Shown here piece by piece: positions 1 through 46,324 of a DNA stretch of 46,324 bases; position 1 is the first letter of the stretch, and each line of letters opens with the position of its first letter. The DNA lies in IMG/VR virus record IMGVR_UViG_3300005578_000002, positions 1-46,324 of that record; one strand, written 5' to 3'. The position numbers and the translations under genes are program-made. The stretch comes from a virus. A model generated the notes under the pieces. The model was not told where the DNA came from. It searched no databases and saw only the letters and a program-made list of their open reading frames with translations.

Positions 1-80
1 GGCGCCGGCGAGCAGCACCGCGCCGCCGGTGGCGAAATCGGTCAACGGACTGTCGGTCACCGGCCGCCGCCCAGCGCCGC
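1..80. repeat. Left copy of the 80-bp terminal direct repeat
   Basis: The first 80 bases are identical, base for base, to positions 46245-46324. The repeat runs through coding sequence: it holds the end of the tail-completion gene ending at 57 and the start of the gene that begins at position 60 (46304 in the right copy). This is what a circular or circularly permuted genome gives when the assembler leaves an overlap. A true short terminal repeat is the alternative, but the intact GTGA gene junction inside the repeat favours an artificial break point. Confidence 0.95.
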
Positions 81-422
81 CCTGATCTCCGCGGCGACCA
101 CCTCCAGGGCCGCTGCGTGGCCGTCGAGCAGCGCGCCCTCCAGGAAGTGCGGGCCGCCGCCGTTCGGGTGGTGGTAATGCTCGCCGAGCTCCTCGAATAC
201 CGAGTAGTCCTCGTCGAAGGTGACCGACACCGCCTCGCCGCGCTCATCAACCACCAGGTCGGCGTGGCTGTTCTCGATCATCAGCCCGGTGTCGCGGGGC
301 GCCCGGGCGCGGGCCAGCGGCAGGATCACCGCACGGCCGGCCCTGACGAGCGCCCGCCTGCGGGCGGCGGCCGACTGGACCGCGAACCCCGCGGTGGTGG
401 TGATCTTCACTTCCAGCCCCAC
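57..422 (-). CDS. HK97 gp10-like tail completion / head-tail joining protein
   Basis: 121-aa protein. It lies after two head-tail connector genes and before the tail terminator, the place where lambdoid and HK97-type siphophages encode the gp10-like protein that prepares the head or tail for joining. The sequence shows a basic N-terminal helix (AARRRALVRAG), the segment APRDTGLMIENS typical of gp10-like proteins, and a C-terminal PHFLEGALLDG helix. The start at 422 (GTG) is chosen because a GGAGG lies six bases upstream, just after the preceding stop at 436; a second in-frame GTG at 410 is possible. The stop TGA overlaps the GTG of the next gene (position 60 = 46304). The family call is by motif and position only. 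Confidence 0.75.
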   Translation of the reverse strand: MGLEVKITTTAGFAVQSAAARRRALVRAGRAVILPLARARAPRDTGLMIENSHADLVVDERGEAVSVTFDEDYSVFEELGEHYHHPNGGGPHFLEGALLDGHAAALEVVAAEIRAALGGGR

Positions 423-435
423 GGCCAGCCTCCGA

Positions 436-765
436 TCAGGCGAGGTGGATTTCGAGGTGGTCGAGCCGGGACCGGCCACCGGAGTCGAGCCGGTGCACGC
501 CGATCACCCGCCGCGCCCGCGGATCCCAAGGCAGGGTCACCAGCGACCCCGGCGGGAACTGGCCGGCACGGTCCAGATCGGTATGGATGGTGGCGGAGGA
601 GACGGTTTCGTTGCCGTCGGCGTCCCGAACCGTCCGGACGGTGTCGTCGATCTTGCATGGCACCGGTTCGCTGGGGTCGGCCAGCTTGTCGCCGTAGCCG
701 CCGGAGCCGAGCTTGGTCTGCACGGTCACCTCATGCACCCACCAGCGGGCGAGCGGGTCGGTCAC
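436..765 (-). CDS. Head-tail connector (stopper-like) protein
   Basis: About 109 aa. It begins in a GTGA overlap with the stop of the preceding connector gene at 762 (a GTG at 771 is an alternative). The protein starts VTDPLARWWVHEVTVQTK and carries charged short strands (PCKIDDTVRTVRDADGNETV, then LVTLPWDPRARRVIGVHRLD). Small beta-rich proteins between the gp6-like connector and the gp10-like protein are usually head-tail stoppers, which seal the portal after packaging. That role rests on synteny and the strand-rich look. No motif fixes it. Confidence 0.65.
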   Translation of the reverse strand: MTDPLARWWVHEVTVQTKLGSGGYGDKLADPSEPVPCKIDDTVRTVRDADGNETVSSATIHTDLDRAGQFPPGSLVTLPWDPRARRVIGVHRLDSGGRSRLDHLEIHLA

Positions 766-1244
766 CGCCACCAGTCCGGCCGGTTCCAGTCTGCCCATCC
801 CGGCCAGTCCCAGCCGTCCCAGCCGGGTGTGCTGGTGGAGTACTGCGGCACCGGCAGCCACAGCACCCCGGCGGTCTGCAGGATCGCCCGAGCCTCCGGG
901 CACAGCAGGTCGGCGACCTGCTGCCGCAGCTGCGGAGTGGAGTCATCGGCGGCCGTGTCGTACTCGAACCGGGTATCGCCCATCGACTCGGCCTTGATCG
1001 ACGGCGAGCCGGGGTCGCGCATCCCGGCCGTGCCCGGCCGGACCCCGGTCGCCAGCCACGCTGCGACCTGCGCGCAGGTGGCGTCCCGCTTCGCGTCGGT
1101 GATCTCGACGGTGTCGGTGTAGGGGTTGTCGTTCACCGCCTGCGCGACCAGCAGCGACGCGGATCGCAGCAATCCCGGCGCGTCGTCGGGCAGCGGTTCA
1201 CTGATCCAGCCGGCGAGGTCCGTGACGGTGGCGTAGACGATCAC
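762..1244 (-). CDS. Head-tail connector protein (gp6-like adaptor)
   Basis: 160-aa protein with a GTG start and a strong ribosome-binding site (AGGAGG, four bases before the GTG). The N-terminal half reads VTDLAGWISEPLPDDAPGLL then LLRSASLLVAQAVNDNPY, a helical layout typical of portal-ring adaptor proteins that extend the portal channel. The C-terminus is odd: it ends in a tryptophan/aspartate-rich stretch (GWDGWDWPGWADWNRPDWWR). That stretch has six or more Trp and may be a docking tail, although the frame also overlaps the start of the next gene. Confidence 0.7.
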   Translation of the reverse strand: MIVYATVTDLAGWISEPLPDDAPGLLRSASLLVAQAVNDNPYTDTVEITDAKRDATCAQVAAWLATGVRPGTAGMRDPGSPSIKAESMGDTRFEYDTAADDSTPQLRQQVADLLCPEARAILQTAGVLWLPVPQYSTSTPGWDGWDWPGWADWNRPDWWR

Positions 1245-1277
1245 CGGGCCTCCTAGCTAACGAGTGGGGTGGGGCGC

Positions 1278-1336
1278 AGGCCGGGCCCTGGCAGGGGCCG
1301 AAAGGAGCCGGCATAGGGAAACCCCCGGCCCGGCCT
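1278..1336 (-). terminator. Long-range hairpin between two head genes (possible attenuator)
   Basis: Perfect 10-bp inverted arms (AGGCCGGGCC at 1278-1287 and its complement at 1327-1336) enclose about 39 bases. The 154-bp gap between the gene ending at 1399 and the connector starting at 1244 holds this hairpin and a ribosome-binding site and no convincing ORF. There is no T-run. It may reduce read-through or protect the mRNA end downstream of the highly expressed capsid genes. Confidence 0.4.
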
Positions 1337-1398
1337 TCACGCGAGTTAATCCCGATGCGAGGCCGCCGGCCGCGTGTTGACGCCCCACCTCTGACGGT

Positions 1399-1845
1399 TC
1401 AGCTGGCCGGCTTGCCGTACTGCTCGATGAGCTGTTCCTTGGTGAGCGCCTCGGCTGCGGCCTGCGCAGCGGCCTCGTCGGTGCCCTCGGGCCGCTGGCT
1501 CACCGCGTAAGCAACCCAGTCGGACTTGCTAGCCGACTTAGGTGGGATCGGCCCGCCACCATCCACGTCGTCCGGGTCGTCCGGGTCCGAAACATCCGAT
1601 CGCCGCCGGGCCTCGGCGGCGTTGCGGGCCGACTCGATCACCGCGTGCTCCAGCCCGCCGGTCACCTCGGCCGAGGCGATCATGTCCCGCTCGAGCAGGT
1701 GATCGATCTGCGGCTGGAACAGCCCCTGGGTGGGCAGCCCGCCGCCCTTGTGGACCCGCTGCAGGCTGCCGCCCTCGCCGTTCGAGTCGGCGCCGACGAT
1801 CACGTCGACCAGCGGCGCGGTGCAGATGTACTGGGTGTCGCTCAT
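1399..1845 (-). CDS. Head protein of unknown function downstream of major capsid
   Basis: 148 aa, directly after the major capsid gene. An acidic Asp/Pro linker (SDPDDPDDVDGGG, about residues 84-96) separates an N-terminal domain from a C-terminal helical segment (KSDWVAYAVSQ ... ALTKEQLIEQYG). That second segment resembles the short SAP/HeH-like tails common in actinophage head proteins at this locus. A head-completion or minor capsid role is inferred from position. Ribosome-binding site AGGAGGGG lies just before the ATG. Confidence 0.75.
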   Translation of the reverse strand: MSDTQYICTAPLVDVIVGADSNGEGGSLQRVHKGGGLPTQGLFQPQIDHLLERDMIASAEVTGGLEHAVIESARNAAEARRRSDVSDPDDPDDVDGGGPIPPKSASKSDWVAYAVSQRPEGTDEAAAQAAAEALTKEQLIEQYGKPAS

Positions 1846-1856
1846 TGGAGCCCCTC

Positions 1857-2822
1857 CTAGGACCGGATGCCGGTGAAGACGATGGCCGCGTTCGGCTCCT
1901 GCACCATCGGCGCCCGCACGATCCGGGACTTGGTGGTGATGCCGTCCACGTTCGGCTCGCCGAGGACCTGGACCTGCACACCGCCGGAGTTGTCGTCACC
2001 GGCCGCGCCGATCCAGCGCGGGCCGGACTGGGACGGGATCTCCTCATAGGCCAGCGACCCGAGCATGGTCGAATCCAGCCCGATCGCCTGCACACCCGAG
2101 GGCATGTGCGTCGTCTTCCACCAGGTGTAGTTGCCGATCCTGACGTTGTTGATGCCGGCGGTGATGATGTTGCCGGCCGTCTCCCGCGGCAGGTAGTTCA
2201 TGATCGCCGCGCGGGAGACGGCGTAGGCGAACGTGGACGGCCGGCAGGCGATGGTGTCCATCGCGTAGCCCATGTCCAGCTCGTCGATCTGCGCGGCGCC
2301 GAGCTCGACGTCCAGGAACGGGTCGCCGGCCTTGTTCGCGGCGTCCCAGGTGCCCGACGTCGCAGCCTGGGTCTGGGTGACCAGCGACGCGATCGCCGAC
2401 AGGTTCAGCGTGTCCTGCTGCCGGACCAGCGAGTTGGCCATCTTCCGCAGCTTCCGCTCGAACACCACCACGCTGGTGGTGTGCGCGGCGGCCTCATCCG
2501 AGTGCTCCTCACGGAAGCCGCGCTTGACCGGCTTCACCTGCGCCAGCGTCGGCCGGCCGGAGGAGACGATCGGGTACTCGGTCAGCGGCGCGATGACCTG
2601 CGGGTCGTCGACGGCGTAGATGCCTTCGGACACCTCGTAGATGCCGGAGCCGGTGCCGGTCAGGTTGACCCGGCCGGTGAGCATCTTGTCACTGATCAGC
2701 CGGGCCTGCACGATGGTCCGCAGGTAGCGGTAGATGCGCCGCGGGTCGGCCCGGTACCAGTCGACGGAGACGACATTGCCGGTGAGGCCGACGTTCGGGG
2801 CGTCGTAGACGGGAATAGTCAT
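1857..2822 (-). CDS. Major capsid protein
   Basis: 321 aa, starting at the ATG at 2822 behind a clean GAGGAG ribosome-binding site; longer in-frame starts would run into the preceding gene. It follows protease/scaffold and decoration genes, the standard place for the major capsid protein, and has the usual size. Visible features are an extended N-arm (VYDAPNVGLTGNVVSVDWYR), a charged segment (KPVKRGFREEHSDEAAAH) and a long helix (FERKLRKMANSLVRQQDTLN) like the spine helix of HK97-fold capsids. The fold call is from pattern and context. Confidence 0.85.
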   Translation of the reverse strand: MTIPVYDAPNVGLTGNVVSVDWYRADPRRIYRYLRTIVQARLISDKMLTGRVNLTGTGSGIYEVSEGIYAVDDPQVIAPLTEYPIVSSGRPTLAQVKPVKRGFREEHSDEAAAHTTSVVVFERKLRKMANSLVRQQDTLNLSAIASLVTQTQAATSGTWDAANKAGDPFLDVELGAAQIDELDMGYAMDTIACRPSTFAYAVSRAAIMNYLPRETAGNIITAGINNVRIGNYTWWKTTHMPSGVQAIGLDSTMLGSLAYEEIPSQSGPRWIGAAGDDNSGGVQVQVLGEPNVDGITTKSRIVRAPMVQEPNAAIVFTGIRS

Positions 2823-2838
2823 GTGAGTCTCCTCGCTC

Positions 2839-3228
2839 TCAGACGCCGAAGAGGGCGTAGGTGACGGACTGGCCGTCGGCGGCGGCCGACCAGGCGGTCC
2901 CGATCCGGGCGGCGACCGCGTCGGTGCCGGCCACCCACTTCCGCACCCGGCCCACGGTGACGCCACCGACGGTCGCGGCGGCGGCGAAGCACAGCGGGTC
3001 CTTGACCGCGATCGCGCCGGACGCGGTGGTCCGGTGGATGCCGTCGCGGTAGATGCCGAACGGCTGCCCGGACGCGGCGTCGATCTTCGCGATGCCGGCC
3101 GCGCCGACCGCGGCATCACCGGCCATGGTGCCGTCGGCGAGCACACCCGCCCCGCCGACCACACCACCCGAGCCGGCGATCAGGGTGACAGCTTCGCCCT
3201 CGTCGTAGAGGGCCTGGTACTCGCTCAT
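2839..3228 (-). CDS. Capsid decoration / DUF2190-like protein
   Basis: 129 aa, Ala/Gly/Val-rich and beta-prone (DEGEAVTLIAGSGGVVGGAGVL near the start, then FAAAATVGGVTVGRVRKWVAG). This is the composition and layout of DUF2190-type decoration proteins, which cement the outside of capsids and are often encoded between scaffold and major capsid. The ATG at 3228 overlaps the protease stop by ATGA. Only 16 bp separate it from the capsid start. Confidence 0.7.
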   Translation of the reverse strand: MSEYQALYDEGEAVTLIAGSGGVVGGAGVLADGTMAGDAAVGAAGIAKIDAASGQPFGIYRDGIHRTTASGAIAVKDPLCFAAAATVGGVTVGRVRKWVAGTDAVAARIGTAWSAAADGQSVTYALFGV

Positions 3229-3743
3229 GGCGTCATCAGCTCCCGGTAGTCCATGCCGCTTCGCGCGGCGATCGCCTTGGCCTCTGCTTCGGACATGACC
3301 TCGCCGGCGTCGTCCTCGCTGCCGGCGTACCCGGCCGGCGCCTTCGCGACCGGGAACCGGGCCGGCAGCGACTCCAGGTCGGCCTTGGTGCCCTCGGGGT
3401 CCTTGTCCCAGGACGCCCGCCACGCCTCCTGCCGGTCCTTGGAGATCTTGCCGTCGCTGAACGCCTTCGCGATCGCCTCATCGCGTTCCTCGGCCAGCTG
3501 CTTGGCCCGGGCCTGCGCGCCGGCCTTCGCTCCCTCGCGGAGCTCGTCCAGCACGGTCTGGGAGACGACGACCTTGCCTTCGGCGGCCAGCGCCGCCAGC
3601 GCCGTCTGCACAGCGGTGTCACCGGCGGCCGGTTCGGCCCGTTCGGCCAGTGCCTCGGCGTTCGCGGCGAGCACGGTGGCCTCGTCCGCGTCGTCCGGGA
3701 GCCCGAGCTGCTTCCGCAGCCCGTCAAGCAGGGTGTCCGACAT
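3225..3743 (-). CDS. Nested scaffold protein from an internal start
   Basis: In frame inside the protease gene, an ATG at 3743 (MSDTLLDGLRKQLGLPDDAD) is preceded by GAGGAGG at the right spacing. The product would be 172 aa and all scaffold: acidic, helical, lacking the protease. Lambda C/Nu3 and many relatives make scaffold exactly this way. The ribosome-binding site is what supports it here; expression is inferred. Confidence 0.6.
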   Translation of the reverse strand: MSDTLLDGLRKQLGLPDDADEATVLAANAEALAERAEPAAGDTAVQTALAALAAEGKVVVSQTVLDELREGAKAGAQARAKQLAEERDEAIAKAFSDGKISKDRQEAWRASWDKDPEGTKADLESLPARFPVAKAPAGYAGSEDDAGEVMSEAEAKAIAARSGMDYRELMTP

Positions 3744-4601
3744 GGGGTCGGCCTCCTCGGGGTTGGTGGATGGGGCAACCGGCTCGACAGCCGGGGTCTC
3801 GGTGGCCAGCAAAGCGGCCGGGGCGTTCGGGAGCATCGCCAGGTCGAACCGGCGGGCGGCGCGGGCCACGGCGCGGGCGGCGCGGGCGTTGTCCTGCGCG
3901 CCCACGGCCTCGACCAGCTCGGCCAGCTCCTCGTCCAGGTCGGTCTCCGGCGCGGTCACGGCCGGCGCCGGGTCCAGCCCGACCCGATCCGCCAGCCCAG
4001 CGGCCACGGCCTGCTCAGCGGTGTACCAGGTGGTCGCCTGCATCCTGGCCCGCCACTCGGCCGCGGTGCCGCCGGCCTTCGCCGCGTACAGCGCCGCGTA
4101 GCCGTCACTGAGCGTGTCCAGGATCGCGGCCTCGGCCCGCAGCTCGGCCGCGTCGCCCCAGGCGATGTTCGAGGCGTCGTGGATCATCATCATGCTGCCC
4201 GGGCCGGCCGCGATCGTGTCGCCGGCCATCGCCACCGCCGACGCCGCCGACGCGGCCAGGCCATACACAGTGACGTGCACGGTCGCCTTGTGAGCCCGGA
4301 GCAGGTTGCCGATCGCCACGCCTTCGAGCGCCTCACCGCCGGGGGAGTTGATCCGCACGTACAAGGTGTCCACGTCCCCGGCCTGCGCGAGCGCGGCGTC
4401 CACCTCGCCGGCGGAGATGCCGAACCATCCGCCCCACGAGTCGATCACGTCGAAGATGTCCACCGTCGCCGCAGAACCGCCGGCTGGCGTGCCGTTGCTG
4501 CCTTCGCTGGCGGCCATGCGGCGCACCGTGACCGGCCGGGACACGGCCGCCGACGGCTCGACCGAACCGCGGTAGCGGAACTGCGGCGCAGCTGCGGTCA
4601 C
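3225..4601 (-). CDS. ClpP-like prohead protease fused to scaffold domain
   Basis: 458 aa. Residues about 45-215 form a ClpP/S14-type serine protease: VRINSPGGEALEG, then the nucleophile region GLAASAASAVAMAGD (Ser about 118), then MMMIHDAS with the catalytic His at about 141. After a proline/alanine-rich linker, the C-terminal 170 residues are charged and helical (LAEERDEAIAKAFSDGKISK), as in assembly scaffolds. The protease matures the prohead and removes scaffold. The GTG start overlaps the portal stop (GTGA). The nested start at 3743 should yield the scaffold alone. Confidence 0.85.
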   Translation of the reverse strand: MTAAAPQFRYRGSVEPSAAVSRPVTVRRMAASEGSNGTPAGGSAATVDIFDVIDSWGGWFGISAGEVDAALAQAGDVDTLYVRINSPGGEALEGVAIGNLLRAHKATVHVTVYGLAASAASAVAMAGDTIAAGPGSMMMIHDASNIAWGDAAELRAEAAILDTLSDGYAALYAAKAGGTAAEWRARMQATTWYTAEQAVAAGLADRVGLDPAPAVTAPETDLDEELAELVEAVGAQDNARAARAVARAARRFDLAMLPNAPAALLATETPAVEPVAPSTNPEEADPMSDTLLDGLRKQLGLPDDADEATVLAANAEALAERAEPAAGDTAVQTALAALAAEGKVVVSQTVLDELREGAKAGAQARAKQLAEERDEAIAKAFSDGKISKDRQEAWRASWDKDPEGTKADLESLPARFPVAKAPAGYAGSEDDAGEVMSEAEAKAIAARSGMDYRELMTP

Positions 4602-5872
4602 GGGGTGCCTCCAGGCGGTGGTGTCGAAGGGTCCGGCTGCTGGAACACCGGGTCGTTCGGGTCCTCATCGGGCAGGCCGTACCGCTCCCGGATCCAGGCG
4701 CGGGCCGGCGTGTCCGGCCGGATACCGCCGTACTCGAGCAGCCAGTTCAGGTCTTGCGCGGTGAGCTCGACGTCGGCGCCGACCCCGGTGCACTCGATGA
4801 CCGGGGCGGGTTCGTCCTCGCTCCAGTTCGCGTCGACCAGCGGCACCACGATCTGGGTGGTGGCCTCGCCGGCGAGGTCGTCGGCCTCGGCCTGCTGCGC
4901 GTACACCATCAGGTCCATCACCGTCTCACCGAGCGACCGGTTACCCCGCTCCGCGACGGCCATATCCAGAATCGAGGTGAGGGTGGTGCGGGTCATCAGC
5001 CGGTCCAGGTAGGTGACGAACGCCAGCGCATCCGGGACGCTGCCGGTCATGCCCTTCAGCTCCATCGAGAACCCGGCCGGCAGCCCCACCCCGGCGGTGT
5101 TGCCGGCCTTGTAGGTGCGGGCCAGCCGCTCCGCCTCGGCGACCTGGGTCGGGACCGCGCCGGCGGGTGCGTTGACCTGCGGCACGCCCATCCCGAACCG
5201 CTTGATGCTGGTGGCGTGGACCCGCAGCATCTCGTTCTTGATCAGCCACGGCCCGTAGCAGTCCCGCAGCAGCGACTGGCCGTAATAGTTGGAGCCGAGC
5301 CGCTCGTGGGCGTACCAGACCAGCTGGTGATCGGCGGTGGTGATCAGCATGTTGCTGGGCTGCCCCAGCAGGCCGCCCTGGTAGGCGCCTTTCAGCGTGC
5401 CGTCCGGGTTCAGCTTCAGCCCGGCGATGGTGTGCGGCATCCGCTCCTGCACCATCCCCAGCCGCCACCCGCCGGCCTGCTCGTCCCACTGCTGCGCGAA
5501 CGGCGCATGCCCGTACACCAGCTTCAGCGACGACGCGACCCGCAGATGCTCGGCCCAGGTGAACTTACGCCGCCGCGCCCCGGTCGGCTCCTCGTCCAGC
5601 CCGGCGACCGGCAGCCCCAGGTCGTCGGCGACCCGGGCCGTCACCTCATCCCGGCAGCCGGCGCCGTTCACCGCCCAATTCGCCCGCCGCATCGCCAGCC
5701 GGTAGGCGCGCAGGACCGCCCCGAGCTGCGGCTCGTGCTGCATCCGCGCATACACCCACACCGACTGCGGATGCTGCAGCTCCGGCACCTGCTCGATCAG
5801 CAGGTCAACCAGGGCGCCGAACGTGTCCAGCCCGACCGAGTCATCCATGTAGCCGGCAAGGGAAGCGGTCAC
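4598..5872 (-). CDS. Portal protein (DUF935 / Mu gp29-like)
   Basis: 424 aa. It forms the dodecameric portal through which DNA enters the head. The segment GSNYYGQSLLRDCYGPWLIKNEML... is the diagnostic core of DUF935-type portals, and the length fits. Other typical parts are the N-terminal helical region (QSVWVYARMQHEPQLGAVLRAYR) and the late LTSILDMAVAERGNRSLGET segment. The C-terminus is a proline-rich tail. GTG start; GGGGG upstream serves as a weak ribosome-binding site. It is separated from terminase by 187 bp of structured non-coding DNA. Confidence 0.9.
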   Translation of the reverse strand: MTASLAGYMDDSVGLDTFGALVDLLIEQVPELQHPQSVWVYARMQHEPQLGAVLRAYRLAMRRANWAVNGAGCRDEVTARVADDLGLPVAGLDEEPTGARRRKFTWAEHLRVASSLKLVYGHAPFAQQWDEQAGGWRLGMVQERMPHTIAGLKLNPDGTLKGAYQGGLLGQPSNMLITTADHQLVWYAHERLGSNYYGQSLLRDCYGPWLIKNEMLRVHATSIKRFGMGVPQVNAPAGAVPTQVAEAERLARTYKAGNTAGVGLPAGFSMELKGMTGSVPDALAFVTYLDRLMTRTTLTSILDMAVAERGNRSLGETVMDLMVYAQQAEADDLAGEATTQIVVPLVDANWSEDEPAPVIECTGVGADVELTAQDLNWLLEYGGIRPDTPARAWIRERYGLPDEDPNDPVFQQPDPSTPPPGGTP

Positions 5873-6007
5873 AGTGGCCGGCCCCCTTTCGGTCGAACGA
5901 CATGGCGAGTAAACTGGCTGCGAGCGTTTCGCAGGACCGGTTCGATTCCGGTGGCACTGCGCCTGGTGTATGGAGCACGTGGAACGGGGCGGTATAGAGT
6001 CCGCCGT

Positions 6008-6039
6008 GAAGCCCGGCAGACTACAGTCCGCCGGGCTTC
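6008..6039 (-). terminator. Strong hairpin between terminase and portal genes
   Basis: A 15-bp stem with one G-U or mismatch (arms GAAGCCCGGCAGACT and its near complement) closes a two-base loop. On the minus strand it is followed within a few bases by a second small hairpin (GGCGG...CCGCC). It lies 20 bp downstream of the terminase stop. There is no U-tract, as is usual in actinobacterial terminators. It could end or attenuate the terminase transcript ahead of the portal operon. Confidence 0.5.
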
Positions 6040-6059
6040 TGCATGCCGGGCCGGGCGCT

Positions 6060-7550
6060 TCACCATGCGGCGGTCATCAGGTCCACGTCGTTCGGGTCAC
6101 GCACCGGGCGGGCGGCTTGCTCCTCGGCCGCAGTCTGCGGCGCCAGCCAACGGGTCAACGCCACCCGCGCGGCGTAGGCCATCACGTCCACCTGGTCATC
6201 GAAGCGGCCGTTCGGGAAGTCCGCATGCTCGTCTAGCCACTCATCCAGCCACGCCGCCTTGCGGGGCAGCAGCACCCGGTGTTGCCGCACCAGATCAGCA
6301 GCGGCCAGGGCCCGGGTCAGCTTGTCGGTGTCCGCTTCCAGCTCGGCCACCGGCAGCCCCTTGCGGCCCAGCGCATACACCAAGGTCGAGCCGAACATCC
6401 GTGACTCGATGTAGGTGGTGTCATACGGGGTCAACCACCGCGACCGCAGCGGCTCCAGCAGCGCCATGTGATCGGCCTGCGGCACCCGCTCCCGCACCCG
6501 ATCCAGCAGCACCAGATCCCCGGCCAGCGTGATCGCCCACGCCCCGGCCACCGTGTGATCAGCCGATGTCTTCGTGCTGCTCGCCAGGTCCATCGTGATG
6601 AACCGGAAGCAGTCGCCGAGCATGTACCGCTCCGGCCGACCCGCAGTGTCCGACTCGGCCAGAACCTCACCCGGGCCGGTGCTCGTCCAGTACCGCCAGT
6701 CACCGCGCCTGAACAGGTTGCCCTGCGCTAGCGTCGGCCGCTGCTGGTACAGCGACGCCCACACATACGGCGAGGTGGTCTTCTGCAGCGCCGTGTAGTA
6801 GCCGGCCGGCCGTTCCCGCGCCGGCTCCATCTCCTCACCAACCGCCCGGCCCAGCGGGTCGTCATCGGATTCGGCGATCGCCGGAATCGACAACACCGCC
6901 CACTCGCCCGGCTCCCGCTGCAGCATCCGGCCGGCCAGGTCGTCGGCGTGCCAGCGGGTCTGAATGACCAGCACCTGCGTGGAGCGGGGCTTGGCGACGT
7001 TCTCCCACCAGTCCCAGGCGGCGTCCCGCTGCATCTGCGACTCCGCCGCGGCGCGGTCCTTCACCGGGTCATCGATGATCAGCAGGTCCACCGCGCGGGA
7101 TGTCAACGCGCCGCGGATACCGACGCAGTACAGCGAACCGCCCTGCTCGGTCAGCCAGTACCCAGCGGCTTTCGAATCGTCCCGCAGCCGGATACCCAGA
7201 TCGGGGCTGGCGGCGACGTCCATCTTCACAGCAGCGCCCCACCGGCGGGCCGTGGAGTAGTCGAACGACGCGACGACGATCCGCAGCTTCGGGTCACGCT
7301 CGAGCCGGTAGGCCACGTTGCGGCGGACCGCCCGCTCCGACTTGCCGACCTGGGGCGCCATGAACACCATCTGCTTGTCCACCGCGCCGCCGGCCATCGC
7401 CGCCAGCACCCGGTCAAGCGCGTCCAGCGCCGGGGTCTGCCTGACGATCGGGTCGCAGTGCCGCGCAAGGTCACCAGGGGTGGCGAACCGCCGCCGTTGC
7501 GGCTCGAACTGCCGCGCGGCGTACTCGGCCCAATCCAGACCGGTCGTCAA
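6060..7550 (-). CDS. Terminase large subunit
   Basis: 496 aa, DNA-packaging motor. ATPase: variant Walker A APQVGKS (residues 65-71), Walker B VDLLIIDD (154-161), and a coupling-type segment VLVIQTRWHADDLAGRML. Nuclease: ITMDLASSTK with the first acidic residue, TYIESRMFGS, and the distal DDQVDVMAYA, matching the RNase H-like headful or cos nuclease. Length is normal for the family. It starts seven bases after the WhiB stop. The closing segment (QTAAEEQAARPVRDPNDVDLMTAAW) is a typical terminase tail. Confidence 0.95.
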   Translation of the reverse strand: MTTGLDWAEYAARQFEPQRRRFATPGDLARHCDPIVRQTPALDALDRVLAAMAGGAVDKQMVFMAPQVGKSERAVRRNVAYRLERDPKLRIVVASFDYSTARRWGAAVKMDVAASPDLGIRLRDDSKAAGYWLTEQGGSLYCVGIRGALTSRAVDLLIIDDPVKDRAAAESQMQRDAAWDWWENVAKPRSTQVLVIQTRWHADDLAGRMLQREPGEWAVLSIPAIAESDDDPLGRAVGEEMEPARERPAGYYTALQKTTSPYVWASLYQQRPTLAQGNLFRRGDWRYWTSTGPGEVLAESDTAGRPERYMLGDCFRFITMDLASSTKTSADHTVAGAWAITLAGDLVLLDRVRERVPQADHMALLEPLRSRWLTPYDTTYIESRMFGSTLVYALGRKGLPVAELEADTDKLTRALAAADLVRQHRVLLPRKAAWLDEWLDEHADFPNGRFDDQVDVMAYAARVALTRWLAPQTAAEEQAARPVRDPNDVDLMTAAW

Positions 7551-7557
7551 CGGTCGC

Positions 7558-7794
7558 TCATGCCGCCACCGTCCGCCGGCGCAGGATCGCCCGGCGTTCC
7601 CGCTCGGTCATCCCACCCCACACGCCGTGCTCGATCCGGTGCTTCAGCGCGTACTCGCCGCAGGTTCGCCGCACCGGGCAAGTCTGGCAGACCCGCTTGG
7701 CGTGGTGCTGCGCGGCGCCGGCCACGAACATCGCCTCAAGCTCACCGTCCAGGCACGCGCCCTGCAGCTTCCACAGGGAAGACGGGTACGCCAC
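7558..7794 (-). CDS. WhiB-family transcriptional regulator
   Basis: 78 aa. All hallmarks are present: four cysteines for a [4Fe-4S] cluster (C14, then C36-x2-C39, then C45), the turn GVWGG at 57-61, and a basic C-terminal tail (ERERRAILRRR) for DNA contact. Wbl proteins bind the primary sigma factor and control development and stress; phage copies can take over host WhiB targets or act on phage promoters. GTG start with AGGAGG upstream; it overlaps the preceding small gene by 53 bp. Its place between the two terminase genes is unusual. Confidence 0.92.
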   Translation of the reverse strand: MAYPSSLWKLQGACLDGELEAMFVAGAAQHHAKRVCQTCPVRRTCGEYALKHRIEHGVWGGMTERERRAILRRRTVAA

Positions 7795-7960
7795 GGCGGC
7801 CTCCTACTCCGGTCTGCGGGCCGCGCGCGAACAGTGCCCGGAACCGCCTTTCCTGGGCCGCGCGTTCATCAGCGGCGGACCGGGCCTGAGCGAGCAACGT
7901 CCGCAGACGTTGCTCGGCAGCCTCGGTCATTGACCGATCGCCGGCCGAGTCGCCACACAC
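7742..7960 (-). CDS. Small helical protein between terminase and WhiB
   Basis: 72 aa from a GTG at 7960 with GGGAGG six bases upstream; an ATG at 7930 gives 62 aa. Its first part is a charged helix (AAEQRLRTLLAQARSAADER), followed by a Gly/Arg-rich tail that overlaps the WhiB start by 53 bp. The middle of the frame has G/C-rich third positions, supporting a real gene. No family recognised. Confidence 0.6.
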   Translation of the reverse strand: MCGDSAGDRSMTEAAEQRLRTLLAQARSAADERAAQERRFRALFARGPQTGVGGRRGVPVFPVEAAGRVPGR

Positions 7961-7971
7961 CGCAGGCCTCC

Positions 7972-8685
7972 CTATCCGGTCCCGGTCAGTAGCCGCAGAT
8001 GCCGAGGCGCGGCCTCGACCAGCGCGGCGTTGAACACCTCGGCCAGGCCCTCGGTCAGCCCGGCCTCGCGTAGTGCCGCCAGGATCGACTCGGCGATGCC
8101 CCGGATCGCGTCCGCGACGACCTGGCCCTGCTGCTCGGCCAACCGGACCCGGCGCTCTTCGATCCCGGCCGAGATCGCCTCCGCCGCGCAATGCACCAGC
8201 ATCCGCGACGCTTCGCGGTGCAGCTTGATCCAGGCGTGCTCACCCGCCGCGTACGTGGCGCCCTTGCCCTCGCCGGTCCTCTTCTGCGTCCGGCCCCAGA
8301 TCATCGCCTCCGGCTGCAGCTGCGCGACCTTCTGCCGGTAGAACAGCTCCAGCCCGGCCCACAGGTGCACCTGCCCGATCACCGCCTCGGTAGCGTTCAC
8401 CTCGACCGGGACACCCCACCGCATCGCCAGCCGCCTCGCCTTCGTCTCAGCCTTCCGCCGCACGCCGCCGGCCAGCCCGTTCGGGGTCTTCCCGCCGTGG
8501 CTGCGGCACTTCGACTGGTTCTTCATCGCCGGCTGCGTACAGGGCGGCTGCTGGTCCGGCGGGAAGAACACCCGCTTGCCGGTGGTCTCGTCCCGGTACC
8601 CGGAGCGGTGGCCGGTGCAGCACCGGTCGTCCGGGATGTTCGGGACGTGGCACACGTGCACCTGCCCGCACTTGGCGCAGGCCAT
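7972..8685 (-). CDS. Terminase small subunit (putative)
   Basis: 237 aa, two genes upstream of the large subunit. It opens with a cysteine/histidine-rich zinc-binding head (CAKCGQVHVCHVP, CCTGHRSGYR) and the segment KCRSHGGKTPNG followed by a basic helix (RRKAETKARRLAMRWG). That CR.HGG plus basic-helix combination is common in actinophage small terminases, which recognise the packaging site. The rest is helical (QVHLWAGLELFYRQKVAQLQ) and suits an oligomeric ring. The alternative, a separate DNA-binding protein, cannot be excluded. TGATG overlap with the gene before. Confidence 0.75.
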   Translation of the reverse strand: MACAKCGQVHVCHVPNIPDDRCCTGHRSGYRDETTGKRVFFPPDQQPPCTQPAMKNQSKCRSHGGKTPNGLAGGVRRKAETKARRLAMRWGVPVEVNATEAVIGQVHLWAGLELFYRQKVAQLQPEAMIWGRTQKRTGEGKGATYAAGEHAWIKLHREASRMLVHCAAEAISAGIEERRVRLAEQQGQVVADAIRGIAESILAALREAGLTEGLAEVFNAALVEAAPRHLRLLTGTG

Positions 8686-8957
8686 CAGTTGAGCCAGTCG
8701 CGGTCGCGGTCCTCGGCCAGCCAGGGGGCGAGCTTGACCGCCGCCCGTTCCCGGCCAGCCATGATCGCGCCAGCCAGCCTGTTGCGGAGCATCGCGCGCC
8801 GGGACAGCGGCGGCCGCGGCGGGTAGACCGGCTCCGGCATCAGGTCACTGATGCCGCGCTGTTCCTCGACCAGCCGCAGTGTCCGGCGGGCGACGCGGTC
8901 CGGGTCGGTGAGCCAGCGGTCCAAGGGCAGCGGTTCAGCGTTCACCGTCTCGCTCAC
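8685..8957 (-). CDS. Hypothetical basic/acidic protein upstream of small terminase
   Basis: 90 aa, GTG start overlapping the previous stop (GTGA). Arg-rich helix in the middle (LSRRAMLRNRLAGAIMAGRERAAVK) after a proline-rich loop (MPEPVYPPRPP). No family recognised. The coupled position suggests it belongs to the packaging operon. Confidence 0.7.
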   Translation of the reverse strand: MSETVNAEPLPLDRWLTDPDRVARRTLRLVEEQRGISDLMPEPVYPPRPPLSRRAMLRNRLAGAIMAGRERAAVKLAPWLAEDRDRDWLN

Positions 8958-9175
8958 GGCATCGGCTCCAGCTCATGCACGTACCCGCCCACCAGCGGCC
9001 CCACCAGGTAGCGGCGGACACCGCCAGCCGTCGTCACCGTCAGCAGGTCGCCCTCGATGCTAACCACGTCGTCGCAATCCCCCGCCTCGGCCATGTCCAG
9101 AAGCATAGGGCTGACGTAGAGGTGGCCGCCGTCCCGGAACAACGGCCGGCCGTCGCCTGACCGGATCACGATCAT
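8954..9175 (-). CDS. Hypothetical protein, first clear gene of the late operon
   Basis: 73 aa, beta-prone (MIVIRSGDGRPLFRDGGHLYVS, then VVSIEGDLLTVTTAGGVRRYLVG). It has the appearance of a small SH3/beta-barrel-like protein but no recognised family. GGGGG precedes its ATG. It is the first well supported gene after a gene-poor region and probably near the late promoter. Confidence 0.7.
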   Translation of the reverse strand: MIVIRSGDGRPLFRDGGHLYVSPMLLDMAEAGDCDDVVSIEGDLLTVTTAGGVRRYLVGPLVGGYVHELEPMP

Positions 9176-9564
9176 GACGCCCCCAGAAAGTGTGCGGGTC
9201 AGCGCCGGCTGGTCGAGGGACCGCCGAACCGTCTGTCGCCGGTCAATCCTGCCAGCAAGGCGCTGGCCTCAGCCGGGCGGGTGCTCGGTGGCTCGGCCGC
9301 GCGGCTACGCCTCTAGCCGCCGGTGTCCGGGCATGGCGACTCGCGGCGAAATGTAGCCCACGATCCACGGTCAGCGCAAACACCCGCTTCACGGCGCGGC
9401 GTGTTAGGCCTTCTGGGTGACTCCACCGGTTGGTTATCGGCGGGCCATCGGGTGCAAAGCACGTTGGGCGCCGTCCCCTACTCCCGGAGTCGTCGCGGTG
9501 GGAATCGTGGCCACGTCCACCACTCGCTTACGCGCCCAGAAGGCTGTGAGCAGACTACCAGTCC
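9176..9564 (-). promoter_or_regulatory. Gene-poor leader of the late operon with candidate promoter
   Basis: About 390 bp with no convincing gene except a weak 44-aa ORF at its upstream end. On the minus strand a TTGCGC and a TACATT spaced by 18 bp (9343-9384 region) are the best -35/-10 pair. A second TTGACC lies nearer the first gene (about 9252-9257) without a good -10. As the only long gap before the late genes it is the natural place for the late promoter, but neither box pair is strong. Confidence 0.35.
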
Positions 9565-9568
9565 TCAC
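9434..9568 (-). CDS. Possible 44-aa ORF coupled by GTGA
   Basis: GTG at 9568 overlaps the stop of the zinc-ribbon gene (GTGA), the junction used throughout this genome, and the frame stays open for 44 codons (VRTGSLLTAFWARKRVVDV...). Against it: third-position G/C is clearly lower than in neighbours and there is no family signature. It may be a remnant. Confidence 0.3.
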   Translation of the reverse strand: MRTGSLLTAFWARKRVVDVATIPTATTPGVGDGAQRALHPMARR

Positions 9569-10191
9569 GGCGCGGCGAGCTTCTCCTGCTCCCGGCTCAC
9601 CCTGAGCATCTCCCGCAGCACCGGCAGCGTGTCGTTATCCCACGAGCGCGGCATGCCCGACTCCTCACCCGCCGCCCGGCACTGCGCGTTCGAACACCAC
9701 GCCCGGAAATCAGCGTCCCGCCGGTTCCACATCAACGACTCCCGGCCGCAGAACGGGCACGCCGCCCCGCGCATCGGCGCCGGCGGGTCGTCCCAGCCGG
9801 TCACCTCCCGAGCCACCTGCCAGAGCGGCTCGAGCTCGCCGGCCAGCCGCTGCAAGTCATGGTCGCTGCAGCCCGGGACCTGGCCCTTGACCGCCAGCAG
9901 GTGCCCCCTGATCGAGGCACGCCGCAGCCCGAACACCGTGCACCAGCGGCGGCCGAACTCATCCAGCTGCCGCAACACCACGATCGGCGACAGGCGGGCA
10001 GCCGGCCGCGACTCGAACGACTTACCGCCCTCAGCCTGCCCGTTATCGCCACCAGGCTCCACCGCCGCCGCCAACGCGTCCAGCAGCGACGGCAGCACAT
10101 GCTGATGCAGCCCCTTGCCGATACCCCGGCCCTCAGCGTCCTCGAACTCGACCACCCGCCGCGGCTCGGTCAGCTCCTCCAACCAGTCCAT
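9565..10191 (-). CDS. Zinc-ribbon phage protein of unknown function
   Basis: 208 aa from the ATG at 10191, which has GGTGGAG upstream; an in-frame GTG at 10272 would give 235 aa. The N-terminal two thirds are helical (MDWLEELTEPRRVVEFEDAE ... VVLRQLDEFGRRWCTVFGLR). The C-terminal third has a zinc ribbon: CPFCGRESLMWNRR ... WCSNAQC. Actinophages often encode such proteins in the replication/recombination half; function is unknown. It is the last clear gene of the early block before the late leader. Confidence 0.75.
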   Translation of the reverse strand: MDWLEELTEPRRVVEFEDAEGRGIGKGLHQHVLPSLLDALAAAVEPGGDNGQAEGGKSFESRPAARLSPIVVLRQLDEFGRRWCTVFGLRRASIRGHLLAVKGQVPGCSDHDLQRLAGELEPLWQVAREVTGWDDPPAPMRGAACPFCGRESLMWNRRDADFRAWCSNAQCRAAGEESGMPRSWDNDTLPVLREMLRVSREQEKLAAP

Positions 10192-10305
10192 CAGCTCGTT
10201 CTCCACCAGCACCCGATCCCGCGACCCACCACCGGAAGCATCAGCCACGAGCAGAAGACTAACCGGCCCCACACACAGACACCGGCCAGGACGCGCAGAC
10301 CCCTG

Positions 10306-10429
10306 CTAGTTCCGCATTTGCGGATCACGAATGCCCGACTCCGCCCCGATACAGCCCGGTCTGTGGACCGTCTCCCGCCCCTGGCCGACCCTGACCCACG
10401 ACCGGAAACCGCCGCATCTGAGGAACTAG
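10306..10429. repeat. Long-armed inverted repeat (CTAGTTCC...TGCGG)
   Basis: Positions 10306-10323 (CTAGTTCCGCATTTGCGG) recur inverted at 10412-10429 with 15 of 18 bases matching. The left arm contains a palindrome (CCGCA-TT-TGCGG). The 234-bp gap between 10191 and 10426 has no other feature. It could be an operator pair or loop site. Confidence 0.4.
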
Positions 10430-10569
10430 GCCTGCCGAAGGCTCCCCGCTGCCGGTGCCTTCGCCGAAGGATCGACAACGGCCTCCGCTCCGGTCAGAGC
10501 AGCCCTGTAGGCCACTGCGGCTTGCCATTCGGCGATCTGCTCGTCTGTGAGCGGTACCCGCTCAGCCAT
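10426..10569 (-). CDS. 47-aa hypothetical protein
   Basis: Starts MAERVPLTDEQIAEWQAAVA. The ATG overlaps the stop of the previous gene by eight bases (ATGGCTGA). Acidic N-terminal helix, Ala-rich C-terminus. Its first codons share a 17-bp palindromic block with the start of the preceding gene, suggesting local duplication. No family recognised. Confidence 0.6.
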   Translation of the reverse strand: MAERVPLTDEQIAEWQAAVAYRAALTGAEAVVDPSAKAPAAGSLRQA

Positions 10570-10722
10570 AGCAACCAGCCTCCGATCCGCGTTGACCTGC
10601 GGTACGTGAGCGGAACTCCCGGCACGGGCACTCGTAGCAGCCACCGCCTACAAGCCAGCTCTCGTGCTCATCCAGCCGATGCCCACAGTGCGGATCGGCG
10701 CAGACCGTGAGCGGTACCCGCT
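10550..10722. repeat. Two copies of a 17-bp palindrome (TGAGCGG-TAC-CCGCTCA)
   Basis: The block TGAGCGGTACCCGCTCA occurs at about 10550 and about 10707, each overlapping the first codons of a small gene and coding for ERVPLT in both. It is a perfect dyad, so it may be an operator as well as coding sequence. The direct protein duplication is certain; the regulatory role is inference. Confidence 0.55.
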
Positions 10723-10738
10723 CAACCGGGCCGGTCAC
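10562..10738 (-). CDS. Zinc-binding microprotein (58 aa)
   Basis: GTG start overlapping the previous stop (GTGA). Cys/His spacing CADPHCGHRLDEH ... CYECPC gives at least four metal ligands, a knuckle-type zinc site. One of a series of small zinc proteins in this half of the genome. Function unknown; DNA or protein binding is likely. Confidence 0.6.
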   Translation of the reverse strand: MTGPVERVPLTVCADPHCGHRLDEHESWLVGGGCYECPCREFRSRTAGQRGSEAGCYG

Positions 10739-10887
10739 GGCTCGTCCGTCCAGTAACCGTGATCAGGGCACCGCCAGGTCAGGATAGCCTTGCCCTCGAC
10801 ATAGCCGGGACGGCAGCGCATCGAATGGCCGCAGGTCGGGCACGGCCGCATTCGGAAGCGCGTCAATCGGACCGCCTGGTCAGCCAT
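10735..10887 (-). CDS. Zinc-ribbon microprotein (50 aa)
   Basis: MADQAVRLTRFRMRPCPTCGHSM... with a second Cys site in TWRCPDHG: C-x2-C plus C-x2-H, a minimal zinc ribbon. Starts at the ATG at 10887, inside the end of the preceding gene. Function unknown. Confidence 0.65.
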   Translation of the reverse strand: MADQAVRLTRFRMRPCPTCGHSMRCRPGYVEGKAILTWRCPDHGYWTDEP

Positions 10888-11128
10888 GCTCGGCCTCCTG
10901 TCCGGACAGCGCCCGTTCCAGCCTCTCCAGCCGGCCATCAGGCTGCGAGATGACCTCACCGACTTCCTGCTGATAGTCGAGCGCGTCCAGGCTCGCTGAG
11001 CCGTCGTCCAGTCGCCACACAACCAGGGCGAGTCCTCGATACCGGGGATGGTCGCTGCGTCCAATGAACGTCGCCGATCGGTGCGCGACGGCCACGACGT
11101 CGCCACCGATCAGGTCACACACTCTCAT
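10880..11128 (-). CDS. Hypothetical protein (82 aa)
   Basis: N-terminal strand-rich region (MRVCDLIGGDVVAVAHRSATF, RGLALVVWRLDDGS), then a charged helix (GRLERLERALSGQEAEHG). Start overlaps the previous gene. No family recognised. Confidence 0.65.
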   Translation of the reverse strand: MRVCDLIGGDVVAVAHRSATFIGRSDHPRYRGLALVVWRLDDGSASLDALDYQQEVGEVISQPDGRLERLERALSGQEAEHG

Positions 11129-11367
11129 TCGCTGGCCTCCTGTCCGGTAGGAACCGACCGGGCCGAATGAGCTAGCAGCCAATCGCGGGCTGCGTCAGTC
11201 GCCCGTTCGAACCGCGTCCAATTGTTCGTGCTGCGCGCCCACCGTCGAGCGGACCGCCAGGGCCGGTCGAAGCCGGGCACACGGGTAGGTATCCGATCCC
11301 AGCACGGGTCGCAGCAGAGGATGTTGTCAGCTACCTGCGAACCGCAAGCGCCTGGGCAGTCCTTCAT
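11125..11367 (-). CDS. Cysteine-rich small protein (80 aa)
   Basis: N-terminal cysteines C4, C8, then CCDPC (MKDCPGACGSQVADNILCCDPCWDRIP) give a likely zinc site. The rest is a basic, Trp/Arg-rich helix (RPWRSARRWARSTNNWTRFERATDAARDWLLAH). Probably nucleic-acid binding. No family recognised. Confidence 0.65.
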   Translation of the reverse strand: MKDCPGACGSQVADNILCCDPCWDRIPTRVPGFDRPWRSARRWARSTNNWTRFERATDAARDWLLAHSARSVPTGQEASE

Positions 11368-12491
11368 CGCTCCTCCGGCTGTGCGGCGGGTGCCGGGGAA
11401 GCCGCGCGTTCGGCAGCCTCAGCGACGCGGATCGCGTGCAGCAACTCGTCAGCCAAGCACCAGCGGCAGTATTCGTCGTCGCACTCCTTGCGACTCGCCA
11501 CGAAGGCTCTCAGCGCCAGCTTCAAAGCCGCTTGAGGCTCGTCCGGCTCGGTTGGGGTAGCTACCGGAGAAGCCGCGAGAGCGTCGAGGATAGGCCGGTC
11601 GGCAGCAGCGCGGGCCGCCAGCCGGGCTGCGAATGCCGGGTCAGCTCGACGCTCAGCGATCGCCTCGGCAAGCCCTTCCGGATGGGTTGGGGTAGCTACC
11701 GGGCCGGGGCATCGCTCGGCTTTGCCGTTTTGGACTGGCCACCACGGATGCGGTACCTCCAGACCGTGCTCGCACGTTGGCGGGGTAGCTACCGGAACAG
11801 AACCGGCGGCCAACCGGCTCGAGTCGGGCTCAGGCTCGGGCTCGCCAGTGATCGCGCGCCGGGTCGAGCATGGCCACAGGAACCGCACCCCGTCGCCGTG
11901 GCGGCAGCGGCCACAGGCGAGGCGCTGGACTCCGCCCCACATCTCGACTGTCTGCCAGTGATCGGGCAGCACTGCGTCCGCGAGCCGCTGCCGTTCGGCG
12001 GCTACCGCCTCAGCACGGACGCGAGCGCACTCCTCATCGATCAACTGCTGCGTATAGTCGTTCGCCTCGGCCACGACCGTGGAAGCCGGATAGGTGGGGT
12101 AACTCAGCTTCCCGCCCGTCAACTCGCAGTAGACGACCGAAGCCGTGTGAGCGATCTGCTGGCAGTCCTCACGCGCGCACTCGCCCACGGCCGCCTCAGC
12201 ACGGACACGGGCAGCGATCAACTCTTCGTACGCCGACCTGGCACCCGCGACAGCCAAGTCACTCTGCTGCCGCACCGCTATCCGCAACTCATGCCAAGCT
12301 CTCTCGATCGCCGCGTCGTCTGGTGGCTCAACCATCACTCGTGATTCGTCGCTGTTCACCGCCAACACCGCCTTCCGCACCTCGGGCACACTCCGGGCTG
12401 AACCAGCACGCTCCCGGTTGAGTAGTCGAGCGAGCGGGTGGAGGCCGAGTCGGCACATGATGCGGTGCAGCCACTTCATCGGGTTATCCAC
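11364..12491 (-). CDS. Large hypothetical protein with repeated PVATP linkers
   Basis: 375 aa, among the longer unknowns. A basic start (MKWLHRIMCRLGLHPLARLL) leads into long helices (ELIAARVRAEAAVGECARED, QQLIDEECARVRAEAVAAER) that look like coiled coil. Then comes a Cys-rich patch (CGRCRHGDG) and a low-complexity middle with three PVATP linkers, each preceding a short unit. The end has C..EYCRWCLADELLHAIRVAE. It looks like a modular protein with repeats grown by duplication. No family recognised. Confidence 0.7.
   Translation of the reverse strand: MDNPMKWLHRIMCRLGLHPLARLLNRERAGSARSVPEVRKAVLAVNSDESRVMVEPPDDAAIERAWHELRIAVRQQSDLAVAGARSAYEELIAARVRAEAAVGECAREDCQQIAHTASVVYCELTGGKLSYPTYPASTVVAEANDYTQQLIDEECARVRAEAVAAERQRLADAVLPDHWQTVEMWGGVQRLACGRCRHGDGVRFLWPCSTRRAITGEPEPEPDSSRLAAGSVPVATPPTCEHGLEVPHPWWPVQNGKAERCPGPVATPTHPEGLAEAIAERRADPAFAARLAARAAADRPILDALAASPVATPTEPDEPQAALKLALRAFVASRKECDDEYCRWCLADELLHAIRVAEAAERAASPAPAAQPEER
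11556..11793. repeat. Three copies of GGTAGCTACC inside a coding region
   Basis: The palindromic decamer GGTAGCTACC, in the larger context GGGGTAGCTACCGG, occurs at 11556-11565, 11691-11700 and 11784-11793. Each encodes the VAT of a PVATP linker. Spacing is 135 and 93 bp. Confidence 0.8.
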
Positions 12492-12497
12492 GGCCGG

Positions 12498-12665
12498 TCA
12501 CCGCCCGGTCAGGGCACGGAACAACGCCCTCGTCAACCCCCGCCGGACCAGCCGCCTGGCCAGCACCGGCATGCCCCGCTGCGCCGCGGAGATGTCGCCG
12601 GCGGTCCGGGATACCAGATGCGCATCCCGGGACAACCGGCGCCACGGATCACGCCTACGCGCCAT
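12498..12665 (-). CDS. Arginine-rich small protein (55 aa)
   Basis: MARRRDPWRRLSRDAHLVSR ... VLARRLVRRGLTRALFRALTGR: about one residue in four is Arg. Start ATG at 12665 has GGAGGAGG at ideal spacing inside the end of the preceding gene. Likely binds nucleic acid or membrane phosphate. No family recognised. Confidence 0.6.
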   Translation of the reverse strand: MARRRDPWRRLSRDAHLVSRTAGDISAAQRGMPVLARRLVRRGLTRALFRALTGR

Positions 12666-12909
12666 CAGAGTCCTCCTCCGGTGGAATCTTCCAGCCCCCG
12701 AGCCGTCGGGTGCCCCACGGTTGGCCGTCCGGGCTGCGGACCTCACGCAACGTGGCATCGGTCAGCGCCTCCTCCCGCTCGGCGATGGCCGCGCGCAGCT
12801 CAGCCTCGGTGGCGTACCGCTCGGTCCAGTCACCGCCGCCGAAACCGCAGGTGCACCAGTCGGCCTCCCATGCGCGCGCGGCCACCCCATCGGTCGGCTG
12901 GTCCGTCAT
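12655..12909 (-). CDS. Hypothetical protein (84 aa)
   Basis: ATGA overlap with the preceding gene. Contains a Trp/Cys patch (WEADWCTCGFGGGDWTERY) followed by an acidic helix (ATEAELRAAIAEREEALTDATL). No family recognised. Confidence 0.65.
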   Translation of the reverse strand: MTDQPTDGVAARAWEADWCTCGFGGGDWTERYATEAELRAAIAEREEALTDATLREVRSPDGQPWGTRRLGGWKIPPEEDSDGA

Positions 12910-13109
12910 CTCACTACGGTCCCAGTGAGCACGGCGTCCATCGTGCGGACGTAACGCCAAGGGTTCACCTCGCGGCCGACCGTCCAGCAGGATCGGCCAG
13001 CGTAGAGCTTGCGAGCCATCTCAGCGGCGTGGTCAGGACTCGTGGCCGGCACCACCTCGGTCGTGCCGTCTTCCCACTCAACCATCAGGCCATACTCGGT
13101 GCCGGTCAT
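12906..13109 (-). CDS. Small protein at the head of a promoter-B operon (67 aa)
   Basis: MTGTEYGLMVEWEDGTTEVVP..., a small strand-strand-helix protein. Start at the ATG at 13109, the first one after promoter B and its CCTGGCAG leader with GGAAG ribosome-binding site. Longer in-frame starts would place the promoter inside the gene. No family recognised. Confidence 0.7.
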   Translation of the reverse strand: MTGTEYGLMVEWEDGTTEVVPATSPDHAAEMARKLYAGRSCWTVGREVNPWRYVRTMDAVLTGTVVR

Positions 13110-13123
13110 CGGGTGCTCTCTTC

Positions 13124-13139
13124 CTGCCAGGGAATCGGT
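13124..13139 (-). promoter_or_regulatory. Start-associated leader element copy (ACCGATTCCCTGGCAG)
   Basis: One of nine copies. Lies 15 bp before the ATG at 13109 and runs directly into the ribosome-binding site GGAAGAG. Follows promoter B. Confidence 0.75.
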
Positions 13140-13155
13140 TTCTCTTGCAAGAGAG

Positions 13156-13190
13156 ACGCTACCCGCCCAACACCCCGGAATCAATAGTTG
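13156..13190 (-). promoter_or_regulatory. Promoter B: AACTATTGATT, 17-bp spacer, TAGCGT
   Basis: Minus strand. -35 TTGATT (13184-13179), spacer 17, -10 TAGCGT (13161-13156). Shares the AACTATTGA extended -35 with promoters A, C and D and the same -10 as A. It drives the gene at 13109. Confidence 0.75.
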
Positions 13191-13195
13191 GTGGG

Positions 13196-13417
13196 TTAGG
13201 TGTCCAACCCTGCCGCCCGGCAACGCCGCTCCCACCGCGACAACAGCTCCCCCAGGCCCCACCTGCGGAGCCGGGTCGCCAGCGTCGCCGGCCCCACGTC
13301 CAGCCGGCGGCAGATTTCACCGGCAGGCAGCCCGGCGTCCAGCAGCACCCGGAACTCCTCCAGGAACACCAGACGGGCCGATTCCGGGTCGGCCACGTCA
13401 GCCAGCGAGGCCGTCAC
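13196..13417 (-). CDS. Small helix-turn-helix protein
   Basis: 73 aa, GTG start coupled by GTGA. Central HTH-like segment: LLDAGLPAGEICRRLDVGPATLATRLRRWGL, with an acidic helix before and a basic one after. It is the last gene before promoter B, and is therefore a candidate for the protein that acts on the shared promoters or leaders. The HTH call is by pattern. Confidence 0.65.
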   Translation of the reverse strand: MTASLADVADPESARLVFLEEFRVLLDAGLPAGEICRRLDVGPATLATRLRRWGLGELLSRWERRCRAAGLDT

Positions 13418-14142
13418 CGCGTGTCTACCGCGGTCGTTGAGCGGCGTACCGGCCAGGACCCGTCTATCACCGCGTCCGGCTGCCGCTCCGGTGCCTTGGT
13501 CCGCAGGTAGTGCTGGAAGTCGGCCGCCCAGTCAGCCCGCCACCGAGCCTGCAACGCGTCGAGCTCGCCCAGGTCGGCATCCCGGACCTGCGGGTACACC
13601 TGCGCCAGCCGCCACGCCACCCGGGCAGCGGCGATGCAGTCGCCGGCCGCTGAGTGCGCATCTTCGAGCCGTACCCGGTAGTGCTGGCACAAGTCGGCCA
13701 AGGTCCGCTTCCCGCGCCGCCACTTGTCCAGGGTTTTGTCGATCACCATCGGGTCCACGACGTGCCCCACCTCGCCGAGCCCGTAGCCGCAGTGCCGGAG
13801 GAGTTCCCGGTCCAGCACGGTCAGGTCGTACGGGGCGTTCATGATGACCACCGGGAACCCGAGGCCCCAGATCCCGGTCAGCGTCGAGTGGATGTCCTTG
13901 ACCGCCAGGTGCGGCGCCAGGCCGTGCGCCCGGACGTGGGCGGTGGTGATGCCGTGCACCGCCGTAGCCTCCTCCGGGATATCCATCCCCGGATCGACCA
14001 GCCACTGCGACACCACCGGCTCGGCGTCCGGGCGGATCAGCGTCGCGCACGCCTGCACGATCCGCGCCGACTCCGGATCCGGGCCGGTCGTCTCGGTATC
14101 GAAGGCCAGCATCGGGCCCTGCCACCAGCGGCCGGCGGTCAT
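13414..14142 (-). CDS. DnaQ-like 3'-5' exonuclease
   Basis: 242 aa with all DEDDh motifs: Exo I LAFDTETTGPDPESARIVQ, Exo II around MNAPYDLTVLDREL, Exo III EDAHSAAGDCIAAARVAW (His then Asp five residues later). These two-metal exonucleases proofread or trim DNA 3' ends. It is the second of two DnaQ-like proteins here, separated by a RusA-like resolvase. ATG overlaps the preceding mini-ORF (ATGA). The C-terminal 60 residues (QARWRADWAADFQHYLRTKA) are an extra helical tail. Confidence 0.9.
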   Translation of the reverse strand: MTAGRWWQGPMLAFDTETTGPDPESARIVQACATLIRPDAEPVVSQWLVDPGMDIPEEATAVHGITTAHVRAHGLAPHLAVKDIHSTLTGIWGLGFPVVIMNAPYDLTVLDRELLRHCGYGLGEVGHVVDPMVIDKTLDKWRRGKRTLADLCQHYRVRLEDAHSAAGDCIAAARVAWRLAQVYPQVRDADLGELDALQARWRADWAADFQHYLRTKAPERQPDAVIDGSWPVRRSTTAVDTR

Positions 14143-14219
14143 CGGGACGCCACTACCATCGAGATGGCGAGGTGGGTGATGCCTTTCGCGGCGCCGGGCT
14201 GCACCGTGAACCGGGTCAT
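14139..14219 (-). CDS. 26-aa mini-ORF duplicating the RusA C-terminus
   Basis: ATG at 14219 overlaps the RusA stop (ATGA), and its own stop overlaps the DnaQ start (ATGA). The peptide begins MTRFTVQPGAAKGITHLAIS and matches the end of the RusA-like protein (KFAVNPRAGKGVTHLTMT) at about half of its positions. It looks like a diverged tandem copy of the last strand-turn-strand of the resolvase kept as its own coupled gene. Confidence 0.6.
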   Translation of the reverse strand: MTRFTVQPGAAKGITHLAISMVVASR

Positions 14220-14719
14220 GATCGGCCCGGCTCGACCGTCGTCATCGTCAGGTGTGTGACGCCTTTACCTGCACGTGGGTTGACAGCGAATTTGACGCCG
14301 AGGTCCGAGCCACCGCCGAAATCGATAGCCCCGGCCCGATCATCGAGAATCACCCCGGCCTTTTGGAGCGCGTCCGGGACGAAATTCCAGAGGCAGTTCG
14401 AGTAATTCTGCGGATCGCGCCGTGCGTTGGTCCTGAACACCAGCATCGCCGCGAGGCCGATCCGGGGTGAACGCGGAATCTGCAGGGCTTTGCATTCGGC
14501 GATTACTGCGTTCATCCATTTCCATTTGCAGCTGGATTTCCACGCAATCGGCCATCCATCGTATTTGTTTTTCGATGGCGGCAGGAAAGGTAGACGAATA
14601 TGGTAAGTAACCAAATCGTCCTTGCTTGTCACGTCGAACGGTATCGCCAGCTGCGGGGTGGACGTGATCACCGTCCCGTCGCCAGGACGCTGCGTCAGCC
14701 ACACCCGGCGCTCGGTCAT
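14216..14719 (-). CDS. RusA-like Holliday junction resolvase
   Basis: 167 aa from the ATG at 14719 (ATGA with the previous gene). RusA-type landmarks: LPFLPPSKNKYDGWPIAW near the N-terminus, then RRDPQNYSNCLWNFVPDALQ and KAGVILDDRAGAIDFGGGSD, holding the Asp/Asn metal ligands and the DD pair. RusA cleaves Holliday junctions formed in replication and recombination. The gene is visibly more AT-rich than its neighbours (for example around 14500-14610), suggesting later acquisition. Confidence 0.8.
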   Translation of the reverse strand: MTERRVWLTQRPGDGTVITSTPQLAIPFDVTSKDDLVTYHIRLPFLPPSKNKYDGWPIAWKSSCKWKWMNAVIAECKALQIPRSPRIGLAAMLVFRTNARRDPQNYSNCLWNFVPDALQKAGVILDDRAGAIDFGGGSDLGVKFAVNPRAGKGVTHLTMTTVEPGRS

Positions 14720-15279
14720 GCCGGGCCCATGATCGCGTCGTAGATCGCCATCGCCCACCGCACATCGCCCACCGCGGTATGCCGGCCGAACCGGGTCGAC
14801 TCGACACCGACCGCGCGGGACAGCTCGTCGGAGTCCCAGGGCAGACCGGGCGTTGCCCAGCCCGCATCGAACTCGCTCTGCGCTGCACGACCGGCCAGGT
14901 AGCCGACGGCGAGGTTCTCCACGTCGATCAGGTGGTAGTGCCAGCCGGGCTCGATCCCGAACCTGCGCAGCAGCAACGCCAGCCGCTCGGTGTCGAAGTT
15001 CGGCACCGCCCCGACCACGTGCGGCCGGTCTGTGAACAGCTCACTGATGATCCGGGCCGCCGAGTCCGGCTCCGCCGCGCTGCCGTCCTCCGGGAACCGT
15101 GCGTCGTGGTCGGACAGGAACGGCTCGGGCAGACCCTTGCACTTGAACACGTTGTGCTCGATGAACAGGTGCGTCTCGGTCTCGGTGCCGTCGGCCTCGC
15201 GTCGGACCGCACCGAACTCCCAAATGTCGTCATCCAGCCCGAGCCCGGTTGTTTCGGTGTCCAGGAACACGATCGCCAT
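14716..15279 (-). CDS. DnaQ-like 3'-5' exonuclease (second copy)
   Basis: 187 aa. Exo I MAIVFLDTETTGLGLDDDIWEFGA, Exo II AVPNFDTERLALLLRRF, Exo III RHTAVGDVRWAMAIYD (HxAxxD). Start at the ATG at 15279, which follows a CCTGGCAG leader; a GTG at 15285 would overlap the previous stop. Only distantly like the exonuclease at 13414-14142, so not a recent duplicate. With RusA between them the trio looks like a DNA end-processing set. Confidence 0.85.
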   Translation of the reverse strand: MAIVFLDTETTGLGLDDDIWEFGAVRREADGTETETHLFIEHNVFKCKGLPEPFLSDHDARFPEDGSAAEPDSAARIISELFTDRPHVVGAVPNFDTERLALLLRRFGIEPGWHYHLIDVENLAVGYLAGRAAQSEFDAGWATPGLPWDSDELSRAVGVESTRFGRHTAVGDVRWAMAIYDAIMGPA

Positions 15280-15281
15280 CG

Positions 15282-15527
15282 TCACATCGCCTCTCTGCCA
15301 GGTTCGGCCACCCCACGGCGCGCCAGCTCGATCAGTTGTTTCGGGATCATCAGCACCGGCCGCCCGGTCTGCGGGTCGGTGATCACCTCGGCAGCCAGTT
15401 TGAACCGGATCCATTCCGACTCCGTCACCCCAGCCTGCGCGGCCTCGGCCTTGATCGCGGCCCGCTCGGTGTCGGGCAGCCGGAACGACCACGGCCTCAT
15501 CACCGGATTGTTCGGGACCACCGTCAC
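15282..15527 (-). CDS. Ribbon-helix-helix-like small protein
   Basis: 81 aa, GTG start coupled by GTGA. The segment PWSFRLPDTERAAIKAEAAQ followed by AGVTESEWIRFKLAAE has the strand-helix-helix look of RHH/MobC-type DNA-binding proteins. The rest is a short hydrophobic helix (RPVLMIPKQLIELARRG). A transcriptional or DNA-binding role is inferred. Confidence 0.65.
   Translation of the reverse strand: MTVVPNNPVMRPWSFRLPDTERAAIKAEAAQAGVTESEWIRFKLAAEVITDPQTGRPVLMIPKQLIELARRGVAEPGREAM
15295..15307 (-). promoter_or_regulatory. Start-associated leader element copy (CCGAACCTGGCAG)
   Basis: Shortest copy of the family. Lies 15 bp before the ATG at 15279, inside the end of the preceding gene, followed by AGAGGCG. 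No TTGAC promoter precedes it. Confidence 0.65.
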
Positions 15528-15823
15528 AGCCGCCGCCGGACTCGGGCTTCGATCCGCTCGATCGCGCCGGCCAGCCAGCAGACCACCGCATCCAGCGGCC
15601 CGGATAGACGCCCGACCAGCAGGGACCGGAACTCACGCACCGCCACCAGCAGCGGATCGCGCGGCGCCCACCCCTCGGAGCAGCGGATGTCGTACTCCCG
15701 CAATGCCCGCACACCGCCGACGTTGAAGATCGCCACCCGAGCATCTGTTATCAGCCGCTGGTCGCGGCTGTAACCGGCCGCGTCGTAATACTCCTCGACC
15801 GTCATCCGGTTGTCTGGCTCCAT
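15524..15823 (-). CDS. Hypothetical protein (99 aa)
   Basis: ATG at 15823 with AGGAG upstream. Charged N-terminus (MTVEEYYDAAGYSRDQRLITDARVAIF), a helical middle (LLVAVREFRSLLVGRLSGPLDAVVCWLAGAIERIEARVRRRL). The end could form an amphipathic helix. First gene of the leftward operon that contains the exonuclease/RusA set. No family recognised. Confidence 0.65.
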   Translation of the reverse strand: MEPDNRMTVEEYYDAAGYSRDQRLITDARVAIFNVGGVRALREYDIRCSEGWAPRDPLLVAVREFRSLLVGRLSGPLDAVVCWLAGAIERIEARVRRRL

Positions 15824-15941
15824 CGGGGACTCCTGGGGTTGCCGCTGTGTGTGCTGCCGGTGAGCGTACCGCAACGTATCACGCCCGGACCGTCTCGGCT
15901 CGCGGTGATCAGCGCCTCAGAATCCCGCCGAGACCCGATAA

Positions 15942-15971
15942 ACGCTAGGGGCTGTCAGCACCGGGTGTCAC
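15942..15971 (-). promoter_or_regulatory. Candidate promoter E: GTGACA, 18-bp spacer, TAGCGT
   Basis: Minus strand, about 120 bp before the ATG at 15823. The -10 TAGCGT is identical to those of promoters A and B, but the -35 lacks the AACTATTGA extension. The divergent plus-strand gene at 16054 starts 80 bp away; the overlapping plus-strand TGTCACAAT may be its extended -10. Confidence 0.5.
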
Positions 15972-16053
15972 AATGGGTGCTGGCGGGGGCCGGTGAACAC
16001 CCCAGGTGGGGGCGCTGGCCGTATCACGACCAGCGGGAGGGGTTGGAGGGAAC

Positions 16054-16215
16054 GTGGTCACGATGACCGAACAGCAGGGCCGGCCCGTCAGCCGCTCCGA
16101 CTGGGAGGCCGCCCTGCGCGGATTCCTGATCCAGGCCGACGCCGACCGTGAACTCCTCGAGCCGCCGGCCGCCGAGGATTCCCCGGTGCGGCGCCGGCCG
16201 CGGGTCCGCAGCTGA
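16054..16215 (+). CDS. Small plus-strand gene (53 aa)
   Basis: GTG at 16054 with GGAGGG four bases upstream, or ATG at 16063 (MTEQQGRPVSRSDWEAALRG). The product is acidic and helical (DWEAALRGFLIQADADRELL) with a basic end (RRRPRVRS). It occupies a stretch empty on the minus strand, has its own divergent upstream region, and ends 17 bp before a strong terminator, all of which support a real gene. Among very few plus-strand genes, it could be a regulator. No family recognised. Confidence 0.65.
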   Translation: MVTMTEQQGRPVSRSDWEAALRGFLIQADADRELLEPPAAEDSPVRRRPRVRS

Positions 16216-16231
16216 CCGGCTAGGGGGTTGG

Positions 16232-16279
16232 CGCGCGGCCCGCCGCCTCAACCGGGGGGTATTGGGGGCGGGCCGCGCG
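16232..16279. terminator. Bidirectional terminator between convergent genes
   Basis: 13-bp perfect arms (CGCGCGGCCCGCC and complement) with a 22-base loop, between the plus-strand gene ending at 16215 and the minus-strand lectin gene ending at 16301. No U-tract on either side, as usual in high-GC actinobacteria. Confidence 0.75.
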
Positions 16280-16300
16280 GGTCTCATCGTAGCCGCAGGA

Positions 16301-16810
16301 TCAAGCGCCGTTGCCGAACGATGCGAGGCGCAGCCAGTTCGTCGTGCTGTAGCCGCCCCACAACGACCAGTGCCCGTCGCCGCCCATCGTGATCCGGTAC
16401 CAGTAGAAGTGGCCGGTGTTGGTGTTCGACGCCCACAGCGCCCGCTGCCCCAGGAAATCATGCTGCGGCCCGTCGTCGTAGATGACGATGTTGCCGTCGG
16501 TCTGCAGCCGCAGCTCCTTGCCGGTGCTCGCCGTGGCTGACTGGAACCACATCACCCCGGCGCTGTCGTAACCGGCGAAGTTGCCGGACCGACCGAACCC
16601 GAGATGATCACGCCCATTGACGGAGTACAGGTCGAACTCACCCGGATAGAAACTGCAGTTGCCGTTGCAGGAGCTGTTCGAGCCGAAGACATACATCGTC
16701 GGGCTGGTCGGATACGTCGCCGCGGCCGGCGGCGCGCTGGCCAACCCAGCGAGCAGCAGCAGCCCAGCCAGCAGGGCCAGCAGCTTCGAACGGTGCAACC
16801 ATCTGAACAT
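16301..16810 (-). CDS. Secreted B-type (bulb) lectin domain protein
   Basis: 169 aa. ATG at 16810 with AGGAGGG upstream. Residues 1-31 are a signal peptide: basic start (MFRWLHRSK), hydrophobic core (LLALLAGLLLLAGLA), cleavage near ASAPPAAA. The mature part has the mannose-binding signature QTDGNIVIYD (residues 103-112; pattern Q-D-N-V-Y) and a second, degenerate repeat (MGGDGHWSLWGGY). Cys48 and Cys52 could form a disulphide. B-lectin domains bind mannose-type glycans; bacterial forms include lectin-like bacteriocins and adhesins. It is not among structural genes and is isolated by a terminator, so a moron-type role (cell-surface change, exclusion or antagonism) is plausible. Secretion and fold are well supported; purpose is not. 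Confidence 0.85.
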   Translation of the reverse strand: MFRWLHRSKLLALLAGLLLLAGLASAPPAAATYPTSPTMYVFGSNSSCNGNCSFYPGEFDLYSVNGRDHLGFGRSGNFAGYDSAGVMWFQSATASTGKELRLQTDGNIVIYDDGPQHDFLGQRALWASNTNTGHFYWYRITMGGDGHWSLWGGYSTTNWLRLASFGNGA

Positions 16811-16863
16811 GGGATGGAACCCTCCTCTTGGTTGGGTGGGGTGCACTGGGGGACCGCAGGGGC

Positions 16864-17052
16864 TCAGAACGGCGGCGGGCTCAGCACGCCCGTCACCAAC
16901 ATCGGCGCCGCAGGCCGGGCCAGCGAACGCAGCTCGATGTGCTCAGGCATCTGCAGCGTCCGCAGCTCGATCTCCTGCACCGTCTCGTCGGCCATCGCGT
17001 CGGCCAGCTCCAGCCAAGCCTCCGACCCACGCCGAATCCTCACGTCAGCCAT
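16864..17052 (-). CDS. Hypothetical protein (62 aa)
   Basis: MADVRIRRGSEAWLELADAM, then an acidic helix and a hydrophobic end. Its ATG overlaps the previous stop by eight bases. Resembles small phage proteins with no known role. Sits 54 bp before the lectin start. Confidence 0.6.
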   Translation of the reverse strand: MADVRIRRGSEAWLELADAMADETVQEIELRTLQMPEHIELRSLARPAAPMLVTGVLSPPPF

Positions 17053-17212
17053 GCGCGTCCACCCCCGCCGCTTCGAGTAGTGCCCAGCCGAGCTCGGCTG
17101 CGGCGTCCTTGTCCATCCGCAGCTCGCCGCGCCCGAACGCGAGCAGCACCCGCCCTTGACCGTCCCGGCTGACCGTCGGCTGATCGGTCGGCTCGAACCT
17201 AGGTTCGGTCAC
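17045..17212 (-). CDS. Hypothetical protein (55 aa)
   Basis: GTG coupled by GTGA. Begins VTEPRFEPTDQPTVSRDGQG, then RVLLAFGRGELRMDKDAAAELGWALLEAAG: a short strand pair and helix. No family recognised. Confidence 0.6.
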   Translation of the reverse strand: MTEPRFEPTDQPTVSRDGQGRVLLAFGRGELRMDKDAAAELGWALLEAAGVDAHG

Positions 17213-17448
17213 GGTGCCTCTCTAACCGACGCACTGGCCAGCCTGCGCGTCAGCGGCGTCGTGAGCCGGCCAGGATCGCCGTCTACGGGCTGCCACGGCT
17301 CGGTCGTCAGGAACCCCCAGCCCTCAAGCCACGCCTCGGCAGCGGGCAAGTTCGCCGTGTTGTCGTCCCGGATCAGCGCCACCCCGGAAGCCAGCGAGTG
17401 CGCGTGGATCGTCACCCGCCGGTCCGGCTCGCTCCACACCGCGAACAT
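17209..17448 (-). CDS. Hypothetical protein (79 aa)
   Basis: MFAVWSEPDRRVTIHAHSLA..., strand-rich start, then NLPAAEAWLEGWGFLTTEPW. TGATG overlap with the preceding gene. No family recognised. Confidence 0.6.
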   Translation of the reverse strand: MFAVWSEPDRRVTIHAHSLASGVALIRDDNTANLPAAEAWLEGWGFLTTEPWQPVDGDPGRLTTPLTRRLASASVREAP

Positions 17449-17624
17449 CAGCGGGCCTCCAGATGCTCGACCTCGACCAGAGCCCAGGCCGCGATGGGCA
17501 GGTCGAAGATCGACCGTGCGTGCCGGATCGGGGACCGGACGCAAGGCTTATCGCCGATGTGCTCCTCGCGTGCCGAGCCGCAGAAGCAGAACCCGTCAGG
17601 ATGCGGCGTGGGCTGCGCGGCCAT
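17448..17624 (-). CDS. Cysteine-containing small protein (58 aa)
   Basis: MAAQPTPHPDGFCFCGSARE then HIGDKPCVRSP: C-x-C plus a third Cys and nearby His, a possible metal site. ATGA overlap with the gene before. No family recognised. Confidence 0.6.
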   Translation of the reverse strand: MAAQPTPHPDGFCFCGSAREEHIGDKPCVRSPIRHARSIFDLPIAAWALVEVEHLEAR

Positions 17625-17746
17625 CAGGCACGCTCCTCGGTGGGAATCCAGGCGCGCAGGTCGTCGCCGCCGTACTCGAAGCTGTCGCCCACGGCCAGGC
17701 CGTGCGTCTTGGTCGTTCCCCAGGTCCATTCCGCCGTCAGTGCCAT
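17624..17746 (-). CDS. 40-aa protein, first gene after promoter A
   Basis: MALTAEWTWGTTKTHGLAVG... ends DLRAWIPTEERA. ATG at 17746 stands 14 bp after a CCTGGCAG leader with GGGAG as ribosome-binding site. ATGA overlap with the next gene. Too short for family assignment. Confidence 0.7.
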   Translation of the reverse strand: MALTAEWTWGTTKTHGLAVGDSFEYGGDDLRAWIPTEERA

Positions 17747-17759
17747 GATCGTCTTCTCC

Positions 17760-17775
17760 CTGCCAGGGTTTCGGT
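17760..17775 (-). promoter_or_regulatory. Start-associated leader element copy (ACCGAAACCCTGGCAG)
   Basis: Best match to the consensus. Positioned between promoter A and the ATG at 17746. Confidence 0.8.
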
Positions 17776-17790
17776 GTGCTTGCGTGGGTG

Positions 17791-17825
17791 ACGCTACCGG
17801 CTAACCACCGCCGAGTCAATAGTTC
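17791..17825 (-). promoter_or_regulatory. Promoter A: AACTATTGACT, 17-bp spacer, TAGCGT
   Basis: Minus strand. -35 TTGACT at 17819-17814, spacer 17, -10 TAGCGT at 17796-17791. The extended -35 GAACTA is shared with promoters C and D. It lies at the stop of the preceding gene (17829) and drives the small-gene and lectin operon. Confidence 0.8.
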
Positions 17826-17828
17826 GGG

Positions 17829-18476
17829 CTAGATCAGGTCCAGTGCCTTCGCTGCCCGCTCCACGTCATCCCACGGCCCGCGCTGGCCGTTGTTCCGGTC
17901 CGGGTGGGTCTGGATGCGGGCCAGCTTCAGCAGCGCCGGCCCGGACACCCACTCGGCGCTCCCCGGTTCCGCGCCGGCGTGGATGCGGAGCACGTTCCAG
18001 GCCTGCTCCGCGGTCAGCCTCACCGTGGCCGCCTCCAACTGCCGGTAGCCCCGGTACTGCTCGCCGTGGCCGCTGGCGCCGTACCGGTCCACCGCCCGCA
18101 GCGCCTCCAAGGTCAGCGCGATCGCCCGGACGTTGTGCTGCCACGGCTGCATCGCGTTGCGGTACTCCGGCCCGGCGAAGTACCGGTCGCAGTGGTAGAT
18201 CATCGGGCCGTGGATCGACTCGAACGCGACCCGCACCGCCGGGCTGGCCGCGCGGGCGTCCGCACGCAGGCCGCCGTCGATCCGCAGGTCCCGCTCGCTC
18301 ACGTCGACCTCGATCACCGGGTCCGGCATGCTGCGGGTCTGCAGCTTGAGCACCTCGCCGATCAGCAGGTCCAGCGTCGAGGACCATTTCGAGGTGAAGC
18401 TGGACCGGGCGCGCTGATCGTGGGCGCGTAGCCAGGTCCGGTCGGACAGCGGTCGGGTGGTGTACTGCGCAGCCAT
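17829..18476 (-). CDS. J-domain-like (DnaJ-type) phage protein
   Basis: 215 aa. The C-terminus reads LLKLARIQTHPDRNNGQRGP then WDDVERAAKAL: the HPD tripeptide and following helix of a J domain, which stimulates Hsp70 (DnaK). The upstream 180 residues are unfamiliar and helical. J-like proteins of this size are common in Streptomyces-type phages; whether this truncated J module still works with host DnaK is unknown. It begins 12 bp after a CCTGGCAG leader with GAGGAG. Confidence 0.7.
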   Translation of the reverse strand: MAAQYTTRPLSDRTWLRAHDQRARSSFTSKWSSTLDLLIGEVLKLQTRSMPDPVIEVDVSERDLRIDGGLRADARAASPAVRVAFESIHGPMIYHCDRYFAGPEYRNAMQPWQHNVRAIALTLEALRAVDRYGASGHGEQYRGYRQLEAATVRLTAEQAWNVLRIHAGAEPGSAEWVSGPALLKLARIQTHPDRNNGQRGPWDDVERAAKALDLI

Positions 18477-18487
18477 GATGGTCTCCT

Positions 18488-18505
18488 CTGCCAGGGGGTT
18501 TCGGG
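18488..18505 (-). promoter_or_regulatory. Start-associated leader element copy (CCCGAAACCCCCTGGCAG)
   Basis: Two extra C residues relative to consensus. Precedes the ATG at 18476. It follows the 18513-18554 hairpin directly and no TTGAC promoter is visible. Confidence 0.7.
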
Positions 18506-18512
18506 TTGTTGG

Positions 18513-18554
18513 GTCTGGCCCCGGCCGGTCGGCCGTGATCCACCGGGGCCAGAC
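18513..18554 (-). terminator. Intrinsic-type terminator hairpin
   Basis: 12-bp perfect arms (GTCTGGCCCCGG and complement) with an 18-base loop, 15 bp after the stop at 18569. No U-tract. Confidence 0.65.
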
Positions 18555-18568
18555 GCCTGGTGAGCGGC

Positions 18569-18937
18569 CTACTCGCCGCCGTCGCCGGGCGCAGTCACCG
18601 ACGACACCCGCACCTTCACGATGTGCCGCTGATGATCGTCTGCCATCACCTTGTCGCCGACCTCGACCACCTTGCCCCGGACGACGAACTCGACTAGGTC
18701 GCCAAGCTTGTAGTCGCCGTCGTTGGTCCGGTAGCCCATCCCCAGGAACGACAGGTGGGTGTTGTACTCCATGCCCGGCAGGGCCTCGGTCACCCCGCCC
18801 TGCTCCTCGGTCACCGCCCCCAATCCGGCGGCGGCCACCTCGCCCAGGTTGACCGGCTCCCGCTCCGGGTCGTAGTAGTCCTCGTCAGCCGCCGGGTCGT
18901 TCGGCTGCCCGTCGTCTTGCTTGCCTCGCGCCATCAT
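18569..18937 (-). CDS. Hypothetical acidic protein with a beta C-terminal half
   Basis: 122 aa from the ATG at 18937 (GTG at 18943 possible). Low-complexity acidic start (ADEDYYDPEREP) then KLGDLVEFVVRGKVVEVGDK and HIVKVRVSSV, a small beta-barrel-like end. Resembles phage proteins of unknown role found next to HNH or replication genes. Terminator hairpin follows. Confidence 0.7.
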   Translation of the reverse strand: MMARGKQDDGQPNDPAADEDYYDPEREPVNLGEVAAAGLGAVTEEQGGVTEALPGMEYNTHLSFLGMGYRTNDGDYKLGDLVEFVVRGKVVEVGDKVMADDHQRHIVKVRVSSVTAPGDGGE

Positions 18938-18949
18938 CCTCACCCTTCC

Positions 18950-19471
18950 CTAACTCACGCCGGCCATCGGCGCGAAGTGTCGCATGCCCCTGCCGTACGG
19001 CAGACCGGCATCGTCCCACGCAACCCAGCCCACCTCGGCCAGAAACGCCACCTGATCCGGATCCAGCCACCCGAACCGGATCAACAACCTCGACTCGGTT
19101 TTCGCTTGGTGGTGGGTAGCGCAGAACACCAGCCCGTTCTCCACCACCGATGGGCCGCCCTGACCTCGCGGCTTGATGTGATCGACCTCAAGCGGCTCGT
19201 ACGGCTTCGTCGCCACTCCAGCCGACATGCAGGCCCGGCAGTATGCGCCGCGCGCGTCTAGGCACTCGGCGCGCCATGGTGCATCGTTACGCCTGGGCTT
19301 CCGGTTTCCGGCCTTCATTCGCGGCGCCGTTTTGTCAGCTGCCCGGTCCACAGGCCGCTCCACAGGCTGTGTAAGACGCTCCCGGCGCCGTGCTGAGTAG
19401 CGTGCTGCGCCGCGCTGCTGCCACGCCCGCGTCTTCGCACGGTCGGCCTGCAGCGGCTTCCTACGCTCCAC
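18950..19471 (-). CDS. HNH endonuclease
   Basis: 173 aa. The HNH fold is visible: CRACMSAG, then EVDHIKPRGQGGPSVVENGL (DH first metal/catalytic pair), then FCATHHQAKT (Asn and His residues). The zinc-ribbon cysteines flank it. The N-terminus is very basic (ADRAKTRAWQQRGAARYSAR), as in DNA-binding extensions. It is far from the terminase, so a role in host DNA breakdown or as a free-standing homing endonuclease is more likely than packaging. GTG start. Confidence 0.85.
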   Translation of the reverse strand: MERRKPLQADRAKTRAWQQRGAARYSARRRERLTQPVERPVDRAADKTAPRMKAGNRKPRRNDAPWRAECLDARGAYCRACMSAGVATKPYEPLEVDHIKPRGQGGPSVVENGLVFCATHHQAKTESRLLIRFGWLDPDQVAFLAEVGWVAWDDAGLPYGRGMRHFAPMAGVS

Positions 19472-19739
19472 CAGCCACCGCCGCTCGCCGGGCCGGGTGC
19501 GGAGCGCATGCCCGGGTACGGCCCGGGTATCGGGTTATATCGGTCTGGCACAGCGCCCCGGGTGCTGATTCGCAGGTTGGGCAAGCCACATCGAGCGGTC
19601 CCTGCTGGTCAGCCAGCACTTTCCGGCACACGTCGATCAGCTCCCGCAGCGCTGCCCGGTCGGCCTCGGTCAGCAGGCCGGCAGCGCGGACCCGGACCGG
19701 CACGCCGTCGATGACCTCCACCCGGCACTGGTCAGGCAT
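19461..19739 (-). CDS. Phage zinc-finger DNA-binding-like protein
   Basis: 92 aa. C-terminal half: CPTCESAPGALCQTDI ... RACAPHPARR, the CPxC...PGxxC...H..R pattern of small phage zinc-finger domains. The N-terminal half is a helix (LTEADRAALRELIDVCRKVL). ATG overlaps the preceding stop by eight bases. Confidence 0.7.
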   Translation of the reverse strand: MPDQCRVEVIDGVPVRVRAAGLLTEADRAALRELIDVCRKVLADQQGPLDVACPTCESAPGALCQTDITRYPGRTRACAPHPARRAAVAGGA

Positions 19740-20169
19740 CGATCAGCCTTGCTGCGATGTCGTCCGGTATGGGCCGTAGGTTGAGCGCGCCGCGCCAGGG
19801 CACCGGCTCGACCGGGCGGCGGTTGGCCAGCACGAAGTGCGACACCCGGCCGTCTCGGCGCTCGTCTTCCTTATAGACCTCGTATTCGGCCCACGGCGAA
19901 TGGCAGCAGCCAGGCTCGGCCCAGTGCGCATCCACCAGCTCTGCAACGCCAACGATCACGCCTCGCTGGCCGCGCCAGTAGGACGGGCCGTGAGGGTGGG
20001 GCAGCGCCGAGCGGACCAGTTCGGAGTGCATGCCGCGCAGCGAGACGGCAGCTCCGGCGTGGATTGCCACCGGCCCTCGATAGCTGGTCAGCCAGGTCCG
20101 GTTCTCCACCACCTTGCCGCCGTGGACGATGGCCCAGGCCCACGGCTGGCGGACGGTAAGCACCTTCAT
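19732..20169 (-). CDS. ASCH-domain protein
   Basis: 145 aa. Starts MKVLTVRQPWAWAIVHGGKV then VENRTWLTSYRGPVAIHAG, which is the ASCH (ASC-1 homology) signature: the VRQPWA..I..G.K..E.R....RG....H.. pattern. ASCH folds bind RNA or modified nucleotides and some hydrolyse N4-acetylcytidine (YqfB type). A role in nucleic-acid modification or RNA handling is possible; the substrate is not visible. ATGA overlap with the helicase loader. Confidence 0.85.
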   Translation of the reverse strand: MKVLTVRQPWAWAIVHGGKVVENRTWLTSYRGPVAIHAGAAVSLRGMHSELVRSALPHPHGPSYWRGQRGVIVGVAELVDAHWAEPGCCHSPWAEYEVYKEDERRDGRVSHFVLANRRPVEPVPWRGALNLRPIPDDIAARLIDA

Positions 20170-20909
20170 GCCCAGCCCTTTCCGTTGGCTCGCATCGAGG
20201 CCCCGCCGAGCACGATCAGCGCCGCGGCGGTGCGTTCCCGCCAGCGGTCCACCAGCCGCCCGATCCGCGCATCGCCGGCCAGCATCGCCGGGGTGTGGTT
20301 GCTGGTGACGATCATCGGCCGGTACCGGGAGTAGCGGGCTTCCACGATCTGATCGAGGAACCCGATCTCCCAGTCGGCCAGGTCCCGCACCCCGAAGTCG
20401 TCCCAGACCAGCAGGTCCACCGATTCCTGGTGGCGGATCAGTTCGGCCCGCTCCGCCGCTTTCCCCGCCAGCCGGTCGGCGAGCTTCGGCACGTACGCCC
20501 AATGCACCGACCTGCCGGCCTCCACAGCGGCCCGGCAGCACAACGCCGCAGCCGACGACTTCCCGGTGCCGGTCGGCCCCACCATCAACGCCCCCCTCCC
20601 CACCAGCTGCCAGTCCGGCGGGCCTTCGGTGCGGCGCCGGCATCGCGCCTCGACCTGGTCCGCCCACCGCCGCACCGTACCGCTGCGCACCCGGGCCCAG
20701 TCCGCGCCGGCGTACACATCCGGCACCCCCGCCACCGCCAGCGCCGAGGCGACATGCCGTTCAGAGAGAGCTCGCGAGGCCGTCGAAGTCTGCCGGGCCG
20801 CACGGCGCGATGCGTGCTCGGCGGCCCGCTCCGCCGTCACCAGCCACCCCGGCCGGTCGTCGCCCTGGCCGGCTGCGTTCGCGGTCGCACCAGGTGACGA
20901 TCCGGGCAC
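20166..20909 (-). CDS. DnaC-like helicase loader (AAA+ ATPase)
   Basis: 247 aa if it begins at the GTG at 20909. Walker A GPTGTGKSS (111-119), Walker B DLLVWDDFG (165-173), sensor-type TSNHTPA, and an arginine at RWRERT. It would load the host replicative helicase at the phage origin. The first 50 codons overlap the previous gene by 149 bp, yet third-position composition favours this frame from about 20880 on, so either a long overlap or a start near 20730 is possible. Confidence 0.85.
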   Translation of the reverse strand: MPGSSPGATANAAGQGDDRPGWLVTAERAAEHASRRAARQTSTASRALSERHVASALAVAGVPDVYAGADWARVRSGTVRRWADQVEARCRRRTEGPPDWQLVGRGALMVGPTGTGKSSAAALCCRAAVEAGRSVHWAYVPKLADRLAGKAAERAELIRHQESVDLLVWDDFGVRDLADWEIGFLDQIVEARYSRYRPMIVTSNHTPAMLAGDARIGRLVDRWRERTAAALIVLGGASMRANGKGWA

Positions 20910-21144
20910 GCAGATTCACCCGCTTCCCTGGTTTCGGCTGATAGTCGGCCATCCACTGCCGCCAGGCGGTGATCACCGCCGGCAGGTTCATCCTCGGGAA
21001 CAGCCCGATCAGATCCCGGGCCAGCATCCGGTCCCGGGTGTCGTCGGCCGGCCAGCCCGGCTGTTTCCGCAGCTCGGCCACCACCAGCCCGACCCGGCGC
21101 TCCAGATCGTCCTGCTCCACCTCGAACAGCGTGTCCAGGCTCAC
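20761..21144 (-). CDS. Putative replication protein upstream of helicase loader
   Basis: 127 aa (GTG start coupled by GTGA). The first 85 residues look genuine: DTLFEVEQDDLERRVGLVVA ... RDLIGLFPRMNLPAVITAWRQWMADYQ, helical, like the N-terminal part of phage replication initiators or loader partners. The last 45 residues (RPGRRPAGVAGDGGAGRR...) look like out-of-frame sequence over the helicase-loader start. Either a long real overlap or a frameshift/truncation explains this. Confidence 0.65.
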   Translation of the reverse strand: MSLDTLFEVEQDDLERRVGLVVAELRKQPGWPADDTRDRMLARDLIGLFPRMNLPAVITAWRQWMADYQPKPGKRVNLRARIVTWCDRERSRPGRRPAGVAGDGGAGRRARIAPCGPADFDGLASSL

Positions 21145-21470
21145 GGAGTCACCGCCGGCTCGGGCGATGGAATCCGGTCCGCCCAGGCGGCGGCCATCGC
21201 CGCGACTTGGATGAGCTCCTTCCGGAGGTCTCTCAGGCTCACGGCTCCGCTGTGTCGGCCGTCGTTGAGCACCTGCTGCACACGGCCACTCGCAGCGGAG
21301 AGCGCCAGACCGGCCAAGGCGACCAGCAGCGCCTCGCTCGCCTCCCCGATCTCCTCTCCCAATATCGTGGCTCGGAACACTGCGCCGATCGGCGCAGCCT
21401 CCATCGATGTGTCGCCGTGCTTGGCGTGCGCCCGCTCACGCTCCGCCCTGATCTCGTCATAGATGGTCAC
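21141..21470 (-). CDS. MazG-like NTP pyrophosphohydrolase
   Basis: 109 aa. Helical, starting MTIYDEIRAERERAHAKHGD, with LGEEIGEASEAL (metal-binding ExxE pair) and a later KELIQVAAMAAAWADRI (E/D pair). This is the MazG-like all-alpha pattern; such enzymes hydrolyse NTPs or dNTPs and can lower ppGpp or clean up modified nucleotides. ATG overlaps nothing; next gene coupled by GTGA. Confidence 0.8.
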   Translation of the reverse strand: MTIYDEIRAERERAHAKHGDTSMEAAPIGAVFRATILGEEIGEASEALLVALAGLALSAASGRVQQVLNDGRHSGAVSLRDLRKELIQVAAMAAAWADRIPSPEPAVTP

Positions 21471-22672
21471 GTCTGATGCGCCTCCCTGGTGGCTTTGCGG
21501 CGGGTGACGGCGTGCCCGACCGGCACCCGGTTGAAACAGGCCAGCGCGGCGGCCCGGTCCGACACCGCCCAGTCCGCGGTGCGTTCGGTGACCTTCGTCC
21601 GGCTGGTGCTGATCACGTCGTAGAACGCGCCTTGCATCACGGTGTGCAGACCGGGCAGGTCAACCTCGGTGGCCCAGTCGGTGTCCCGGACGAACTCCGC
21701 GCCGCCGACCTCGAGCACGCCGGCGGCCAAAGCCCGCTCCTTGAACCGGGCGTCGATGCCGTCCACCGCCTTCTCCAGCAGCAGCCGGAACCGGTTCGCC
21801 GAGTCCCGCCACCGCAGCAGCTCCGCGTCATCCTCGATCCCGGCCAGCCCCGTCAGCACCCGCTCCGCCGTGCTAGGCAGGTCGGCGTAGGCCGGGCAGT
21901 CACCCCGGACCGGGCAGCGGTCGCAGTGCGGATTCAGCACCGGCTCGGCCGTCTCATCCCGCAGGATCGCCCGCGCCACCGCCTCCGCCCAATCCCGCCA
22001 CGCCGCGATATCGGCCTCGGAGAACACCACCTCGACGTCCCGGAACTTGACCAGGTCCAGGTGCATCACGACCCGCGGTGACGGCATCCCGATCGACCGG
22101 GCCCACTCGGCGGCCACGTAATGCTGCGTCTTCAACTGCACGTCACCGCGGACCTCGGCCGTGGTCGCCGGCCGCCGGTTCGTCTTGAAATCCGTGCAAT
22201 GCAGCACGTTCGGGTAGTCGGTGTCGGCGGCGATGTGGTCCAGGATCGCCCGGATCCGGACCGGCCCGAACTCCTCATCCACATACAGCTCGGCGTCCAG
22301 CTCCAGCTCGGTGCCGAGGGTGCCGAACCGGTCCGACGGGGACGCGCCCCGCTCCAGGTAGGCCTCGATATCGGCCCTGGCCTCGGCGAACCCTTCCGGG
22401 GTGACACCGTGCGGCAGCGCCGCAACCAGCGCCTCATCCGGCGTCAGACCCTGCTCCTCCATCAGGTGCAGCGCCTTGTGCACGTACCGGCCGTGGTCCA
22501 GCTCATAGGACGACTGCTCCGGTACCCGGCGCTCGACGTAGCGGGCCTTGTACTGCCGTGGGCAGCCCTGCGGCAGCTCCTGCTCCGACAGCGTGAACCC
22601 GCCCGCGCCGTACGCCCGCAGCTGGGTCGGTGACAGGGTGGGGAACCCGGACGGTCCGACAGGTATCTTCAT
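21467..22672 (-). CDS. RecB/Cas4-like PD-(D/E)XK nuclease with Fe-S cluster
   Basis: 401 aa. Nuclease core: RAILDHIAADTDY (D145) and LHCTDFKTNRRP (D161, K163), then QLKTQHYVAAEWA, which is the QxxxY-type motif. Four cysteines suit an AddB/Cas4-type [4Fe-4S] site: C37 (QGCPRQYKARY) and C250, C253, C259 (CDRCPVRGDC). Enzymes of this type resect DNA ends. With the annealing protein, SSB and RusA nearby it completes a phage recombination set. ATGA overlap at the start. Confidence 0.85.
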   Translation of the reverse strand: MKIPVGPSGFPTLSPTQLRAYGAGGFTLSEQELPQGCPRQYKARYVERRVPEQSSYELDHGRYVHKALHLMEEQGLTPDEALVAALPHGVTPEGFAEARADIEAYLERGASPSDRFGTLGTELELDAELYVDEEFGPVRIRAILDHIAADTDYPNVLHCTDFKTNRRPATTAEVRGDVQLKTQHYVAAEWARSIGMPSPRVVMHLDLVKFRDVEVVFSEADIAAWRDWAEAVARAILRDETAEPVLNPHCDRCPVRGDCPAYADLPSTAERVLTGLAGIEDDAELLRWRDSANRFRLLLEKAVDGIDARFKERALAAGVLEVGGAEFVRDTDWATEVDLPGLHTVMQGAFYDVISTSRTKVTERTADWAVSDRAAALACFNRVPVGHAVTRRKATREAHQT

Positions 22673-22944
22673 CGGTTCGCCGCCGCGCGGCCGGTCGCGT
22701 CCCAATCCTTCGGCCGTTGCGAAGTCTCGCACGGCATCTTGTCCTCCCGGCCCACGTCGCCAGCATCAACACAGCGGCCGGGATGGCCCAGCGCCCGGAA
22801 GCAAGCGTGCCCGAACATGTGGCCGCAACCGCCCCAACCCCAAAGACAGCGAGGGTCATCAGCTAGCCGATAGCCGTTAGGCTGCGGGTCGTAATCGGCC
22901 GCTCGCTCGTCTAGCCTCCGCTGCTCGGCTCGCGTGGCCGTCAC
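22669..22944 (-). CDS. Cys/His-rich small protein (91 aa)
   Basis: GTG coupled by GTGA. N-terminal charged helix (AEQRRLDERAADYDP), then CLWGWGGCGHMFGHACFRAL and HPGRC: a repeated Cys/His pattern likely to hold one or two zinc ions. Function unknown. Confidence 0.65.
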   Translation of the reverse strand: MTATRAEQRRLDERAADYDPQPNGYRLADDPRCLWGWGGCGHMFGHACFRALGHPGRCVDAGDVGREDKMPCETSQRPKDWDATGRAAANR

Positions 22945-23285
22945 CGGTAGTCCGCTCCGTTCAGCTTGCCCAGCGCCGACCGGACCCGCTCCCGCTGCTT
23001 ACCGGACCAGTGGAACCGGCGGCCCATCTGCAACGCCTCGAACAGGGCGGCCGCGACCGCATCCAACTCGCCGGCGGTCAGCGCGGGGTGGCCGGTGCCG
23101 GGCCAGTCTCGTTTCGGCTGGACCACCGCGACCACCTGGCAGTCGGCCAGCAGCCGCCGGGCTTCAGCATCCGGGTCGCCGTATACCGCCCGCTGCTCGG
23201 CCACGATCGCCCGCGCCCGGTCCTCATCCTCGGCGATCACCGCCCGGGACTGCTGGTTGGTCAGGCCCTCCATCGGCACGGTCAC
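22941..23285 (-). CDS. Hypothetical helical protein (114 aa)
   Basis: GTG at 23285 overlaps the SSB stop. Helical and charged (MEGLTNQQSRAVIAEDEDRA) with a WPGTGHPALTAGELDAVAAA segment. Found between SSB and the recombination nuclease, so likely DNA-associated. No family recognised. Confidence 0.65.
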   Translation of the reverse strand: MTVPMEGLTNQQSRAVIAEDEDRARAIVAEQRAVYGDPDAEARRLLADCQVVAVVQPKRDWPGTGHPALTAGELDAVAAALFEALQMGRRFHWSGKQRERVRSALGKLNGADYR

Positions 23286-23653
23286 GGCGCGCTCCAAGGG
23301 TCCGCCTCGGACTCGGTGTGTGCTGCGGACCGGACCCGGGTCGGCAGCACGAACAGCGCCTGCACCGACGTCTTACGCTCCGGCTTACCGCCGGCGCCTT
23401 CCCGCTCGGTCTGATCCAGCCGGCCCACCACGTACACCTCGTCACCCTTGTGCAGCGTCTCGGCCAGCGCGTCGGCTTGGTGGCCGAACAGCAGCACGTT
23501 GACGTACGTGGTCCGCACCGCCTGTCCCCGGGTCGCCGGGTCGTACTCGGCGTCGTTCACCGCCACCGACAGCCGCAGCCACGGCGTGCCATGCTCGGAC
23601 ACTCGGTAGTCCGGATCCCGGACCAGGCCGCCGGTCCCTTCCCAGCGGTTCAC
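23282..23653 (-). CDS. ssb: Single-stranded DNA-binding protein
   Basis: 123 aa. OB-fold signatures: NRWEGTGGLVRDPDYRVSEH, WLRLSVAVNDAEY, TYVNVLLFGHQADALAETL, KGDEVYVVGRL, as in bacterial SSB. The tail ends SEADPWSAP rather than the usual acidic DDDxPF, so the usual partner-binding tip is altered. It coats ssDNA in phage replication and recombination. GTG coupled by GTGA. Confidence 0.9.
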   Translation of the reverse strand: MNRWEGTGGLVRDPDYRVSEHGTPWLRLSVAVNDAEYDPATRGQAVRTTYVNVLLFGHQADALAETLHKGDEVYVVGRLDQTEREGAGGKPERKTSVQALFVLPTRVRSAAHTESEADPWSAP

Positions 23654-24177
23654 GACCGGTCCCAGCCTTCCGGCCGGTACACCCATCGCCCCATGGCACC
23701 CGGATTCGGCAGGTTGCGCCACCCGGCCCGCTGCACGGTGTTATAGATGTAGTGCTCCACCGGGCAACCCGCGTAGTCGGGCAGGTAATCGTCCAGCTCC
23801 ATCCATTGCTGTTCGGTCAACTCGCCCTCGTCCAGCCCTAGGTATTCCTCGAACTCTCGCCGGGACACCCACGCCAGGTGGTAGCCGTTGCGGTGCGCGG
23901 CCTCCGAGAGCACCACCTGCGCGGCCGGGCCGTGCTCGGCCGGGACCAGGCCCGGCAGGTTCGCATCGTCCAGGGCCAGCACCCCGTACCGGCGCACCAG
24001 CTCCATGCCGATCAGGACGCCCTGGGTCAGTCGGTCTAGGTCCGACGCCCCGAGGTATTCGCCGTGAAGCGTCACCGGCTGCGTCAACAGCAGGTCCAGC
24101 GCGGCATCCTCGGATCCGCCGTGGCTCTCTACCTCGATAGCGGCATTGAAAAATTGCTCGGTGGTGACTCTGCCCAT
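23650..24177 (-). CDS. Hypothetical protein, first gene of a promoter-C operon
   Basis: 175 aa. MGRVTTEQFFNAAIEVESHG ... then acidic, Tyr/Trp-rich C-terminal part (LTEQQWMELDDYLPDYAGCP, WVYRPEGWDRS). ATG at 24177 follows promoter C and its leader. The gene leads the SSB / nuclease / loader operon, so it may be an early regulator or host-takeover protein. No family recognised. Confidence 0.7.
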   Translation of the reverse strand: MGRVTTEQFFNAAIEVESHGGSEDAALDLLLTQPVTLHGEYLGASDLDRLTQGVLIGMELVRRYGVLALDDANLPGLVPAEHGPAAQVVLSEAAHRNGYHLAWVSRREFEEYLGLDEGELTEQQWMELDDYLPDYAGCPVEHYIYNTVQRAGWRNLPNPGAMGRWVYRPEGWDRS

Positions 24178-24194
24178 TGTTCAACCTTCCCATC

Positions 24195-24217
24195 TGCCAG
24201 GATGTCCGTTCGGTTCA
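24195..24217 (-). promoter_or_regulatory. Start-associated leader element copy (GAACCGAA...CCTGGCAG)
   Basis: Copy with an insertion between the CCGAA and CCTGGCAG halves. Ends 17 bp before the ATG at 24177 with GGGAAGG in between. Follows promoter C. Confidence 0.7.
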
Positions 24218-24224
24218 CGGCTCA

Positions 24225-24259
24225 GTGTGACAGACCAACACCCGCCGGTCAATAGTTCA
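24225..24259 (-). promoter_or_regulatory. Promoter C: GAACTATTGACC, 17-bp spacer, CACACT
   Basis: Minus strand. -35 TTGACC at 24253-24248, 17-bp spacer, -10 CACACT at 24230-24225. It overlaps the last codons of the methyltransferase gene. Drives the operon from 24177 to at least 20166. Confidence 0.75.
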
Positions 24260-25789
24260 GTGCCCATCGAACAGGCCCCGCTGCAGGGGCTTGGCCAGCC
24301 GCTGCACAATCAACGGCAGATAGTCGGCCTCGCGTTCGATCAGGACACAGCGCATGCCCTCGAGCAGGCAGGCCTCGCCGGTGGTGCCGGAGCCGGCGAA
24401 CGGGTCGAGCACCAGTCCTCCGGGCGGGGTGACGAGCCGGACCAGCCAACGGATCAGGTCAAGCGGCTTGACCGTCGGATGCGCAGTCCCGTCATCGCCC
24501 TTGGGCCGCTCGCTGCCCGGTGCCTTCGCCTCGTACCGGAACGTTGGAAAGAACCGAGACGCGCCGCCTTCGTCGTCGTACTCCGCATCGGTCGCGGTCA
24601 TCCCGCAGCCAACACCAGATGCGGCACTGCGTAACGCGCCGATCCGCGGCCGACTCATGCCGGTCTGCCGGTCGAGTACCTCGGCTGTGGCCTCGTTTAG
24701 CACCACGTTCGTCGGCCAACGGCCACCAGACTGGCTTACCTGCCGACCAGTTCCTAACTGGTAGTTACCCGGTCCGAATGGATTCCCCCCGCTCGCGGAT
24801 GCTTGGACCGGCTCACCGTTAGCCGCCACCCGGCAGCCGTCGATGTTGAGCGCCCCCGTGCCGTGCTGCAGCACGTTCGCCGCCACCGTCCCGGTAAGGG
24901 GCTTGCGGGCCACCACGATCGGCTCGAACGCGGGCTTGAGCGCGGTCCCCCAGCCCTGCCACGTTCGGCCGGCGTCCGTAGCTGGCGCGGTGATCATGGC
25001 CGTGCCGCCATCCGGATTGAGCTCGGTAGGGCGGTACCCCTGTTCGACCCGGCTCCGATTCCGCATCGACCCTGCCCCGAACGGTTGTCCCGCACCGACC
25101 ACCACCCGCTCAGCTCCGGCCGCCTTGTCGATGGCCTTGGACACGTCGAGCGACTTCGGGAACCCTGAGCCGTACAGCCACGCGATCGACTCCCGCAGTT
25201 CGAAGCCCGCATCCTCCACCGCTACGGCCAGCCTGTGCCAAGTCCGGGAGCCGCCGAACGCCAGCATATGACCGCCGGGCTTGAGGACTCGCAGGCACTC
25301 AGTGGCCCACTGCTCGCACCACGCCTGAAATGCCAGCATCTGTCGGGGCGCGCCCTCATACATCGGGGTCTTCACCCACGTCCCGACGCAGGTTGGCGTG
25401 GCGTGCTTTTTGTCTATCGGGCTGCGGACCCCACAAGCGTCGCACTGCAAGGTCATCGGCTTCGAGCTGCCAAACGCGGGAACTTTAAAGCCCTTGAAAG
25501 AGCCGTCGCCGAAGCCGGCTCCATTCGTCTGCGCCCCTGCGCCAGCGCGTCCAGCTGTGCGAGCGTCACGTTCAGGGCCGAAACGGTCCCACTGTTTGCC
25601 CATGAACTCCAGCCCGTACGGAGGGTCGGTGACCACGGCGTCGATCGAGCAGTCCGGAAACAGCCGGTGCTCCTCGTAGCCCAGCTCGTAGTCGTAGCCC
25701 AGGTCGCGGCCGGCGCGCAGCAGATGCAGGTTGTCGCCGTGCCAGACGGTCACCCCGTCGACCTGGTGGGCCGGGCCGGTCACAGGCAC
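24257..25789 (-). CDS. Orphan DNA methyltransferase (N4/N6 amino-MTase)
   Basis: 510 aa. Catalytic motif IV DPPYG (55-59) precedes motif I near the C-terminus (LVLDPFAGSGTTGEACLLEG), so a beta-type order. A large insertion contains a zinc-finger-like unit (CDACGVRSPIDKKH ... C), unusual and maybe the target-recognition part. No restriction enzyme lies nearby, so it most likely protects phage DNA from host restriction or marks it for regulation. Methylated base and site cannot be read from the sequence. Parts of the gene are less GC-rich than the flanks. GTG start overlaps the previous gene. Confidence 0.88.
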   Translation of the reverse strand: MPVTGPAHQVDGVTVWHGDNLHLLRAGRDLGYDYELGYEEHRLFPDCSIDAVVTDPPYGLEFMGKQWDRFGPERDARTAGRAGAGAQTNGAGFGDGSFKGFKVPAFGSSKPMTLQCDACGVRSPIDKKHATPTCVGTWVKTPMYEGAPRQMLAFQAWCEQWATECLRVLKPGGHMLAFGGSRTWHRLAVAVEDAGFELRESIAWLYGSGFPKSLDVSKAIDKAAGAERVVVGAGQPFGAGSMRNRSRVEQGYRPTELNPDGGTAMITAPATDAGRTWQGWGTALKPAFEPIVVARKPLTGTVAANVLQHGTGALNIDGCRVAANGEPVQASASGGNPFGPGNYQLGTGRQVSQSGGRWPTNVVLNEATAEVLDRQTGMSRPRIGALRSAASGVGCGMTATDAEYDDEGGASRFFPTFRYEAKAPGSERPKGDDGTAHPTVKPLDLIRWLVRLVTPPGGLVLDPFAGSGTTGEACLLEGMRCVLIEREADYLPLIVQRLAKPLQRGLFDGH

Positions 25790-25992
25790 TCACCGCGGTG
25801 CACCATGTGGCAGTTGCCGCACGGCTTCGATTCGGCCACCCGGCAATGCCCGTCGGCGTGCATCACCCTCATGCCGTCCGGCGCCCACTGCACCTCATCC
25901 CGGCCTGCCCGGATCCGGCCGTCGCAGTTCGGGCACTTCCCGTCGAACTTGGCCAGCCACGTCAGTGGCTCATGGTCGGTTGTCGCGCCCAT
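25780..25992 (-). CDS. Zinc-binding microprotein (70 aa)
   Basis: MGATTDHEPLTWLAKFDGKC with CPNCDGRI, then GHCRVAESKPCGNCHMVHRG: two C-x2-C pairs plus His, so one or two zinc sites. Overlaps the methyltransferase start. TGATG coupling with the gene before. Confidence 0.65.
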   Translation of the reverse strand: MGATTDHEPLTWLAKFDGKCPNCDGRIRAGRDEVQWAPDGMRVMHADGHCRVAESKPCGNCHMVHRGECL

Positions 25993-26246
25993 CAGAACGG
26001 CGGTTCCTGTCGCTCGGCTTCGGTCATCGGCTGGCAGCAGTAGCACCGCGGATCGCCCGGCGCTACCTCATGCCCGCACAGCCACAGGCAGACGGTGCCT
26101 TCCATCTCGTAGTTGTGCTGCACGTCTTCAGCGCCGGGGCCGTGTAGGCAGCTGGAGCACACCACGCGATCGGGTGGCCGCGCGGCGGCGGTGAACAGCC
26201 GGGCGATCAGCTCGCTTTGTTTGCGGCCGTTGGGTGGCTTGCCCAT
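25992..26246 (-). CDS. Cys-rich small protein (84 aa)
   Basis: Start ATG at 26246, in TGATG overlap with the mini-lipoprotein ORF. Basic N-terminus (MGKPPNGRKQSELIARLFTA), then CSSCLHGPG, TVCLWLCGHEVAPG, CYCCQP: six or more Cys and a His, a double zinc site. No family recognised. Confidence 0.65.
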   Translation of the reverse strand: MGKPPNGRKQSELIARLFTAAARPPDRVVCSSCLHGPGAEDVQHNYEMEGTVCLWLCGHEVAPGDPRCYCCQPMTEAERQEPPF

Positions 26247-26317
26247 CAGCGGCACCCGGCCAGTTCGCCGGCCAGGATCGCGGCGACGAACAGAATCACG
26301 GTCAGGCTCCTGCGCAT
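26246..26317 (-). CDS. 23-aa lipoprotein-like peptide
   Basis: ATG at 26317 with GGGAGG upstream, just after the preceding stop (26322). Starts MRRSLTVILFVAAILAG and ends LAGCR: a basic end, a hydrophobic core and a lipobox-type LAGC, with the chain stopping one residue after the Cys. If processed it would leave a lipidated dipeptide, otherwise a membrane peptide. Its TGA overlaps the next ATG (TGATG). Confidence 0.5.
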   Translation of the reverse strand: MRRSLTVILFVAAILAGELAGCR

Positions 26318-26321
26318 GTGG

Positions 26322-27308
26322 TCAGCCTCCCAGCGGGTTGTCGACTGCCTGCGCCCGAAGCAGGTCCTTCTTCGCCGCTCCCAGGATCAGGTCGAGATGG
26401 CCGGGCTTGAGTGCGTCCCAGTCGATGATCGCGGTCTCCTCATCGAATGCCCGCCCGGCGCCGATCCGCACGATGTAGCCGCCGACCTTGCGATCGTTCT
26501 CCTCCTCGCTCCTGCCGTAGGCCAGCCGCACCTGCTCCAGCAGCGCCCTGACCTCCTCCAGCGTCTCCTCGCGCGACTTGCGGGGCTGCGCCGGCTGGCC
26601 GGACTTCACCGCCTCCAGGAACTCCCGGTTCTGGCTGATCTGCTGCATCTCCTCCAGCGAGGCGATGCCGGAGCCGGGCAGCACCCCGAACCCCCACGCC
26701 CCGAGCGCCCGGCCCAGCGCGCTGGTCTCCACCTTCTCCGGTGGGTTCGTGCCGGCCGCGTTCTGCCCACCCTGCCCGAACCCGGGGACCCATGCGGTGC
26801 CGGTCCGCTGCCCGAGCAGCCGCTCAGCCGCGAAGGTGATCACCCCATCGGAATCCTGATTGAGACTGTCCGTCTCGGTGATCTGCGACATCCGCTCGTA
26901 GATCTCCACCGACACCCGGTAGACCAGGCGAGCGCCGAACTCCAGGTACCCCGGCGGGGCCACGGTCGGCTCCGGCACGTAGTCCACCCGCCAGCCGTTG
27001 ATCTCCTGCGCCGCGACGAGCATCGCCTGCCGGCCGGCGACGGACATGTACAGGGTCCACACGTCGATCCGCTCGTCCACCATCACCCCAGGCTTGCTGG
27101 GATGCGCAACCTTGATCTTCTCGGTGGACGGCAACGCCTGCACGTAGTCGAAGAAATCGCCGGTGTCCACCCCCCACGCCCGGGGCAGGGTGGCCAGCAG
27201 CGCCTTCACCTGCTCCACGGTCGGGGGCTTGCCGCGGAACTTCCACGCCGTCAGAATCTGCTCGCCATGCTCGGCCTCGGCCGGCGGCTGTTCGGGTGTT
27301 TCGGTCAT
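26322..27308 (-). CDS. Putative single-strand annealing / recombination protein
   Basis: 328 aa. The core PEKVETSALGRALGAWGFGV followed by LPGSGIASLEEMQQI matches the E-T-A-x-GRAL...G...S.EE pattern of Sak/Rad52- or ERF-like annealing proteins from phages. Upstream are strand-rich segments (GYLEFGARLVYRVSVEIYER), downstream a helical tail (EETLEEVRALLEQVRLAYG). With the RecB-like nuclease it would perform strand-annealing recombination. Family level is uncertain. Confidence 0.6.
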   Translation of the reverse strand: MTETPEQPPAEAEHGEQILTAWKFRGKPPTVEQVKALLATLPRAWGVDTGDFFDYVQALPSTEKIKVAHPSKPGVMVDERIDVWTLYMSVAGRQAMLVAAQEINGWRVDYVPEPTVAPPGYLEFGARLVYRVSVEIYERMSQITETDSLNQDSDGVITFAAERLLGQRTGTAWVPGFGQGGQNAAGTNPPEKVETSALGRALGAWGFGVLPGSGIASLEEMQQISQNREFLEAVKSGQPAQPRKSREETLEEVRALLEQVRLAYGRSEEENDRKVGGYIVRIGAGRAFDEETAIIDWDALKPGHLDLILGAAKKDLLRAQAVDNPLGG

Positions 27309-27326
27309 GCCAGAATCGTCCTCTCA

Positions 27327-27342
27327 CTGCCAGGGTTTCGGT
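27327..27342 (-). promoter_or_regulatory. Start-associated leader element copy (ACCGAAACCCTGGCAG)
   Basis: Exact match to the copy at 17760. Lies 18 bp before the ATG at 27308. No TTGAC box precedes it. Confidence 0.75.
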
Positions 27343-27353
27343 ACGGGGGATTG

Positions 27354-27626
27354 CTACGGGCGGCCGGGTAGTTGCCGGCCCTTCCGTTTGATCGAGGCGA
27401 TGATCGCGTAGACCCGCTGCTTGGTCAGGGTCAGGTCGGACTGGATTTCCAGCGGGGTCCGCTTCCGGTACAGCAGGTCCAGCACCTGCCGCTCCCGCGC
27501 CGTCAAGCCGGTGTCATCGCGGCCCAGCTCGTAGCCGGGCTGGACGTGCCCACCAGGACGGCCAGCGTGCGCAGGCTTCTGGATCGACTCCAGGAAGCTA
27601 CCTGGTTTGCTGCTTGCGTTGCCCAT
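27354..27626 (-). CDS. Sigma-region-4 / LuxR-type helix-turn-helix regulator
   Basis: 90 aa from the ATG at 27626 (TGATG). The C-terminal half reads GLTARERQVLDLLYRKRTPL then EIQSDLTLTKQRVYAIIASI, the LuxR/sigma region 4 helix pattern that contacts -35 DNA. The N-terminal 40 residues are flexible. A small HTH with this fold next to a set of unusual -35 sequences makes it a candidate activator or anti-host factor. Confidence 0.75.
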   Translation of the reverse strand: MGNASSKPGSFLESIQKPAHAGRPGGHVQPGYELGRDDTGLTARERQVLDLLYRKRTPLEIQSDLTLTKQRVYAIIASIKRKGRQLPGRP

Positions 27627-27727
27627 CACTCGCTCCTGATCCAGGCTATGAACTCGTCCGTCTCGGCATCCTCGGCCGCGATCCGCGCGGAGCGCCGGGC
27701 TAGCCACCACTGCAGCAGCGCCACCAT
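27626..27727 (-). CDS. 33-aa helical peptide gene
   Basis: MVALLQWWLARRSARIAAED ... FIAWIRSE. TGATG overlaps at both ends show it belongs to the operon. Amphipathic with a Trp pair near the start. No function known. Confidence 0.55.
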   Translation of the reverse strand: MVALLQWWLARRSARIAAEDAETDEFIAWIRSE

Positions 27728-27987
27728 CAGCCCACCGCCGCCGGGTAGGCCGGGCCGTACACCGCACGCCAAAACACCGCCGAGCTGACCGGCTGACCCA
27801 GGTACACCGCAGCCCGCACGTCCTCGGCGCCCACTCCTGCGGCGGCGAGCCGAGACACGATCACCTCAACCGGGTCATACAGCACCGGGTCGCAGCCCTC
27901 GGACCGGATCCGGTCCTCCACATACTGCTCGGCCAGGCAGGCACCGCACTGCCGCCGGCCTTGGCTCAGGTGGACGGTGCAGCTCAT
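27727..27987 (-). CDS. Small Cys-containing protein (86 aa)
   Basis: Start at the ATG at 27987 (MSCTVHLSQGRRQCGACLAE): Cys 3, Cys-x2-Cys and a later Cys in EGCDPV could bind metal. Then VEVIVSRLAAAGVGAEDVRA, a helical end. No family recognised. Confidence 0.65.
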   Translation of the reverse strand: MSCTVHLSQGRRQCGACLAEQYVEDRIRSEGCDPVLYDPVEVIVSRLAAAGVGAEDVRAAVYLGQPVSSAVFWRAVYGPAYPAAVG

Positions 27988-28163
27988 GGCCGGCCAACAC
28001 CGAAGTAGGCCCGGCAGGCTGGGCAGTCGCACGCCGGGTCGGGCTGGCCGAGGCCTTTGGTGTCGAAGCCGTAGCCGAGCTCGTGAAGCGGTTTGACAGC
28101 GCCGGTGCTGATCCGGGCCTGCCGTTCGCCGTAGCGGGTGTGCGCTCTGCGTGGGCTGCTCAT
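27984..28163 (-). CDS. Small protein with CDCPACR metal motif (59 aa)
   Basis: Basic start (MSSPRRAHTRYGERQARIST) and a C-terminal CDCPACRAYFG, three Cys in seven residues. ATGA overlaps at both ends. Likely zinc-binding. No family recognised. Confidence 0.65.
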   Translation of the reverse strand: MSSPRRAHTRYGERQARISTGAVKPLHELGYGFDTKGLGQPDPACDCPACRAYFGVGRP

Positions 28164-28324
28164 GACCGGTCCAGGAAGTACGGGTCGAGGTCGTTGATCA
28201 CGCCGCATCGGGGGCAGGCGAACTCGTCGTCGTGGACCTCGACGTCACCGGTCCAATCGCAATAGCGGCAGTCCACGTTGGCCGACACAGCAGCAGCATG
28301 CGCCTGGGCGCTGGTCCGGGCCAT
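28160..28324 (-). CDS. Zinc-ribbon microprotein (54 aa)
   Basis: MARTSAQAHAAAVSANVDCR; CRYCDWTGDVEVHDDEFACPRCG gives two C-x2-C knuckles 20 residues apart, a complete zinc ribbon. Overlaps both neighbours (TGATG, ATGA). Confidence 0.7.
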   Translation of the reverse strand: MARTSAQAHAAAVSANVDCRYCDWTGDVEVHDDEFACPRCGVINDLDPYFLDRS

Positions 28325-28461
28325 CAGGCCTTACCCGTCGTCCTGCGGCCGGGCTTGACGCCGGCCATCCGCTGCGCCTGCTCCACCCTCGGCGCTCCGC
28401 AGCAGAACACCGCCGCGACGAACAAGCCCAGCCACACCAGGCCGAGCACGATCAGCAACAT
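28324..28461 (-). CDS. 45-aa single-pass membrane protein
   Basis: MLLIVLGLVWLGLFVAAVFC is one transmembrane helix, followed by a basic tail (RMAGVKPGRRTTGKA). ATG at 28461 is the first after promoter D and its leader. Such early small membrane proteins often act in exclusion or host takeover; here the role is unknown. Confidence 0.7.
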   Translation of the reverse strand: MLLIVLGLVWLGLFVAAVFCCGAPRVEQAQRMAGVKPGRRTTGKA

Positions 28462-28475
28462 GAGGTTTTTCCTTC

Positions 28476-28490
28476 CGCCAGGGATTCGGT
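28476..28490 (-). promoter_or_regulatory. Start-associated leader element copy (ACCGAATCCCTGGCG)
   Basis: One base of the CCTGGCAG block differs (CCTGGCGG). Lies 14 bp before the ATG at 28461 with GGAAGGA between. Confidence 0.7.
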
Positions 28491-28500
28491 GCTGCCGCCA

Positions 28501-28535
28501 ATCATGCCCCAACCCAGCGGGTAAGTCAATAGTTC
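28501..28535 (-). promoter_or_regulatory. Promoter D: GAACTATTGACT, 17-bp spacer, CATGAT
   Basis: Minus strand. -35 TTGACT at 28529-28524, spacer 17, -10 CATGAT at 28506-28501. Same extended -35 as A and C. Upstream 28536-28733 (198 bp) carries no supported gene. Confidence 0.75.
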
Positions 28536-28733
28536 GTGCCCGTGGCCTGTGCGGAGTTGCAACGGACTGGCGCCTCTCGATGGTCGGCACGGGCAACACC
28601 GGCCACCTGTTCAGCCAAACCGCACAGACCTAGCGGGTCCGGGCCGCCGCAGCCGCTCACATAGCGGCAGGCTCAGTAACCCGAGCCGGCAGAACCCCCG
28701 GAGCCACCAGCCGAATCGTAGCCCACCGGCCGC

Positions 28734-28919
28734 TCACGGCAGCTCAACCACCGTCTCGCACTCGGTGCAGAGGCCTATCGTCACGGGGCCGGTTGCCGCA
28801 TCGATGACAACGGTCCTCTCAAGCCACTCCGCACCGCACTGCGGGCACTGGACATGCGGAGGCGGCTCAGCGGCCGGGAACTCGATCACCCGGGCGGACG
28901 GCTCCGACTCCTCGCTCAT
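28734..28919 (-). CDS. Zinc-ribbon protein (61 aa)
   Basis: Acidic start (MSEESEPSARVIEFPAAEPP), then CPQCGAEWLERT ... CTECETVVEL: two C-x2-C pairs 24 residues apart. ATGA overlap with the gene before. Function unknown. Confidence 0.7.
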   Translation of the reverse strand: MSEESEPSARVIEFPAAEPPPHVQCPQCGAEWLERTVVIDAATGPVTIGLCTECETVVELP

Positions 28920-29185
28920 CGCCGATGCCGGACGGTCGTGACCACGGTCAGCTGGCCGGCCACGGTCGAATCGAACGTCGTGTCCACCTCGGTCCCGGCG
29001 AACGCCACCCTAGCCCGGTCCTCCCAGCCGTCGCTGCGGTCATCCGGGTCAAACCCCGCCGCCGCGAGCAGCTGCCGCAGATTCTGCTCCACCGCCTCAG
29101 CCGCACGGTCAGCGAGCTGCCGGAATTCATGCCGAATCCAAGCGACGTAATCAGTGCTTGGATCACCACACCCGATCAAAGACAT
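28916..29185 (-). CDS. Hypothetical protein at the start of the early block
   Basis: 89 aa from the ATG at 29185 with GGGGAGGGG upstream. Helical first half (DYVAWIRHEFRQLADRAAEA), then WEDRARVAFAGTEVDTTFDS and a strand-rich end (GQLTVVTTVRHRR). The frame continues upstream past the terminator at 29404-29440, but that part has shadow-like composition. The divergent plus gene begins 53 bp away. No family recognised. Confidence 0.65.
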   Translation of the reverse strand: MSLIGCGDPSTDYVAWIRHEFRQLADRAAEAVEQNLRQLLAAAGFDPDDRSDGWEDRARVAFAGTEVDTTFDSTVAGQLTVVTTVRHRR

Positions 29186-29237
29186 AGCTGTCCGACCCCT
29201 CCCCAAGGACCCACAGCACCCAAAACCGTGTGAGGGT

Positions 29238-29384
29238 ATGCCGAGTGACACCCTCGGCTGGGCGCTGCTGACCATGCGTGTCACCCGCCAGCTGTACGAA
29301 CTGGTAGGGCAGGCGGGCGTGCGCCTGGTGTTCCGCCGCAGGCTGGTCCGGTCCCGGCCGGGACACGCGGGGGCTCTGCTGTAA
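29238..29384 (+). CDS. Small plus-strand gene (48 aa)
   Basis: MPSDTLGWALLTMRVTRQLY ... GVRLVFRRRLVRSRPG: a helix then a basic arm. Third codon positions are mostly G or C, unlike the other plus-strand frames nearby, and a strong terminator follows 19 bp after the stop. GAGGG abuts the ATG, so initiation may be leaderless. Divergent from the gene at 29185. It may be a DNA-binding or membrane-associated regulator; no family recognised. Confidence 0.55.
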   Translation: MPSDTLGWALLTMRVTRQLYELVGQAGVRLVFRRRLVRSRPGHAGALL

Positions 29385-29403
29385 CCCGCAGGCCGGGAAT
29401 GTC

Positions 29404-29440
29404 GAGGCCCGGTGCCCCACTGAGGTGGGCACCGGGCCTC
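29404..29440. terminator. Bidirectional terminator hairpin
   Basis: 14-bp perfect arms (GAGGCCCGGTGCCC and complement) with a 9-base loop. Ends the plus-strand gene (stop 29384) and could end any minus-strand transcript starting in the 29.5-kb hub. Confidence 0.8.
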
Positions 29441-29444
29441 GGAA

Positions 29445-29462
29445 CCGAACACCCCCTGGCAG
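29445..29462 (+). promoter_or_regulatory. Start-associated leader element, plus orientation
   Basis: CCGAACACCCCCTGGCAG, followed by AGGTGG. The only copy on the plus strand. With the minus-strand copy at 29562-29582 it forms inverted CCTGGCAGAGGTGG blocks about 100 bp apart. Confidence 0.7.
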
Positions 29463-29464
29463 AG

Positions 29465-29551
29465 GTGGCTCGACAACCGCGCATAGCGCCGGAGTGGTTG
29501 GAGCAAGCTGATCATATCGGCTCGCAAACCCTCTTGGCTATATGCAGTTGA
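29465..29551 (+). CDS. Possible 28-aa leader peptide (plus)
   Basis: GTG directly after the leader element opens 28 codons (VARQPRIAPEWLEQADHIGS...). No separate ribosome-binding site beyond the AGAGG touching the GTG. It could be a leader peptide or simply sequence of a non-coding RNA. Confidence 0.25.
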   Translation: MARQPRIAPEWLEQADHIGSQTLLAICS

Positions 29552-29559
29552 CTTTCCAC
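29512..29559 (-). CDS. Possible 15-aa leader peptide (minus)
   Basis: GTG just after the minus-strand leader copy opens 15 codons (VESQLHIAKRVCEPI), antisense to the plus ORF. Its stop overlaps an ATG (ATATGATC). Low confidence. Confidence 0.2.
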   Translation of the reverse strand: MESQLHIAKRVCEPI

Positions 29560-29561
29560 CT

Positions 29562-29582
29562 CTGCCAGGAAGTCAGTTCGGT
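29562..29582 (-). promoter_or_regulatory. Start-associated leader element, minus orientation, hub copy
   Basis: ACCGAACTGACTTCCTGGCAG followed by AGGTGG, as in the plus copy but inverted. No ORF of normal size follows it. The only copy pair not in front of a typical gene. Confidence 0.7.
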
Positions 29583-29629
29583 CTCTCGACCTGCTGGGAC
29601 GGTACCTCACTCGGGGGTTACAGGTCTAG

Positions 29630-29700
29630 CTATCGGACAACACCGGCCGGTTGTTGTGCAATCTCGCCAACGGAATGTCGACGGTGTTGTGTAGTTGTGC
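29630..29700. promoter_or_regulatory. Cluster of CAACACCG dyads (candidate operators)
   Basis: ACAACACCGGCCGGTTGTTGT (near-perfect dyad, about 29638-29658) and a further CGGTGTTGTG at about 29680 lie in the gene-free 29583-29737 stretch. Repeated half-sites of CAACACCG suggest a repressor or origin-binding site. No gene is seen in this interval. Confidence 0.4.
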
Positions 29701-29737
29701 CATATCCCCGGCGAGCATGGCCTCGGAAATGCCGAAA

Positions 29738-29780
29738 GCCGCCCCGCACGGTCCGGGTGAGGTGGACCGTGCGGGGCGGC
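29738..29780 (-). terminator. Late-operon terminator
   Basis: 17-bp perfect arms (GCCGCCCCGCACGGTCC and complement) with a 9-base loop, 16 bp after the tail-fibre stop at 29796. On the minus strand the hairpin is followed by TTTC, so this one resembles a classic intrinsic terminator. Confidence 0.85.
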
Positions 29781-29795
29781 TGCTGGGGGGGCAGG

Positions 29796-30986
29796 TCAGG
29801 TCAGGGCGACGGTGGACAGGGTGCCATCGTCAGCGACGGCCAGCCCGAACATGCCGCCGCCCGGCGCGCACAGGGCCAGCTGGCCCTGTGCGTCGATGGT
29901 AAGCAGCGTCCGTCGGGTGCCCGGCTCCTGCACCCGGAACACCGGCTGGGTCTGCCCGGTCATGCCGCGGAGTTCGAGGATGGGGCCGGCGGTGGCGTCG
30001 TCCTCGGCGCGGATAGCTCCGTCGCTGCCCGATAGGTACAGCTGCGCGTCGCCGTCGACGCCGGAGAGGCTGGCCTGCCCGGACCCGGCGCTCAGTTGCA
30101 GGTAGTAGCCGTAGCCGGATGCCCTGCGGAAGAAAGCTACGGCGTTCCCATCAACGTCACGTAGTTGCAGCAGGTCGCCGCTCTCCTCGGTCGCCTGCGC
30201 CTCGAGGATGGTCGGCGTGCCGCCCGATCCGCCGTCGGCTGGTGCGAACGCCTCGGCGGGTTGCAGCGCGGCGCTGCCGAGGCCGAGGCTGGTCCGGGCG
30301 GCTGCCGGGTCGGTGAGGTCGGACAGGTTGTTGGCCGCGATGAGCCGGGCGGCGAGGGCGGTGGTGAGCGCGGCCACCACGGACTCGTCGTTGGCCAGTT
30401 GCGCGGCGATCTCGCCGAGGGTGTCCAGAAGGCTCGGCGCGGAGTTGATCAGGCCGTTGATCGCGGCGCTGATCTGCGCGGCCGCGTAGGCCCGGTCGCC
30501 GTGCGGGTCGGTCGCGCCGGTGTGCGCGGTGACGGCCTGGTCGGCGGTGCCGCTGGCGTCGGCGTCGACGTCGGCAGCGGTGAGCTGCACGTCGCCGGTT
30601 TGGCTGTTTACCGAGGTGACCGGCGCGGTACCTCCACCGCGGCCATTGGCGCCGAGCACCGGCACCGGCCCGGCCTGCGGGTCGGAGAGCAGGCAGTCCC
30701 GCAGCCACACCGGGCCGTCGCCGGCCGGCACCAGGAAGGTCCACACCGTGCCGGCGTCCTCGGTCACCTCGTAATGCGAGTTCGCCGGGTCGATCTCGGC
30801 GTTGGGTTGCAACCCGATCGACCATAGCCCCGTCTCGTCGGTGGCGGTGCGGGAGATGCCGAGTATCTCGTCCTGCCCGCTGTCGGTGAACCCGGCGGCC
30901 GGCACCAGCTTGATCGTGATGGGCTGCTCGATCCGCGGCCCGCCGCCGGGGAGGGTGAGCCGGTTCTGCACGGTACGGACGGTCAT
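29796..30986 (-). CDS. Tail fibre / receptor-binding-type protein
   Basis: 396 aa, last gene of the late operon. MTVRTVQNRLTLPGGGPRIE opens an N-terminal beta domain that resembles tail-attachment modules. It is followed by VTSVNSQTGDVQLTAADVDA and HTGATDPHGDRAYAAAQI, the standard phage tail-fibre trimer linker, a long Ala-rich helix, and a C-terminal beta segment (ILELRGMTGQTQPVFRVQEP). Likely in host adsorption. ATGA overlap with the gene before. Confidence 0.8.
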   Translation of the reverse strand: MTVRTVQNRLTLPGGGPRIEQPITIKLVPAAGFTDSGQDEILGISRTATDETGLWSIGLQPNAEIDPANSHYEVTEDAGTVWTFLVPAGDGPVWLRDCLLSDPQAGPVPVLGANGRGGGTAPVTSVNSQTGDVQLTAADVDADASGTADQAVTAHTGATDPHGDRAYAAAQISAAINGLINSAPSLLDTLGEIAAQLANDESVVAALTTALAARLIAANNLSDLTDPAAARTSLGLGSAALQPAEAFAPADGGSGGTPTILEAQATEESGDLLQLRDVDGNAVAFFRRASGYGYYLQLSAGSGQASLSGVDGDAQLYLSGSDGAIRAEDDATAGPILELRGMTGQTQPVFRVQEPGTRRTLLTIDAQGQLALCAPGGGMFGLAVADDGTLSTVALT

Positions 30987-31333
30987 TGGTCCTCCGGGGT
31001 TGAGGGTGCGCTACCGACATATGCATCGGTCAGCCAGTCCGGCAGCGGCACCATCGGCACCGTCTGCCCGACGAGCGCATGCGTGCAATCGGCCAAGAAC
31101 TGCCATTGCCCGCCGCGCACGTAGCAGTGGCAGTGCTTCGCCCCGGGCTGGTCGCCGTACCAGGTGTCGATCGACTGTGGAATGGTCGGCGCGGCTTCGT
31201 TGCCGTCCCATGTCCAGCCGTTCGGCGCGTCGATGACGATCCGGTGGGCGTCGTCGCAGCCGGGGCACCAGAGCCAGAGCGACCGACCGGGCGCGGTGCC
31301 GTTGCCGCCGATGCGTAGGACCGGCGCGGTCAC
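30983..31333 (-). CDS. Putative zinc-binding tail-region protein (DUF6527-like)
   Basis: 116 aa. LWLWCPGCDDAHRIVIDAPN, then CHCYVRGGQWQFLADCTHAL and VGQTVPMVPLPDWL. The CPGC pair and the HCHC..G.W.FL.DC.HAL.GQTV pattern are those of a family of small phage proteins in fibre operons (DUF6527-type, role unknown). GTG coupled by GTGA. Confidence 0.6.
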   Translation of the reverse strand: MTAPVLRIGGNGTAPGRSLWLWCPGCDDAHRIVIDAPNGWTWDGNEAAPTIPQSIDTWYGDQPGAKHCHCYVRGGQWQFLADCTHALVGQTVPMVPLPDWLTDAYVGSAPSTPEDQ

Positions 31334-32610
31334 GCGACGGCCGGGATGAGCTCGAATTCGAGGGCGTTGAAGCTGGTGACGTTGGCCAGCGACGCGGCGG
31401 GGACGGTGAAGGTGAGCTTGGCGACCATGCTCGAGCCGGCGGTTTCCACGGCCAGGGTTTGCGCGGCGAGCACCGCCCGCACATTGGTGCCTTCCCAGAC
31501 CTTCAGTTGCTCGGTGCCGGTGCCGCCGGTGACGCTGGTCTCCACCTGCACGGTCATGTCGGTGCCGGCCGCAGGGGTGACCAGCGCACCCATCCGGAAC
31601 CGGGCCGAGCCGGTCCCGACGAGGTACGTGGCCGGGTCGGTGTCGCTGACCGCGGTGAGGGCGTTGCCGCCGGCCCCGGTGACGGCGTAGCCGGGGGCGG
31701 AGACGACGGCGACCGGGACGGCGGTGGCGGCTGGGGCGGCGACGGTGACCGTCTGGCTGGTGGTGCCGGTGTCGCCGGAGTCGTAGGTGGCGGTCAGGGT
31801 GACCGTCTTCGACCCGGCCGAGCCGTAGGTGTGAGAAGGGCTGACGCCGGTGCCGGTCTGCCCGTCGCCGAAGTCCCAAGCGTAGGAGACGACGGTGTCA
31901 CCGCCGGCCAGGTTCGACCCGGACGCGTCGAAGGCCACCGTCTGCCCGGTCGGCGAGGCGGTGAACACCGGGCCGATCGCAAAGGCGCAGGTGACCTCGC
32001 CGGTGGCGATCGTGGCGTCCATCGTCCAGGACGGCCCGGTCGCGCCAGCAGCGTCGGCGATCGCGTAGGCCGAGGCGAACATCGAGGTGGTGCCGCGGGT
32101 GACCCGGTTCACGGTGGTGAAGACGCTGCCGACCAGGTGCTCCTGCTGCGTGGAGGCGACGGTGGCCTGGTAGGCGATGATGCCGAACACGAGATCGTCG
32201 ATCGCCGCGACGGCGGTTGCTGCAGGCGGGGTGGTCGAGCCGGAGTTGGCTCGGGACCCGGTGTCACGCAGCGTGACCGGCTTGTCGGCGGTGAACTCGG
32301 CGACCACCCCGGCGACGTTGATCGACGTGGAGCCGTTGTGCACGGTGACGCCGGTGATCCCGGCCGGACCGGGCTGCGCCCACCAGATCTCGCCGTGCCG
32401 CTGCGATACGCCCGGCTGGGTGAGCGGGGCCATGGCGTAGGAGTTGCCCGCCGAGTCGGTCACCGACGGGATCACGCCGGAGGCGAGTTGCGCGGAGAAC
32501 GCGGCGACGATCAGCGAGTTGGCGAGGGTGGCCGGCAGCGCCGCCGAGGCCACGTCGGCGCCGAAGTTGTTGATCGCCGCGATGTTGCGGGGCGCTGAGA
32601 ATCCGCTCAT
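31330..32610 (-). CDS. PKD-domain minor tail protein
   Basis: 426 aa from the ATG at 32610 (ATGA). Two beta domains flank one PKD module: GQTVAFDASGSNLAGGDTVV then YAWDFGDGQTGTG, SHTYGSAGSKTVTLTA. The YAWDFGDG signature is diagnostic. N-terminal MSGFSAPRNIAAINNFGADV... resembles tail-decoration domains; the C-terminus is a further Ig-like or sandwich domain. PKD modules in tails bind cell-wall or surface glycans. Confidence 0.8.
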   Translation of the reverse strand: MSGFSAPRNIAAINNFGADVASAALPATLANSLIVAAFSAQLASGVIPSVTDSAGNSYAMAPLTQPGVSQRHGEIWWAQPGPAGITGVTVHNGSTSINVAGVVAEFTADKPVTLRDTGSRANSGSTTPPAATAVAAIDDLVFGIIAYQATVASTQQEHLVGSVFTTVNRVTRGTTSMFASAYAIADAAGATGPSWTMDATIATGEVTCAFAIGPVFTASPTGQTVAFDASGSNLAGGDTVVSYAWDFGDGQTGTGVSPSHTYGSAGSKTVTLTATYDSGDTGTTSQTVTVAAPAATAVPVAVVSAPGYAVTGAGGNALTAVSDTDPATYLVGTGSARFRMGALVTPAAGTDMTVQVETSVTGGTGTEQLKVWEGTNVRAVLAAQTLAVETAGSSMVAKLTFTVPAASLANVTSFNALEFELIPAVA

Positions 32611-33890
32611 CCTGTGTACTTCCAGACTGTGTGTGAGTAGATCTCGAAGGTGTTGGGGAACACCGGGTGCAGGATCGGCTGGCCGGCGAAGCTGGTGTTG
32701 CACGAGTTCGGCGCGGTGCCGCCGCCGGAGATGCACGCGTTCAGCAGATGCGAGTAGCCGAGCGGGTCGTCCGGATGGCCAACGTACTTGCCGTCGATCT
32801 GGGAGCCCTGCAGGTAGATGTTCCAGAACCGGTTCACCGGGTCGGCCGGGTCACCGCCGTTGCTGGTCCAGAACAGCGCCTGGGTGTCGACGTAGTCGAA
32901 CACCTTCACCCCGTCGATGTAGGCCTGGATGCGCACGTTCGCCGAGGGCTGGTCCGGGTCGCCCGGGGTGGCGCCGGTGGCGTCGGTGACCGGGTAGACC
33001 TTGGTGCGGAACTTGTGCCGCCCGCCCGGGCTCGCGGTCGGGTGCTCGAAGAAGATTCCGCCGTAGCCGTCGGCCGATTTCGACTTGGCCACGTTGTACT
33101 GGGTGAGCAGGTTCCCGCTCGAGTCGCGGCCGGTGGCGCGGTGCAGGGTGATCAAGGCCCGGCCCGGCACTTGGGCGTGGAAGATCTCCATGTCGTCCAG
33201 CTCGACCATGCCCGCGCCGCCGGTGAAAGCCGTACCCCACCAGGCCTGCCAGATGCCCTGGCCGTGCGCGATCCGGGCTTCGATCTCCTTGCAGTGGTAG
33301 CGCGGCGCGTACCAGCCGGCCGTCTTGCTGTCGAGCATGCCAGCGGTGAAGGCGTTGCCGCCCACGGTCTCGCGTTTGCTGATCAGCTTCAGAGACAGCC
33401 CGTCGCCGTCGGACGCGGCCGAGACGACGGCGTTGCGGGCCATGTAGCGCTGGATCCGGTCCGGCGCGCCAAAGGTGGAGTTGTCATAGGCGTGCCAGCG
33501 GGCCGGGTCGAGGGTGGCGAACTCATCGGCCAGCAGCAGGGTGTAGCCGGGCAGGTCCGGGACCGGCTGCGGGGTCGGGCCGGGCGGGGTGGGCTGCACC
33601 CAGGCGCTGCCGTTCCAGACCGTGCGGGGGCTGGCCGTGCCGACCGTTGCCGGGCCGGTCCACACCTTCCGGTTGCCGGGCCGGACGAACTTCCCGCCGA
33701 GCCAGTACAGGCTGCCCGGCGGTGTCGTCGCGGCCGGCGTGACGCTGGCGGTGATCCGGCCGATGCGGGCCTTGGCCGACCCGGCCGAGGCGGGGGTGAC
33801 GGTCGCGGTGATCCGGCCGATCCGGGCCTGCGCGGCGGTCTGCGGGGTGACCGCGGCCGTGATCCGGCCGATCCGGGCCTGCGCGGCCAC
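32607..33890 (-). CDS. Tail-associated glycoside hydrolase (GH16-like)
   Basis: 427 aa. The C-terminal 300 residues form a concanavalin-A-like sandwich: YTLLLADEFATLDPARWHAY, then MVELDDMEIFHA with the GH16 catalytic ExDxxE pattern (E230, D232, E235). GH16 enzymes cut beta-1,3/1,4-glucans or galactans, so this may degrade capsule or wall polysaccharide at adsorption. Residues 3-51 contain three tandem ARIGRITAxVTP units, then a Trp/Pro-rich linker. GTG start one base after the previous stop. Only two of several usual GH16 motifs are evident, so fold is likely and substrate unknown. Confidence 0.75.
   Translation of the reverse strand: MAAQARIGRITAAVTPQTAAQARIGRITATVTPASAGSAKARIGRITASVTPAATTPPGSLYWLGGKFVRPGNRKVWTGPATVGTASPRTVWNGSAWVQPTPPGPTPQPVPDLPGYTLLLADEFATLDPARWHAYDNSTFGAPDRIQRYMARNAVVSAASDGDGLSLKLISKRETVGGNAFTAGMLDSKTAGWYAPRYHCKEIEARIAHGQGIWQAWWGTAFTGGAGMVELDDMEIFHAQVPGRALITLHRATGRDSSGNLLTQYNVAKSKSADGYGGIFFEHPTASPGGRHKFRTKVYPVTDATGATPGDPDQPSANVRIQAYIDGVKVFDYVDTQALFWTSNGGDPADPVNRFWNIYLQGSQIDGKYVGHPDDPLGYSHLLNACISGGGTAPNSCNTSFAGQPILHPVFPNTFEIYSHTVWKYTG
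33738..33884 (-). repeat. Triple coding repeat (ARIGRITA-VTP)
   Basis: Three tandem copies of a 16-20-codon unit at the start of the glycosidase gene, with near-identical DNA around GATCCGGCCGAT. Likely expands or contracts by slippage. Confidence 0.85.
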
Positions 33891-33891
33891 G

Positions 33892-34185
33892 TCAGGACAC
33901 CGGTACCCAGGTGTCGTATGGGGCGAGCACCACGCCGGTGATGGTGGACGGGTCCACCGGGCCGACGAACTCCCGCGGCCTGGACGTGTCGGCCAGCGGG
34001 GCCGCGCCGGTCGGGGTGTACTTCGGCAGGGCGTAGGTCGAGCCGTTCCAGAACAAGCTGATCCGGGTGTTGTTGTCGATCAGGTGCTGCCGGTCGTAGT
34101 TCTCCAGGTCCACCGCGTCGACCGGGGTGTTGCCGCCGGCCCCGTCGGCCCAACTGGCCTGGGTGCGAGTGTAGCCGAGCGCCAT
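33892..34185 (-). CDS. Small tail-region protein (97 aa)
   Basis: MALGYTRTQASWADGAGGNT ... STITGVVLAPYDTWVPVS. Found just before the glycosidase; beta-prone. Resembles short adaptor or fibre-foot proteins but no family recognised. Confidence 0.65.
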   Translation of the reverse strand: MALGYTRTQASWADGAGGNTPVDAVDLENYDRQHLIDNNTRISLFWNGSTYALPKYTPTGAAPLADTSRPREFVGPVDPSTITGVVLAPYDTWVPVS

Positions 34186-34197
34186 GGCGGTGCCTTC

Positions 34198-34332
34198 CTA
34201 CTTGCCGGGGAACGTGGTCGGGCCGGGGAACGTGGTCGGGCCCGGGAACAGCGGCCGGTCGATGGTCACCGGCAGCTGGTAGGTGGCGCTGGTGCCGTCA
34301 GCGGCGGTGACAGTGACCGTTAGCGTGGCCAT
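34198..34332 (-). CDS. Short beta protein with PGPTTF repeats (44 aa)
   Basis: MATLTVTVTAADGTSATYQL ... ends PGPTTFPGPTTFPGK, a direct repeat of a six-residue unit. Start ATG at 34332 just after the preceding stop. Role unknown; the tail position suggests a decoration or linker protein. Confidence 0.6.
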   Translation of the reverse strand: MATLTVTVTAADGTSATYQLPVTIDRPLFPGPTTFPGPTTFPGK

Positions 34333-34334
34333 GG

Positions 34335-34622
34335 TCAGGCGGCGGTGACGGTCGCCGACTGGCCGTCGGCCGCGACCGTGCCGGTCTTGCCGTCCAACGA
34401 CACGGCGGTGATCTTCACGGCCAGCTTCCGGACCGTGGTGACAGGCACGTCGGCGTTGAACACCTGGCTCGCGCCGTCGGCCGCGGTCAGGGTCAGCGCG
34501 AGGTGCTGCGTGCCGTCCACGCTGGAGGTCGCGGTCGCGCCGGGGATGGTGACCGTGATCGTGTCGCCGGTGCTGTATTTCGCTTTGTCCAGTTTCGGGG
34601 CGGCGGTGATGACGGTGGCCAC
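34335..34622 (-). CDS. Ig-like beta protein (95 aa)
   Basis: GTG start. Strand-rich with VTIPGATATSSVDGTQHLAL, SQVFNADVPVTTVRKLAVKI: an Ig-like fold of the kind found as decoration on capsids and tails. Coupled to the 44-aa gene after it. No precise family. Confidence 0.6.
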   Translation of the reverse strand: MATVITAAPKLDKAKYSTGDTITVTIPGATATSSVDGTQHLALTLTAADGASQVFNADVPVTTVRKLAVKITAVSLDGKTGTVAADGQSATVTAA

Positions 34623-34625
34623 CGC

Positions 34626-35039
34626 TCAGCCACCGTCCGCCGAGGGTGCCGCATGCTGCGCCTTCCACTGGACCGCGCCCGGCTGGGCGGCGGTGTTCGG
34701 GTCGAGGTCCGACGGCAACACCCCCGGGGCGGGAGTGAACCCGAGGCTGGTGATGACCGGGGTGCCGTCCGGGGTCGGCGCGTAGACCACCGGCTGCCGG
34801 GTTGCCCCGAACAGCAACGACGCGGCCGGCCAGCGCTTCTCCAGAGCATGCCCGACGGCGAAGTACAGCGCGGTCAGCACCACCGTCAGAGCCGCCACCA
34901 GCTTCTCCTTGGTCGCCGCCGAGGCATCGGTGTAGCCCAGCAGCACGAGCACCGGATGAGCCAGCGGCAGGGACAGCAGCCAGCCGGCCAGCAGCGCGGC
35001 CAGGGTGCGGATGAGCGCCGTTACATAGTTCGACAACAT
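34626..35039 (-). CDS. Putative holin
   Basis: 137 aa with two hydrophobic helices: LIRTLAALLAGWLLSLPLAH and KLVAALTVVLTALYFAVGHA, with a charged loop between and a long polar C-terminus ending HAAPSADGG. It overlaps the endolysin stop by TGATG. Two-helix membrane proteins right after an endolysin gene are normally holins, which time lysis by making membrane holes. Confidence 0.75.
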   Translation of the reverse strand: MLSNYVTALIRTLAALLAGWLLSLPLAHPVLVLLGYTDASAATKEKLVAALTVVLTALYFAVGHALEKRWPAASLLFGATRQPVVYAPTPDGTPVITSLGFTPAPGVLPSDLDPNTAAQPGAVQWKAQHAAPSADGG

Positions 35040-35791
35040 CAGAGCGTCGCCTTGCCCTTCATGTAGGCGTTGTAGATCAGCTGCATGCCGGCGTTGGACA
35101 CGTCCTCCACCTTGTTACCGGCGCACAGCGGGTCCTTGCGGAAATACTCGACGATCGCCTCAGTCTCCTTGGGCGTCGAGCCCTCCAGTGCCGACCAGAC
35201 CCCCGGCATGACGAGCCGGTAGGCGTTGGTCTGGACGTTGTGGATGATGCGGAACATGCGACCTCCCGAGACCACGGGCGGCGGTATCTTCACCCCGCCG
35301 CTGGAACTGGACGATTCGCCGGACAGTGGCCACGGCTCGGTCGAGTTGAACCCTGCCGGGTTGCGGCTGACGCTGATGTGCACGTGGTAGAGGTGCGGGT
35401 CGTCGCCGGCGTACGGCTTCGTGCCGCCCGGATTGGCCGGGTCGGTGATGCGGGCCCTGAATATGGCGTAGCCGTCCGGCCACACCCGCGGGTCCTTCAG
35501 CGCGAACATGCGATTGACCATCGCCGCCAGCTCGGCGCCTGGTGGCCCGTCCGTCACCGTAACAATGCCGGGAACGCCAGAGACATTCACCGCCACGTCC
35601 AGCGCTCGAACAGTACTGTCGAGCCAAGGATTGTGATCGCTGGACGGCTCCCGCCGGTGCGCCCGGTCGCCGATCGTACCGGTCTGCGGCGAGTTGACCC
35701 AGCCCTGTCCTGGGTAGGCCGCCTGGAGCTGGTGCAGCAGTGTCAACAGCGCCGGTGCGAGCCGATCGCCGTCGCCGCCGGTCCAGACCAT
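35039..35791 (-). CDS. Endolysin (M15-like D-Ala-D-Ala / peptidoglycan peptidase)
   Basis: 250 aa. Zinc-peptidase motifs: HRREPSSDHNPWLDSTVRAL (SxHxxx and ALDVAV with the Asp) and DPHLYHVHISV (HxH). These match the M15/VanY-like lysins of actinophages, which cut peptidoglycan cross-links. A Ser-rich linker (GESSSSSGG) leads to a C-terminal domain (MFRIIHNVQTNAYRLVMPGV...), perhaps a wall-binding or oligomerisation unit. Not followed by a lysin B gene. Confidence 0.85.
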   Translation of the reverse strand: MVWTGGDGDRLAPALLTLLHQLQAAYPGQGWVNSPQTGTIGDRAHRREPSSDHNPWLDSTVRALDVAVNVSGVPGIVTVTDGPPGAELAAMVNRMFALKDPRVWPDGYAIFRARITDPANPGGTKPYAGDDPHLYHVHISVSRNPAGFNSTEPWPLSGESSSSSGGVKIPPPVVSGGRMFRIIHNVQTNAYRLVMPGVWSALEGSTPKETEAIVEYFRKDPLCAGNKVEDVSNAGMQLIYNAYMKGKATL

Positions 35792-35792
35792 G

Positions 35793-36044
35793 TCAGCGGG
35801 CCGCGATCTGGCCGGCGGCGATGAACCCGGACAGGCTCACGTTGTGCAGGCTGTTCCAATGGTTGATATCGCCGCACGGACGGATACCGGCCGTCGTGAT
35901 CCCGAGGATGCCGAGCCAGGTGTTCACCTCGTCGGTGGATCCCATCGCCCGGTAGGTGCCTGCGCCGAGCACCACGATGGTGCCCTGCAGGGTGTTGCCG
36001 GTCGTGGGGCCGGTGTACTGCCACATCTCCATAGCGAGCGCCAT
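35793..36044 (-). CDS. Hypothetical protein before endolysin (83 aa)
   Basis: MALAMEMWQYTGPTTGNTLQ ... GFIAAGQIAAR. Short strand-rich protein with Gly-rich turns. No family recognised. Sits between a collagen-like membrane protein and the endolysin. Confidence 0.6.
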   Translation of the reverse strand: MALAMEMWQYTGPTTGNTLQGTIVVLGAGTYRAMGSTDEVNTWLGILGITTAGIRPCGDINHWNSLHNVSLSGFIAAGQIAAR

Positions 36045-36056
36045 GCGGTTTGCCTT

Positions 36057-36869
36057 TCAGGGGGTTGGGGCCGGGCTGGGTGGCACGGTGCAGATGATGA
36101 TCGCGCCGCCGCCCGGCTCGTCGACACGGGTGGGCGTGCCACCGTTGGCAGTGCAGTAGTCCGGGCCGGGCACGCCTTGCGGGCCGGTGTCGCCCCTCGG
36201 CCCCTGCGGTAGCGGCCCGGCGTCGACTGTGGTGCCGTCGGAGAAGGTCAGGATCAGATGATGGTTGGTGTCCTGGCTGGCGCCGGTGACGGAGACGCCG
36301 TTCGTACCGTCGGCACCGCCTGGGCCTCTCGCGCCGTCCTTGCCCGGTGGCCCTTGGCATTCGTTGTGCCCAGCGCACCAGGCATCCATCGCGGCTTGCA
36401 CCTCCTGCACGCTCGGCGGCTGGCTGCACCGATGCTGTGTGCACCAGGTGTTGACGGCCTGCTGCCAGTCCGAGGCGTTCGGCGAGACGACTACCACGCG
36501 CGGCGGCTCGCTCAGCACCGGGGTCGCGCTGGGCACCGGCTGCGCGGCCACCGAGGATGCCGACTCGCACACCGGGCCGGACAGCGCGCCGCTCCGGCAG
36601 GCCGCGCTGATCCGGCCGGCCAGCGTCTTGCCGTCCTGCGCCGCTGTAGCGTACGCGGAGGCGAGATCGTTGAGGTGCTGCACCTGCGTCGACTGGCTGG
36701 CGTTGTCGCTGCGCAGGCCGCTGATCTCGCCATCCTGGCTGCGGGAGTGGAACCAGATCAGCAGCACCGCGAGCACGACCAGCAGGAACCCCGCGAGCAG
36801 CACCGAGGTTACGTGCGCCCATCGCCTATCGACAGCGGTGGCCTTCGGCGCGTCCGAGCGGCGTATCAC
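36057..36869 (-). CDS. Membrane-anchored protein with collagen-like repeats
   Basis: 270 aa from the GTG at 36869 (GTGA overlap). Basic cytosolic start, one transmembrane helix (HVTSVLLAGFLLVVLAVLLI), a coiled region, four Cys around NTWCTQHRCSQPP and DAWCAGHNECQGP, then a collagen-like GXY run (GPPGKDGARGPGGADG, later GPRGDTGPQGVPGP). Resembles phage collagen-like fibres but membrane-bound; near the lysis genes it may act as a spanin-like or envelope protein. Function unknown. Confidence 0.7.
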   Translation of the reverse strand: MIRRSDAPKATAVDRRWAHVTSVLLAGFLLVVLAVLLIWFHSRSQDGEISGLRSDNASQSTQVQHLNDLASAYATAAQDGKTLAGRISAACRSGALSGPVCESASSVAAQPVPSATPVLSEPPRVVVVSPNASDWQQAVNTWCTQHRCSQPPSVQEVQAAMDAWCAGHNECQGPPGKDGARGPGGADGTNGVSVTGASQDTNHHLILTFSDGTTVDAGPLPQGPRGDTGPQGVPGPDYCTANGGTPTRVDEPGGGAIIICTVPPSPAPTP

Positions 36870-37063
36870 GGCGCGTCGCCATCCTTGGCGCGTCGCATCT
36901 CTTCGACCTGCCGCTGCAGCTCTTCCAGGGTGAACCTTTCCCGGGCGCGCGCTTCGATCTCTTGATCCCGCCGGCCCCGCTGGGACAGGTAGAACCGGTA
37001 CAGCCCGAACACCGACCCGAGCGCTGCGAGCACGAACGTGCCGAAAGTGGCGAGGCTGGTCAT
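36866..37063 (-). CDS. Small membrane protein with coiled coil (65 aa)
   Basis: MTSLATFGTFVLAALGSVFG is one membrane segment, followed by a charged helix (DQEIEARARERFTLEELQRQ). Fits a lysis-cassette accessory (holin or Rz-type) protein. ATGA overlap with the previous gene. Confidence 0.65.
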   Translation of the reverse strand: MTSLATFGTFVLAALGSVFGLYRFYLSQRGRRDQEIEARARERFTLEELQRQVEEMRRAKDGDAP

Positions 37064-37491
37064 GTCCACGCCTGGTCCCGGGAGTGGGCCGCCGCCCGGG
37101 CCGCGACGGCGGAGGCGACACACCACACCGCTGCCCAGCCGTTGACGGCCGCGATCAGCACCGGGTTGATCGGGGCCTGCAGCCGGATCCAGGCGTAGTC
37201 GGTCGAGTAGGCGAAATACAGGTACAGGGCGAACCCGAGGCCCCACCCGGCCATCCTTGGCCAGTGCCAGGCCGGGGTCCGCAGCGGCGGCAGGATCAGC
37301 AGCGCCGCGAGAATGAACAGCACGCCCCACAGCCACCAGGGCATCGGGTTTTGCCGCACGTAGTTCAGCGACGGCTGCCGCCGCCAGTCCGCTGGCCCCC
37401 ATCCGATCAGTACCCCGGCCATCAGCGATAGCCCTGCCGCCACTGCGCGTAGTGCGGCGGTCGCGGCAGCGTTGCCGGTCGGTATGCTCAC
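37060..37491 (-). CDS. Four-helix membrane protein of the lysis cassette
   Basis: 143 aa, GTG start, AGGAAGG upstream. Hydrophobic stretches: LRAVAAGLSLMAGVLIG, WWLWGVLFILAALLIL, MAGWGLGFALYLYFAY, VLIAAVNGWAAVWCVASAVA. May be a holin or antiholin; its role relative to the two-helix protein at 34626 is unclear. Confidence 0.7.
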   Translation of the reverse strand: MSIPTGNAAATAALRAVAAGLSLMAGVLIGWGPADWRRQPSLNYVRQNPMPWWLWGVLFILAALLILPPLRTPAWHWPRMAGWGLGFALYLYFAYSTDYAWIRLQAPINPVLIAAVNGWAAVWCVASAVAARAAAHSRDQAWT

Positions 37492-37587
37492 TTTTCAGCC
37501 TTCCTCGGCCCTTGCCGTTGGTCGGGGAAATGCCGAGGCGGACTCTCGACCTTCCTGTCTGGGGCTACACGCTCCGCCTCCTGATCG

Positions 37588-38133
37588 TCACGCCGCGTCG
37601 ACGAAGCTGACGGTGTAGTCGGTGTTCATCAGCTGCGCGGCGCCGGAGTGGTTGGCCCGGTAGAACCCGAACGTCTCGCCGGCGGCCAGGTAGCCGGTCC
37701 AATGGCAGGAGGCGCGGGTGACGCCGTTCCAGTCGACGTACCGGCCGGTATAGATGCGGCCGTCCCAGCCGTTGCGGGCCGGGGTCTGGATGCAGCCGCC
37801 GATCGCGACGTCGGCGGCGCTGCCGCGCGCGATCTGCAGCGTCAACGCCCAGATACCGGCTTTGACCACCACGCCGCCGGTGGTGTAGTAGCCGGGGTCG
37901 GAGCTGGGCACGGCCAGCGGGATCAGTGACACGTCGCCGTTGGTGACGGACACTTCGGTGACGCGCTTGGAATAGCTGAACGGGTCGCCGACCAGCGGGG
38001 TCCGCCTCGACGGGCCGGTGATGCTCGTCAGCGCTGCCTCGATGGCGCTGACCAGGGCGCTGCTGACGGCGGGCACGTCGTCGGCGTCGCCGAGTTCGGC
38101 GATCGGCAGGCCCCAGTCGCTGCTGGTGATCAT
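37588..38133 (-). CDS. Minor tail protein
   Basis: 181 aa. Starts MITSSDWGLPIAELGDADDV; C-terminal half is beta-rich (GVVVKAGIWALTLQIARGSA, WTGYLAAGETFGFYRAN), like C1q/TNF-like tail-tip modules. Placed after the DUF5047 protein, so a tail-tip component. Exact role unknown. Confidence 0.65.
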   Translation of the reverse strand: MITSSDWGLPIAELGDADDVPAVSSALVSAIEAALTSITGPSRRTPLVGDPFSYSKRVTEVSVTNGDVSLIPLAVPSSDPGYYTTGGVVVKAGIWALTLQIARGSAADVAIGGCIQTPARNGWDGRIYTGRYVDWNGVTRASCHWTGYLAAGETFGFYRANHSGAAQLMNTDYTVSFVDAA

Positions 38134-38141
38134 CGCGGCTC

Positions 38142-38399
38142 CTACTCGGTCGGGTAGTCGGGCAGGCCGGTCGGCACGCCGAGGCAGATCGGGGCGCCAG
38201 CGACGAACAGCACCCCGACGGGGTCACCGACCGCCGGCCGCGGCCCGTAGAACGGCATCTGCACGTACCGGCCGAGCACGGTCACCCCGAGCGGGTAGGG
38301 GTCGGTGGAGAATGCCACTTGGCCGGTGGCGTAGCCGAGGTCGCGGACTGGCTGCGGTATCGCGTCGGCCAGCCGCCGGATCCGCTGGTGGTCGGCCAT
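38142..38399 (-). CDS. Small tail-tip protein (85 aa)
   Basis: MADHQRIRRLADAIPQPVRD ... beta-rich second half (VTVLGRYVQMPFYGPRPAVG, GVLFVAGAPICLG). TGATG coupling with the DUF5047 gene. No family recognised. Confidence 0.65.
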   Translation of the reverse strand: MADHQRIRRLADAIPQPVRDLGYATGQVAFSTDPYPLGVTVLGRYVQMPFYGPRPAVGDPVGVLFVAGAPICLGVPTGLPDYPTE

Positions 38400-39550
38400 C
38401 AGAGTCCCAGCTCGCGCATCAGGTCCTCGTATCCGGTCGGCAGGACCGCCCGGCAGTGGATCTGCTGGGTGCCTTTCGGGGTGAGCGGCACGGTGAACGA
38501 CTCCACCACCCGCAGCTCGTCCGCGCCGGTGTCCGGGTCGGTGAGGGCCAGCACGTCGTCGGCTTCCAACGCCGCGTTGACCCCGGTGTCCATGGTCAGC
38601 GTGGAGGCGCGGCCGAGCAGCCGGGACAGGCCGACCATGGCCGCGGTGTTGGTCTGCGTCGGCGTGTAGAAGCTGGGGCTGGTCACCGTTTTCGGGCGGA
38701 ACCCGTACCACCCGTAGATCGAGTAGGGGTCGGCCGGGTCGGTATTGGCGGTCACGACCTGAGGCACGTACAGCCCGACCGCCGAGGAGTTCACGATGAC
38801 GGCGTTGAACAGGCCGGTGCGGTCCCGGGCGCGTTCGCTGTCCAGCAGCGCACCGCCGAGGCCGCCGGCCACCGCCCAGTCCGGGACCGAGTCGGGGTAG
38901 GCGACCGGGACTCGGCGGAGCATTCCGAGCCCGTCCGGCCGGAAGAACACCTGCACCGTGCCGGAAGTGCATAGTTTCCCGACCGCGGCTTCCCGGTCGT
39001 TGTCGTCCCAGTACACCAGCCCGACCGGGGTGGTGGCGCTCATGTCTACCGAGGCCCAGCCGGGGAACGGGTAGGCCGGGTTCGGCCAGCCACCTTCGGT
39101 CAGGCGTTTGATCTCGGCCCACGTCGGGTTGGTCGGGATCACCACCGGCTCGCCGGTGTAGGGGTTGCCGAGCTTGTTGGCCTGCACCTGCGCCCACCGG
39201 TCCCGCCCGGTCAACGACAGCTGCCCGTCCCGGCCCTTGGTGAGGGCGTCGGTGTCCACCCCGAACACGCCCACCGGCACCGTCTCGATAGACCGGTCGA
39301 TGTAGCGGACGGTTTGGGTGACGCTGATCTCCGCGCCCGGCGCGCCGAGCTGATCGGCGGTCACCGTACCCGGCGGCACGGTCAGGGCCAGGATGCGGCG
39401 GCAGGACGCCGAACCGTCCACGGTGACCGTGCCGTCCTCAATGTCGAGGGCGACGTCATCGACCGCGCCCGGGTTGTGAAGGGTCGCGGTGTACCAGACC
39501 GCACGCCAGGTGCCGATGGCCTTCAGGTACAGCGGTGTCACGGGCCACAT
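38399..39550 (-). CDS. DUF5047-type minor tail protein
   Basis: 383 aa. N-terminal MWPVTPLYLKAIGTWRAVWY, then CRRILALTVPPGTVT; central VPVGVFGVDTDALTKGRDGQ and SLTGRDRW; C-terminal LTDPDTGADELRVVESFTVP. This matches the DUF5047 tail proteins of Streptomyces phages (distal tail or hub protein). Located in the tail-tip block. Confidence 0.8.
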   Translation of the reverse strand: MWPVTPLYLKAIGTWRAVWYTATLHNPGAVDDVALDIEDGTVTVDGSASCRRILALTVPPGTVTADQLGAPGAEISVTQTVRYIDRSIETVPVGVFGVDTDALTKGRDGQLSLTGRDRWAQVQANKLGNPYTGEPVVIPTNPTWAEIKRLTEGGWPNPAYPFPGWASVDMSATTPVGLVYWDDNDREAAVGKLCTSGTVQVFFRPDGLGMLRRVPVAYPDSVPDWAVAGGLGGALLDSERARDRTGLFNAVIVNSSAVGLYVPQVVTANTDPADPYSIYGWYGFRPKTVTSPSFYTPTQTNTAAMVGLSRLLGRASTLTMDTGVNAALEADDVLALTDPDTGADELRVVESFTVPLTPKGTQQIHCRAVLPTGYEDLMRELGL

Positions 39551-39551
39551 G

Positions 39552-40394
39552 TCAGGTGCCCGGAATCCCGGTCAGCCGGCCCCGGAAGGTCCGGTACTTC
39601 GCCTTCGAGTCGGCGAAGGTCGGGTCCTGCGCCAAGGAGTCGGCGAACGTACGCTGCGGCTGCACCCCGCCGGCCGGGCGGCCCACCTCGACACACGGCA
39701 GCGTCCAGATCCGGCCGGCGTCGCCGAACCGGGTGGCTGATCGGCGGGCACGGTCGATGTCGCCCACCCACACCCACCGGTAGACGTACTCGCCGGTGAA
39801 CGGGTAGATCACCTGCAGCAGCAGCGGCGCCTCGTCCTGGAAGAGCTGCTCGAGCGCGGTGCGTTCGGTGCTCGTGGTGGTGCGGAGCAGCATCTGGAAC
39901 GACGCCGCCTTCCGCCGCCCGTCGGTGACCGGGATCCCGTACTCAGAGCTCAGCACGTCATGCACGGTGCCGGAGGACCGGAACTGCTCGGTATCGATCA
40001 GCTTCACCGTCACCCGGCAGGACAGCGACGGCACCCCCGGGTGGACCAGCCACGGCCCATCCGCCGCCAGGGTCACCGAGTCCGATGTCAATAGTTGCGT
40101 GCCGGTGTCGGGTGTCCAGATCCACCGGTTCGGCACGTTGAACTGCGCCTCATAGTCCCAGCCGACCCACGACCCGCCGACCGGGACCGCCGGCTCGGCG
40201 GTGCGGACCGGCACCGGGTGGTTGTCCGGGCCGTACCGGTAGACCGTGCCGGACACGGCCGAGGCCTGGTACAGCTCCAACCGCACCCGCGGCGGGCTGT
40301 TGGCTGGCTCGGGGATGGCGGTCAGCCGCGGCCCGGTCGGGGTGCCGGGGTAGGCGTCCGGCCCCGGGTAGAAGCCGGGATACAGGCCGCCCAT
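39552..40394 (-). CDS. Distal-tail-like minor tail protein
   Basis: 280 aa, directly after the tape measure as is usual for Dit-type proteins that cap the tail tube. Beta-rich (PPRVRLELYQASAVSGTVYR, QFNVPNRWIWTPDTGTQLLT, IYPFTGEYVYRWVWVGDIDR). Starts with a Gly/Pro/Tyr-rich stretch (YPGFYPGPDAYPG). TGATG coupling. Confidence 0.7.
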   Translation of the reverse strand: MGGLYPGFYPGPDAYPGTPTGPRLTAIPEPANSPPRVRLELYQASAVSGTVYRYGPDNHPVPVRTAEPAVPVGGSWVGWDYEAQFNVPNRWIWTPDTGTQLLTSDSVTLAADGPWLVHPGVPSLSCRVTVKLIDTEQFRSSGTVHDVLSSEYGIPVTDGRRKAASFQMLLRTTTSTERTALEQLFQDEAPLLLQVIYPFTGEYVYRWVWVGDIDRARRSATRFGDAGRIWTLPCVEVGRPAGGVQPQRTFADSLAQDPTFADSKAKYRTFRGRLTGIPGT

Positions 40395-43300
40395 CAGCCG
40401 GCCCGTCCGGTCACGAGGACGTGCCGCAGCTCATCGATCACGCCCTGCAGCTCCTTGTCGACGTACTTGGTGGTGGCCCACGTCTTGCCGTCGGCCTGCA
40501 CGACGACGGGCCGGCCGGCCAGCCGCGCGAGTTGCAGGGTGGCGTTGATCATCGCCTTCTCGGTGCGGGCCGACTGCGCCGCGTAGCGGGCCGCCGCTTG
40601 CCGGTCGGCGGCGATCTGCGACCCGAACGCGACGTTTCCGGCGAGGCTGCCGCCGCCCTGCGCCGAGGCGGTGAACGCCGAGTAGGCCTTCACCACCTGC
40701 GCCAGGTCCGTCTTGCTCGCGCCCGCGAGGGCATCCAGGCCGGAGTTCGGGCCGCCCGCGGCGAGCGCCTGGATCAGCGCCGACGGGGCGCCGGCCTTGC
40801 CGAGCCGGGTCAGCTCGCCGGCGAACCGCTGATTGGTGGCGGTGCCGTACCGCAGCGCGGCCAGCATCGAGGCCGGGTCGCCGAACTTGGTGAGGTCGAT
40901 CTGCCCGGTCAGGCTGGACAGCACCCCGGACGCGAACTGGCTGCGGGCCTGCACGACGTTGGCCAGGTCGGTCTTCACCGCGGCGATCTTCGCCTGCAGC
41001 CCCTTCAGCTGGAACGCATCGTCCACCGCCGCCGACAGCAGCCGCACCGCCGAGCGGACGTCCGGGATTTGGCCCCGGATGTAGGAGGCGATGCCGACCA
41101 CCGACCCGCCGCCGGCGGTGACCGTGACCGGCACCGGCTGCGGGGCTTTCGACCCGCCCGCGTAGGCCGGCACCGACGGCCCCGCGGGCAGCATCCGCTT
41201 CGACTGGTCGTGCGGGTAGATGTCGAGCTTGTTGCCCTGCTTGTGGCCGAGTTCCCATCCCTGCTCGTTCATGGTGAACCAGCCGTCCGGCACGCCGCCC
41301 GGCCCGGAGCCTGCCGCGTTCGCGGGCGCGTGGCCACCAGGGAAGGTGACCCGGCCGCCGGCCCGGGCCGCAGCGTCGGCCAACGCCCGGCCGAGGTCCT
41401 GGTTGTCGATGCTGATCAGCACCTTGGCCCGGGCGGTCCGGCCGTTGATCGCGTCGAGCTGCCGCTGGATCGCCGATAGCCGCGGGGTGGCCGCACCGTC
41501 GTTGACGACCACTGCGGCGGTGGCCCGGGTGTTCAGCGCGTCGAGCTGCCTCTTCAGCGCAGCAGCCTTGGCCTTCGCCGCCGTGTCGTCCACGTCCGGG
41601 TGGGCGACGGGCTTGATAGCGCCGATCGAGCCCAGCGCCTTGATCAGCGCGTCAGTGGCTTTCGCGTCCAGGTGCAGCGCGGCGGCCTGCTTGCGGATAG
41701 CGGCCTCGTTGCGGGTGAGCTCGGCGTTGCCGGCCTGCAGCCCGGCGGTCTGCCCATCGGTGGCCGCGACCTGATCGGCGATGGCCTGCGCGTGCGCCTT
41801 CGCGGCGTCGATGATTTGGACCAGCGTCTCGCGGTTCTTCCGGCCAGCTGAGCTGTTCTGGTCCAGCGACCGGCCGTTCTGCTTCACGCTCGCGGTCAGC
41901 GAGTCCAGGGAGTCGAGGAACGCGTTCTGCGTGGTTTCGACGCTCTCGTTGATCCCGTTCAGCGCGTCCCAGGATTGCTTGAGCAGGTCCGCGGCCGTCT
42001 TCTGCGCCTCCAGCTTCTGGGTGGTGTCGTCCACCTTGTCCCCGACGCTGGTCTGCGTCTCGACCAGGTTCCCGCCGGCATCCACCACGTACTGGGTGCT
42101 CACCCCCAGCGCGTCCAGGGCGGTCTTGTTCTCCCCGATCGCGGCGGCCGACTTGCCCTGCGCCTCGGCCTCGTTCTTCGCGGCTTGCACGGCGGAGTTG
42201 AGCTGCTTGTTGTTGCTGCCGATCGCGTCGCGGAGCTTGTAGTAGGCGGCTGCGGATCCGTCGGTGTCGCCGGTCACGTTGTCCGACGACGCCCCGGAGG
42301 CGTCCATCGCGCTTTTCCACTCGACCAAGGCGCTGTTCACTCGGCCCAGGGCGGCGCTGTTGCCCAGCGCGGCGTCAGTGACGTCGCCCAGGCTGATCCC
42401 GAACTTGCGGGCCGCGTCATAGGCACCGGCGTGCTGCAACGCACTCACAGCCTGCTGCCGCACGTTCTCGGCGATCGCGCCGTTATCCCGCTCCAGCGCG
42501 GAGGTGTAGTCATCGATGGCCTGCCGGTTGGCCTGCACGGCGGCCTGGTGCTTCTGCCAGGCGTAGGCGGCCACCCCGAGCGCCACCCCGAGCCCGCCGA
42601 GCGCGAGCGTCGCCGGGCTGATGTTGCCGACCATCCCGGACCCGAGCGTCGAGGCCACGGTAGCGGCCCGGTACGCCTTCACCGTCACCACATCTATCGC
42701 CGCGCTGACCGCCCGGACGGCGGTGGTGGCGATGGTGTAGCCCTTCCACGCCGCCCACATGCCGAGCACGACTGTGCCGACCACCTGCACCGTGCCCCGG
42801 TGCGCCTCCAGCAGGTGCGCCACGTCGCCGAGCCCGGCCGCCGCGACGCCGAGGGTGCCGGCCAGCAGGTGCCAGGCCGGTATGAACACCCCGGCCAGCT
42901 CATGCTCCAACGGCTCCAGGGTGTGCTGGGTCCGGCTGATCGCGTGCGGCAGGTTGTCGCCGAGCCAGAACGTCGCCTCGGCCAGCGCGGGCTGGACCTT
43001 GCCGTTCAGGTCGACCGCCCAGGAGGTGAATTCCTTCCGCAGCTGGGTGCCGGCCGCGGACAGGCCCCGGTTCATGGTGTTGGCGTACTTCTGCACGTCG
43101 CCGGCCTGCAGCCGCTTGGTGAACATGTCCAGCGAGGCGGCGCCGCCGTGGGCGAAGTCGAACACCGCCAGCCGGGCCCGGTTCCCGAACGCGATCTGCA
43201 CGTCCTGCGCGAACTGCTTGGGCGAAAGCCGCTCCTGCGCCCGGTGCAGCTGCTCCACCACGACCGGCAGGCCCCGGAACTTGCCTTGGGCGTCCCAGGC

Positions 43301-44344
43301 GTTGACGCCGAGCTCGGCCATCGCGGTCTTCGCGGCCTTCGACACCGGTGCCAGCCGGGTCAACATGTTCGCGAACGCGGTTCCGCCGATGCTGCCCTCA
43401 TGCCCGGACTTGGCCATCAGCACCAACGCCGCCGACGTGGTGGTGACATCCACCCCGACCGCGCGGGCGGTCGGCCCGGCGTACTTCATGCCTTCGCTGA
43501 GCTCGACCAGGCCACCGGCGGCCGAGTTCGCGGCAGCGGCGAGGACGTTGGCGACGTGGCCGGCCTGCTCGGCCGGCAGCCGGAAGTCATCCAGCACCCG
43601 GCCCTCGATCACGGCGGCGTCGGCCAGCTTCACGTGCGCGGCAGCGGCCAGCAGCAGCGACGGCCGGGCGGCTGCCATGGCCCGGTCCAGCGAGATGCCG
43701 GACTTCACCAGGTCATTGATCGCATCGGCGGCGTCGACAGCGGTCGCGCCGGGCACCGTCAGGTCCTTACCGAGCCCCACCGCGGTGGCGCGGACCTTCA
43801 CCATCTGCTCGTCGCTGGCCTGCGCCGCGGCCTGCACCGCGTTCAGCGACCTGGTCAGCTCGTTACCGGCCTGGAACTCCTCCAGCCCCTTACGGGCCAG
43901 CTCGAACACCCCGAACGCCAACCCGAGCTTGCCGAGCGTCTCCAGGGCGCGCAGCGCGTTCTGCCGCGTCCGCACCAGCCCGCCCGGGTCCGGCGGGATC
44001 CGCATCGCGGCCAGCCGGTCCTGCGCCCGCAGCAGGCTCGCCTCCGCCGAGGCTAGCCGGGCGGTGTTGCCGGTCCCGGCGGCGACCAGGGTGTTGTACC
44101 GCTCCTGCGCCGCCACCACCGAGAGCTGCGCGGCCCGCAGCCGGGTGTTCTCCGTGGAGAGGGTCGCGGCGGCCTTCCCCGCGCCGGCCAGCCGCTGCTC
44201 GGTTTTGCCGAGCGCCGCGCCGGCCTTCGTCGCCGACTCGCCGGTCAGATCCAGCGACCGCTTCGCGCCCATGACGCCGCGGTCGAACGCCGCCCCGCCC
44301 TCGAGACGCAGGTAGCCGACGAGTTCACCGACCGAGTAGGCCAC
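40394..44344 (-). CDS. Tape measure protein
   Basis: 1316 aa. It sets tail length; at about 0.15 nm per residue the tail would be near 195 nm. Residues about 150-480 hold the TP901-type tape-measure core (ATAVDAADAINDLVKSGISL ... AGPTARAVGVDVTTTSAALV ... NMLTRLAPVSKAAKTAMAEL). Two to three membrane-like helices follow (GTVQVVGTVVLGMWAAWKGY), then long coiled coil. A GTG start 4 bp after the chaperone stop. Confidence 0.93.
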   Translation of the reverse strand: MAYSVGELVGYLRLEGGAAFDRGVMGAKRSLDLTGESATKAGAALGKTEQRLAGAGKAAATLSTENTRLRAAQLSVVAAQERYNTLVAAGTGNTARLASAEASLLRAQDRLAAMRIPPDPGGLVRTRQNALRALETLGKLGLAFGVFELARKGLEEFQAGNELTRSLNAVQAAAQASDEQMVKVRATAVGLGKDLTVPGATAVDAADAINDLVKSGISLDRAMAAARPSLLLAAAAHVKLADAAVIEGRVLDDFRLPAEQAGHVANVLAAAANSAAGGLVELSEGMKYAGPTARAVGVDVTTTSAALVLMAKSGHEGSIGGTAFANMLTRLAPVSKAAKTAMAELGVNAWDAQGKFRGLPVVVEQLHRAQERLSPKQFAQDVQIAFGNRARLAVFDFAHGGAASLDMFTKRLQAGDVQKYANTMNRGLSAAGTQLRKEFTSWAVDLNGKVQPALAEATFWLGDNLPHAISRTQHTLEPLEHELAGVFIPAWHLLAGTLGVAAAGLGDVAHLLEAHRGTVQVVGTVVLGMWAAWKGYTIATTAVRAVSAAIDVVTVKAYRAATVASTLGSGMVGNISPATLALGGLGVALGVAAYAWQKHQAAVQANRQAIDDYTSALERDNGAIAENVRQQAVSALQHAGAYDAARKFGISLGDVTDAALGNSAALGRVNSALVEWKSAMDASGASSDNVTGDTDGSAAAYYKLRDAIGSNNKQLNSAVQAAKNEAEAQGKSAAAIGENKTALDALGVSTQYVVDAGGNLVETQTSVGDKVDDTTQKLEAQKTAADLLKQSWDALNGINESVETTQNAFLDSLDSLTASVKQNGRSLDQNSSAGRKNRETLVQIIDAAKAHAQAIADQVAATDGQTAGLQAGNAELTRNEAAIRKQAAALHLDAKATDALIKALGSIGAIKPVAHPDVDDTAAKAKAAALKRQLDALNTRATAAVVVNDGAATPRLSAIQRQLDAINGRTARAKVLISIDNQDLGRALADAAARAGGRVTFPGGHAPANAAGSGPGGVPDGWFTMNEQGWELGHKQGNKLDIYPHDQSKRMLPAGPSVPAYAGGSKAPQPVPVTVTAGGGSVVGIASYIRGQIPDVRSAVRLLSAAVDDAFQLKGLQAKIAAVKTDLANVVQARSQFASGVLSSLTGQIDLTKFGDPASMLAALRYGTATNQRFAGELTRLGKAGAPSALIQALAAGGPNSGLDALAGASKTDLAQVVKAYSAFTASAQGGGSLAGNVAFGSQIAADRQAAARYAAQSARTEKAMINATLQLARLAGRPVVVQADGKTWATTKYVDKELQGVIDELRHVLVTGRAG

Positions 44345-44347
44345 GGG

Positions 44348-45021
44348 TCACCCGCCTTCCGGGGTCGGCTGCTTGGCTTGGGCGGCGATGTGGCGGGCCA
44401 GCCGGGAGTCGGTCATCAGCAGCCCCGCGATCCGGGCCTGCAGCCAGCGCTTCGGGCGGGTGGTGAGGATGCCGGAGTGGACGTCGATGCCGTACTCGGA
44501 ATGCAGGTCCGGCTCGATCAGCGCCCACTGCTCGAGCAGACCGGCCCAGGTCAGCCGGCTTTCTTGGCCGGTGACCTCTTCCGGGGCGTCGTAGAAGTCC
44601 GGGATGCCGTCGATGACTTCGCCGCCCGCGTACGAGTCGAGGTCGAACGGCTCGGGCCCGGCGGGGCCGGTGCTTTTCCCCCCGACTCCCACCAGGAGAC
44701 CGCGAGATCCTCGACGCCGAGCTGCCAGTAGAACGCGGTCACCCCGGCGTGCCGCAGTTCCGAGGGCCGGACCCCGCCGTCGATCATCGTCTGGTAGGCG
44801 TCGCTGAGGCTGAGCTTGACCATCTCCATCTCAGACATGATGTCGTCGTCGGGGACAGCCGCGCCGGCCTCACGCGCCCGCACACGCGCGATATTGGCCT
44901 GATTGACCTCCTGCAGCCTGAGCCAGGTCGCGGCGTCGCACTCGGTCACCTCGTACACGGTGCCGCCGATCGGCAGCTTCAGGATCGGGGCGTCGAGGGT
45001 GTCGCGGAGGTCGGTCAGCAT
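44348..45021 (-). CDS. Tail assembly chaperone GT (made by -1 frameshift)
   Basis: Predicted fusion of the upstream chaperone with the overlapping frame 44348-44680. The shift would occur at GGGAAAA (44680-44674), joining ...WWESGGK to STGPAGPEPFDLDSYAGGEV.... The downstream frame encodes a compact helical domain (LLEQWALIEPDLHSEYGIDV, RWLQARIAGLLMTDSRLARH) with no ribosome-binding site of its own. The G and GT proteins chaperone the tape measure in nearly all siphophages. Confidence 0.82.
44551..45021 (-). CDS. Tail assembly chaperone G
   Basis: 156 aa if read without frameshift. Real sequence ends at about WWESGGK; the remainder (APAPPGPSRSTSTRTRAAKS...) is the unshifted tail. Body: LRDTLDAPILKLPIGGTVYEV, TECDAATWLRLQEVNQANIA, EMVKLSLSDAYQTMIDGGVR, as in actinophage G chaperones. 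ATG at 45021. Confidence 0.88.
   Translation of the reverse strand: MLTDLRDTLDAPILKLPIGGTVYEVTECDAATWLRLQEVNQANIARVRAREAGAAVPDDDIMSEMEMVKLSLSDAYQTMIDGGVRPSELRHAGVTAFYWQLGVEDLAVSWWESGGKAPAPPGPSRSTSTRTRAAKSSTASRTSTTPRKRSPAKKAG
44674..44683 (-). other. -1 ribosomal frameshift slippery site (GGGGGGAAAA)
   Basis: Read on the minus strand, GGGGGGAAAAGC contains the heptamer G-GGA-AAA, allowing tandem slippage of two tRNAs. It lies where the two chaperone frames overlap. Confidence 0.85.
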
Positions 45022-45052
45022 CAGGCACCTTTCGGTCAGGGTGGGTTGAGAC

Positions 45053-45094
45053 GGGCGGCCCGCGCCGTGAGTGGCCGTCAGGCGCGTGCCGCCC
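45053..45094 (-). terminator. Hairpin after major tail gene (attenuator)
   Basis: 14-bp arms with one mismatch (GGGCGGCCCGCGCC against GGGCGGCACGCGCC), 14-base loop, right after the major tail stop at 45102. Probably lets the abundant tail protein be made in excess over the downstream chaperones. Confidence 0.65.
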
Positions 45095-45101
45095 GTAGCA
45101 G

Positions 45102-45845
45102 TCAGGCGGCCGGGTTCGTGATCCGGGTCCGCTGCCCGTTGCCGGTCAGAGTCACGGTGGCGGTTGACAGGGCGGTCGCGTTGCCGCCGTCGTCGGTCCA
45201 GCCGACGAAGACGAAGCCCTCGAACGCCTCCGGCCCGCCGGTCCGGTCGAACCAGCGCACCCGCTTGAGCGCGCCGGATCCGAACTGGTCGGAGGCGTCG
45301 TAGAACACCTGCTGCCCCGGGTCGTAGGCGCCGGAGCCGATGCCCTTCTTGCGGGCCAGCTTGCAGGTCAGGGTGAACCCGAGCCCGGTCCGGGCCTGCG
45401 AGGCCCAGCCGTCGTCATCATAGGTCGCGTCGTCGGTCAGCGTGTCAGCCAGCGCCGGGGTGAACTCCATCATCGCCCGCACGTCGATATAGCCGGTGCC
45501 GTCCTGCGCGTCGGAGTCGTCGACCTGCAGCTTGAACTTCCGGGCGTTGGTGGACACCAGCTTCTCGCCGCCGGACGGCAGCGCGGTCGCCACGAACGGA
45601 GCGGTGGCGTGCACCTCGGTGTCGGTGTCGTTGTCGATCAGCCGCAGGGTGAGGCTGCCGCCGGCCGGGTCGGTCGCCGGCGTCTTCAGAACCAGCTGCG
45701 TCGTGGTCTGGGAGACGATGTCGCAGACGGCGTTGCCGAGGACGGCCAGGTCGACGGTGTCGAGCTCGGTGCCGGTGACGGTGACCGTGGTGCCACCGGC
45801 AGCGGAGCCCGTGGTGGGGGTGTAGCTGGTGATGGTGAGTGCCAT
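45102..45845 (-). CDS. Major tail protein with TIG/IPT domain
   Basis: 247 aa. Residues about 1-90 are a TIG (IPT) Ig-like domain: ITSYTPTTGSAAGGTTVTVTGTEL ... VVSQTTTQLVLKTPATDPAG, normally a decoration at the C-terminus but here at the N-terminus. The rest is the tail-tube protein (FKLQVDDSDAQDGTGYIDVR, GSGAYDPGQQVFYDASDQFG). A long hairpin follows. ATG start. Confidence 0.82.
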   Translation of the reverse strand: MALTITSYTPTTGSAAGGTTVTVTGTELDTVDLAVLGNAVCDIVSQTTTQLVLKTPATDPAGGSLTLRLIDNDTDTEVHATAPFVATALPSGGEKLVSTNARKFKLQVDDSDAQDGTGYIDVRAMMEFTPALADTLTDDATYDDDGWASQARTGLGFTLTCKLARKKGIGSGAYDPGQQVFYDASDQFGSGALKRVRWFDRTGGPEAFEGFVFVGWTDDGGNATALSTATVTLTGNGQRTRITNPAA

Positions 45846-45863
45846 CGGTGCGCCTCCTGGCGT

Positions 45864-46304
45864 CTAGTCGGTACGGTGCGTGCTGGGCCAGGCGACCCGC
45901 GCGTAGTAAGTGCTGGCGTGCTGGGCACGCTCGTTCTGATCCGGCCTCAGGTCGTTGTCGGCCTGCTGCCACATGGTCACGACCCAGATGCCGCCGACCA
46001 TGATGTCGGTGAGGCCGTGCAGCACGTCGAAGATCGCCGCGGCCCGGTCCAGCACCGGCCGCGGGTCGGTCCCGCCGCGCAGGTGCAGCCGCCAGCCGAT
46101 CGTGGAATCCGCTAAGGCCGGGTCGTGCCCGACCGCGTACGGGAACCCGGCGATCACATCGTCCGGCTGGTCCGGCAGCACCCCGACCATATGCCCGACC
46201 TGCCCGGCCGAGTAGATGCCGTCGGGGTCCCAGACGCCGATCCCGGCGCCGGCGAGCAGCACCGCGCCGCCGGTGGCGAAATCGGTCAACGGACTGTCGG
46301 TCAC
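45864..46304 (-). CDS. Tail terminator / minor capsid-type protein
   Basis: 146 aa. GTG at 46304 (identical to position 60 in the left repeat), overlapping the gp10-like stop. GYSAGQVGHMVGVLPDQPDDV-type beta segments and STIGWRLHLRGGTDPRPVLD then VLHGLTDIMVGGIWVVTMWQ, which is the layout of tail-terminator proteins that end the tube. Position between gp10-like and major tail protein agrees. Confidence 0.75.
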   Translation of the reverse strand: MTDSPLTDFATGGAVLLAGAGIGVWDPDGIYSAGQVGHMVGVLPDQPDDVIAGFPYAVGHDPALADSTIGWRLHLRGGTDPRPVLDRAAAIFDVLHGLTDIMVGGIWVVTMWQQADNDLRPDQNERAQHASTYYARVAWPSTHRTD

Positions 46305-46324
46305 CGGCCGCCGCCCAGCGCCGC
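46245..46324. repeat. Right copy of the 80-bp terminal direct repeat
   Basis: Identical to positions 1-80. Trimming one copy gives a 46,244-bp circle in which the gene starting at 46304 overlaps the stop of the gene ending at 57 by the usual GTGA. Confidence 0.95.

Follow-up and report, generated by a model that had tools for sequence, protein, structure and literature searches.

A divergent bulb-type lectin with a predicted signal peptide in a probably virulent actinophage

Secreted proteins with a single bulb-type lectin (B-lectin) domain, the mono-B-lectins, have been reported in Streptomyces, Kitasatospora and Streptacidiphilus (PMC6465234). They are chromosomally encoded, about 170 aa long, consist of a signal peptide and one B-lectin domain with no extension, and usually carry three intact sugar-site motifs. 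A mannose-binding beta-prism II lectin, MSMEG_3662 (4OIT), is known from M. smegmatis (PMC8875947). It is also chromosomal, is fused to a LysM domain and forms a domain-swapped dimer. The mannose lectins of monocots and fungi (GAFP-1/gastrodianin, the garlic and snowdrop agglutinins, the Marasmius oreades lectin) tend to retain several of their mannose sites and often form dimers or tetramers. B-lectin domains are also found in the bacteriocins LlpA and LlpB (putidacin L1, pyocin L1), which are sometimes carried by prophages and whose killing activity has been shown chiefly in Pseudomonas. LlpA consists of two B-lectin domains in tandem; LlpB has one domain followed by a basic/aromatic C-terminal extension of about 32 aa. 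The B-lectin domains of phage tails (gpL-like and others) are parts of large structural proteins that lack signal peptides, and most of the phages concerned look proteobacterial.

The gene described here is part of a viral contig of 46,324 nucleotides (IMG/VR record IMGVR_UViG_3300005578_000002), the whole of which was analysed and is called the window. Its product has the layout of the actinobacterial mono-B-lectins, a lone B-lectin domain behind a Sec signal predicted from hydropathy, but it is only about 22-25% identical to them, has one intact motif, is phage-borne and forms a separate long branch. It shares the beta-prism II fold, the QxDxNxVxY motif and a domain of about 110 residues with the monocot and fungal lectins, which differ from it in the number of intact sites. 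With MSMEG_3662 it has in common the fold and the actinobacterial setting; mannose binding is a feature of MSMEG_3662. With the tail domains it shares a B-lectin domain encoded by a phage. The new element is a strongly diverged member of this mono-B-lectin kind in a probably virulent actinophage; no report of a lectin secreted by an actinophage was found in the literature.

Three more specific identities were considered and not adopted. The second domain of LlpA is absent, and the protein scores 28 bits against the putidacin family NF033557, whose cut-off is 275. The C-terminal extension of LlpB is absent and a signal peptide is present. The UmbA subunit of umbrella toxins has an N-terminal trypsin-like domain, for which the protein has neither room nor a match. 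The kinship with LlpA-type bacteriocins suggested in a preliminary description of the locus was therefore not borne out.

The lectin: gene start, fold and sugar sites

The open reading frame comprises 169 codons of the minus strand, from the ATG at 16808-16810 to the stop at 16301-16303 (Table 1). GAGGAGGG 9 nt upstream secures its start, as does a related contig that is arranged in the same way, with AGGAGGG in the equivalent place. The ribosome site is thus strong; a sigma-70-like promoter of the gene's own was sought and none was found. The protein begins with MFRWLHRSKLLALLAGLLLLAGLASAPPAAA, in which an n-region containing R, HR and K, a hydrophobic core of 17 residues and AxA-type sites can be recognized by eye. 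The most hydrophobic stretch has a 12-residue mean hydropathy of 2.95, and the signal peptide is nearly identical in the relative. These features point to export through Sec, and a conserved pair of cysteines (CNGNC) suits an extracytoplasmic protein.

Table 1. Features of the lectin locus and of the likely lysis genes; positions refer to the window unless the related contig piece L002 is named
Feature	Position	Strand	Basis
B-lectin gene, 169 aa	16301..16810 (incl. stop codon)	-	ORF, homology, model, homologue in the relative
Shine-Dalgarno GAGGAGGG, 9 nt before the lectin ATG	16820..16827	-	sequence
Predicted Sec signal peptide, about residues 1-32, cleavage position approximate	16715..16810	-	reading by eye, hydropathy
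Degenerate site 1, GRSGNFAGY, residues 73-81	16568..16594	-	A2: N and Y remain, Q and D are missing
Intact mannose-site motif QTDGNIVIY, residues 103-111 (site 2)	16478..16504	-	sequence, A2
Degenerate site 3, GGDGHWSLW, residues 143-151	16358..16384	-	A2: D remains; Q, N, V and Y are missing
GC-rich hairpin with convergent genes on either side, putative bidirectional terminator	16232..16279		folding compared with shuffles
Small convergent gene, 50 aa, possible alternative GTG start at 16054	16063..16215	+	82% identical in the related contig
Gene directly upstream of the lectin, same transcriptional run, 62 aa	16864..17052	-	56% identical in the relative
Lectin homologue, same syntenic place	L002 4938-5441		85% identical
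Putative holin	34626-35039		reading by eye
Lysin-like gene	35039-35791		reading by eye

The family was established in several ways. When the single sequence was compared with solved structures by phmmer, GAFP-1 was the best match (E=2.9e-6), followed by pyocin L2, garlic agglutinin, putidacin L1 and others. The Pfam B_lectin model PF01453 gave no match at E<=1. This threshold is not decisive because an ordinary Streptomyces mono-B-lectin (L189) also falls short of it, with 28.9 bits against a cut-off of 32.4; 70 of the 73 rows of the B-lectin alignment A2 match the model. Since PF01453 was silent, an independent profile was built from the sequences collected by two degenerate motif scans (at least about 240 viral and bacterial DNA stretches), with both phage lectins left out. 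The lectin of the window scored 45.0 bits and that of the relative 44.6; none of 2000 shuffles exceeded 6.8 bits, and reversing the sequence gave -0.1. By sequence, the homology of the 169-aa protein to B-lectins is beyond chance. Alignment to the family by hhalign gave 99.5%, with the query itself included in A2. The full protein received no assignment from Pfam, PHROGs or PADLOC, the only signal being PHROG 19296, of unknown function, at E=0.0015.

An AlphaFold model computed with 73 family sequences is nearly all-beta (pLDDT 76.8, pTM 0.72), with low confidence at the C-terminal end of the third repeat, whereas the two phage lectins alone gave an uninformative model (pLDDT 39). Foldseek matched the former to beta-prism II mannose lectins, best to 4tkc (E=3e-7, TM 0.67/0.77). 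The fold is supporting evidence that is not fully independent, since the modelling was guided by the B-lectin alignment. Sequence and model together identify the protein as a divergent single-domain bulb-type lectin of the beta-prism II fold, with one B-lectin domain in 137 mature residues that comes to within about 8 residues of the C-terminus.

The observation behind the preliminary description holds, and its interpretation is supported in part: the ends and strand of the frame are exact, the signal peptide and the QTDGNIVIYD signature are both present, the product is a phage-encoded bulb-type lectin, and the beta-prism that it proposed to look for by structure prediction appears in the alignment-guided model.

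All three repeats of the lectin can be aligned with the family in A2. The second contains the intact motif, which lines up with repeat 2 in 71 other B-lectin rows and reads QTDGNIVVY in the relative. QTDGNIVIYD fits QxDxNxVxY exactly, and the motif occurred in none of 200 shuffles of the window. The lectin therefore has, as judged from its sequence, one of three mannose-type sites intact and the other two degenerate. The lectin may bind a sugar; if it does, one site per chain is expected, and a higher valency would need oligomerisation. B-lectins can also bind rhamnose or protein in place of mannose.

Phage genome and divergence from the relative

The window encodes a terminase, portal, protease, capsid, tape measure and tail proteins and is siphophage-like; a DnaC-like loader, a RecB-like exonuclease and a DNA methyltransferase are also present. 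The terminase, portal, capsid and exonuclease show weak kinship (33-47%), mostly to phages of Gordonia, Arthrobacter and Mycobacterium, and the methyltransferase has closer kin (up to about 58%). The terminase pointed to no host genus. The genome is probably complete, either circularised or terminally redundant, because positions 1-80 are repeated exactly at 46245-46324. No integrase domain (tyrosine or serine) or resolvase domain was found in the 46.3-kb contig, and the phage is therefore probably virulent.

The lectin gene has the replication genes on one side and the terminase on the other, and belongs to the replication/accessory region. The tail genes (about 29.8-46.3 kb) and the likely lysis pair form another block about 18 kb away. 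This arrangement bears on the idea that the lectin is an accessory adhesin of the virion which helps the particle to bind host glycans. Among the matches listed, most B-lectin domains of viral contigs do belong to large phage proteins, gpL-like tail proteins among them; here, the gene has a signal peptide, lies outside the structural module and is neither fused to a tail protein nor adjacent to tail genes, and such a role is given a slim chance. In L014, L017-L019, L021 and similar viral contigs, B-lectin repeats are inserted in gpL-like minor tail proteins, which have a C-terminal CGKR...FGSFP motif. The tail region of the window contains two other minus-strand genes of note, one for a protein with a GH16/beta-1,3-glucanase-like domain (32607-33890; PDB matches at E=3.7e-6), perhaps a depolymerase and a second glycan-directed protein of the phage, and one for a PKD-domain protein in the tail/accessory region (31330-32736).

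As previously described, the lectin gene is the last of a minus-strand run and converges with a small gene ending at 16215, which is the only evident plus-strand gene of the region (16054/16063-16215). The 62-aa product of the gene preceding the lectin matched no family. The hairpin between the convergent genes has a 16-bp stem and z values of -4.6 and -3.4, and no shuffle folded as well on either strand. The same hairpin is found in the relative (L002 5466-5513), where one G-C pair is replaced by A-T in a compensatory change. It lacks a T-tract on either side, and the terminator scan did not call it. Of the bidirectional terminator claimed earlier, the strong and conserved hairpin stands; without a U-tract, the hairpin is a putative non-canonical bidirectional terminator at which transcription would end.

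The lectin gene is known in two copies, that of the window and that of a single relative in IMG/VR, contig IMGVR_UViG_3300044854_000033 (pieces L002, L003 and L005). The pair differs by a dN of 0.111 and a dS of 0.539 (dN/dS 0.21), as is characteristic of purifying selection. The upstream genes at 16864-17052, 17209-17451, 17829-18476 (where the value rests on a 21-residue match only), 18569-18943 and 18950-19471 also have a raised dS, 0.44-0.72, and the lectin therefore belongs to a block of older divergence, as opposed to being a single cassette gained recently. The movable cassette proposed earlier finds no support as far as one relative can tell, since the gene is in the same syntenic place and its neighbours have diverged to a matching degree. 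On the other side of the hairpin, dS is about 0.09 in the small gene (16063-16215) compared with 0.54 in the lectin (16304-16810), both from small samples; a mosaic junction at the hairpin is possible.

In a tree, the two phage lectins form a long branch of their own (2.36 changes per column) outside all sampled bacterial sequences, which argues against a recent capture. The position of this branch neither supports nor rejects descent from the actinobacterial secreted mono-B-lectins. The gene could be a captured host lectin that is now a passenger, in which the degeneration of two of three sites represents decay; secreted mono-B-lectins of this size, some 170 aa, are frequent in Streptomyces and its relatives (PMC6465234), and similar proteins were among the sequences collected here. 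Such an origin without a present role is very unlikely, given a dN/dS of 0.21 over a dS of 0.54, an intact start, ribosome site and sugar site, and the location of the phage pair outside the bacterial sequences.

Close relatives of the lectin were found neither in 84,980 genomes searched with peptide patterns, nor in plasmids, nor in the 397 Actinomycetota genomes, and the protein matched none of 50,697 phage records. Two consensus-like Streptomyces B-lectins, compared with the same records, detected four Pseudomonas phages only. Two of these four were inspected together with one near copy, and their genes are LlpA/pyocin-L-like, one of them shortened. The genes are annotated as hypothetical (L262 2515-3387 and L263 2926-3480; the phages include Pacha_bin_1, Hali and Riah, the copy of Riah being the shortened one), and a nearly identical copy of the Pacha gene is present in an IMG/VR contig (L059 484-1353). 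The other viral contigs found via the terminase had no match to PF01453, a model under which the lectin of the window also falls. At this sensitivity, few isolated phages and no isolated actinophages yield a B-lectin, consistent with the earlier remark that such a gene is unusual in an actinophage; one that had diverged as far as the lectin of the window could have escaped.

Possible role outside the cell

Actinobacteria mannosylate their surface proteins. Protein mannosylation by Pmt/Ppm1 is required for infection of S. coelicolor by phiC31, a phage believed to use a mannosylated glycoprotein as receptor (PMC5882110, PMC5982138). As the lone exported B-lectin of a probably virulent phage, the protein would have to exert its effect either on the outer side of the infected cell's membrane or once the cell has lysed. 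The preferred proposal, which is tentative and held with less than even confidence, is that it is a monovalent coat on mannose-type sugars of the host envelope. The infected actinobacterium would export the lectin through Sec, and the lectin would bind terminal mannose-type sugars of the host's own envelope, its best-supported target, the candidate ligands being O-mannosylated surface proteins or, where present, lipomannan-type glycans. As each chain has a single good site, the effect would be coating more than cross-linking. The coat would mask glycoprotein-type receptors needed by some actinophages, so that superinfecting phages would be kept out during infection, and/or released progeny would be kept from sticking to lysed debris. 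A block to superinfection had been among the functions suggested in the preliminary description. The two degenerate sites, the ability of B-lectins to bind ligands other than mannose and the existence of only two known copies of the gene count against this proposal. The full statement that the secreted monovalent lectin of a virulent actinophage masks mannosylated receptors, and from outside the membrane excludes competitors or protects progeny, is considered rather unlikely.

Monoderm actinobacteria have no BamA. This matters for a different function, in which the protein is an LlpB-like bacteriocin that is released from infected or lysed cells and kills or inhibits competing relatives. Single-domain B-lectins such as LlpB can be bactericidal, and some llpA and llpB genes belong to prophage or tailocin clusters (PMC6465234); genes of the LlpA/pyocin-L type are present on Pseudomonas phages as well. 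The killing target of LlpA, however, is BamA, a Gram-negative outer-membrane protein (PMC6465234), and a probably virulent phage has no lysogen that would gain from the death of rivals. Since the defining features of LlpA and LlpB are absent, with a signal peptide in place of the LlpB extension and a score far under the putidacin cut-off, a bacteriocin is improbable and a weaker explanation than the envelope coat.

Another function suggested by analogy is that of an envelope effector, which would bind mannoproteins or lipoglycans and change aggregation, or shield the cell from lectin-guided antagonists such as the umbrella toxins of Streptomyces. Lectin-guided toxins target actinobacterial surface glycans, the targeting lectins of UmbA include a bulb-lectin family, and the bulb-lectin domain of UmbA4 (9oee) matches the model. 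UmbA, however, needs the trypsin-like domain that the phage lectin lacks, and this purely analogical role is scarcely probable.

If the masking of receptors by an exported coat is correct, the lectin would represent a simple means of disabling a phage receptor from outside the cell after infection, and it would be a ready reagent for finding the surface mannoproteins that serve as phage receptors. To our knowledge, no lectin-like bacteriocin has come from an actinophage; should the lectin kill competitors instead, it would be the first.
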